A stretch of DNA of 33,415 nt from a virus. Shown one piece after another: positions 1 to 33,415 of the stretch. How positions within the stretch are numbered: position 1 is the stretch's first letter; every line of letters starts with the position of its first letter. The position numbers and the translations under genes are program-made. The notes under the pieces are model-generated. The model had not been told where the DNA came from and ran no database searches. It saw only the letters and a program-made list of their open reading frames with translations. Location: positions 1 through 33,415 of IMG/VR virus record IMGVR_UViG_3300027759_000265; one strand, given 5' to 3'.

Positions 1-166
1 TTTGGTTTTTATCATAGAATCCAGTGAATTGCTGCCACACCATATCTGGAAATAAATCTGCTGTAGCAGGCAATTGACTAAGCTTCAAACAATCGTACAC
101 AACATCTGGATTATAAAAGAATTTCTTTGCTTCTTTTGACCACATTCTAAATTTAATTACTCTCAT
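1..166 (-). CDS. YopX-like phage protein, partial (3' end outside window)
   Basis: The reading frame starts at the ATG at 166 and runs off the left edge, giving about 55 residues. The beginning (MRVIKFRMWSKEAKKFFYN) and the later MVWQQFTGFYDKN stretch match the pattern of YopX family proteins, which are small phage and prophage proteins of unknown role. Only the N-terminal half is present, so C-terminal family features cannot be checked. The start is preceded by an AT-rich TAGAATATTAAC box 12 nt upstream, resembling the -10 part of the promoter family seen elsewhere here, but without its TTCCC element. Confidence 0.7.
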   Translation of the reverse strand, partial: MRVIKFRMWSKEAKKFFYNPDVVYDCLKLSQLPATADLFPDMVWQQFTGFYDKNQ

Positions 167-226
167 GTTAATATTCTATTTTTGATAAATTAACTTGTTA
201 CACAAGTTCCAATTACTGTGTAAATT

Positions 227-379
227 TCATTCTTTTACCTCTGTTACTGAAACAACTTCTTCATAATCTTCGTCTATTTTATCGGGATTTTCCATAAGAT
301 CAATAGCTTCTTTCTGATTCTCTGCTTCGATTGTATAAAATTTTGTAACAAAAGTTTTGGTAATTATCTCAAATATCAT
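227..379 (-). CDS. Small acidic protein, 50 aa, unknown
   Basis: This is a complete 50-residue frame, MIFEIITKTFVTKFYTIEAE and onward, with an acidic second half (ENPDKIDEDYEE). The start codon sits in a TAA-T-ATG junction with the stop of the preceding membrane protein gene, the coupling arrangement typical of this operon. No family is recognised. The main support is position and direction. Confidence 0.5.
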   Translation of the reverse strand: MIFEIITKTFVTKFYTIEAENQKEAIDLMENPDKIDEDYEEVVSVTEVKE

Positions 380-380
380 A

Positions 381-608
381 TTAATATCCCAATTGTATCA
401 ATTTTTCAAAAGTTGTGTTTGTAATTATTACGATAAAAAATATAAGAACAACAGATACACCTACCATAACTTGTAAAAAGAATCTATTAAAATCATCTTC
501 TTTCCGAACATGTTCTAGAGATAATTGATACGCAAACCATCCACCAAACATTGCAATCAATGCAGCAAGTGGGAATGTTATAAACGTGATTTGTTGTACT
601 AGTGTCAT
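381..608 (-). CDS. Small protein with two membrane segments, 75 aa
   Basis: Two hydrophobic segments at about residues 5-27 (ITFITFPLAALIAMFGGWFA) and 46-64 (LQVMVGVSVVLIFFIVII) flank a charged loop (EHVRKEDDFNR), so it should span the inner membrane twice as a hairpin. The start overlaps the stop of the upstream gene by 4 nt (ATGA), indicating translational coupling. Function is unknown; holin-like roles are possible on topology alone but nothing else supports one. Confidence 0.65.
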   Translation of the reverse strand: MTLVQQITFITFPLAALIAMFGGWFAYQLSLEHVRKEDDFNRFFLQVMVGVSVVLIFFIVIITNTTFEKLIQLGY

Positions 609-832
609 AGTTCAATATCTCCATACTCTAAAGAGCGAGTTTTTGGTACTACATCCCAATGCTGTCTATTCAGAACATAGTTTTTGCCTCGATCAAAAGC
701 CTTTTCAACTAAGGCTACCAATGATTCGATGTGTACTAAATGTTCATCCAAATTATCCTTTCCTTGTGTTTCAATTGTTTTAACTCGAAACATTTCACTT
801 TGAATAAGTTTAAGAATTTCTATTTTGTTCAT
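605..832 (-). CDS. Unknown small protein, 75 aa
   Basis: This soluble, charged 75-residue protein has a predicted helical N-terminal half (MNKIEILKLIQSEMFRVKTI). It overlaps the next gene by 4 nt and follows its upstream neighbour by 3 nt, so it belongs to the same minus-strand operon. No recognised domain. Confidence 0.6.
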   Translation of the reverse strand: MNKIEILKLIQSEMFRVKTIETQGKDNLDEHLVHIESLVALVEKAFDRGKNYVLNRQHWDVVPKTRSLEYGDIEL

Positions 833-835
833 TTA

Positions 836-1051
836 TTAAAGTTCTGCTATAATTTCTGTCTCAACAACAATGTTTGTACAAATCAAACGAAATGTAGAAT
901 TGGGTTCGTCATTTTTCCAATTTTTAAGATCTTCTATAGCTGCTCGCCAATCCGTTCCTATTGGAAAATTATGTACAGTAAACCAAGTGTTTTTTACTTT
1001 TGCTTGAATGGCTAAACGAGAAACTTCTTCAATGTCTTCTATATTTTCCAT
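836..1051 (-). CDS. Unknown small protein, 71 aa
   Basis: This 71-residue acidic protein (begins MENIEDIEEVSRLAIQAK) contains a WFTVHNFPIGTDW stretch that suggests a small alpha/beta fold. Its start forms a TAA-T-ATG junction with the upstream gene. No family recognised. Confidence 0.55.
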   Translation of the reverse strand: MENIEDIEEVSRLAIQAKVKNTWFTVHNFPIGTDWRAAIEDLKNWKNDEPNSTFRLICTNIVVETEIIAEL

Positions 1052-1052
1052 A

Positions 1053-1286
1053 TTATTTGAATTGCTCGTTACCTTCCTCCATAAAGAATCTCTCTATTCT
1101 TTGGTAGAACTCTTTTATTGGGTCTTCTGAAGTCCAGAAGAAGTTGTTCGTGCAATAACGTGCCCAACCTCGAATGATTGTCTTTTTGTCTACTGGATCG
1201 TAGTTAACTTCGAAGTTGTCAAACCAGTTAGCTACTGAAATTACTTGAAGTAGTTGCAGCTCTTCTATCTGTTGTGTCTTTGTCAT
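1053..1286 (-). CDS. Unknown small protein, 77 aa, first gene of an operon
   Basis: A 77-residue soluble protein (MTKTQQIEELQLLQVISVAN), aromatic-rich in the middle (NNFFWTSEDPIKEFYQRIERFF). It directly follows a strong copy of the TTGAC-TTCCC-type promoter, so it is probably the first gene of the unit running left to the window edge. The start codon lies 6 nt downstream of the -10 box, implying a leaderless message. No family recognised. Confidence 0.65.
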   Translation of the reverse strand: MTKTQQIEELQLLQVISVANWFDNFEVNYDPVDKKTIIRGWARYCTNNFFWTSEDPIKEFYQRIERFFMEEGNEQFK

Positions 1287-1291
1287 GCTAC

Positions 1292-1321
1292 AATATTAGA
1301 TGGTTTCCTGTGGGACGTCAA
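1292..1321 (-). promoter_or_regulatory. Bipartite promoter for the gene starting at 1286
   Basis: Read on the minus strand, TTGACG is followed by TCCC, 13 further bases and TAATAT. That is a 17-nt gap between -35 and -10, with the ATG 6 nt after the -10. It belongs to the repeated promoter family of this window. Confidence 0.7.
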
Positions 1322-1368
1322 GCTTTGCTTGGAAAAATCTCATTTTGCGTTTTATAATTAAAACCTTC

Positions 1369-1476
1369 CCAGAGAGGTGGTTCGCTCTATAGCGAGGAGT
1401 CCCAACAGCAGTGCCCCAAGCAGGACTCGCGAAAGTAAGCGTGGCTACGCAGGGCATTTTCGCCCACGCTCTCTGG
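1369..1476. ncRNA. Candidate structured RNA of about 108 nt
   Basis: This GC-richer block sits in a 225-nt gap between minus-strand genes. An 8-bp perfect closing helix (1369-1376 with 1469-1476) encloses a hairpin TCGCT-CTAT-AGCGA (1382-1395), a 6-bp helix (1397-1402 with 1423-1428) and a GGGC/GCCC hairpin (1452-1455 with 1462-1465). TGCCC at 1412-1416 could pair with GGGCA at 1452-1456 as a pseudoknot. I could not match it to a known riboswitch, ribozyme, tRNA or tmRNA. The strand is not settled; on the minus strand it would lie upstream of the promoter at 1292-1321. Confidence 0.55.
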
Positions 1477-1511
1477 TTGTTACTGACAAAATAATTAGCT
1501 CTTTATTAAAA

Positions 1512-1766
1512 TTAGTTCAGATTTGCTCTAGTAAAGTTATATTCAATCTCAACTTCCATCAACTGCCAATCTTCTCTGTTCTCTAATTTAGTTTTAGAGA
1601 AATCTTCTTCAATAATATTCCTAACACAATACAATACAGATTTGTCAAATGCGTCATAGATCGAATGCCCGTATCCGTATCCTTCATAGTATATTTTAAT
1701 GCTGGGGTTAATCTTTAACCATCTATGAGTCTTCTTATTTTGATAAGCAAAGCATCTTTCTTTCAT
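1512..1766 (-). CDS. Unknown small protein, 84 aa
   Basis: An 84-residue protein (MKERCFAYQNKKTHRWLKIN) rich in aromatic residues with a GYGYGHSIYDAF stretch. It starts in a TAA-T-ATG junction with the upstream zinc-ribbon gene. No family recognised. Confidence 0.6.
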   Translation of the reverse strand: MKERCFAYQNKKTHRWLKINPSIKIYYEGYGYGHSIYDAFDKSVLYCVRNIIEEDFSKTKLENREDWQLMEVEIEYNFTRANLN

Positions 1767-1767
1767 A

Positions 1768-1980
1768 TTATTCCTTCTTCTTTCTAGTAGAATAGTCCAC
1801 AGTTACGTTTACGTAAAGAAAAAACTCTTTTCCACAATCATGACACTCTACATGTTGTTCATCTTGGGTGTCATTGAATTCCCAACTATCCGTAAACTCA
1901 TAACCACAATAAGGACAAACTACTTCATCTGTATAGTCGTGAGGAAAGTCGTCATTAGGTATAATGTCGTCGTGTGCCAT
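1768..1980 (-). CDS. Small zinc-ribbon protein
   Basis: Two CxxC knuckles, CPYCG and CHDCG, about 25 residues apart make a classic four-cysteine zinc ribbon in a protein of about 70 residues. I chose the internal ATG (MAHDDIIPNDDFPHDY) at 1980 because it forms the usual TAA-T-ATG junction with the upstream stop; an ATG 12 nt earlier is also in frame. Such ribbons in phage often act in nucleic-acid or protein binding, but the specific role is unknown. Confidence 0.7.
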   Translation of the reverse strand: MAHDDIIPNDDFPHDYTDEVVCPYCGYEFTDSWEFNDTQDEQHVECHDCGKEFFLYVNVTVDYSTRKKKE

Positions 1981-1981
1981 A

Positions 1982-2281
1982 TTACCAATCAATTGAACAT
2001 TGACTCCAGCTTGGTCTTTCGTTCCACATCTTTTCGCTATTTGTTATGATTAGACATTCTTGTCCATCATGCCAAGATAGATAGCAAGAACATTCTGGAG
2101 TTTTTTGGATTTTAATCTGCCAGTTTAAATTCAATTCTGTGTCTATTTTTAGTACAAAAGGCACAAGCTCGTCAATAGTTTTGTGCTTCGAATGCCAAAT
2201 AGCATCACCATCTCCTCCTGCTGACCTAACTTCACTAATTAGCCAGCGTAATAAATTTTCAATATGTTCTTCCTCGTTCAT
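1982..2281 (-). CDS. Unknown protein, 99 aa
   Basis: A 99-residue protein, MNEEEHIENLLRWLISEVRS then a Gly-Asp turn and a tryptophan-rich C-terminal half (YLSWHDG, MWNERPSW). Probably a small alpha+beta cytosolic protein. It lies 4 nt downstream of the preceding gene in the same operon. No family recognised. Confidence 0.6.
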   Translation of the reverse strand: MNEEEHIENLLRWLISEVRSAGGDGDAIWHSKHKTIDELVPFVLKIDTELNLNWQIKIQKTPECSCYLSWHDGQECLIITNSEKMWNERPSWSQCSIDW

Positions 2282-2285
2282 TCTA

Positions 2286-2507
2286 TTAGTTTTCTTTGAT
2301 CCATTCTACAGGCACATCGACCCATTTAACTTCCTGTTTAGTAATGACATAATTCCCAAAAGTGCTAATTGTTACTTGTTGTTGGAGAGTTGGTTCATCG
2401 TACAATGGTTTGCGACACCACCTAATCTGTCCTGTATAGGAAGTTTGAGTGTATACGTTGTCTTCTACCTTATGTCTTACAAGTGTGTTCGTGGCTTTTG
2501 TTTCCAT
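2286..2507 (-). CDS. Unknown small protein, 73 aa
   Basis: The chosen start (METKATNTLVRHKV) is preceded by a good Shine-Dalgarno sequence AGGAG at 5-9 nt spacing and by a TAA-T-ATG junction with the upstream 51-aa gene. The first ATG 21 nt earlier would overlap that gene. The body is beta-rich (QVTISTFGNYVITKQEVKW). No family recognised. Confidence 0.55.
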   Translation of the reverse strand: METKATNTLVRHKVEDNVYTQTSYTGQIRWCRKPLYDEPTLQQQVTISTFGNYVITKQEVKWVDVPVEWIKEN

Positions 2508-2508
2508 A

Positions 2509-2664
2509 TTATCTCCTGTATTTTCCATATGTACCTTCTGTTACTTTCCATCCAATAAATGAAGTGACTTTTTCCCAAATTGGTGGCCAGTGTTCACCTG
2601 TAAATGGTTGAACATTTACTTCGTCATGCTTCTTAATGGTTTCTCCAATGTTTAGAAGTCTCAT
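2509..2664 (-). CDS. Unknown small protein, 51 aa
   Basis: This complete 51-codon frame (MRLLNIGETIKKHDEVNVQP) fills the gap between two other genes exactly. Its start is a TAA-T-ATG junction with the upstream gene and its stop is a TAA-T-ATG junction with the next. Its last codons also carry the AGGAGA ribosome-binding site of the next gene. Function unknown. Confidence 0.55.
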   Translation of the reverse strand: MRLLNIGETIKKHDEVNVQPFTGEHWPPIWEKVTSFIGWKVTEGTYGKYRR

Positions 2665-2665
2665 A

Positions 2666-2890
2666 TTATTCTAAATTAGTCAGTTTTCGAAATGCTCTAT
2701 CAATTAGTTCCTGCTGTTCTCTTTCTGATAATTCTCCGTTACCGCAGCGATGCATATATGACCACTTGTCTATATTGCGCAAGAGTTTTTTAATCCCTTC
2801 ATTATCACAAGCTATCTGCATTAAGTTGATCTTGTGTAAGAGTTCTTCATACATTTTTACTTTTTCTCTAAGAGTGGGTGTTTTATTCAT
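2666..2890 (-). CDS. Unknown helical protein, 74 aa
   Basis: A charged, helix-rich 74-residue protein (MNKTPTLREKVKMYEELLHK) ending ELIDRAFRKLTNLE. It is linked to the next gene by TAA-T-ATG. No family recognised. Confidence 0.6.
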   Translation of the reverse strand: MNKTPTLREKVKMYEELLHKINLMQIACDNEGIKKLLRNIDKWSYMHRCGNGELSEREQQELIDRAFRKLTNLE

Positions 2891-2905
2891 ATTCTTTACA
2901 CATTC

Positions 2906-3064
2906 TTAAATATGTTTAATCATTTTGACCACAAGAAACAAAACAAAAAGAATTGTCAATACAATAAGAGTTTGATTTCTTGCTTTATCAAGTTCAGCAT
3001 TTTTACGTTTTGCATCTTCTTGCAGAATGGAAAGAACTAAAGATCTAAGTTCATTAGTTTCCAT
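2906..3064 (-). CDS. Small membrane protein, 52 aa
   Basis: A charged N-terminal helix (METNELRSLVLSILQED) is followed by a C-terminal membrane segment (TLIVLTILFVLFLVV). I chose the ATG at 3064 because AAAGGAGGT, one of the best Shine-Dalgarno sequences here, lies just upstream and the stop of the preceding gene abuts it; an ATG 24 nt earlier lies inside that gene. Role unknown. Confidence 0.6.
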   Translation of the reverse strand: METNELRSLVLSILQEDAKRKNAELDKARNQTLIVLTILFVLFLVVKMIKHI

Positions 3065-3065
3065 A

Positions 3066-3191
3066 TTAACCTCCTTTAATGTCTTCAATAAAATCTCTTA
3101 TCTTAATAAGAGTAAAAGCTATTGTTAGCATAGTCAAACACAGAACTACAGTACAAACACATCCTCCTATAATAGTTGTAAAGATATCCAT
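3066..3191 (-). CDS. Small membrane protein, 41 aa
   Basis: A 41-residue frame consisting mostly of one hydrophobic helix (GGCVCTVVLCLTMLTIAF) followed by a basic and acidic tail. Both ends use the TAA-T-ATG junction, and its last codons encode the ribosome-binding site of the next membrane protein. The adjacent pair of one-helix proteins may work together. Function unknown. Confidence 0.5.
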   Translation of the reverse strand: MDIFTTIIGGCVCTVVLCLTMLTIAFTLIKIRDFIEDIKGG

Positions 3192-3192
3192 A

Positions 3193-3633
3193 TTAAACAA
3201 CGGAAGTCTTTACGGTTACATCTCTTTGTACGACACGATAGTTCTGGGAATAAAGAGGGTTTCTTGTATTTTCCTTAATATAATCCTGAGCCAGTTTAAA
3301 AGTCTCAAAGCCATGATACCTAGCACACCATTTACTTTCATTCCTATCATAGATCTCTACATCAAAGGTAGTTTTAGACTCAATAACAGGTTTGATGTTC
3401 TTCTTAACAAGTACAGGAGTCTTCTTCCATTCAATAATAGCAGCTTCGTCTACATGAAAGCTGTGCTCATCTTTGAATACCTTTTCAATGTCTTTCCTTG
3501 CTTCTTCGATAGTAAGGTAATACTTGATCTTACCTATATCGGCCCCTATCCAAGAATAGCTCCCTCGTGTGTATTGGATAATGTAGTGCGTTTCCATATT
3601 GATTGTGTAGTGTTCTTCGTTTGTGTCTTTCAT
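3193..3633 (-). CDS. Unknown protein, 146 aa
   Basis: A 146-residue soluble protein (METHYIIQYTRGSYSWIGAD after a short leader) with alternating strands and helices. Its two similar-looking segments, TIEEARKDIEKVF and FKLAQDYIKEN, each follow a strand pair, which might mean a duplicated small fold. An alternative start lies at 3597. No family recognised. Confidence 0.6.
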   Translation of the reverse strand: MKDTNEEHYTINMETHYIIQYTRGSYSWIGADIGKIKYYLTIEEARKDIEKVFKDEHSFHVDEAAIIEWKKTPVLVKKNIKPVIESKTTFDVEIYDRNESKWCARYHGFETFKLAQDYIKENTRNPLYSQNYRVVQRDVTVKTSVV

Positions 3634-3657
3634 ATTCTTTATAGCGTTGTCAATCTT

Positions 3658-3861
3658 CTATTCTTCAATCCATCCTACACGTTTAAAATTTTGTTTAAAT
3701 TCTTCAATGGAACAATGTGATGTGTCTTCATGAAGATGATGACAATTTACAATTGTGTACCAAACTCGATTTTTATCGTACTTTGTCAAACCTCTAGCAA
3801 AGATCAACAAATTATCTTTTTCCGAGTAAAATAAACTACCAAAATTAATATCGTTATTCAT
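3658..3861 (-). CDS. Unknown small protein, 67 aa
   Basis: A 67-residue protein (MNNDINFGSLFYSEKDNLLI) with several His and Cys residues (NCHHLHEDTSHC) that could bind metal. A TATAAT box lies just upstream of the start. The 110 nt upstream of it contain no other gene that I can support. Confidence 0.5.
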   Translation of the reverse strand: MNNDINFGSLFYSEKDNLLIFARGLTKYDKNRVWYTIVNCHHLHEDTSHCSIEEFKQNFKRVGWIEE

Positions 3862-3971
3862 GATTATACTGTAGATTGGATAAAATTAAGTTATACGTTA
3901 TTCCGTATATTACTCTCTATCCCCAATATATTTCGCACTCAAATAGAATGTAAAGTAGTTTAGTCATTTAC

Positions 3972-4199
3972 CTAAGCTCTTCCTATTGCTCGATCTCCTA
4001 GAGATCGTTTATATGGTTCATGTTCTGCTACCACATCTTCTTCTGAGAAAAATCCCAGTAAATTAGTATGAGGGAGAATAAACTTATATCGTCCATCACC
4101 CATATCCTGAAGACACTCTCCAACGCCCATATAAGATTGCATAAGCTCTTCTGAATTTGAATAATTAATTGTGTAATATTTTCCTGCTGTAGGTTTCAT
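3972..4199 (-). CDS. Unknown small protein, 75 aa
   Basis: A 75-residue beta-rich protein (MKPTAGKYYTINYSNSEELM) with a GDGRYKFILP strand, suggesting a small barrel-like fold. No family recognised. It stands slightly apart from its neighbours, with 30 nt upstream and 110 nt downstream. Confidence 0.55.
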   Translation of the reverse strand: MKPTAGKYYTINYSNSEELMQSYMGVGECLQDMGDGRYKFILPHTNLLGFFSEEDVVAEHEPYKRSLGDRAIGRA

Positions 4200-4229
4200 G
4201 GTATTATTTTTTTAAGATCTGTTTGTTGT

Positions 4230-4616
4230 TCATTTTTTTAATTTGTGATCAAAAGCTTTTAATATAAGACTGATATCGGTATCATACAACTTCATCAAAT
4301 CTGAACACTTATCGCAAGCTTCTAAATTTACTCTATCTCTGATATCTTTTAAAGAAGTGTATTCATACTTTTCAATAGATTGCTGCTCTTCGGTTGTCAA
4401 TTCTTCAACGTAATCAAAGAAACTCAAAGAGAATTTATGATCAGGAAATTCTTCTAGAATCACTGCACACCAACTAGATGCTAATTCTAATTTGGTAATT
4501 GTGTATTCTTTACCGACCTCTAGAAGTTCATTGGCGTCTTTGACGATGTTAACAAACCAGAACATGTGAGTCCCTTTGAAAGTTACTTTACTATTAATTT
4601 TGGGCCACTGTTTCAT
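4230..4616 (-). CDS. Conserved-looking phage protein, 128 aa
   Basis: I chose the ATG at 4616 (MKQWPKINSKVTFKG), 5 nt after the upstream stop; the earlier ATG at 4661 lies 41 nt inside the upstream gene. The first 75 residues (NIVKDANELLEVGKEYTITK, later FPDHKFSLSFF) look like a small SH3-type barrel similar to uncharacterised phage proteins I recall. The C-terminal third is helical with a CDKC motif. Function unknown. Confidence 0.55.
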   Translation of the reverse strand: MKQWPKINSKVTFKGTHMFWFVNIVKDANELLEVGKEYTITKLELASSWCAVILEEFPDHKFSLSFFDYVEELTTEEQQSIEKYEYTSLKDIRDRVNLEACDKCSDLMKLYDTDISLILKAFDHKLKK

Positions 4617-4620
4617 AAAA

Positions 4621-4854
4621 TTATAAAGACCAAGTATCTTCACCTTGTTCGTTTTGTCCAACTATCTCTACTTCAATTCCTAAGTGCTTGAGCACAGCCA
4701 TCCATCCATTATCTTCACAAGGGCTACGATGTACAAGCTCTCCATTCACATACCATTCTTGTCCATATTCATCACAACATCCATCTCCACATGAATATGT
4801 GTAATCGCGTTTAATGATTTTGTGTTTCACTTTAAGATTCTTCTGGAAATTCAA
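4621..4854 (-). CDS. Small cysteine-rich protein, 77 aa
   Basis: The N-terminal half holds a dense cysteine cluster (YSCGDGCCDEYGQEW) plus a later Cys (RSPCED), consistent with metal binding, though the spacing is not a standard zinc ribbon. It overlaps the upstream gene by 23 nt, so translation is probably coupled. Function unknown. Confidence 0.55.
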   Translation of the reverse strand: MNFQKNLKVKHKIIKRDYTYSCGDGCCDEYGQEWYVNGELVHRSPCEDNGWMAVLKHLGIEVEIVGQNEQGEDTWSL

Positions 4855-5065
4855 AATTAATAAGTTTCTTTAGTTTAAGTAAAGTACAATTATTTCCATC
4901 TGCTAAATGCATATTATCATATAGAGTTTCTTTAATGCCATTAATCAATTCTGATAATCTCAAAGCTCCTTCTGAAATAGCTGCATTAGCTACTCCATCT
5001 TCTGATTGGATGTCTTCTGACAAAATGTAAAGAGCCTTGATTAAAATGGGATCTGGCGTTCTCAC
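4832..5065 (-). CDS. Unknown helical protein, 77 aa
   Basis: A helix-rich acidic 77-residue protein (MRTPDPILIKALYILSEDIQ). Its start overlaps the stop of the upstream 236-aa gene by 4 nt. No family recognised. Confidence 0.55.
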   Translation of the reverse strand: MRTPDPILIKALYILSEDIQSEDGVANAAISEGALRLSELINGIKETLYDNMHLADGNNCTLLKLKKLINFEFPEES

Positions 5066-5772
5066 GGCTTATTAACAAATTTACCACGGAATATATACTG
5101 TCCAGCCAATTCATAAGTCATATACAAAACCATGTCCATTGTTTTGCATTGCACATTAAGAAGGAATATTTTCATTTCAGTTAAATTATCAAATACTTGA
5201 CTACCAGCTTCTACTCCTTTGTTTCTAAACATTCCAACTGGTCCAACCATAAATCCTTCAGCGGCATTAATGATCTCTTCATCTAAAAAAATATTTGTTT
5301 CCACTGGAGTGATGCAGAATTGACTGTCTGGATCGGTCTCGTAATATTTTTTAGATTCTTCGAACGTCTTTTTATATTGTACTTTGTGACTTTCCATATC
5401 TTTAAGCCACCTTTCTTTTGTAATATCTGGAATGTTAATAGGATTTGTTTTATTACCTTCTTCTATTTGTTTTTCAATCTTGGTAAATTCAAAACTCACC
5501 AATTTAGTGAGATCTGCTTCATCTCCTTCCAATTCTTCCGGGGCGTAAACGTCTCTGGGAAAATCGGAGAGGCGTTTATAATAACCTGTAATGCTTAAAG
5601 CTTGTTTTGCAAGCATTTGTAAATAATTACAAGAACTCACAAACTCTCTTTCATCTTCTATCTTTTGGGTTTTATAAACTTTTTCCAAAGCAATAGTAAG
5701 GTATTTGCTTTGTTCTTCAATTTTTTCAAGAGCATCAATTATTTGTTGTTTTTTGTCTGCAGCGGGTTTCAT
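5062..5772 (-). CDS. Unknown protein, 236 aa
   Basis: This is the largest gene of the left small-gene cluster apart from that at 7293. It begins with a long charged helix (MKPAADKKQQIIDALEKIEE), continues with an acidic middle and ends in a more hydrophobic region (MDMVLYMTYELAGQYIFRG). The upstream region reads AAATATATAATATATAATATG, which resembles the late-type box. No family recognised. Confidence 0.6.
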   Translation of the reverse strand: MKPAADKKQQIIDALEKIEEQSKYLTIALEKVYKTQKIEDEREFVSSCNYLQMLAKQALSITGYYKRLSDFPRDVYAPEELEGDEADLTKLVSFEFTKIEKQIEEGNKTNPINIPDITKERWLKDMESHKVQYKKTFEESKKYYETDPDSQFCITPVETNIFLDEEIINAAEGFMVGPVGMFRNKGVEAGSQVFDNLTEMKIFLLNVQCKTMDMVLYMTYELAGQYIFRGKFVNKP

Positions 5773-5793
5773 ATTATATATTATATATTTGGA

Positions 5794-5970
5794 TTAAACT
5801 TTAACAACTCTAAATATAAAGCCATCTGATTCTTTATAGTTAGGATATAGAGATAGAATCTCTCGAGCCTTTGTTTTTAGGTTCTTTTGATTGAATTCAA
5901 AAGAATTAACTATGCGAACTCCGCTCATGGTTCGGGAATCTTTTCTGTATATGTTTAAAATGTATGTCAT
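5794..5970 (-). CDS. Unknown small protein, 58 aa
   Basis: I placed the start at 5970 (MTYILNIYRKDSRTMSG), directly after the upstream stop at 5973; the earlier ATG at 6003 lies inside that gene. It is a basic alpha+beta protein (NLKTKAREILSLYPNYKES). No family recognised. Confidence 0.5.
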   Translation of the reverse strand: MTYILNIYRKDSRTMSGVRIVNSFEFNQKNLKTKAREILSLYPNYKESDGFIFRVVKV

Positions 5971-5972
5971 AA

Positions 5973-6290
5973 TTAATCTTGTAAATGCTTGCAATAAGAA
6001 CAATGCATTTGGTTGTCTTCATCCCGGAAATATACCCCAAGAGAACAAGAGGTACAATGGACAGGCGAGGCCACTCCGTCAGGAGATGTTTCTGAGGACA
6101 TTGCTCGGGAATTCAAGAAGTCTCTGGTACAAGCCGGAGAAGGAAAATGTAAAACAGATATTTCTGGTTTCTTGTCCTCGCTACCTACATGAATGAGTTT
6201 TACTTGCTCTTCTATAATAGGACTTACCTGATCCCTGGGGGCAAAGATGACGAGGGTGGTTAAACAAGCCAGTGAGATAATCAGTTTCAT
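5973..6290 (-). CDS. Exported or anchored protein with a C-terminal zinc ribbon
   Basis: The N-terminus (MKLIISLACLTTLVIFA) looks like a signal peptide or membrane anchor. The C-terminus carries two CxxC pairs (CTSC, CSYC) spaced like a zinc ribbon. The pairing of a signal sequence with a ribbon is unusual. The gene follows its own copy of the TTCCC-type promoter at 6302-6330 and heads the run to its left. Confidence 0.55.
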   Translation of the reverse strand: MKLIISLACLTTLVIFAPRDQVSPIIEEQVKLIHVGSEDKKPEISVLHFPSPACTRDFLNSRAMSSETSPDGVASPVHCTSCSLGVYFRDEDNQMHCSYCKHLQD

Positions 6291-6301
6291 ATTGTTCTCT
6301 T

Positions 6302-6330
6302 ATAATAACGGTTCTAGAAGGGAACCTCCC
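6302..6330 (-). promoter_or_regulatory. Bipartite promoter for the gene starting at 6290
   Basis: On the minus strand GGGAGG-TTCCC is followed by exactly 12 nt and TATTAT. The ATG is 11 nt after the -10, the longest gap of the family. Confidence 0.65.
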
Positions 6331-6333
6331 TCT

Positions 6334-6516
6334 CTAAGGCAATTCGTCGTTGTGAATATCAAAGGCCTCTTCTGGGTTCACGAGGTCTTTGATCTCTGCC
6401 TGTAACCTCTTAATCTCGTCGTTGTAAGCACCGACGACTTGTTTCTTTTTCTTCTTTGTGTCTTCTAGCTCTGTGCACAATTGAAATACTTTGGCTTCGT
6501 TATTATGGTCTGTCAT
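6334..6516 (-). CDS. Small coiled-coil protein, 60 aa
   Basis: An almost entirely helical, highly charged protein (EDTKKKKKQVVGAYNDEIKR then LQAEIKDLV), consistent with a short coiled coil. TATAAT lies 14 nt upstream of the start. Function unknown. Confidence 0.55.
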   Translation of the reverse strand: MTDHNNEAKVFQLCTELEDTKKKKKQVVGAYNDEIKRLQAEIKDLVNPEEAFDIHNDELP

Positions 6517-6569
6517 ATGAATATTATACTTTAAAGTTTCTAAAAATTCTCTTACAAATGAATATATTT

Positions 6570-6770
6570 TTAATCTAGGAGTTTGACAGTGTGGGTTTTC
6601 AATATGTCCTCTAATAGTATTTCATCTAATATAAGGGAAGCAGTCTCTACTGTATGATAAGGATCTTTCTCTTCTGATTCTTTAGTCATTTTATCTAGAA
6701 GCTTCTGAAGGGCTTTGTAATCATCCGGCCAAGGATCTGATTTGTCTGTTGAATTGTTTTTAAGACTCAT
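6570..6770 (-). CDS. Unknown small protein, 66 aa
   Basis: An acidic helical 66-residue protein (DYKALQKLLDKMTKESEEKD). No family recognised. A transcription terminator for the upstream gene lies between the two, so it probably has its own promoter; TATAAC is visible about 20 nt upstream. Confidence 0.5.
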   Translation of the reverse strand: MSLKNNSTDKSDPWPDDYKALQKLLDKMTKESEEKDPYHTVETASLILDEILLEDILKTHTVKLLD

Positions 6771-6799
6771 ATTTTAATGGTTTGTGTTATAAAAATAAA

Positions 6800-6838
6800 A
6801 AAACTAGAAAGCCAACGAAATATTGACTTTCTAGTTTT
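6800..6838 (-). terminator. Rho-independent terminator
   Basis: A perfect 12-bp stem (AAAACTAGAAAG with its complement) with a 15-nt loop is followed on the minus strand by a T-rich run. It should end the transcript of the 55-aa gene at 6855-7022. Confidence 0.75.
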
Positions 6839-6854
6839 AGAAGGATAAAGTAAT

Positions 6855-7022
6855 TTAACCTTCAACAACTACTGGACTGGACTGGGGTTCTGGTGGAACC
6901 TGTGCTTCTCCTTGTTCTTTAATTTTCATCAACAAAGGGTATACTCCACTGTTGGTTGGGATCTGTCCAAGAACCGTTAAGATTGCATTGACTTCTTCAA
7001 TGGTTAGGTTTAATTGAATCAT
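6855..7022 (-). CDS. Small phage protein, 55 aa, of the NLTxEEVNxIL type
   Basis: A 55-residue frame beginning MIQLNLTIEEVNAILTVLGQ and ending with a proline-rich tail (AQVPPEPQSSP). The first 35 residues resemble short uncharacterised proteins found in many tailed phages, with a helix after a short strand and a LGQIP turn. The start is a TAA-T-ATG junction with the upstream gene, and a strong terminator follows the stop. Confidence 0.65.
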   Translation of the reverse strand: MIQLNLTIEEVNAILTVLGQIPTNSGVYPLLMKIKEQGEAQVPPEPQSSPVVVEG

Positions 7023-7023
7023 A

Positions 7024-7248
7024 TTAGTAAGATGCGGTGCAGGTAACTTTCAGTCGGCGGCTCTTTCCGTTCTTAACTGTCTTGGTGGTAAAGACCTTGG
7101 TAAGAGAACGTTTAAAGCTGTGTACGGAAATCTGATCACTTACACTGGCAAAGAAATGCTGTCCGGGTTGGAGGGCTTTCATAGCAAGAGCCAGAGAGGG
7201 GTTGTGGTTAGGACGACCTGCGGTGTTTGTATTGATGATGTATTTCAT
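7024..7248 (-). CDS. Small basic protein, 74 aa
   Basis: I placed the start at 7248 (MKYIINTNTAGRPNHN) because the promoter at 7255-7284 overlaps the more upstream in-frame ATG and puts this ATG in the usual position. The protein is strongly basic (SFKRSLTKVF, KNGKSRRLKV) and may bind nucleic acid; the LALAMKALQPGQHFF stretch resembles a small helix-turn motif. Function unknown. Confidence 0.6.
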   Translation of the reverse strand: MKYIINTNTAGRPNHNPSLALAMKALQPGQHFFASVSDQISVHSFKRSLTKVFTTKTVKNGKSRRLKVTCTASY

Positions 7249-7254
7249 TGTGTT

Positions 7255-7284
7255 TATTATGTTGGTTTTTGAGGGGAAGGTCAC
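7255..7284 (-). promoter_or_regulatory. Bipartite promoter for the gene starting at 7248
   Basis: GTGACC-TTCCC, 12 nt, then CATAATA, with the ATG about 6-7 nt after the -10. Confidence 0.65.
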
Positions 7285-7292
7285 TTAAAATG

Positions 7293-7946
7293 TTATGCTG
7301 CGGTTTCTAGCTCGAGAGGTCTCCTGACCACTGGACGAGCGTTGAGCTTGTTTACGGCGCGTTTCTGCGCAATTTTCTTAGTAGAAACTACTGGATCTAC
7401 CACGGCAGCTCTCTGCAGAAATTCGTCGCCATTCTCTATAAACTCTTTTACTTCTTCATCTAGGATGTTGCCACTATATAGGATATTAGCAATTTCTTTA
7501 TATATGTTGAAACAACCCTCTTCAAAAAATAACATTGCTCTTTCATATCCCAAGGCTTCAACCCAGCATTGCATTTGTGAAAATTGAGGACCGAAATGAA
7601 TTATATTTCCATTATGGAAATTTCCTAACCACACCAATGTTTGGATGGCTCCTTTGACACCTTTCTTTCGTAGCATAAATTCAAAGAAGCAAGCCCTTTC
7701 TACAGGATCTTTTCTTACATACCTATTTAATTTAGTCTCATACGTTCCGTCCAAAAACACAATTGAGCGTCCTTTACCGGTTACATATTTCTTAAGAATC
7801 GAAACATTCTCATCTGTCATATAAGCTTTGCGATAGGTGGGCCAGCAAACTTTATTTTTACGAATAGCGAAAAAGGGAGAGGAAGAAAGACCTTGGCGAT
7901 TCATTCCAACTTTGCGATTAGTTCTCAGATCTTTAGAGGTTATCAT
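7293..7946 (-). CDS. Unknown protein, about 217 aa
   Basis: A basic N-terminus (TSKDLRTNRKVGMNRQGLSS) leads into an alpha/beta body with a VFLDGTYETKLNRY stretch and an acidic helix (LDEEVKEFIENGDEFLQ), and a basic C-terminal tail (KRAVNKLNARPVVRRP). Alternative starts are at 7967 and 7904. The chosen one overlaps the upstream gene by 14 nt. No family recognised. Confidence 0.55.
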   Translation of the reverse strand: MITSKDLRTNRKVGMNRQGLSSSPFFAIRKNKVCWPTYRKAYMTDENVSILKKYVTGKGRSIVFLDGTYETKLNRYVRKDPVERACFFEFMLRKKGVKGAIQTLVWLGNFHNGNIIHFGPQFSQMQCWVEALGYERAMLFFEEGCFNIYKEIANILYSGNILDEEVKEFIENGDEFLQRAAVVDPVVSTKKIAQKRAVNKLNARPVVRRPLELETAA

Positions 7947-8091
7947 AATACTTGTCTGCTTGTTCACTAATTTTTTTTACTTCTTTATTATACTCTTCTG
8001 TAGAGAGGCGACCAACTGAATATTTCATATCCACTCGATCTATCATCATCTCTACCCATCTTTCGATCTCGTCTTCAGTCTTGGGTTCCAT
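7933..8091 (-). CDS. Unknown helical protein, 52 aa
   Basis: I placed the start at 8091 (MEPKTEDEIERWVEMM), overlapping the upstream gene by 17 nt; the earlier ATG at 8151 would overlap it by 77 nt. It is a short charged helical protein. Function unknown. Confidence 0.5.
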   Translation of the reverse strand: MEPKTEDEIERWVEMMIDRVDMKYSVGRLSTEEYNKEVKKISEQADKYYDNL

Positions 8092-8341
8092 AAGCAGTTT
8101 CAATTTCTTCTCCACAATCAGCACACCATGCTTCACCTTCCCACAGGACATCTACTCTAAGATTCCAGGGACCTGCATTCATCTTAGTATCATTCACCAC
8201 AGCTCTGAAATTACCACGGACACAATCAGCACAGAGACATCCGTCATAAGACAGGAAGGTCTTGGGATAAGCTCCAGGCCATGTGAAGGGTTGGCGAAGG
8301 GCTTCCTTAACTGCTTCCACTCTCTTGTTCTTTTTCATCAT
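8075..8341 (-). CDS. Phage zinc-binding protein, 88 aa
   Basis: Two cysteine pairs, CLCADC in the middle and CADCGEEIE near the end, frame a beta-rich segment (GPWNLRVDVLWEGEAWCADC). The overall pattern (GAYPKTFLSYDGCLCADCVR) is like zinc-ribbon proteins of unknown function carried by many tailed phages. It is first in its operon, driven by the promoter at 8347-8376. Whether translation starts at the first or second of two consecutive ATGs is open. Confidence 0.65.
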   Translation of the reverse strand: MMKKNKRVEAVKEALRQPFTWPGAYPKTFLSYDGCLCADCVRGNFRAVVNDTKMNAGPWNLRVDVLWEGEAWCADCGEEIETAYGTQD

Positions 8342-8346
8342 GTAAT

Positions 8347-8376
8347 AATATTAGAGGAAGCTGCGGGGAACTTCAC
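8347..8376 (-). promoter_or_regulatory. Bipartite promoter for the gene starting at 8341
   Basis: GTGAAG-TTCCC, 12 nt, TAATAT, then ATG 6 nt after the -10. It shares a 50-nt intergenic region with the divergent dehydrogenase gene. Confidence 0.7.
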
Positions 8377-8378
8377 GA

Positions 8379-8386
8379 ATAAATAT
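8379..8386 (+). promoter_or_regulatory. Late-type ATAAATAT box upstream of the UDP-glucose dehydrogenase gene
   Basis: The box lies 4 nt before the ATG. It resembles the T4 late promoter core TATAAATA, and the same box precedes virion-type genes in this window. Confidence 0.5.
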
Positions 8387-8390
8387 CATC

Positions 8391-9695
8391 ATGAATATTT
8401 GTATTATAGGGACTGGTTATGTGGGTCTTGTATCAGGTGCTTGCTTTGCTGAAAAGGGACATCATGTGGTGTGTGTAGATACTAATAAGAAAAAAATAAA
8501 GATGTTACAGCAAGGAGAGATTCCAATATATGAGCCTGGTTTGGAAGAACTTGTTAAAAAGAATGTATTAAATCATCGCCTAAGTTTTACTGATTCTCTA
8601 GAAAAGGGAATAGCTGATAGTTTAATAATATTCATAGCAGTGCCGACTCCTCCTCAGGCTGATGGTGGAGTGGATCTAACCTACATCGAACAAGTGTCTA
8701 GAGAAATTGCAGGAGTAATAGAACCTAGAAAATATAGAGTAATTGTAGATAAGTCTACTGTTCCGGTAAAGACTGGAGATAGGGTTAAAGATACTATTCT
8801 TAGATATAACAAAGAAGCTGATATAGATGTAGTGTCTAATCCGGAATTTCTTAGAGAAGGATGTGCTATAGAAGATTTAATGAATCCAGATCGAATAGTT
8901 ATAGGATCTTCTTCCTCTACTGCTATAGGATTTATGAAGGAGTTGTACAAACCCTTTAATGCACCTATTATAGTAACAGATACAAATTCTGCTGAATTAA
9001 TTAAACATGCAGCCAATTCTTTTTTATCTCTTAAGATCTCTTACATTAACGCTGTTGCAGCTGTATGCGAAGCCAGTGGGGCTGATATAGAAAAGGTGGC
9101 AGATGGAATGGGTGCAGACAAACGCATAGGCAGAAACTTTTTAAATGCTGGACTAGGTTACGGAGGTTCTTGTTTTCCTAAAGATGTAAAGGCATTTATT
9201 GCTATTGCAGAAGAATTAGGAACTCCTTTTAACCTTCTTAAAGAAGTAGAACAAATAAATTCAAATCAATTAGAAAGATTTATAAAAAAAATTAAAGACT
9301 CTCTATGGGTTTTAAAGAATAAACCTATCGCTGTGTGGGGTTTAACATTTAAGCCAGATACAGATGATGTGCGCAACTCTGTTGCAATACAGCTTATTAA
9401 CAGATTAACAGAAGAAGGTGCCATAGTGACTGCTTATGATCCTAAAGGAATGCAAAATGTTATTGAATATAAATTATTGAATCCTCTTGTTAGACTAGCA
9501 GACTCCGCTGTGGAAGCCGTAATAGGTGCTGAGGCGTTATTAATAGCAACTGAATGGAAAGAATTTGCAAAACAAGATTTTTATAAAATAAAATCTATTA
9601 TGCACACTCCACTTCTTTTTGATGGACGAAATCTTTTAGATCCACCCACTATGAAGAATATTGGGTTTGAATATTACGGAGTAGGACGAAATTGA
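8391..9695 (+). CDS. ugd: UDP-glucose 6-dehydrogenase
   Basis: This 434-aa enzyme, of normal family length, would oxidise UDP-glucose to UDP-glucuronate with two NAD+. Visible features are the N-terminal Rossmann motif GTGYVGLVSGACFA (7-20), the AVPTPP loop (83-88), the NPEFLREG motif (150-157), ELIKHAANSF with the conserved Lys205, and the catalytic GYGGSCFPKD with Cys261. The C-terminal NAD/UDP-binding domain carries WGLTFKPDTDDVRNS. It starts after a late-type box and converges with rmlB at its 3' end. In phage it may serve modification of the host surface or of phage glycans; that use is inferred. Confidence 0.95.
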   Translation: MNICIIGTGYVGLVSGACFAEKGHHVVCVDTNKKKIKMLQQGEIPIYEPGLEELVKKNVLNHRLSFTDSLEKGIADSLIIFIAVPTPPQADGGVDLTYIEQVSREIAGVIEPRKYRVIVDKSTVPVKTGDRVKDTILRYNKEADIDVVSNPEFLREGCAIEDLMNPDRIVIGSSSSTAIGFMKELYKPFNAPIIVTDTNSAELIKHAANSFLSLKISYINAVAAVCEASGADIEKVADGMGADKRIGRNFLNAGLGYGGSCFPKDVKAFIAIAEELGTPFNLLKEVEQINSNQLERFIKKIKDSLWVLKNKPIAVWGLTFKPDTDDVRNSVAIQLINRLTEEGAIVTAYDPKGMQNVIEYKLLNPLVRLADSAVEAVIGAEALLIATEWKEFAKQDFYKIKSIMHTPLLFDGRNLLDPPTMKNIGFEYYGVGRN

Positions 9696-9749
9696 TTTTT
9701 AACTCCAAATTTAGGAAGTGTCTTAAAGAAAAATGAAAAGAATTGTTAA

Positions 9750-10691
9750 TTATTTTTCAATAGTGTAAAATTCTATAGTCTTTTTTAATCCTTCAATAAA
9801 ATTAGTTTTAGGAGTCCATCCCAATTCATTTTTAATCTTGCTGAAATCTATAGCATATCGAAAATCATGACCCTTGCGATCTTCTACAAATTCTATTACA
9901 TCTGATACATTAACTTCCATTAGATTACATATCTCTGTAAGAATTTGAATATTATTTCTTTCACAGTCACCTCCGACATTATAGGTGTTACCCTCCAATC
10001 CATTTAGTAAGATTTCCCATATGGCTTCACAATGATCAGAAACATATAACCAATCTCTAATATTCTGTCCATTGCCATAAACAGGAACCTTGATACCTTT
10101 CTTAATATTTTGAATAATTTTAGGAATTAATTTTTCTTTATGTTGGCAAGGGCCGTAATTGTTTGAACAATTGGATATAGTGGTTGGTAATTTATAGGTA
10201 TGATGATAAGCATTGACCAAGTGATCACTAGATGCTTTAGAAGCAGAATAAGGAGACCTCGGATCATACGGAGTTGTTTCTGAAAAATAACCAAACTCAC
10301 CCAAAGAACCATAAACTTCATCTGTGGAGACATGATGAAATCTCTTTAAATTTTTATGAAACCTAGCAGCTTCTAATAAAGAAAAAGTTCCAACCACATT
10401 GGTTCTTATAAATTCCTTAGGAGATTTTATACTATTATCTACATGACTCTCTGCCGCAAAATGCACAATATGTGTTATGTTATAATTTACTAAGAAAGCA
10501 GCCATTGCTGTGGAGTCTGTTATATTAATATCAAAATGTTTAATCTTTTCATTAGCTTCGACATTGTTTTTATCTGCTGCATATGTCATTAAATCTATAT
10601 TAATTATGTGATTAACTTCTGGCTTATTTGCTATTAAATTGATAAAATTGCTTCCTATAAAGCCACAACCTCCGGTCACCATTATATTCAT
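9750..10691 (-). CDS. rmlB: dTDP-glucose 4,6-dehydratase
   Basis: A 313-aa extended short-chain dehydrogenase with GGCGFIGSNF (7-16) for NAD binding, the family-defining TDE triad in VSTDEVYGS (T123-D124-E125) and the catalytic YxxxK (Y148, K152) in SPYSASKASSDH. It would convert dTDP-glucose to dTDP-4-keto-6-deoxyglucose, the precursor of rhamnose and related deoxysugars. RmlC is encoded 2.7 kb away on the same strand; RmlA and RmlD are not in the window. Family assignment is firm; the substrate being dTDP- rather than UDP- or CDP-glucose is the most likely reading. Confidence 0.93.
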   Translation of the reverse strand: MNIMVTGGCGFIGSNFINLIANKPEVNHIINIDLMTYAADKNNVEANEKIKHFDINITDSTAMAAFLVNYNITHIVHFAAESHVDNSIKSPKEFIRTNVVGTFSLLEAARFHKNLKRFHHVSTDEVYGSLGEFGYFSETTPYDPRSPYSASKASSDHLVNAYHHTYKLPTTISNCSNNYGPCQHKEKLIPKIIQNIKKGIKVPVYGNGQNIRDWLYVSDHCEAIWEILLNGLEGNTYNVGGDCERNNIQILTEICNLMEVNVSDVIEFVEDRKGHDFRYAIDFSKIKNELGWTPKTNFIEGLKKTIEFYTIEK

Positions 10692-10723
10692 ACCAAAACT
10701 TATTCTTAAAGGGAATCAAATAA

Positions 10724-10761
10724 CAAAAAAAAACACTCTAACAAACAAAGTGTTAGAGTGT
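10724..10761 (-). terminator. Rho-independent terminator
   Basis: A 10-bp perfect stem, ACACTCTAAC with its complement and a 9-nt loop, is followed on the minus strand by nine T residues. It ends the transcript of the membrane protein gene at 10785-11021 and separates it from rmlB. Confidence 0.8.
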
Positions 10762-10784
10762 CTAATTAAGTTATTGATTATAGA

Positions 10785-11021
10785 TTATTTAGATTTCCAT
10801 AACTGAGAGGATCCAAACAAAAGATGTGATAAAACAACTAATCTAAATGTCTGAAAATAGGTTATCTCTTTAAGTCCTAAAAGTTCTGGAAGAGTGGTGT
10901 TCCATAAATCCATTACACACCGAATAATTAAACCAAAAAATATAATTAATATAACTATTAAAATAAAAAGAGGACGCTTCTTTAATTGTGGTTTTTTAAC
11001 TAGATCATTTTCTGGATTCAT
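10785..11021 (-). CDS. Small membrane protein, 78 aa
   Basis: A basic N-terminus (VKKPQLKKRP) precedes a strong membrane helix (LFILIVILIIFFGLII), giving a protein likely anchored in the inner membrane. The C-terminal half is amphipathic (FQTFRLVVLSHLLFG). It overlaps the upstream coiled-coil gene by 17 nt, so the two may be translated together and could interact; such a pair is also what a spanin- or anchor-type module could look like, but there is no specific support. Confidence 0.6.
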   Translation of the reverse strand: MNPENDLVKKPQLKKRPLFILIVILIIFFGLIIRCVMDLWNTTLPELLGLKEITYFQTFRLVVLSHLLFGSSQLWKSK

Positions 11022-11535
11022 GTGGATTTAGAGGGGCAGAAATCCAAGACGACCCTGGAGGTGAAACCTTTTTGACAGATTTAAACAGATCAGATGTGAG
11101 AGTGTGGAGTACTGGATCTCCAAAGTCTTGAGGCCAAAGTGGCGGACAATGATCTTTCATACCAGAAAGATGCTCTGGAGTAAGTGCTTTAACACTTTCC
11201 GTGCCGAGACTCGGAAGAAAACAACGGGCATCTGGATATACCGGAGTTAACATCTGTGCTTCTTCAGGAGACAGGGGTTTCTGACTCCAAGAAACAGATC
11301 CGGTATAGTGATCTGTAATTTCCGGTAAGGAGGATTGTTTCAATCTATTAGAGAGTTCTCTTAAAACATCTAATTTAATATTGATTACATTTTGAGCTTC
11401 CTTGAGTTCGTTTTGTTCTCTTTTTAATGCTTCTATTCGTATATCTGCGGATCTTATAAGTGTTGATTTGGTAACGAGTTGCTGATTGAGGCTCTTTTTA
11501 TATTGTTCAATAACTGTGTCTGGTGTTTGTTTCAT
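11005..11535 (-). CDS. Coiled-coil protein, 176 aa, unknown
   Basis: Residues about 8-72 form a long charged coiled coil (SADIRIEALKREQNELKEAQ, then NVINIKLDVLRELSNRLKQ). The rest is a proline-rich, less ordered region (SQKPLSPEEAQMLTPVYPDA). Its start overlaps the stop of the upstream 56-aa gene (ATGA). No family recognised. Confidence 0.6.
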   Translation of the reverse strand: MKQTPDTVIEQYKKSLNQQLVTKSTLIRSADIRIEALKREQNELKEAQNVINIKLDVLRELSNRLKQSSLPEITDHYTGSVSWSQKPLSPEEAQMLTPVYPDARCFLPSLGTESVKALTPEHLSGMKDHCPPLWPQDFGDPVLHTLTSDLFKSVKKVSPPGSSWISAPLNPHESRK

Positions 11536-11702
11536 AAATTAATTTCAACGGTGAGGCTTTTGATGAGATATTCTAAAGCTTCTTTACGAGAAATGTTGTA
11601 ATTGTTTTTGTCCTCTGATACTTTGTTTATTGTTTCTATACACTTAGCAACTGTGGCTTCCAACATTCTATAATCACTTTTTTGAAAAATAGTTTGTCTC
11701 AT
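11532..11702 (-). CDS. Small helical protein, 56 aa
   Basis: A complete 56-residue frame (MRQTIFQKSDYRMLEATVAK) ending SRKEALEYLIKSLTVEINL. It is coupled to the next gene by an ATGA overlap. Function unknown. Confidence 0.5.
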   Translation of the reverse strand: MRQTIFQKSDYRMLEATVAKCIETINKVSEDKNNYNISRKEALEYLIKSLTVEINL

Positions 11703-11704
11703 AA

Positions 11705-11842
11705 TTAATTAATCAAAAGGATAACCAATCCCATAAGATGCACAACAAAAACAACCATCCATATAAAAAAGAGATCTGTATATCGGCGCCACCAAGGATT
11801 CTCTTTTAAAAATGCTGGATTAATATCAAAGCGGTTATACAT
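11705..11842 (-). CDS. Small membrane protein, 45 aa
   Basis: A 45-residue frame with a basic cytosolic start (MYNRFDINPAFLKENPWWRR) and a C-terminal membrane helix (FFIWMVVFVVHLMGLVILLI). Its start overlaps the preceding gene by 8 nt, and the next gene starts just before its stop. Function unknown. Confidence 0.5.
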   Translation of the reverse strand: MYNRFDINPAFLKENPWWRRYTDLFFIWMVVFVVHLMGLVILLIN

Positions 11843-12071
11843 CCTGGAGGAAAGAAGTTAGTTGTTTATAAAAACCAACTCCAAGAGGGAGGGTATCAAT
11901 ATTAAAGATTGGTCCATTGCTATCATCTAATTGCATTGAATGAGTTTCGTAATCAATGCGATGAAGGGTGCGAAGGATTGTCTGGCCAGATCCTGGATAA
12001 TTTAAATCTGGCCAATTAATTTTAGAATTGTTGCTGACTACTTGGTTACTCACTACAAGAATTGTGCTCAT
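11835..12071 (-). CDS. Unknown protein, 78 aa
   Basis: A beta-rich soluble protein (MSTILVVSNQVVSNNSKINW) ending in a short helix (FYKQLTSFLQDV). It overlaps its upstream neighbour by 4 nt and its downstream neighbour by 8 nt. No family recognised. Confidence 0.55.
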   Translation of the reverse strand: MSTILVVSNQVVSNNSKINWPDLNYPGSGQTILRTLHRIDYETHSMQLDDSNGPIFNIDTLPLGVGFYKQLTSFLQDV

Positions 12072-12304
12072 ATTTTTTTATATTTTAAATCAATTAAACC
12101 AAAATTACACCCTGAATTTGTTATTTTAGAAGTAATTTCTTCTATACCTCTTTTAATATTGTCTCTGTAATCTAAAACAATATTAATATCTGACAATACT
12201 TTTTCCTTTTTGAGGAGAAGGTTCTCCAATTGATTAGTTTCCCAATCTAATTCATCTTGAAGATCTTCAAGCCGAATTTTTAATTTCAGAGCGGAATGTT
12301 TCAT
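12068..12304 (-). CDS. Small coiled-coil protein, 78 aa
   Basis: Residues 5-60 are predicted coiled coil (KLKIRLEDLQDELDWETNQL, then ENLLLKKEKVLSDI). It overlaps the upstream gene by 38 nt in another frame and the next by 4 nt. It is one of three short coiled-coil proteins in this operon. Function unknown. Confidence 0.55.
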   Translation of the reverse strand: MKHSALKLKIRLEDLQDELDWETNQLENLLLKKEKVLSDINIVLDYRDNIKRGIEEITSKITNSGCNFGLIDLKYKKI

Positions 12305-12506
12305 CTGGCAAAAATGTTTTTCTATCCAGGCGTTCTATAATAGCAGTTAGTATACGAATATCATTAAGTTCTTTGTAATCAATAAGGGAATCTGAATCAA
12401 TCAAACGAATAATTTTATTGACTTTGGCATTTATGGAATGAAGAGAATCTTTAATGCTATTTTGGTTTTCCTTAAATACATCTGGAATCATAAATTTATT
12501 CATCAT
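12267..12506 (-). CDS. Unknown helical protein, 79 aa
   Basis: A helical protein (NSIKDSLHSINAKVNKIIRL, then DSLIDYKELNDIRILTAIIE). The initial MMNKFM offers several starts; the first overlaps the 25-aa gene upstream. Function unknown. Confidence 0.5.
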   Translation of the reverse strand: MMNKFMIPDVFKENQNSIKDSLHSINAKVNKIIRLIDSDSLIDYKELNDIRILTAIIERLDRKTFLPDETFRSEIKNSA

Positions 12507-12573
12507 TACTAGAAACGAGGTACCCTAATGTTATTACTGCTACAACAACTGAAATAATATTAAACACATTCAT
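12496..12573 (-). CDS. Tiny membrane peptide, 25 aa
   Basis: A 26-codon frame consisting of one hydrophobic helix (FNIISVVVAVITLGYLVSS). It fills the gap between two genes, starts 9 nt after the upstream stop, and ends inside the next start region. The size makes it uncertain. Confidence 0.4.
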   Translation of the reverse strand: MNVFNIISVVVAVITLGYLVSSNDE

Positions 12574-12581
12574 ATAATTTA

Positions 12582-12779
12582 TTAATCTTCAGGGTAGAGA
12601 ACACTCCATTCATCTCCAACAATTCCAGTCAAAAGAAATTCCCTATCATCTGCAGATAAATCCGGAAACGCATTATGGATCAATTCTCCAGATTCCCAAC
12701 GTTTTACTTGTTCTTCCGTAACTGGCAATTCTTTGGAATGAACAATACCAGACACCATAGAGCGCTTATTAACAATCAT
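12582..12779 (-). CDS. Conserved phage protein, 65 aa
   Basis: The start at 12779 (MIVNKRSMVSGIVHSKELPV) forms the TAA-T-ATG junction with the upstream stop at 12781. An in-frame ATG at 12872 would overlap that gene by 92 nt and is rejected. The pattern VTEEQVKRWESGELIHNAFP followed by LSADDREFLLTGIVGDEW is one I recognise from short uncharacterised proteins common in tailed phages. Function unknown. Confidence 0.7.
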   Translation of the reverse strand: MIVNKRSMVSGIVHSKELPVTEEQVKRWESGELIHNAFPDLSADDREFLLTGIVGDEWSVLYPED

Positions 12780-12780
12780 A

Positions 12781-12969
12781 TTATTCTTGGCTAATGTAAT
12801 TTTCGATTTTACTAACTGTGCGTTTAAAATAAGCATCAAATTCTCCCTCGAGAACTCGAATTTCAGCTGCACTTAGATCTTCCATAGTTCGGGTTAAGGA
12901 AACATTTCCTCGCTTCTCATACAGTTCGTCTAACAGGTTAAGTACTACAGTTTTGGTTTCTCGGTTCAT
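12781..12969 (-). CDS. Unknown helical protein, 62 aa
   Basis: A charged helical protein (LLDELYEKRGNVSLTRTMED). It is the first gene after the promoter at 12978-13008 and is coupled to the 65-aa gene that follows. Function unknown. Confidence 0.6.
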   Translation of the reverse strand: MNRETKTVVLNLLDELYEKRGNVSLTRTMEDLSAAEIRVLEGEFDAYFKRTVSKIENYISQE

Positions 12970-12977
12970 TATTCTTT

Positions 12978-13008
12978 TATATTAGGTTAAGTTGCTGGGA
13001 ACCTCCCG
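12978..13008 (-). promoter_or_regulatory. Bipartite promoter for the gene starting at 12969
   Basis: GGGAGG-TTCCC, 12 nt, TAATAT, with the ATG 9 nt after the -10. Confidence 0.7.
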
Positions 13009-13020
13009 GGGATTTTCTGA

Positions 13021-13350
13021 TTACCAATCAAATTTGAACAGAACTGTCTCATCTGTATTAATCTCAAAATGTTTTAAAAACAATTCATTAAATTCGTTAA
13101 TTAAGGAATAATGTTTTTCATCAAAATAATCCATACAGTCTTCTACACAATAAGCAACAATGTTGCCTTCTTGGAAATAACTTCTTTCATCTGTAAAGGC
13201 ACCCCATATATCATCTGCCCACTTAGATCTTTCTTTGCCTGGTGCATCTGGATATGGTAATTCAAATTTCTTTCCTTCAACAAATGCTAGATATTCTATA
13301 AGATTTATAAAATCTATGATCCTACGAACTTCAATTATTGGTTTATTCAT
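13021..13350 (-). CDS. Unknown acidic protein, 109 aa
   Basis: A soluble acidic protein (RRIIDFINLIEYLAFVEGKK, later WADDIWGAFTDERSYFQEG). It lies 8 nt after rmlC on the same strand, so is likely co-transcribed with rmlC and tilS. No family recognised. Confidence 0.6.
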   Translation of the reverse strand: MNKPIIEVRRIIDFINLIEYLAFVEGKKFELPYPDAPGKERSKWADDIWGAFTDERSYFQEGNIVAYCVEDCMDYFDEKHYSLINEFNELFLKHFEINTDETVLFKFDW

Positions 13351-13358
13351 ATTTTGTT

Positions 13359-13889
13359 TTAATCAAATAGATCTGCTTTTGATAAAAAAGGGGCTTCTAA
13401 GTCTTTTTGAGAAAGTATTGCCAAATCTAAATTAGGCCAGGCTATGCCTAGTTGTTCATCATTCCAACGGATAGATCTGTCATATTCTTTATACCAATAT
13501 TCTGTGGTTTTATAAAGCACCTGAGTGTTATCTTCTAGTGCCATGAATGCATGTGCAAAACCTGGTGGTACCCATAATTGTTTTCCATTATCTGCTGTCA
13601 ACTCTACTGAAACCCATTGTTCAAAAGTAGGAGAAGACTTTCTGATGTCCACCGCAACGTCTAGGATAGATCCGGCCACAACTCGAACAAGTTTGCCTTG
13701 TGGTTTAACTAATTGATAATGTAACCCCCTCACTACATTTTTAGAGGAACAAGAATGGTTATCTTGAACAAATGTATATTCCTTAAAATATTTTTGATTA
13801 AAGCTTTCAAAAAAGAATCCTCTTTCATCTTGAAAACGTTTTGGAGTATATATTTTTACTTCCGGCAAAAGGGTTTCTTCTATGTACAT
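13359..13889 (-). CDS. rmlC: dTDP-4-dehydrorhamnose 3,5-epimerase
   Basis: This 176-aa cupin-fold protein of normal length contains the family signatures RFQDERGFFFESF (18-30), VVRGLHYQ with the catalytic His57, and WVPPGFAHAF (106-115); a tyrosine near residue 131 (TTEYW) is the expected second catalytic residue. It would convert the RmlB product to dTDP-4-keto-rhamnose, forming a partial deoxysugar pathway with rmlB. It overlaps tilS by 10 nt, an odd partnership that suggests a shared transcript rather than a shared pathway. Confidence 0.94.
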   Translation of the reverse strand: MYIEETLLPEVKIYTPKRFQDERGFFFESFNQKYFKEYTFVQDNHSCSSKNVVRGLHYQLVKPQGKLVRVVAGSILDVAVDIRKSSPTFEQWVSVELTADNGKQLWVPPGFAHAFMALEDNTQVLYKTTEYWYKEYDRSIRWNDEQLGIAWPNLDLAILSQKDLEAPFLSKADLFD

Positions 13890-14539
13890 GAGATATTTAA
13901 CCTTTCCATAATCTTCTTTTTAACAATAGTGGAGAGACCTACTCTTTCTTCTTCTAACAGAGGAATAATCTTATTTCTTAGTAAATTCCTTCTACTTCCT
14001 CTTACCTGAATGTTTGTCTCATCTTCTACAATGTATGAGAGGAGGTTGTGTTTGTGGGTGTATTCTAATAGATCCTGCTTCCGACTAAGAAGAAAGGGTC
14101 TGTTGATGAAATTGGTGCCTACTTCTGTTTGAAAGGGGATAGGAAGAAATCCTTCTTTACCTCTAATACAGTTGAGAAGATAACTCTCTACACAATCATC
14201 AAGATGATGAGCTGTAATGAAGATGGTGTCTTTGTATGATTTGATATATTCCAACCTAGCTTGGCGACAGGAATCTTCAGTACCATCTCCACATTCTAGA
14301 TTTTCAATATAAAACGGTACAGAAGTTGTTCTAGCAAATCTTTCAAAAGAATATTCCATTTCAATATTCTGTTTTCGAAGATTGTGATTGAAATGTAAGA
14401 GAGCAATACTTCTTGTATCTTGAAACTTATTAATAAAATAATGGGAAGCTGCAATGCTATCTACACCACTAGAACACAACAGAACAACGGATAAATGTTG
14501 GTTTGAAAGATTAAAAATTTGAGAAGAGAATGTAATCAT
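13880..14539 (-). CDS. tilS: tRNA(Ile)-lysidine synthase, short form
   Basis: A PP-loop ATPase: SSGVDS (23-28) matches the SGGxDS nucleotide motif with one Gly to Ser change, followed by ITAHHLDDCVES (109-119), RPFLLSR (147-153) and the C-terminal VEDETN...RRNLLRNKIIP pattern typical of TilS. TilS adds lysine to C34 of tRNA-Ile(CAU) so that it reads AUA. At 219 aa it is only the catalytic domain; most bacterial TilS proteins carry extra C-terminal domains. A tRNA-like gene ends 10 nt upstream on the same strand. MesJ-like or other PP-loop modification enzymes remain possible. Confidence 0.85.
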   Translation of the reverse strand: MITFSSQIFNLSNQHLSVVLLCSSGVDSIAASHYFINKFQDTRSIALLHFNHNLRKQNIEMEYSFERFARTTSVPFYIENLECGDGTEDSCRQARLEYIKSYKDTIFITAHHLDDCVESYLLNCIRGKEGFLPIPFQTEVGTNFINRPFLLSRKQDLLEYTHKHNLLSYIVEDETNIQVRGSRRNLLRNKIIPLLEEERVGLSTIVKKKIMERLNISCT

Positions 14540-14549
14540 TTAAAAGAGA

Positions 14550-14649
14550 TCCTCTAGGTTGGATTCGAACCAACGGCAAGCGCTTTATCCCGGCATTTTG
14601 GCCCTTAACCATGAGGGAGCACTAGATCTACCAACTGAGTTACTAGAGG
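14550..14649 (-). tRNA. tRNA-like gene with an enlarged anticodon loop
   Basis: On the minus strand the 7-bp acceptor stem is perfect (CCTCTAG with CTAGAGG, discriminator A, no encoded CCA). The T arm is perfect (GTTGG, TTCGAAT, CCAAC), and the D loop AGTTGGTAGA is canonical, though its stem has two mismatches. AGTGCT (14618-14623) pairs with AGCGCT (14579-14584) where the anticodon stem should be, followed by 4-5 nt before the T arm as normal. The loop it closes is 33 nt instead of 7. It contains CTCAT (complement of 14611-14615), the loop sequence of tRNA-Ile(CAU), but no regular anticodon loop. It may be a degenerate or intron-bearing tRNA. Confidence 0.6.
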
Positions 14650-14669
14650 TTAATATATTTGAATTTTAC

Positions 14670-14936
14670 TTACAGTTCAAACGCGTGATTACTACTATCA
14701 GAATTTTCGCAGAAGGAAACAAACCTCGTAAAATCTTCTACAGCATCTGAGACACTATCAAACTGGTCCCAGTAACCAACTCCTTCTTGGTGTTCAGCTT
14801 CGGTGATATATTCTGAAAGGAGATCTTCTAGAGGCTCTCTCCAGGAAACTACAGATTGTGCAGCATCAATAAAGGAGGTTTTAAAGGAATGTTCAAGAGT
14901 ATACATGTCGTGGTGGTTTGGATTTGTGTTCTTCAT
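14670..14936 (-). CDS. Unknown acidic protein, 88 aa
   Basis: I placed the start at 14936 (MKNTNPNHHDMYTLEHSF) because the promoter at 14943-14972 overlaps the upstream in-frame ATG and sets this ATG at the usual distance. It is acidic and helical (LEDLLSEYITEAEHQEGVGY). It precedes the tRNA-like gene and tilS on the same strand. Function unknown. Confidence 0.6.
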   Translation of the reverse strand: MKNTNPNHHDMYTLEHSFKTSFIDAAQSVVSWREPLEDLLSEYITEAEHQEGVGYWDQFDSVSDAVEDFTRFVSFCENSDSSNHAFEL

Positions 14937-14942
14937 TGTGTT

Positions 14943-14972
14943 AATATTAAAGGATTCAGCTGGGAAGTTCAA
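14943..14972 (-). promoter_or_regulatory. Bipartite promoter for the gene starting at 14936
   Basis: TTGAAC-TTCCC, 12 nt, TAATAT, with the ATG 7 nt after the -10. It could also transcribe the tRNA-like gene and tilS. Confidence 0.7.
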
Positions 14973-14975
14973 GGA

Positions 14976-15134
14976 TTAAGAACAAAGTTGTTGGCACCAG
15001 GTGGACCAATCTGGCGTCACTAAGATTTCCGGAGAATCATCTCTTAGAGTGTGCTCTTCTGCGTAATCCCAAGCTTTGACTAAATTTTGTTCTGCAAGCC
15101 ATTCCGAATACATTTCAGCTAGTTCATCATTCAT
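14976..15134 (-). CDS. Small acidic protein, 52 aa
   Basis: A 52-residue frame (MNDELAEMYSEWLAEQNLVK) with many Trp and acidic residues. It has its own copy of the promoter family at 15143-15172. A second in-frame ATG follows 6 nt later. Its stop abuts the next promoter. Function unknown. Confidence 0.55.
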   Translation of the reverse strand: MNDELAEMYSEWLAEQNLVKAWDYAEEHTLRDDSPEILVTPDWSTWCQQLCS

Positions 15135-15142
15135 TATGATAC

Positions 15143-15172
15143 AATATTAGAGAGAACGAAGAGGAACGGCAC
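15143..15172 (-). promoter_or_regulatory. Bipartite promoter for the gene starting at 15134
   Basis: GTGCCG-TTCCT, 12 nt, TAATAT, with the ATG 9 nt after the -10. It lies within the 3' end of the upstream gene. Confidence 0.65.
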
Positions 15173-15344
15173 CCTGCATTTCAAAGTACCGGTCTAATAG
15201 TTCTGGGTGCAGCTGTTCCAGAAGAAGGGTTTCTGCTGTAGTGAGGTGTTCACCGGTTTCGAGATTGAACATCATTTTTTCATAATTAACTTCTAGTGGA
15301 ACCATTTGGTTTAGAAGACCACGGACATATACGGTGTAATACAT
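15147..15344 (-). CDS. Unknown small protein, 65 aa
   Basis: A 65-residue protein (MYYTVYVRGLLNQMVPLEVN) with an acidic helical middle (LTTAETLLLEQLHPELLDRY). The start directly follows the promoter at 15351-15379. No family recognised. Confidence 0.6.
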   Translation of the reverse strand: MYYTVYVRGLLNQMVPLEVNYEKMMFNLETGEHLTTAETLLLEQLHPELLDRYFEMQGAVPLRSL

Positions 15345-15348
15345 ATTT

Positions 15349-15432
15349 TTATAATAGAGGATGTTGAGGGGAACCGGAAGCTTTAAGAAGGGTTTGTTCC
15401 GTGGTAGGATTTAAATTATAAAGGCTTTCCAT
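15349..15432 (-). CDS. Possible 27-aa peptide
   Basis: A frame starting MESLYNLNPTTEQTLLKAS and ending just before the next ATG. It begins inside the inverted repeat structure at 15393-15481 and overlaps the promoter at 15351-15379. No strong ribosome-binding site is visible. It may be chance. Confidence 0.2.
   Translation of the reverse strand: MESLYNLNPTTEQTLLKASGSPQHPLL
15351..15379 (-). promoter_or_regulatory. Bipartite promoter for the gene starting at 15344
   Basis: TTCCGG-TTCCC, 12 nt, TATTAT, with the ATG 6 nt after the -10. The -35 hexamer departs from TTGA. Confidence 0.65.
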
Positions 15433-15481
15433 CTTTTATAAAAACCTACTACCGGAGGGTTAACGGTTACCACGGAACAAA
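15393..15481. ncRNA. Branched inverted repeat, candidate structured RNA
   Basis: A perfect 14-bp outer helix (15393-15406 with 15468-15481, sequence TTTGTTCCGTGGTA) encloses a hairpin with a 7-bp stem TTATAAA (15416-15422 with 15435-15441). It also encloses a small CCG/CGG hairpin (15452-15466), giving a three-way-junction shape. No T run follows either end, so it is not an ordinary terminator. It lies just after the stop of the 52-aa gene on the minus strand. Confidence 0.45.
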
Positions 15482-15485
15482 AGTT

Positions 15486-15644
15486 TTATAGTTCTTCTAC
15501 AATACCCAGAATCTCTGCAGAGATTAAAAGAACTCCGGCTGTAATGGCGTCTCCTTTAATTAATTTCCAACCAGCCCAGATGCGAAAACCGGATTTAAGA
15601 ATACTAATATAAAAATGAGTTTTAGGATTTGGGGTAAAGTTCAT
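15486..15644 (-). CDS. Short phage protein, 52 aa, of the KSGxRI...EILGIVEEL type
   Basis: A 52-residue frame (MNFTPNPKTHFYISILKSGF) with a hydrophobic helix (ITAGVLLISAEILGIVEEL). It resembles short uncharacterised proteins present in many phage genomes that carry a KSGLRI stretch and end with LGIVEEL. It overlaps the phosphoesterase gene by 4 nt (ATGA), indicating coupled translation. Probably membrane-associated; function unknown. Confidence 0.65.
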   Translation of the reverse strand: MNFTPNPKTHFYISILKSGFRIWAGWKLIKGDAITAGVLLISAEILGIVEEL

Positions 15645-16261
15645 ACGTGGTGTAAATTGTTAATTTCTTTCGTATTCATTATATCTTCAATTTCTTTCAT
15701 TGTCAATGGCTTCTTGTGGATATCCCAACCACAATCTAATATCTTGTAGATTTTATTTTCTGGTCTAGAAACTTCTAATGAACCGTGACTATGACCACAC
15801 AAATGCATGGCTCCGTGATACATTCCATCCCATATTCTCATGGGATAATGCAAACAAACAAATGTTTTCTTGCCTCGACGAAATGTAAAATAGTGTTGGA
15901 GATATTTGATATACAAGGGACCATGAAAGGCATTAATCTGTTCTACCCTTCCTCCATAACTTTTTTGAATAGGGTTATTGTGATTACCCCAGAGCATCCA
16001 GATTGCTTTAATTTTGAGACGTTGTAGAATATTCCGATACATTTCTGTGCTAGTGTTTAAGCAGAAATCACCTAGATGTAAAAGAGTACCATCTTCTCCA
16101 ACTGTTTTATTAATGACTTCAATCATATCATCTGTCATCTCTAGAGAACTAGAATAGCCTCTTGTATTCCATACAAATTCTTTATCATGGTTAAAATGTG
16201 TGTCTGAGGTGACAAACAATTTATCATAATCTTCTTCTGAGAATTTATACATCACATCCAT
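15641..16261 (-). CDS. Calcineurin-like metallophosphoesterase
   Basis: All metal-binding motifs are in order: DTHFNH (20-25), LGDF with D65, GNHN (92-95), LHYP with H138 and GHSHG (156-160). At 206 aa it is a compact phosphoesterase of the kind common in phages. Substrate cannot be read from sequence; nucleotides or RNA ends are possible given the RNA-repair enzymes nearby. The start may be at 16261 or, with the second ATG, 16252. The gene is divergent from the tagged protein at 16273, only 11 nt away. Confidence 0.9.
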   Translation of the reverse strand: MDVMYKFSEEDYDKLFVTSDTHFNHDKEFVWNTRGYSSSLEMTDDMIEVINKTVGEDGTLLHLGDFCLNTSTEMYRNILQRLKIKAIWMLWGNHNNPIQKSYGGRVEQINAFHGPLYIKYLQHYFTFRRGKKTFVCLHYPMRIWDGMYHGAMHLCGHSHGSLEVSRPENKIYKILDCGWDIHKKPLTMKEIEDIMNTKEINNLHHV

Positions 16262-16267
16262 AAATAT
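16260..16267 (+). promoter_or_regulatory. Late-type ATAAATAT box for the gene at 16273
   Basis: ATAAATATATAATATGCGCAC is almost identical to the box and start of the 28713 gene on the other strand. It lies 5 nt before the start codon. Confidence 0.6.
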
Positions 16268-16272
16268 ATAAT

Positions 16273-16911
16273 ATGCGCACCAAGGATCAGATTCAACTAG
16301 AAAATCTTTATCTTTCCATGAAGAGACAACAAATGGTTAAGGAAGGTACTTGGTCTGATGTAGGACATGCTGCGTTGGATGTGGCTTCTCTGGCCACCTT
16401 TTGGGTGCCGGGTTTAAATATTCCGTTTGATCTCACCAATACTCTTTGGTATGCGGAAGAAGGAGACTGGCTCAATGCAGCTTTCAGTTTGATATCTTGT
16501 ATTCCGGAAGTGGGAGAATTGGCTAAGTTACCTAAAATTGCTGGATGGATATCTAAAGGATCTAAAGCTTTAAAGGAATTGGGTACAGTCGGAAAATTTG
16601 CAGAAAGAGGAATAGGAAAAGTTGGTACTGCAATTGCAACCGCTGCTCCGAAGATTGCAGAAGCAAAAACTCTCATACAACAAAATCAAGACAAAGTCAA
16701 TGAGGTGTTAGATGCCGCAGCTAAGAATGAAAAATTAGCACAATATGTTCCAAAGATTAGAGAATCTTTAATGGCCTTCACAGGTCAAAAAGCTTCTGGT
16801 ATGCCTTCAGATTATAGAGAAAAGAAATCAAACTTAGGAGGAATGGTTCCTCCTACTAGTGCACCCCCGGTTCCGGGTTCCGCTCAAGCCGCTACTCAAG
16901 GTGTTGCTTGA
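16273..16911 (+). CDS. Probable virion-associated protein with N-terminal tag and hydrophobic domain
   Basis: This 212-aa protein begins MRTKDQIQLENLY, matching the start of the protein at 28324-28713, which suggests a shared sorting tag. Residues about 30-75 (HAALDVASLATFWVPGLNIP, then WLNAAFSLISCIPEVGELAK) resemble the pre-toxin type segment seen in front of effector domains and in some injected phage proteins; this is from memory of the pattern and not certain. The middle is Ala/Lys helical, and the C-terminus is Pro/Ala-rich. It is driven by a late-type box. It overlaps the RNA ligase gene tail to tail by 20 nt. Confidence 0.65.
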   Translation: MRTKDQIQLENLYLSMKRQQMVKEGTWSDVGHAALDVASLATFWVPGLNIPFDLTNTLWYAEEGDWLNAAFSLISCIPEVGELAKLPKIAGWISKGSKALKELGTVGKFAERGIGKVGTAIATAAPKIAEAKTLIQQNQDKVNEVLDAAAKNEKLAQYVPKIRESLMAFTGQKASGMPSDYREKKSNLGGMVPPTSAPPVPGSAQAATQGVA

Positions 16912-18016
16912 ACGTCTCCCAAAGTTTGTGAGGAGGAATCTTTTTGCTATCTAGTAAAGCAAAAGCAATCCCAGAATCATTAGGGAACTGCTGAAGAATC
17001 TTTTGAGCTTTTCCTTTACGGTCTAAAGCTATAAAATCTGGATTAATTAAAAATACAGATATCTGCATTAATTTATACGTAATCAATCTAATCTTATTAT
17101 ATAGCTCATCCATTAGAGGAGCTAAAGCAACAACTAACTCCCAATCAAAATTAGTAGCTAATAGAGCTTCAAAGTTTTCTCTTTGAGGTTGTCCATACTC
17201 TACAAATAAATCAAATAAATGATCTACAGTCTTTACTCCAGTGAACACTCGATGCATATACAGATATCGAGGAGTCTTGACCTTCTTGAGAGTCTGACCA
17301 TTGTTGCTATAAATGACCACACCTTCAATAGATTCTTTGTCTTTAAGATACTCAGATACATTTAAAAGATTTAGTTCATATCTTTCTGGCCGGGGTACTT
17401 CTAGAAAGATAGCTTGCTGATCTAATTCGAATTGCGTAAAGTATCTATAAGAAAATTGAGTAACCCCCATAAACATCATAAAAGTATCATCTGATGGGTT
17501 TTTATGAGCTACAATACCAATTAACCATAAAGTCGGTTCTTCACTTTCTTTAAGAACTATACGATTAGTAGGAGTAGTCCATTCAAACAACAAACTATAA
17601 TTTTCAGACTGAAGCCATAGATTATCAAACACTCTTGGATACTTTTCTTTGAGTATAGTAATTTCATGGCCGTTAGGTAATTGAGTTGCATTAGTAGTAC
17701 CTCTAGTACGAACAATAAGCTCTCCTTTATATTGAGAGACAATAAGTAGACTGCCATCCACTTTTCGCATAAACTCTAAATCAGTGTCGTTGTCGTTGGG
17801 TTCAAATAAAGGCTTTTCACCCATATTGTTGAACTTTTTAAAGCCTAAACTGATAGGGTGCATGTCAGATTTGCGCCAGATAGAAGAACGAAATATTTTA
17901 TTTTTATCGTTCCATTCTACGTCCATACCTTTAGGGGTAATGAGTACACATTCATCTCCCGCGATGATACAGTCTTTGAGATTGAATTGATCTGAATCAG
18001 GAAGTTCAATTTTCAT
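16892..18016 (-). CDS. T4 Rnl1-like RNA ligase
   Basis: A 374-aa nucleotidyltransferase. Motif I is KVDG with the predicted adenylated Lys85, preceded by LEFMR; motif III is around FEW (144-146); motif IV is EGVVIY (231-236); motif V is LKKVK (243-247). Length and motif spacing fit the T4 RNA ligase 1 family, which joins 3'-OH and 5'-phosphate RNA ends and repairs cleaved tRNA anticodon loops. The C-terminal domain (residues 260-374) is helical, as in Rnl1 proteins. It overlaps the upstream amidotransferase-like gene by 4 nt. Confidence 0.85.
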   Translation of the reverse strand: MKIELPDSDQFNLKDCIIAGDECVLITPKGMDVEWNDKNKIFRSSIWRKSDMHPISLGFKKFNNMGEKPLFEPNDNDTDLEFMRKVDGSLLIVSQYKGELIVRTRGTTNATQLPNGHEITILKEKYPRVFDNLWLQSENYSLLFEWTTPTNRIVLKESEEPTLWLIGIVAHKNPSDDTFMMFMGVTQFSYRYFTQFELDQQAIFLEVPRPERYELNLLNVSEYLKDKESIEGVVIYSNNGQTLKKVKTPRYLYMHRVFTGVKTVDHLFDLFVEYGQPQRENFEALLATNFDWELVVALAPLMDELYNKIRLITYKLMQISVFLINPDFIALDRKGKAQKILQQFPNDSGIAFALLDSKKIPPHKLWETFKQHLE

Positions 18017-18720
18017 ACACTATGAGGATATAGTAAATGATTGACAAAGTCCAGCAGCAAATCATGCTGCAGAGGATTTTTCCACCCTTCAAGCACCTGT
18101 GACTGAGAATAGAACCACCAACGCATGGCTTCTGGATGAGGGCCGATAACTCCAATAGACCCCTTCCATAGGTGTTGTATGAGAGCAGCAGCATCTCCGT
18201 TCTCATAAAACGCATGTATGGTAGCATAACACGCTTCCTCTCTCCCTTCTGTGGCGACAAAAGAAGCTCCGTCATGGAAGTATGTTAAATGTGGTCCAGA
18301 GTTTCTCCAAGTCAAAGGTACAATGGCAGGACCACTCTTGCGAGTAGAGGCTTTCGGTCTTTTAATATGCTGTACAGCTTCTATATCTCCTAGGAGATCA
18401 AAATAGTGTTTACTAGCAAAGTAAGCACCTTGGCATATGCCTAGATAGGCGCCACCTTCTGCAACATAATCATAAACCATTTGTTTGTGGTTTATAAGAT
18501 TTTCATCAAATTGATCTGCATCTCCTAAACCACCAGGAAAAACTAAACTAGCTGCGAGGGAGATGTTTTCTTTATTAAATTCTAAATAAGGATAAGAACT
18601 GGGTCCAATCATTCTGACCTCATAAAGACCAGATCTACTCAATACTTCATAAGTAGCATCAGCACAATCGATACTACACATTGGATGATCTGTGTAGACT
18701 AATATAAGAGGCTTATTCAT
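18013..18720 (-). CDS. BPL_N-type class I glutamine-amidotransferase-fold protein
   Basis: A 235-aa protein with a FPGGLGDADQF loop (61-71), a nucleophile elbow GICQGAYFAS with Cys96, and a late IGPHPEAMRWW where His-Pro-Glu matches the class I amidotransferase catalytic His/Glu pair. The layout is that of the biotin-protein-ligase N-terminal (BPL_N) domain family, but no ligase domain follows. Reaction and substrate are unknown. It overlaps the RNA ligase by 4 nt and the upstream 105-aa gene by 8 nt, so the three probably share one transcript. Confidence 0.75.
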   Translation of the reverse strand: MNKPLILVYTDHPMCSIDCADATYEVLSRSGLYEVRMIGPSSYPYLEFNKENISLAASLVFPGGLGDADQFDENLINHKQMVYDYVAEGGAYLGICQGAYFASKHYFDLLGDIEAVQHIKRPKASTRKSGPAIVPLTWRNSGPHLTYFHDGASFVATEGREEACYATIHAFYENGDAAALIQHLWKGSIGVIGPHPEAMRWWFYSQSQVLEGWKNPLQHDLLLDFVNHLLYPHSV

Positions 18721-19030
18721 TGGGTATCCTTATATATTTTAATTTATAAACTGAATTGAGAGTTTTGAACCCATCTTCCAAAACTTCAACAACTAAAGAG
18801 GTTGTAAATAATCCAGAGACCTTAATTCCGTTCCGAATCTCTCTTTCTACTACTACGGGTTTATCAATTTCTGGTTCCTGAAATAAATATCCTTCTACCC
18901 AGTAATCTACTGGTAGAGAAATGATAGCCTGGTCCTTGAGAGTTTGATATTCATGCTCAGAAGGTGTTTGACAAACGGGATCTTCTGAAGCAGACAACTT
19001 GGTAATCTTAACATAACTCCTGCGTTTCAT
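18713..19030 (-). CDS. Conserved phage protein, 105 aa
   Basis: A beta-rich protein with the pattern LPVDYWVEGYLFQEPEI, then REIRNGIKVSGLFTTSLVVE and a final LNSVYKLKYI. This is like a family of short uncharacterised proteins in tailed phages (LPVGYxVEG ... NSVYxL). It is first in an operon with the BPL_N-like protein and the RNA ligase, behind the promoter at 19037-19065. Confidence 0.65.
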   Translation of the reverse strand: MKRRSYVKITKLSASEDPVCQTPSEHEYQTLKDQAIISLPVDYWVEGYLFQEPEIDKPVVVEREIRNGIKVSGLFTTSLVVEVLEDGFKTLNSVYKLKYIRIPNE

Positions 19031-19036
19031 TATTTA

Positions 19037-19065
19037 ATAATAAAGGGAACCTGCGAAGAACTCAC
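19037..19065 (-). promoter_or_regulatory. Bipartite promoter for the gene starting at 19030
   Basis: GTGAG-TTCTT, 12 nt, TTATTA, with the ATG about 7 nt after the -10. A second TTCCC lies 7 nt further downstream, probably by chance. Confidence 0.55.
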
Positions 19066-19071
19066 GAAATA

Positions 19072-19260
19072 TTATGATTTAATTTGACTCTCTTTCTTTT
19101 TTAGGAAGGTAGCCCAGTTGATAATAATTTCTCTATCTAATTGAGTGGCGTCAGACCATTCTCCTATTTTACGAAGGTATTGTTCGGCTTGTAAAAGCGT
19201 CATAGAGGTTTCTGGAGAGTCTTTTGTTTTAGAATTTAAGGGTTTTTCTTTTTTATTCAT
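19072..19260 (-). CDS. Unknown small protein, 62 aa
   Basis: A lysine-rich N-terminus (MNKKEKPLNSKTKDSPETSM) precedes a helical second half (LLQAEQYLRKIGEWSDATQL). It overlaps the upstream gene by 8 nt. Function unknown. Confidence 0.55.
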   Translation of the reverse strand: MNKKEKPLNSKTKDSPETSMTLLQAEQYLRKIGEWSDATQLDREIIINWATFLKKKESQIKS

Positions 19261-19480
19261 GGATTAATTCATTTTCGATATCGCCTGTGGAAAACCAACC
19301 ACCGTCCATAAAACCTTCCTTTACGCGAAGGTTTTTAAAATAGTAAAGTATTTGTCCGTTATTTTCATCTGTAATAAATTCACCTGTATAAATTCCCTTG
19401 CCACAATAGGAATTTTCGTCTGTGTCGTCTCCCTTAGCTTTGTAGTCTATGTAATAAGATTTTCCCTCTGTTAAATTCAT
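19253..19480 (-). CDS. Unknown small protein, 75 aa
   Basis: A 75-residue acidic beta-rich protein (MNLTEGKSYYIDYKAKGDDT), with a GKGIYTGEFI strand. Its opening resembles the KYYTINY opening of the 3972-4199 protein, suggesting a related small barrel fold. Function unknown. Confidence 0.55.
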   Translation of the reverse strand: MNLTEGKSYYIDYKAKGDDTDENSYCGKGIYTGEFITDENNGQILYYFKNLRVKEGFMDGGWFSTGDIENELIHE

Positions 19481-19563
19481 ATTAAAATTATAACAGATTC
19501 AGATCTGAAATCCCACCTAAATTTTAAATTTTATAGAACTCTTAGATTTTATTTAGATTGGAG

Positions 19564-19571
19564 TAAATATA
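19564..19571 (+). promoter_or_regulatory. Late-type TAAATATA box for the gene at 19585
   Basis: The box lies 13 nt upstream of the ATG in an otherwise featureless 104-nt gap between divergent genes. Confidence 0.5.
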
Positions 19572-19584
19572 TGTAGTATTACAT

Positions 19585-21600
19585 ATGAGCACTCATCCTG
19601 GTTTTTATTCAGATATTCTTCATCTATATTATAATGATTCTCCTTATACCGGTGAGAAGGATGGAATTTACTATAAAAACGGAACACCTGCTTCGGGATA
19701 TGTGCATGGGCTATTACACGGGATTGATGGATCTATACAAAACGGATTATTTAATGACAAATATTATAATAATGGATTAATGGCAAGTGGCTTATATAAT
19801 GGAGTGTTGTATAAAAATGGAGTAAAGTATATAGGATTGGCTTCAAATAATATTATTTCTACTTGGGCAAATTTTAATTCTACAGACATAGGAGCTTCTG
19901 CAAAATATTACAATTTAGGAATAGTCGACAAGGGAATATTAAAAGGAAAAACTTATGGAAATAACGGATTATTATTAAACAATGAAGTTGCTAATGGTTG
20001 TTATTACTACAATGGATCTTTAGGAAGTGGATTATTTAATAATGTCTTATACAAGAATGGTGTAAAATACACTGGACCAGTTACCGGGGATGATTTTTCA
20101 ACTTGGAAAAATATTGATTCCACTAATATCGGAGAGGAAGAATTGTATTTTAATAATGGAGTTTTGGGTGCCGGAGTTTTTAAAGGAATTTCCTATGATT
20201 CTAATGGTCAGAGATCTTTTACAGAAACTTTAAGTGGAGGATTGTATATGTATCACGGATATAGGGGTTCTGGTCTATATAATGGAAAATTATATAAAGA
20301 TGGACATGCTCTTACCGGAGGAGTGTCACCTAGCAAATTGCCTAGATCCATTGGCTTTAATGGTCAAAATGTAAGCCATGCCGGTTTTTATGTAAACGGA
20401 GACCCAGTTATAGGTGATATGATGTTTGTAGAAAATTCTAATTGGGACATATCAACCTCTTGGATTTTACCTAATGGAACTAAATCGGATCAAATGCCGG
20501 ATGAAACCAAAGAAGTTGTAATCATTGGGCAAGTAACTGGATTTTCTTCTCAATCTCACGTAGTTAAGGGGTTATCTGCTTATGATCATGCTACTCTGGG
20601 AGGGGATAGGGAGGGTCAATTGACTATTTTGAATCAAGGAGTTTTTGCTGATTATTCAATTAACAAATCTACCTTACTAGGATATCCGGTTACATTTAAA
20701 GATTATTCAGAAAATGAGGGCATTGTAAATAATGGAGTATTTACAAATCATTCTATAAACAGCGGCACTGTTGTGTTGTCTGCTATTTTTGATGATTATT
20801 CCTCTAGTATAGGAAGAATAATGGGTGAATTAATTGTTAAGAATTCTGCTACTATAACGGGATATGTTTACCATCCTTTGGTTACTCAAACAAATTATGA
20901 TGCCAGTAGTGCTTTATACTTTAAAGCAAATGCAGCAGAAAATAATTGGTATGACACTTATAAGTGGTTTTCAAACAGTCTTTTAACTGTTCCTTCCTTA
21001 GGACTTCCTTTCAGTGCTACAACATGCTATATAAAAGGTTCTGGTAATGTATTGGTTAACATGGATGACGGCCGATGGGTTGATCCTAAAGTGATTATGT
21101 GTCCGCTGCCAAGTGTAGTGATATTTAGATCTACCGCAGATCACACCATTTATACTTCTGTTTCTGGCAACGTTGAAGTTTATTATGCAACTTTTGCCGG
21201 CAATGTTTCCAGTGGTTATGTTAAATTATGGGATGATGCGGTTGTTACTGGAACAACTCAAACAACACCTATTTTAGATACTACTATGTTTGATGCTCAT
21301 CATATGTATTTTAGTCCAGTAAGTGGCACTAATTGGTTTAGATTGCCTAATTGGTTCTATAATAGGACTCTTACTGTACCAGCAACTTCTTTACCCAATA
21401 ATGGAAGTTTTTGTTATTTAACTTCAGCGGGTTATCAACCGTATAATTTACTTGTGGATATAGACGATGTTAGATGGGAAAGTCCTTTATATATTGAATC
21501 TTTAGAAATTTCACAGTTAACATTTACTTCTAGGTATAATGCACCCCTTACTAGTACTATAATGGGAGATGTTGTTCTTTCTAATGTGCATTACTATTAA
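19585..21600 (+). CDS. Large repeat-built virion protein, probable tail fibre, 671 aa
   Basis: Residues about 68-245 hold three copies of an 80-81-aa unit starting at S68, S148 and S229 with the signature GLYNGVLYKNGVKYxG; shorter YxNGxxxxG units precede it. Residues about 350-425 carry FxxxSxNxGxV repeats (VFTNHSINSGTV, TFKDYSENEGIV) that could form a beta-helix. The C-terminus has two related domains of roughly 100 aa (YFKANAAENNWYDTYKWFSN near 448, YFSPVSGTNWFRLPNWFYN near 573) sharing a later VxxDDxRWxxP motif. The build fits a phage fibre or surface adhesin; no enzyme motif is seen. Confidence 0.7.
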   Translation: MSTHPGFYSDILHLYYNDSPYTGEKDGIYYKNGTPASGYVHGLLHGIDGSIQNGLFNDKYYNNGLMASGLYNGVLYKNGVKYIGLASNNIISTWANFNSTDIGASAKYYNLGIVDKGILKGKTYGNNGLLLNNEVANGCYYYNGSLGSGLFNNVLYKNGVKYTGPVTGDDFSTWKNIDSTNIGEEELYFNNGVLGAGVFKGISYDSNGQRSFTETLSGGLYMYHGYRGSGLYNGKLYKDGHALTGGVSPSKLPRSIGFNGQNVSHAGFYVNGDPVIGDMMFVENSNWDISTSWILPNGTKSDQMPDETKEVVIIGQVTGFSSQSHVVKGLSAYDHATLGGDREGQLTILNQGVFADYSINKSTLLGYPVTFKDYSENEGIVNNGVFTNHSINSGTVVLSAIFDDYSSSIGRIMGELIVKNSATITGYVYHPLVTQTNYDASSALYFKANAAENNWYDTYKWFSNSLLTVPSLGLPFSATTCYIKGSGNVLVNMDDGRWVDPKVIMCPLPSVVIFRSTADHTIYTSVSGNVEVYYATFAGNVSSGYVKLWDDAVVTGTTQTTPILDTTMFDAHHMYFSPVSGTNWFRLPNWFYNRTLTVPATSLPNNGSFCYLTSAGYQPYNLLVDIDDVRWESPLYIESLEISQLTFTSRYNAPLTSTIMGDVVLSNVHYY

Positions 21601-21622
21601 CAGATGAAGATAAGTAAATTAT

Positions 21623-24391
21623 ATGCCTATTTACGGAACTGCTACTTTTATAAATAATTCGGTCAATAGTGGAGAGGTTGATACTGGTCTGTTTCAGGGC
21701 ACCAGCATTAATGATGGCGAAGTGACGGATGCCACTTTTCAAGATTCTTCTACTAACACCGGGCATGTAACCGATACTGTCAGTTTTGAAGGTGATTCAA
21801 TAGATGAGGGCAGTGTTGATTCAGCCACCCAGTATGAACGGGATGGAGAGATTGTAGATGCTCCTTCACCTCAGACAATTGAAGAGTGGCTTGCAGCACA
21901 TCCTATACCAACTGGAAATGAACCCCAAGACGAAAATGATGTTGCTCCTGGAAGGGAAGTTGATACAAACCAAAATGCCACAATATTAGAACTGTTGCCT
22001 TCTATAGCTGGAGGAGATGATATATATCCAGAAACTGCAGGTGATAATTGGTCTGTGCCTGGAGATGATTTTATTTGCTGGGATGATGTAGATCCGTTTA
22101 ATAGACCGCCAGACACAGATGAAGGGTCAGACGAAATACATCAAATAGCTTCTGAAATATTAAACACAGATAGTTATAGTTTACAACTAGCTCCGGTGTG
22201 TTCTGATTTTCTATTTAGCAAGTATAGTGGAGTTTGTTCTGGAAGGACGACCGATAAATATTACTTATACACAGACTACTTGTATAGTTCCCACCCAACT
22301 CCTTTGTCTGCAATTCCATTTCCCGGAATACAAATAGGCACACCAGAGTCTTACGACGCCGGTGATGGTGAGACGGGATATTACTATCCAAAAGGATACT
22401 ATGTACCAAATCCAGAAAATTGTATAACCCTAGACGTAGACACTGGAGTGTGTAAAGATATAGACAATGAAAAAATGGAAAAGTTTATTAAAGTATGGGA
22501 AGCTTTTTGCAATAATACGCCATTAACTACTATAGACGCTTCTTATAAAGATATATATGTTAAAGATTGTATAAATCCTAGTACATTATTTGTTCGTCAT
22601 GGTGAGGATTATAAACGAGCCGGCTTCAGACCTATTAATTATTATTGGACTCCGGAATACGTGGCTAACGGTGGTGATCCTCATGAGGATAGCGACCCCT
22701 TTACTATGACTAGTAGTAGTGCTTCTGTTGGTCAAGATATAGGTCTAGGCAGAACGTATTACAAGACTATTGATTCTAAGTATTACATAGATATTTTTTC
22801 AATATTATTTACTTTATATTCTCAAGAAGATGCTGACACTATTGGATGCGGAAATTACGTGGTCTCTGAAGGTTTGAATCAAGTATCTTTGACAAATGGT
22901 ATAACATTCTACAAAGCCTCTAAATATGTTACAGGTGAGAATCTCGATCAAATGGAAGTTTGGGTTACGCGAGGTGGTTGCAATTTCGTCTATGATTATC
23001 AAGGATGTAACACACCCAGCGACGTTGGAGATACTTTCTTAGGAGCAGACGGGGAGAGCTGCTGTGAATGGGACTATGGTGTTAAATACTCTCCAGTAAC
23101 ATATTCTATGATAAATCCTCCGGAGGTTTATCACATGCTTAGGAATTCAACAAATGTTTTTGGCAAATATAAGTATACCTGGAAGATGGCTTTGCAGGAT
23201 GCCTATAACAGGGTAGCCCCTCATCTATGGGGTAAGATGTGCTGGAAGGCTAATTTGCAGCCTGTAGCGTCAACCCACCCCAAAGTTCAGTCTCAATCAT
23301 TTACTGGACACGCTACTATATTTGGTTTAAATGGCATAGGCAAACTAGATAAAACAGATAATCAACTTGGCGCGTTCTATAACCCGAGCAGGCCTGACAG
23401 GATTGCGAAGGGCCTGGGTTACCAAACTGGTGATCCGAAGTTACTCGGTATATCTCTTAACCAGGAAGCTATAAGAATGTTTTGGGGAACATATAATGCG
23501 GCTTTGATGTTAAAAGTAGATCCTCATGTCTTGGTACAAGCCAACGGAAGAGAAGTAGTTGTGCCATTAGTGGATGCGGGTCCTGCTGGTTATGAAGAGG
23601 GATCCGGAAATACACACCACGGAATAGATTTAACCTATGCTACAGTAAAACATCTTTATCCAGATTATAATGGTGGAGGTTTCTCTAAAACGGCGGGTAA
23701 TGTAATAATTACGCCGACTCAAAAAGGAATGTATTTAACTGCGGAGTATGTGTATAATTATTTTGCTAGCTTGGGTGTGTTCGGTAGTCCACAAAAAAAA
23801 CTAATTCCAAAGAAGAAAAAACAAAGCAGAAGAACTATGACAAAAGTGAGTTCTGTCGTAAGGGCCGCAGCTGGATCGGGTGCGGATTCTACGGACATGG
23901 TTAGTAAGCTGGAGACTGTTAGTAAATATGTAAAAAGATCCGGATTAGATTATCACTACAAAAAAACTCCATGGAATTTAAGTCAAGTGGTTACTGTAAT
24001 AGGTTATATCCCATCGCCAATTACTCGGTCTGTTAAGGTGGTTCAGGGGGTTACTACAATTGTTAGAGAAGCTTACGACATGGTAATTAATAGGTCTAAA
24101 TTACCGAATGTAAAATTAAATCTTAAAAGCGTGGCAGCTCAGTCTAAAAGACTATGGGTTGGTATTATTAATAAAGCAATTAATTTTGTTGTTACCTCTG
24201 ACGAAGTTCGAATTGCTGAAACTATTATTAACGGATCTATTAAAATAATAACTAGAAAAAAATCTAAATGGGGCCTTTATCAGAGTGCTAATTACCTGAG
24301 AAGAATTGGAATGTTACCGGCTGCAGAGCCTGGAAAAGATGGAGCTCCTAAGGAATTAAAAGTGACCGGTTATATTGGTTCGTCATACTAA
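21623..24391 (+). CDS. Large virion protein, 922 aa, with beta-repeats and a possible DPBB-like domain
   Basis: It follows the fibre gene by 22 nt. The first 75 residues are FxxxSxNxGxV repeats (FINNSVNSGEVDTGLF, FQDSSTNTGHVTD) like those in the neighbour, then an acidic linker. The central region is cysteine- and tyrosine-rich. Residues about 560-720 contain GHATIFG, then VLVQANGREVVVPLVDAGPA and GIDLTYATVKHL, which resemble the double-psi beta-barrel or RlpA-like fold with its Asp residues, suggesting a cell-wall role; this is inference. The C-terminal 200 residues are strongly basic (KKLIPKKKKQSRRTMTK). Its 3' end overlaps the peptidase gene antisense by 44 nt. Confidence 0.65.
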   Translation: MPIYGTATFINNSVNSGEVDTGLFQGTSINDGEVTDATFQDSSTNTGHVTDTVSFEGDSIDEGSVDSATQYERDGEIVDAPSPQTIEEWLAAHPIPTGNEPQDENDVAPGREVDTNQNATILELLPSIAGGDDIYPETAGDNWSVPGDDFICWDDVDPFNRPPDTDEGSDEIHQIASEILNTDSYSLQLAPVCSDFLFSKYSGVCSGRTTDKYYLYTDYLYSSHPTPLSAIPFPGIQIGTPESYDAGDGETGYYYPKGYYVPNPENCITLDVDTGVCKDIDNEKMEKFIKVWEAFCNNTPLTTIDASYKDIYVKDCINPSTLFVRHGEDYKRAGFRPINYYWTPEYVANGGDPHEDSDPFTMTSSSASVGQDIGLGRTYYKTIDSKYYIDIFSILFTLYSQEDADTIGCGNYVVSEGLNQVSLTNGITFYKASKYVTGENLDQMEVWVTRGGCNFVYDYQGCNTPSDVGDTFLGADGESCCEWDYGVKYSPVTYSMINPPEVYHMLRNSTNVFGKYKYTWKMALQDAYNRVAPHLWGKMCWKANLQPVASTHPKVQSQSFTGHATIFGLNGIGKLDKTDNQLGAFYNPSRPDRIAKGLGYQTGDPKLLGISLNQEAIRMFWGTYNAALMLKVDPHVLVQANGREVVVPLVDAGPAGYEEGSGNTHHGIDLTYATVKHLYPDYNGGGFSKTAGNVIITPTQKGMYLTAEYVYNYFASLGVFGSPQKKLIPKKKKQSRRTMTKVSSVVRAAAGSGADSTDMVSKLETVSKYVKRSGLDYHYKKTPWNLSQVVTVIGYIPSPITRSVKVVQGVTTIVREAYDMVINRSKLPNVKLNLKSVAAQSKRLWVGIINKAINFVVTSDEVRIAETIINGSIKIITRKKSKWGLYQSANYLRRIGMLPAAEPGKDGAPKELKVTGYIGSSY

Positions 24392-25046
24392 AAGACCAAC
24401 ATTCTGGAGTTAAATTAACACTTGTTAAATATGAAATGGGGAGATAACAATAACCGTTGTCTCCCCATTTTTTTCCTCTACTGTTTTGGGCTATTACATA
24501 CCATTTACCTTCAAATTTTTTAATGCCTAAACCAAATAAAGCATGTCCGGATATACTATTACCCACTTCACTGGTGGGCAAGGACACTATTCCCCTATTC
24601 TTATCAGCCGCTGAGAAGGAATTATCTATAGTTATACCAAAAACAAATGGTAATTTGTTTTTTAAATTTTGATAAACGCCTTCTATATTACTATTATCTA
24701 AGAAAACCGGAAAGACATTATCCATCTTAATAGATTGACTAGCCAAATTTAGAATCTCCTGTCTTTGTTTTTTTTCTTTATATTTCCACAAATCTTTAGG
24801 AAGAACTCCGTAGTGTTTTATAGCCTTTAAAACACTTCTAATATGAACTCCACAATTTAAGTTTTCATTTCCCTCTAATCGCCTTGCGGCATGATAAGAA
24901 AACATATAAGAAAATTTTTCATAATTGTTTAAATGAGTAGAAAGAACATAATGCAACAAATTTAAGGTTGAAACACTGGCACAGGATGAAAGATTGCTTT
25001 GATCAAAAATATTTAAATTATCTGTTCTTAAATCTATTTCATCCAT
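24348..25046 (-). CDS. Papain-like cysteine peptidase (C1 type)
   Basis: This 232-aa protein has FDQSNLSSCASVS with oxyanion Gln16 and nucleophile Cys22, SGHALFGLG with His168, and VIAQNSRGKKWGDNGY with Asn188. That is the complete C1 catalytic set in the right order, including the NSRGKxWG pattern. It lacks a signal peptide and propeptide. It is the last gene of the RNA-ligase/kinase/TOPRIM/AAA+ unit, 5 nt after the AAA+ gene, and its 3' end overlaps the fibre-type gene on the other strand. It may process a phage or host protein; the substrate is unknown. Confidence 0.85.
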   Translation of the reverse strand: MDEIDLRTDNLNIFDQSNLSSCASVSTLNLLHYVLSTHLNNYEKFSYMFSYHAARRLEGNENLNCGVHIRSVLKAIKHYGVLPKDLWKYKEKKQRQEILNLASQSIKMDNVFPVFLDNSNIEGVYQNLKNKLPFVFGITIDNSFSAADKNRGIVSLPTSEVGNSISGHALFGLGIKKFEGKWYVIAQNSRGKKWGDNGYCYLPISYLTSVNLTPECWSFSMTNQYNRSLLIP

Positions 25047-25051
25047 AAAAA

Positions 25052-26257
25052 TTAACTACTAAAACCAAACCCTATAGGTTCTTTTTTTGACTTTTCATTA
25101 TTTGTATATTGTTCATCATCATTGAAGATATCTGCTAGTGTTTTGGGTTCCTTAATATTTAGATTCTTGCCCAATTTTTTTACTAAGAGTTTTGCTCTGT
25201 CTGTATCCAATTTATCAAAACGATATTCAGCTTTCAGACGTCCTTTGCGAAGCAAGGCGGGATCAATGAGATTACGATCACAGTTATATGTAGCAATAAT
25301 AGCCAATTGTCCTAGATCAGCATATAGCCCATCTGTCAAGTTTAATATAGAAGACACGAGCGTTGAATTAGAAAATCCATCATCTGATTCTCTTTTCATT
25401 AAAGCCTTCTCTGCATCTTCTAAAATCAAAACAGATCCCTTGTGAGTGTCTGTAATGATATCGGCAAATTCTGGAGAAGACAAATGGCTAATCATTTGTG
25501 GTGGAATGAATATAAAATTTCTTTTGACTTTTTCTACTAAATGCCTAATGGCAGATGATTTTCCAGTGCCGGGTTCTCCGTGAAATAAAAACAAACCAGG
25601 TTTCTTTTCTGCTAATTGATTGGTGATATTATTTTCAAATGTTGCAAAATCTTCATTGTAATGATCAAAACTAAATGTTTGATTATGTGAAAGAGATATC
25701 TTAGAGACGTACATGCCGCCGCGACCTGATTTAATAATTCCTATCTTAGATCTTTCTACTGGTGGTTCTGTTTTAAACTTATCAAAAAGTTCATAAGGTA
25801 ATCCCTTTTCAATATCATAATAGGCAATTAAACCTGTAATCAATAAAACGTCATCAGTTTCTTCTTTTGTGCCTATTGTTAAAAAAAGAAAAACTTCTTT
25901 ATACAAGAAAAGATAATTTGCATCGACTGAGGTTTCTGTAGTACTTCTTGTAATGCAAATAGCATTCTTTTCTAAGAAATTTAAAAGTTTATAATCTAAA
26001 AGGGAGGGGGTAAAAGAAAATTCAGAAAGGGGTTTATTATGATAAAGAGATGCTATAATATAAGAAGTTTCCCAAATACCATCTGGACGAGAATCGAATG
26101 TAACTTTTGGAAAATTTTCTGGCAGTTTAATTTTTTGTTTAAAGTCTCTTTTAAGTTTTTCTTTATGAAGACCTCTGTTCATAGACTTAGATTCTTTTTT
26201 TGAATAAAGACCTTCTCTGCCAAATTCTCTCAGCAACTCTGATACTTCATTATCCAT
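25052..26257 (-). CDS. AAA+ ATPase, BCS1-like core
   Basis: The 401-aa protein has an N-terminal 200-residue region without recognised motifs. The AAA+ module follows: Walker A GEPGTGKSS (227-235), Walker B VLILEDAE (276-283), sensor 1 IATYN and an arginine-finger region DPALLRKGR. The order and the RKGR box fit BCS1/FtsH-like AAA proteins. It likely remodels a protein or complex using ATP. Its start is 3 nt after the TOPRIM gene stop and it is followed directly by the peptidase gene, so a chaperone-peptidase partnership is conceivable. Confidence 0.88.
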   Translation of the reverse strand: MDNEVSELLREFGREGLYSKKESKSMNRGLHKEKLKRDFKQKIKLPENFPKVTFDSRPDGIWETSYIIASLYHNKPLSEFSFTPSLLDYKLLNFLEKNAICITRSTTETSVDANYLFLYKEVFLFLTIGTKEETDDVLLITGLIAYYDIEKGLPYELFDKFKTEPPVERSKIGIIKSGRGGMYVSKISLSHNQTFSFDHYNEDFATFENNITNQLAEKKPGLFLFHGEPGTGKSSAIRHLVEKVKRNFIFIPPQMISHLSSPEFADIITDTHKGSVLILEDAEKALMKRESDDGFSNSTLVSSILNLTDGLYADLGQLAIIATYNCDRNLIDPALLRKGRLKAEYRFDKLDTDRAKLLVKKLGKNLNIKEPKTLADIFNDDEQYTNNEKSKKEPIGFGFSS

Positions 26258-26260
26258 ATA

Positions 26261-26809
26261 TTAATTGTAATAGGTTTTTATTAAATAATCAACAAACGAT
26301 TCGTCTGAAACCCCTAGATCCTTTTCAGGTGATTCTTCAAAGTAATGACCAACTTTTCTTAGAGATCTACCCCCAATGTCTTTATCGCAAACACTAACCA
26401 GAGGCTTGCCTAGACAATGCAGAAAATTATACAAAGAACTATCCGGATTGTTGCATAGCAATGCTAAGGCACAACATCCTCTGCGAGTCAATCTTACAGC
26501 ATCAAATATGCCTTCTGTAAGAAATACACACGGACAATCTAATGTATAAGTTTCTAAACCAAATATACCGATGTTGTTAGATCTATAGGTATAGTAGCGA
26601 CCCATTTCATCATTGCGTTTTTTCTTAAAATTTAAAGGCATGTAGCGTTGGTATCCTACAATTTGACCACTGAGATTATAAAGAAAAAATGTAGCAGAGT
26701 CTTTTGAAATAGAAGGAGTGTGAATATTAAAATCCACACCCCTCTCTAAGAGATGTTCTTTGATGTTAATTTTTTGAAAGGGATTAAATTTGAAGGTAAC
26801 TCTTCCCAA
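26261..26809 (-). CDS. TOPRIM-domain protein, primase-like, 182 aa
   Basis: The TOPRIM signature is present: the glutamate strand VFLTEGIFDAVRL with E99 and the DxD motif VSVCDKDIGG with D142 and D144. An N-terminal beta region (SATFFLYNLSGQIVGYQRYM) resembles the part before TOPRIM in DnaG-type and phage primase-like proteins. There is no zinc finger and no helicase domain. The start overlaps the kinase gene by 64 nt; no better start is visible. The role may be priming or another nucleic-acid phosphotransfer step. Confidence 0.75.
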   Translation of the reverse strand: MGRVTFKFNPFQKINIKEHLLERGVDFNIHTPSISKDSATFFLYNLSGQIVGYQRYMPLNFKKKRNDEMGRYYTYRSNNIGIFGLETYTLDCPCVFLTEGIFDAVRLTRRGCCALALLCNNPDSSLYNFLHCLGKPLVSVCDKDIGGRSLRKVGHYFEESPEKDLGVSDESFVDYLIKTYYN

Positions 26810-27225
26810 CGATTTACCATTTTGTCTATAACAGAATCAGGTATATTGTGAATGCTCTTTTGAGTTTTCTCTAAAACTGGCTCATTAGACATTTCATAAA
26901 TTTCTATTTCAGCTTGATAAGAATCTGCCAACTTTAAATAAGGTTGCATTTCTGAAATACGTGTAAAGGTATTTGATACTATTACATTGTCACCATCTTT
27001 TAAAGAGACTTCTGTTTCAAGTAGACACGTTTTATGGGCTTCACTCAATCGAGAGGGATCAAAACGATATTGCCAGTGCCCAGTTAACACATCCATAACT
27101 TCAAAATACATATCAGCTTCAAGATGGGCTACTAAATAGGTTTCTTTCCATAATTCTTCTTTAAGTTTGCAAGCTAATGTAGTTTTTCCAGATCCTGGAA
27201 TGCCTCTAATAATAATTAATTTCAT
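26746..27225 (-). CDS. P-loop kinase, polynucleotide 5'-kinase-like
   Basis: A 159-aa P-loop protein with Walker A GIPGSGKT (8-15), an EADMYF motif (36-41) in the position of the Asp-containing substrate motif, and VIVSNTFT as the second strand. A HNIPDSVIDKMVNRWEE segment is like the HGxPxxxxxxMxxRWE stretch of the N4BP2/phage kinase family. It likely phosphorylates 5' ends of RNA or DNA; with an RNA ligase gene ending just before its ATG (TAA-ATG), RNA end healing is the natural reading. Nucleoside or protein kinase activity cannot be excluded. Confidence 0.8.
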   Translation of the reverse strand: MKLIIIRGIPGSGKTTLACKLKEELWKETYLVAHLEADMYFEVMDVLTGHWQYRFDPSRLSEAHKTCLLETEVSLKDGDNVIVSNTFTRISEMQPYLKLADSYQAEIEIYEMSNEPVLEKTQKSIHNIPDSVIDKMVNRWEELPSNLIPFKKLTSKNIS

Positions 27226-28230
27226 TTAATCTTTGTAATTTTGATTAATAATCTTAACACTTAACATCTTTTGCAAATGCTCGCTGTATCTAGATTTACC
27301 TTCGCTATCAAATCCTCTTATAACAATACCCTCAGCAGGAAGACCACTTGGATACTTTTGTTTATTGGCCAATTCTTGCAATTCTTCTGTAGTCAACTGG
27401 AGGATCTCTCCAGCAGTGAAAGACTTAACAAGTGGAACACTTTTTATAGTCGATTCGTTGGGCCTGAATACTGGGTTGAAGTATTCTCCAGATGAAAGGT
27501 TCTTGGCATTAAACAAATATAAACTTAATTCTTTTAATCCTATTAGATTTTTTTGAATTCCAGGTCCGCACAGTTCAAACTGGAAGGCAGTGCCGGGTTC
27601 AATCTGTTCTTCTAGATTATACATTCTAGCTGCTTTCCAGAAAGAATTCTCTTCTGTTTCTTTCAAATCTAAATTGCGCGAACAAACATGAAATTCTCCT
27701 TCTGCAGTTTTAAGAGCGGTCATGCTACTACCATCCATTTTTAAAGTTACCTGGACATAGTCACTTTTTTTCAACTCTTCTAAGACCTTAATATTGGACA
27801 GGAGATTATCTTCATCTGTCCGACTGATCAAGTGAGAAGGGAAACTACCTCTCACTTCACCTTGCAAGCTAGCTGGAATCGGGCGTTCATATTTGGTAAC
27901 TCCTAAAGTCTCGGAAACATCATTGCCCATCACTTGCCAGATAGTACCAGTGATTTTAACGGAGAACACAAGACCCTGAGATACTTGTCCTCGAAGTTTG
28001 ACGGTCTTTACTCTGATGGGTTTGCTAGGGTCTTCTTTGTCCCAGAGGAATTCATTCCAATGTCTGGGCTCCATAACGGTATCAATAGGAATGAAGACCA
28101 CCATTTGTCCTACTTCGAATTCACCCTTCTTAACAACTGCCTTCCATCCCTGGACCACTGCCAATTCAATACGATCTGCTCCTTCAATAGGAAGAAGTTC
28201 ATTAATTTTTTCAATGACTGCTAATTTCAT
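27226..28230 (-). CDS. RNA ligase, DRB0094 (Rnl5) type
   Basis: The protein has an N-terminal OB-type domain of about 150 residues (KLAVIEKINELLPIEGADRI, VVQGWKAVVKKGEF, VGQMVVFIPIDTV). A nucleotidyltransferase core follows with motif I KMDGSSMT (Lys164 from the start used here), motif III-like FQFELCGPG and motif IV AEGIVIRG. The family, typified by the Deinococcus enzyme, seals nicks where the 3'-OH strand is RNA. I chose the ATG at 28230 because a TATTATA box overlaps the earlier ATG at 28245. It heads the operon with the kinase, TOPRIM, AAA+ and peptidase genes. Confidence 0.88.
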   Translation of the reverse strand: MKLAVIEKINELLPIEGADRIELAVVQGWKAVVKKGEFEVGQMVVFIPIDTVMEPRHWNEFLWDKEDPSKPIRVKTVKLRGQVSQGLVFSVKITGTIWQVMGNDVSETLGVTKYERPIPASLQGEVRGSFPSHLISRTDEDNLLSNIKVLEELKKSDYVQVTLKMDGSSMTALKTAEGEFHVCSRNLDLKETEENSFWKAARMYNLEEQIEPGTAFQFELCGPGIQKNLIGLKELSLYLFNAKNLSSGEYFNPVFRPNESTIKSVPLVKSFTAGEILQLTTEELQELANKQKYPSGLPAEGIVIRGFDSEGKSRYSEHLQKMLSVKIINQNYKD

Positions 28231-28266
28231 AACTCTATAATACATTTAAATTGGCGGAAGTGCAAC

Positions 28267-28297
28267 AAAAAAGCCACGGATTTGCCGTGGCTTTTTT
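28267..28297 (-). terminator. Strong symmetrical terminator
   Basis: A perfect 13-bp stem (AAAAAAGCCACGG with its complement, 5-nt loop) carries poly-A and poly-T flanks, so it can work in both directions. It ends the minus-strand transcript of the tagged protein gene and insulates the RNA ligase operon. Confidence 0.85.
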
Positions 28298-28323
28298 GAT
28301 TATTTTACTGCTTCTATAGGAAA

Positions 28324-28713
28324 TTAAACAGGAGGCATTTCACCTTCTCCGCCGTTTTCAGGGAAATCCGAAGGAACTTCGCCGCCTTCGCCTTCTCCTT
28401 CAACAGATTCTTCTTCTTCGGGCATTCTTCCCTGCAAAGACTCTGCTGCCGCTTGAACGGACTGAATGGCGGTCATCAAAGATTGAAAATCTTCTCCTAA
28501 GGCTCCTTCTTCAAAGGTTCCAATTAACGGTTGAATATTCTGAAGATGAGCAGCAGTTGTATTCAAATCTTCTGTAATGGATTTGATTAAAGTCTTTTCT
28601 ATAGCCAATGCTTTAGCACTTTCTCCAGCAACTTGACTTTCGGCTCCAGCGGCTCTGGATTCCATTATTAATGAATAAACTTTTTCTAATCCGATGTGAT
28701 CTTTTGTGCGCAT
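28324..28713 (-). CDS. Probable virion protein with the shared N-terminal tag, 129 aa
   Basis: It starts MRTKDHIGLEKVYSLIMES, sharing nine of the first thirteen residues with the 16273 protein. The rest is Ala-rich helix (SAKALAIEKTLIKSITEDLN, LQNIQPLIG) and a very acidic Gly/Glu/Pro tail (EEEESVEGEGEGGEVP). The late-type box and start region are nearly identical to those of the 16273 gene. An acidic, helical protein with a capsid-targeting-like tag could be a scaffold or internal head protein; this is inference. Confidence 0.65.
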   Translation of the reverse strand: MRTKDHIGLEKVYSLIMESRAAGAESQVAGESAKALAIEKTLIKSITEDLNTTAAHLQNIQPLIGTFEEGALGEDFQSLMTAIQSVQAAAESLQGRMPEEEESVEGEGEGGEVPSDFPENGGEGEMPPV

Positions 28714-28718
28714 ATAAT

Positions 28719-28726
28719 ATATTTAT
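28719..28726 (-). promoter_or_regulatory. Late-type ATAAATAT box for the gene starting at 28713
   Basis: Read on the minus strand GATAAATATATTATATGCGC, 5 nt between box and ATG, as at 16260-16267. Confidence 0.6.
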
Positions 28727-28727
28727 C

Positions 28728-28850
28728 CTAAAGACTTACCCTGATCATTATCCCAGTAAAAATAATTATTTGTATTAAGAGAACGGAAAGAAAAAAAAGG
28801 AAGGCTTCAGCAGGGATTCCATCATCAGCGGAATTGTGTTTCTTTCCCAT
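28728..28850 (-). CDS. Small membrane protein, 40 aa
   Basis: A short charged start (MGKKHNSADDGIPAEA) and one membrane helix (FLFFLSVLLIQIIIFTGIMI). It lies just upstream of the tagged protein gene. Function unknown. Confidence 0.45.
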   Translation of the reverse strand: MGKKHNSADDGIPAEAFLFFLSVLLIQIIIFTGIMIRVSL

Positions 28851-28896
28851 ATTAATACTTAATGCAAATAAAGGATTCAATCATGTTTATATATTA

Positions 28897-29109
28897 TCAG
28901 AAGGAACGGGGAATGTCTAACCAAGCTTCTAAGTCTTTTTTAGACATGTTTAGGCGTGCCGTGAGGAGACTTTGTGCTTTGTAATATTCCACTGAATCTA
29001 GTTGCTTTGCCAGAATTCCCTCTAACAAAAGTTTGGACAGATCTTGCTGGCTTCTCTCTACAGTTTGTCTTAGTCTTTCTAAGGTAATTTCCCGGTGTTT
29101 CCAATGCAT
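28897..29109 (-). CDS. Unknown helical protein, 70 aa
   Basis: I placed the start at 29109 (MHWKHREITLERLRQTVERS) because a promoter of the repeated family lies 7 nt upstream; a longer frame starting at 29238 would swallow this promoter and the one on the other strand. The protein is charged and helical (LLLEGILAKQLDSVEYYKAQ). Function unknown. Confidence 0.6.
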   Translation of the reverse strand: MHWKHREITLERLRQTVERSQQDLSKLLLEGILAKQLDSVEYYKAQSLLTARLNMSKKDLEAWLDIPRSF

Positions 29110-29115
29110 AATTTT

Positions 29116-29145
29116 AAGATAGATCCTATTTGAAGGGAAGTCAAC
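29116..29145 (-). promoter_or_regulatory. Bipartite promoter for the gene starting at 29109
   Basis: TTGACTTCCC, 13 nt, TATCTT, with a 17-nt gap between TTGACT and the -10 and ATG 6 nt after the -10. It is divergent from the plus-strand promoter at 29159-29188. Confidence 0.6.
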
Positions 29146-29158
29146 TCTAAAAAAGATC

Positions 29159-29188
29159 TTGAAGTTCCCCACAACCTCTCCTAAGATT
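29159..29188 (+). promoter_or_regulatory. Bipartite promoter for the micro-ORF at 29197
   Basis: TTGAAG-TTCCC, 12 nt, TAAGAT, with ATG 9 nt after the -10. The match is as good as those in front of larger genes. Confidence 0.6.
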
Positions 29189-29196
29189 ATTACAGG

Positions 29197-29268
29197 ATGA
29201 AGAAGAACTCCAACAATCACAAAGCTCAAGATGAGCATCGTGAGGAAATCGCGGGAGCTTCCCTCTAA
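29197..29268 (+). CDS. Possible 23-aa leader peptide or micro-protein
   Basis: The frame begins MKKNSNNHKAQDEHREEIAG and ends three residues later. It is too short for normal gene finding, but its ATG sits exactly where the promoter family places start codons. Its stop overlaps the TTCCC element of the next promoter (29253-29282). It is hydrophilic with no membrane segment. It could be a leader for the RadA-like gene or an independent micro-protein. Confidence 0.4.
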   Translation: MKKNSNNHKAQDEHREEIAGASL

Positions 29269-29282
29269 GATCCTCTATTATT
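29253..29282 (+). promoter_or_regulatory. Bipartite promoter for the RadA-like gene
   Basis: GGGAGC-TTCCC, 12 nt, TATTAT, with ATG 6 nt after the -10. The last 15 nt before the ATG differ from the 8341 promoter at very few positions. Confidence 0.65.
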
Positions 29283-29287
29283 ATTAC

Positions 29288-30199
29288 ATGATGAAAATTA
29301 TGAAAGCAACAAGTGGGTTCCAGAAAGTAAGTGAGGTAGAAATTCCAGAAATCTTCTATCGCCGTTTTAAGACCGGAATTGAAGATTTAGATTTCGCTCT
29401 TGGAGGTGAAGGATTTCTTCCTGGTCAGACCTTTACCCTAGCAGGTGAGCCGGGAGCAGGTAAGACCACCTTGCTTCTCCAGACCCTGGAGTTGCTTGAA
29501 AAGTCTGGTAAGAAGACCGCTTATGTCTCTGGCGAAGAATCTATCTATCAGGTGGCGTTTGCAGCCAAGCGTTTGAATCTTAAGAATATTACGATCGCAA
29601 ATGTTACGGTGGTTGAAGATATCTTTGATGCAGTAAAAGAAGGTGGGTATAAGATGATCGTTCTCGATTCTCTTCCCTCTTTGGAGACCCGTTCTGGATT
29701 GGAGGGTAAACGGAAAGAAGAATACCTTTCCAATTACATCACCGCTCGTGCTAAGGAGCTCGAAGTAGTGGTAGGAATTATTCTCCATATTACCAAGCAG
29801 GGAAAGTATAAAGGTTCGACGCTTTTACCTCATAGTGTTGATTCTAACATTATGCTTCGAGTTTCAGAAGAAGATGAAACCGTGCGTGAAATTGAAGTGA
29901 CCAAGAATCGTTTCGGTCGTACGGGTACAACCGCGTTTCCCATGACCGAGAGTGGATTTTCTTTTGAATCTGTAGGAATTTCGGATGATGAAAAACCTAC
30001 CAAGTCTAAATCCCAGGTGGCTGTGGATTCTGTGCTGGCTCATATTAAAAAGCAAGGCAGTATTAACTCCGCGGAGGCTGCAGAGGTCATCGGGGATGTA
30101 TCCAAGGTCCAGAAGGTAATGAAAGATCTAGTCAATGCCGGGCTCGTTGTTAAGAACGGTCGGAGTGCGTCGACCGTTTGGACCGCAGTGTCAAAGTAA
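29288..30199 (+). CDS. RadA-like RecA-fold ATPase with C-terminal winged helix
   Basis: Walker A GEPGAGKT (53-60), Walker B MIVLDS (123-128) and the RadA hallmark KNRFG (206-210, followed by RTGTTAFPM) are all present in 303 aa. The N-terminal zinc finger and C-terminal Lon-like domain of cellular RadA are absent. Instead, residues about 240-303 look like a winged helix-turn-helix (INSAEAAEVIGDVSKVQKVM). RadA-type proteins act in branch migration and recombination, so a phage recombination role is likely. The start at 29288 fits the promoter; upstream ATGs at 29231 and earlier do not. Confidence 0.82.
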   Translation: MMKIMKATSGFQKVSEVEIPEIFYRRFKTGIEDLDFALGGEGFLPGQTFTLAGEPGAGKTTLLLQTLELLEKSGKKTAYVSGEESIYQVAFAAKRLNLKNITIANVTVVEDIFDAVKEGGYKMIVLDSLPSLETRSGLEGKRKEEYLSNYITARAKELEVVVGIILHITKQGKYKGSTLLPHSVDSNIMLRVSEEDETVREIEVTKNRFGRTGTTAFPMTESGFSFESVGISDDEKPTKSKSQVAVDSVLAHIKKQGSINSAEAAEVIGDVSKVQKVMKDLVNAGLVVKNGRSASTVWTAVSK

Positions 30200-30202
30200 A
30201 TC

Positions 30203-30231
30203 GGGTCGTTCCCACAAACCTCTACTAGAAT
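30203..30231 (+). promoter_or_regulatory. Bipartite promoter for the gene at 30238
   Basis: GGGTCG-TTCCC, 12 nt, TAGAAT, with ATG 6 nt after the -10. Confidence 0.6.
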
Positions 30232-30237
30232 ATAAAC

Positions 30238-30570
30238 ATGATTGAATTTAAAAAGAGTTTGCCTTATATCAAAGGTGTCGCTGGTATCTCCTTGGCTGTA
30301 TTGATCGGAGTACAGTCTCAAGTTAGTGGATACATCAAGGGCTATACACACGGACTAGAAGACAAAGAATCCGCCTGGAAGACCCGTCTCATCGCAGCAG
30401 ATTATGCCGAGTTTGATAGGAAGACAGGTGTGTGGAAATTGAAGCCTATGGAAGAAGTCCTTCTTGTAGGAACCATGTTAGGAAAAAGTCCGGTGTTGGG
30501 ATTCTTTCCGGAGCCAGAGGTAGACGTGCATGAAATTAAAGAGAGGCTCAAAGTCAAGGCGCGGAAGTAG
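30238..30570 (+). CDS. Membrane-anchored protein, 110 aa
   Basis: A membrane segment lies near the N-terminus (GVAGISLAVLIGVQSQVSGY), followed by a soluble domain (SAWKTRLIAADYAEFDRKTG, then KLKPMEEVLLVG) and a basic tail. It has its own promoter directly after the RadA-like gene. It overlaps the gene at 30554 tail to tail by 17 nt. No family recognised. Confidence 0.65.
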   Translation: MIEFKKSLPYIKGVAGISLAVLIGVQSQVSGYIKGYTHGLEDKESAWKTRLIAADYAEFDRKTGVWKLKPMEEVLLVGTMLGKSPVLGFFPEPEVDVHEIKERLKVKARK

Positions 30571-30862
30571 ATTTTTTTACTTCCTCTAAAATTTGAGATC
30601 TAATACTTTCAGGATACTGATTAACTATAGTGATTATAAAATCATCTAGTAATTTTTTTTTTCGATCTTTGGGATCTTCTTTTTTTCTATTAGCTGATTC
30701 TGGACAACATTGTTCCAGGTAAGCCAAAGAGGGTGGTGTAGGATCTGAATCCTTTTCATCCGGCTGAATATAAGTTTCTGTAACTTTTGGAGCCATGAAT
30801 TTATTCCTCTCCCTTCTTAAATTTTCAAGGGCGTCATTAGCGAAGTCTTCAAATTCGGACAT
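30554..30862 (-). CDS. Unknown acidic/basic mixed protein, 102 aa
   Basis: I placed the start at 30862 (MSEFEDFANDALENLRRERN), which follows a TATAAAT late-type box; a longer frame to 30979 is rejected because it would cover this box. It is helical at both ends with a lysine-rich stretch (RKKEDPKDRKKKLLDDF). Function unknown. Confidence 0.6.
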   Translation of the reverse strand: MSEFEDFANDALENLRRERNKFMAPKVTETYIQPDEKDSDPTPPSLAYLEQCCPESANRKKEDPKDRKKKLLDDFIITIVNQYPESIRSQILEEVKKSTSAP

Positions 30863-30868
30863 ACTATA

Positions 30869-30875
30869 ATTTATA
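30869..30875 (-). promoter_or_regulatory. Late-type TATAAAT box for the gene starting at 30862
   Basis: TATAAAT lies 6 nt before the ATG on the minus strand, an exact match to the T4 late core over seven bases. Confidence 0.55.
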
Positions 30876-30927
30876 ACAGAACGTAAAAACACACGTGACG
30901 TTTTCCGAGAAAGCTTTAAAATAAAAA

Positions 30928-31749
30928 ATGTGTAGTACATTCTACATGAAAACAAATCATATGACAAAAACACAAACATATGCCGTGGCAGCTCTTATTG
31001 CAGCTGCCTTAACCGCTCAGGCCGGAACCCCGAGCAAGCCTCTCACCTCTACAGAAAAGGGATTACTACCAGTAAATGGTTCCTTTGGGGTGGATGTATC
31101 CAACGGATACACCTATAAGGGAGTGCATCTAGATTCCACATCATCCACACAAACCTACCTCAATTTGAGTCTTCCTTTTGAGGTCCATGCTTACGGAATT
31201 GATTCCGCTTCTGTGGATGTCTCCACAAGGCAGTTCTCAAATCCTAATGCAGTCCTAAATGATTGGGTTCGTTCAGAAGTAGTCGTAGGAGTTGGTTTGA
31301 CTAGGGGTAATTTTACATTGACCCCCTCTTATCATTCTAACACTAGTCCTAATAGTGAAAAGGGTAGCAGCCAGGCTGTAGATTTGACCCTGGATTATAG
31401 GGGCTTGTTGGGATTGGATCCTCATGTCTCCGTCTATAAGGGATTGGCAGGAACTCCTGGTCAAGGCTCTGGTCGTGGGACCTTCTATCAGGTAGGAGTT
31501 GCTCCTACAGTTGGTAAGGCTTACAAGACCACATTCGTGTTACCAGTTAATGTAAATTACGGTACAGATGGTTTCTATGCTGCAAATCAGAAGTGTAGCT
31601 ATACTACTGTAGGTCTTGAAGCATCTACAGAGATTGCAAAGAATGTTAGTCTGAATACCAGTCTGACGCGTTTATTCACAGACAAGAAGGTGAATGCAGA
31701 GAAGCCTAATTTCTGGATTGCTAGTGCTGGGGTAGAATTGACTTTCTAA
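30928..31749 (+). CDS. Predicted outer-membrane beta-barrel protein
   Basis: After a signal peptide (MTKTQTYAVAALIAAALTAQ, then AG) the protein is a series of alternating polar/nonpolar strands (GSFGVDVSNGYTYKGVHLDS, VEVVVGVGLTRG-like segments) and ends ASAGVELTF, with the C-terminal aromatic typical of outer-membrane barrels. The opening recalls the TorF/Gcw_chp type of putative porins. The signal peptide fits best with a start at 30961; the ATG at 30928 fits a weak GTGACG-TTTTC-12-AAAATA promoter copy, and 30946 is also possible. A terminator follows. A phage-encoded outer-membrane protein is uncommon. Confidence 0.68.
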   Translation: MCSTFYMKTNHMTKTQTYAVAALIAAALTAQAGTPSKPLTSTEKGLLPVNGSFGVDVSNGYTYKGVHLDSTSSTQTYLNLSLPFEVHAYGIDSASVDVSTRQFSNPNAVLNDWVRSEVVVGVGLTRGNFTLTPSYHSNTSPNSEKGSSQAVDLTLDYRGLLGLDPHVSVYKGLAGTPGQGSGRGTFYQVGVAPTVGKAYKTTFVLPVNVNYGTDGFYAANQKCSYTTVGLEASTEIAKNVSLNTSLTRLFTDKKVNAEKPNFWIASAGVELTF

Positions 31750-31768
31750 GTTTAAATTTCTCCAAAAT

Positions 31769-31800
31769 AAAACCCTTCCTGGTATCGGGAAGGGTTTTTT
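31769..31800 (+). terminator. Rho-independent terminator
   Basis: An 11-bp stem (AAAACCCTTCC with its complement, 8-nt loop) ends in six T residues. It follows the outer-membrane gene and can serve the convergent minus-strand gene. Confidence 0.85.
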
Positions 31801-31811
31801 GTTTTACTTTA

Positions 31812-32261
31812 TCAAATTAATTTCTTATCATACTTTGTAGTATAGAGAAAAATAAATCCCTTATGAGCTTCACTAAGTTCTAAGGCATATATCCTATCAT
31901 TTTTTCGTTCTATAATAGCGCCGGCAAAATGACCACCAGCTGCAAATGCAAAACCAAATTGAGTGTCTTCTACGTTATTAATTTTACCGTATATACGAAG
32001 GGACCCTTCTTCTTCCTTAGTCTCTGTCACCAATCCGATGTAGAGAGTGCCATCAGGACGATAGATACGGACATTATCTCCTACTTGTAACACTGAAACT
32101 GTTTTAGGATTAACAATACCTTGGGTGTCAGTTAAATAAACCTCTTGATTAATTCGAAGTTTGTTTAAATTGGGTGTAGAATTTTCAGGGGTTTCTTTTA
32201 TTGACCCAAATAAAACTATTGGGATCAATAAACTAGCTGATATTATAGTTCTAGTTTTCAT
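31812..32261 (-). CDS. Exported protein, 149 aa, unknown
   Basis: A signal peptide (MKTRTIISASLLIPIVLFGS) is followed by a beta-rich domain (VGDNVRIYRPDGTLYIGLV, then LRIYGKINN) that may be SH3-like. Next comes a segment with FGFAFAAGGHFAGAIIERK and a final FIFLYTTKYDKK. It is likely periplasmic or membrane-anchored. It overlaps the upstream gene by 4 nt. No family recognised. Confidence 0.6.
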   Translation of the reverse strand: MKTRTIISASLLIPIVLFGSIKETPENSTPNLNKLRINQEVYLTDTQGIVNPKTVSVLQVGDNVRIYRPDGTLYIGLVTETKEEEGSLRIYGKINNVEDTQFGFAFAAGGHFAGAIIERKNDRIYALELSEAHKGFIFLYTTKYDKKLI

Positions 32262-32464
32262 TTTTTCTTTGGAGGTGTTTCATGAGGCTTTACTAACCAG
32301 GTCCTACCTTGTACCATGATAGAAAATGATTCTTGTTTTCTGTTAAATCCTTCTGCCTCTAAATAATACATCAAAGTCTTTACTTCATTTGTGTAATTTT
32401 CAGACGTATAAAAATCATGATCAAATACGCCCCCTTTATCTACTGGATCAATACGAAAGCCCAT
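32258..32464 (-). CDS. Unknown small protein, 68 aa
   Basis: A 68-residue soluble protein (MGFRIDPVDKGGVFDHDFYT) with a basic C-terminus (PPKKK). It is first in a two-gene unit with the exported protein. Function unknown. Confidence 0.55.
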   Translation of the reverse strand: MGFRIDPVDKGGVFDHDFYTSENYTNEVKTLMYYLEAEGFNRKQESFSIMVQGRTWLVKPHETPPKKK

Positions 32465-32468
32465 GTAT

Positions 32469-32476
32469 CTATTTAT
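32469..32476 (-). promoter_or_regulatory. Late-type ATAAATAG box for the gene starting at 32464
   Basis: On the minus strand CATAAATAGATACATG, 4 nt between box and ATG. Confidence 0.5.
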
Positions 32477-32545
32477 GACACATAGGCTTTAAAGTCTAGA
32501 GTTGTTTAAAGGCTTATCTGAGAATTTGAATATATTTTAAATTAA

Positions 32546-33415
32546 TTAATTTGTAATTAGCCCGAGGCGAGTACCTGTGACTGCCCAAGTAATATATTGA
32601 TTTCCTATTACACATTTACCAGCTGAGCCACCAGCGATGCCAAACATACTTTCACCGGCATAGCCAAGGTTTCCACCATTACCCCCACGCGTGCCCCGAG
32701 CTGGGTCAGTTCCAATGGGATCAGAACCTGCACCTCCAGTTGTTAAAGTTCCCGGGGTCGACACATAATTATTACAGGGAGCTGCTCCAGCACCGCCGCC
32801 GCCGGAGCCGGCTCGGTTCCATAACTCGCGACCACTGTCGGCACTTTTTCCACCGGCTCCGCCGCCGCCGCCGCCGCCAATAGTCCCGTAATTATAAATA
32901 ATGACTGGAGTTTCAACATAAAGAGCATCCCACCCGTTATAACCAGGCCATCCAGCACCTTGACCTGCGCCGCTGTTTTCCCAAGGCCATTGGCCGCCGC
33001 CGCCGCCACAAGCGCCCTGGCCCACTATATAACCATTGTTATATATAGTTATTTCACTACCGGCGGGAAATGTTCCCTGGACATAAAATGCCTGCTTGAG
33101 CCAGTACCAAGGTATTGTCGCCGGGCCACTACCCACTACAACACCGTTATTTATTGTTGCTGAGAACTTTAAAGGAATTACTTTATTCCACCCAGCCGCA
33201 ACCGCAACACTGTATAAATCATAATAGTATGTATCACTGGCTATTATGTCTGAGTATGTAAAAGCAGCTGCTGCTCCGTAGAAACTTTTTACACCTATAG
33301 GATTAGGAGACACTGGCACATTGGTGTTATTGGTCCCAACAATACCACCTCCTCTGTAATATGATTTTAAATGCATATTAGAAAATGTCTGGCTAAATTC
33401 AGATGCAATTTCAGA
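32546..33415 (-). CDS. Glycine-rich phage tail adhesin, 5' end outside window
   Basis: The frame stays open upstream of its first ATG to the right edge. The upstream residues (SEIASEFSQTFSNMHLKSYY) continue into RGGGIVGTNNTNVP and KSFYGAAAAF, which together form the EF...L..YYRGGG...FYGA pattern known at the start of many phage tail proteins, so the real N-terminus lies beyond the window. The remainder alternates a beta domain (FPAGSEITIYNNGYIVGQGA) with polyglycine tracts (CGGGGGQWPW, TIGGGGGGGAGGKSA), typical of polyglycine-sandwich receptor-binding tips. It likely binds the host surface. Confidence 0.75.
   Translation of the reverse strand, partial: SEIASEFSQTFSNMHLKSYYRGGGIVGTNNTNVPVSPNPIGVKSFYGAAAAFTYSDIIASDTYYYDLYSVAVAAGWNKVIPLKFSATINNGVVVGSGPATIPWYWLKQAFYVQGTFPAGSEITIYNNGYIVGQGACGGGGGQWPWENSGAGQGAGWPGYNGWDALYVETPVIIYNYGTIGGGGGGGAGGKSADSGRELWNRAGSGGGGAGAAPCNNYVSTPGTLTTGGAGSDPIGTDPARGTRGGNGGNLGYAGESMFGIAGGSAGKCVIGNQYITWAVTGTRLGLITN

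Follow-up and report, generated by a model that had tools for sequence, protein, structure and literature searches.

Analysis of the window, i.e. the whole 33,415-base stretch of an IMG/VR virus record, revealed at positions 14649–14550 of the minus strand a tRNA-like RNA gene in which a structured module takes the place of the anticodon loop. The element is a member of a family of tRNA-like RNAs conserved in phages, which is very probably real and non-decoding: its architecture was found in no fewer than 34 sequence variants from a wide variety of phages. The job of the family RNA is probably not codon reading. We put at roughly 0.4 the probability of the complete explanation, that of a conserved family of non-decoding tRNA mimics which act in trans, perhaps as decoys for anticodon nucleases. 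A tRNA-like RNA family with such a loop module is apparently undescribed: no matching RNA was found in Rfam or in the literature, where subscription journals were incompletely covered. It has long been asked why phages encode tRNAs, and codon supply provides only part of the answer; with a tRNA body devoid of an anticodon, a function other than decoding stands by itself and can be tested directly.

The window element scored 30.4 bits with the Rfam tRNA model RF00005 (gathering score 29) and was not called by ARAGORN. Because standard tRNA finders miss such genes or score them marginally, many phage genomes probably contain members of the family that have gone unnoticed. RF00005 was the only model above cut-off in the Rfam scan of the window, the next being a sub-threshold SNORD20 on the opposite strand, and neither ARAGORN nor Rfam found a tmRNA there. 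Upstream of the element, a search for a promoter of its own gave one consensus match, no better than in shuffled sequences. The sequence-only reading had described perfect acceptor and T arms and a 6-bp helix closing a 33-nt loop; reading of the minus strand and the RF00005 match confirm this anatomy, the helix being AGUGCU/AGCGCU and the loop CCCUCAUGGUUAAGGGCCAAAAUGCCGGGAUAA. A UA linker joins the 5′ acceptor strand to the D arm, whose loop retains A14, G15, G18, G19 and A21. The parts of the RNA, together with the protein genes discussed below, are as follows.

14550–14649, minus strand: tRNA-like RNA gene, 100 nt, family member (RF00005, 30.4 bits; family model R1, 104.9 bits)
14643–14649, minus strand: acceptor stem, 5′ strand CCUCUAG, pairing with 14551–14557 (7/7 pairs in the window)
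14625–14640, minus strand: D arm ACUC-AGUUGGUA-GAUC, stem with two mismatches in the window's clade
14623, minus strand: A making the sixth anticodon-stem pair (helix AGUGCU/AGCGCU)
14618–14622, minus strand: anticodon stem, 5′ strand GUGCU (double changes at all five pairs in the family)
14615–14617, minus strand: helix 2, 5′ strand CCC, stacked on the anticodon stem (98% of cells paired)
14611–14614, minus strand: UCAN segment, UCAU in the window (UCAU 23, UCAA 6, UCAC 5 of 34 in the family)
14600–14610, minus strand: hairpin GGU[UAAGG]GCC, in the family GGU[NAAGG]RCC (letters partly set by the search patterns)
14592–14599, minus strand: joining segment AAAAU-GCC, in the family NAA..GCN (34-member comparison)
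14589–14591, minus strand: helix 2, 3′ strand GGG (family pair counts)
14585–14588, minus strand: 3′ bulge AUAA, from helix 2 to the anticodon stem (4–5 nt in most members)
14580–14584, minus strand: anticodon stem, 3′ strand AGCGC (family pair counts)
14575–14579, minus strand: variable loop UUGCC (GCC end in 34/34 members)
14558–14574, minus strand: T arm GUUGG-UUCGAAU-CCAAC (99.4% of cells paired in the family)
14551–14557, minus strand: acceptor stem, 3′ strand CUAGAGG (family pair counts)
14550, minus strand: discriminator A, a base not conserved across the family
13880–14539, minus strand: neighbouring gene for a tilS-like PP-loop protein, 219 aa (PF01171, 92.2 bits)
16892–18016, minus strand: gene for a T4 Rnl1-like RNA ligase, phage RNA-repair kit (PF09511, 53.7 bits; phrog_562)
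27226–28245, minus strand: gene for an Rnl5-type (Naegleria-type) RNA ligase, possible partner (PF21189 and PF09414; PDB 5cot, E = 7e-47)

An exact 31-nt piece of the window's loop was found again in two other contigs. Between the window and its relatives an 89-nt core is 97.8% identical and the neighbouring genes are 67–77% identical; in the comparison with one of them (L083) the loop is unchanged while the flanking genes fall to this level, and three compensated acceptor pairs account for six of the nine differences that separate the window from its relatives. Searches of IMG/VR with a 15-mer, with T-arm patterns and with a strict and a relaxed version of the core brought the number of distinct sequences to 34. 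The 15-mer gave further tRNA-like contexts mixed with chance matches; the strict core was present in 16 contigs, always in a tRNA-like context (the copy in L226/L227 is cut at the 3′ end), and six matches to the relaxed core were due to chance. The search patterns preset the letters UCA, GGU, AAGG and RCC in many members. That the loop consensus is more than an artefact of the search is shown by the members in L239, L260 and L286, which were also recovered by a pattern without fixed loop letters, GGUAGAGC...GGUUCGA. A covariance model, R1, built from 12 members gave scores of 67.5–107.5 bits for the 34 sequences; in the 23 phage records used as controls no score was above 61.1 bits, which is what ordinary tRNAs reach. 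Exactly one R1 match in the range of the members was present in 26 of the 27 carrier records, the copy in the 27th being truncated. Relatives with an ordinary 7-nt loop, set beforehand as the refuting result, were not found: every homologue keeps the expanded loop (34/34), and a 7-nt anticodon loop with U33 is absent throughout. The sequence-only reading was right in seeing a tRNA-like gene whose anticodon loop is enlarged and folded, and the decoy that it offered as one option is still a candidate.

The module which replaces the anticodon loop consists of helix 2, the UCAN segment, the GGU[NAAGG]RCC hairpin, the NAA..GCN segment and the 3′ bulge. Helix 2, of 3–5 bp in the family, extends the anticodon stem and exists as CCC/GGG, CGGC/GCCG, CCGAC/GTCGG, CCTCC/GGAGG, GAGC/GCTC and other versions. 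The small hairpins proposed on the basis of the window only (CCCU/AGGG and GGC/GCC) are not conserved; instead, CCC pairs with the distal GGG in the relatives, and RCC with GGU. Over the 34 sequences 93.2% of the cells are paired (71.9% after shuffling), 182 cells are double-changed (shuffled mean 51) and the covariation score reaches 0.537, compared to 0.143 for shuffled and at most 0.098 for slid controls; these counts come from an alignment fitted to the structure, which favours the structure, but they are borne out by 12 members aligned by hand. In the acceptor stem 97.9% of the cells are paired, with changes on both sides at six of the seven pairs. Support for the GGU/RCC hairpin is weaker, because its variation is limited to U-A versus U-G. 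Acceptor, D and T arms as well as the D-loop/T-loop elbow residues are retained, the D stem being imperfect in part of the family. Folding of single sequences recovered the structure only in part, best for the window and L121, and with weak z-scores. A reading frame starting from the AUG of the loop, long in L104, was judged to be a chance occurrence, since spacer lengths shift by single bases. The AAGG could possibly pair with the 16S anti-Shine-Dalgarno sequence, over 4–5 nt only.

The tilS-like gene does begin, as had been noticed, 10 nt past the 3′ end of the RNA, with an ATG at 14539. From this proximity and from the CUCAU of the loop a link with tRNA-Ile(CAU) and TilS had been proposed. 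It does not hold: CAU is absent from 11 of the 34 members (UCAA in 6, UCAC in 5), and carriers do not have tilS more often (3/27) than controls do (2/23); the tilS neighbourhood looks incidental to the RNA in the window. The two genes are likely co-transcribed there. In the segment 14539–14557 of the window the likely Shine-Dalgarno sequence of tilS, AGAGGA, sits within the 3′ acceptor strand, so that in this phage tilS translation could depend on how the RNA folds or is processed at its 3′ end.

Grouping of the carriers by common flanking genes gave 20 groups, some of which may merge since the flanks are short. Many members lie within tRNA arrays. On three carrier contigs (38, 5 and 5.7 kb) the family RNA is the sole tRNA-like gene, with a terminase-like gene at about 1.3–1.8 kb (midpoint) from it. 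At the sensitivity reached, neither cultured phages nor bacterial genomes yielded a member: four BLAST queries against INPHARED gave no record covered over at least 80%, and with the strict pattern none of 85 GTDB contigs showed the family core together with a cloverleaf. Among proteins encoded next to the RNA in the small carriers there was no recurring anti-defence gene. One neighbour, a 116-aa protein (L286:2058–2408), shows a weak match to peptidyl-tRNA hydrolase 2 (PF01981, E = 0.005; phrog_5822).

What, then, could such an RNA do? That it is a degenerate tRNA, as the sequence-only reading had suggested among other options, or an assembly artefact might be argued from the poor pairing of the D stem in the window and its clade and from the silence of ARAGORN, but we consider this practically negligible: the loop is invariant and the changes are compensatory in independent contigs, and it is because of this conservation and covariation that decay was rejected. 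The element could also be an intron-bearing pre-tRNA, from which phage or host enzymes would remove the insert to give tRNA-Ile(CAU) or another normal tRNA; RNA ligases are indeed present in the window, and inserts that look removable do exist in other phage tRNAs. This was assessed by making all single contiguous excisions and requiring five stem pairs, a 7-nt loop, U33 and a purine at position 37. The method detects removable inserts, as it restored a normal arm in 11 of 14 phage tRNAs chosen by hand for long inserts of other kinds, and in 19 of 45 long phage tRNAs collected with one pattern (0.5 in shuffles, maximum 2). The family lacks them: a normal arm could be restored in 2 of the 34 members, against 0.9 in shuffles. 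Since, in addition, the conserved letters fall inside the putative insert and no group I intron core (RF00028) was matched in the window, an insertion that leaves a normal tRNA, as first envisaged, is very improbable. Alternatively, a specialised tRNA might work on the ribosome in a non-standard manner (bypass, stalling or rescue) by means of its long anticodon arm. Binding to the ribosome or to an elongation factor would require the elbow residues and the T arm, and these are preserved, but there is neither a 7-nt loop nor a conserved anticodon, and in some contigs the RNA is the sole tRNA-like gene. Moreover, no charging identity is visible, because the discriminator (T16, A10, C4, G4) and the 1-72 pair (six standard types) vary freely, as does the acceptor stem. 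We regard such a ribosomal role as quite unlikely, though less so than an intron.

The main rival sees in the RNA a partner or standing substrate of phage RNA repair, the module binding the Rnl5-type ligase or bringing it to tRNAs that have been cleaved; the RNA and its ligase would then function as a pair. In the window the Rnl5-type ligase gene is 13 kb away from the RNA; it adjoins it in L232 and L394, lies at about 5 kb or less in several related phages and is distant in others. Its OB domain, PF21189, is encoded by 17 of 27 carriers versus 6 of 23 controls, and among records above 100 kb by 11 of 12 versus 4 of 15 (Fisher p = 0.0014, a value which ignores kinship, while about half of the ligase-bearing carriers are related). 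Co-occurrence and proximity are thus suggestive of an association, and the window and its relatives also encode an Rnl1-type ligase and a kinase-like protein. The Rnl1-type enzyme was itself considered as a partner and discarded, with no enrichment (about 8/27 carriers versus 6/23 controls). Against the repair role, the contrast between carriers and controls weakens when any PF09414 ligase is counted, ligases are common in large phages, the control records were picked by a long-tRNA pattern, and several carriers (G011, G022, G029–G031, G035 and G037), though perhaps fragments, are without the ligase. On balance we find this role unlikely, if somewhat less so than one on the ribosome.

The reading we favour is that of a tRNA mimic, for which the following mechanism may be envisaged. 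The family RNA would be made and trimmed like a tRNA without decoding; its L-shaped body would give it entry to a tRNA-binding site, so that it could act in trans, and the rigid module in the position of the anticodon loop would hold or block a partner protein. The most plausible partner would be a host enzyme attacking tRNA anticodon loops in phage defence, which would make the RNA a decoy that cannot be cleaved. For phage tRNAs, an activity against defences that target tRNAs is known or has been proposed (PMC10264068, PMC11555353), and for this reason the tRNase decoy stands as the leading candidate, with the ligase partner as its main rival. The decoy mechanism taken by itself, with a tRNA-targeting defence nuclease as candidate partner, is tentative and in our analysis has the odds somewhat against it. 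Broader, and only slightly short of an even chance, is the view of a widespread phage RNA class that uses the tRNA body as a pure scaffold and never decodes, its module blocking or recruiting a tRNA-handling enzyme, whether defence nuclease or RNA-repair ligase.

Other phage tRNAs with inserts were encountered along the way. Nine of about 115–121 nt (in L334, L337, L321, L262, L305, L331, L325, L283 and L290) carry inserts of 41–48 nt, placed after nucleotides 1–3 of the 5′ anticodon-stem strand, which often start with UA, hold a hairpin and have, about 15 nt ahead of the 3′ end, a conserved ACNGCAA. Their deletion gives perfect anticodon arms (Asn GUU, Thr UGU, Lys UUU, Ile GAU, Thr GGU), and from their sequences they look like an undescribed class of small tRNA introns. 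Hairpin inserts of 28–29 nt occupy the anticodon loop (TTTG[..]TAA) of tRNA-Thr(UGU)-like genes at L104:11926–12026 (G002:38925–39025) and L003:146–246, ARAGORN finding no other Thr tRNA in the L104 array, and a 29-nt insert forming a hairpin of roughly 10 bp occupies that of a tRNA-Leu(UAA)-like gene at L116:3631–3733. In a cultured phage, Aeromonas phage Aeh1 (NC_005260), three consecutive tRNA-like genes of 113–119 nt are found (L403:139–255, 273–385 and 405–523); one is annotated (tRNA-Val, CAC), ARAGORN calls none, and excision from the third yields a UCA anticodon. Aeh1 is thus an isolate where insert-bearing phage tRNAs could be tested.

Among known RNAs of obscure role, the nearest is the T4 pair, species 1 (rnaC, 139 nt) and species 2 (rnaD, 119 nt), which are likewise phage RNAs, located at the end of a tRNA array, but give no match to the R1 model. 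RnaC resembles the family in ending with a T arm and an acceptor-like strand; by eye, its later part (L402:609–747) reads as an acceptor/T-arm domain, CGGAACG ... CCGGG-UUCGAAU-CCCGG-CGUUUCG. As a candidate member it was set aside, with an R1 score of 13.8 bits and no UCANGGUNAAGGRCC module. The intron-bearing tRNAs of archaea and eukaryotes, and the insert-bearing ones of phages, also have extra sequence in the anticodon region but, in contrast to them, family members give no normal anticodon arm on excision. With tRNA-Ile2(CAU), the substrate of TilS, the window copy shares CUCAU, 10 nt before tilS, whereas the family has no conserved CAU, no association with tilS and no 7-nt loop. Finally, the phage tRNAs that evade tRNases (PMC10264068), for which a role against tRNA-targeting defence has been proposed, have altered anticodon loops too and often lie in tRNA arrays; they retain a 7-nt loop and decode, while the family presents in its stead a structured module of about 30 nt and no anticodon.
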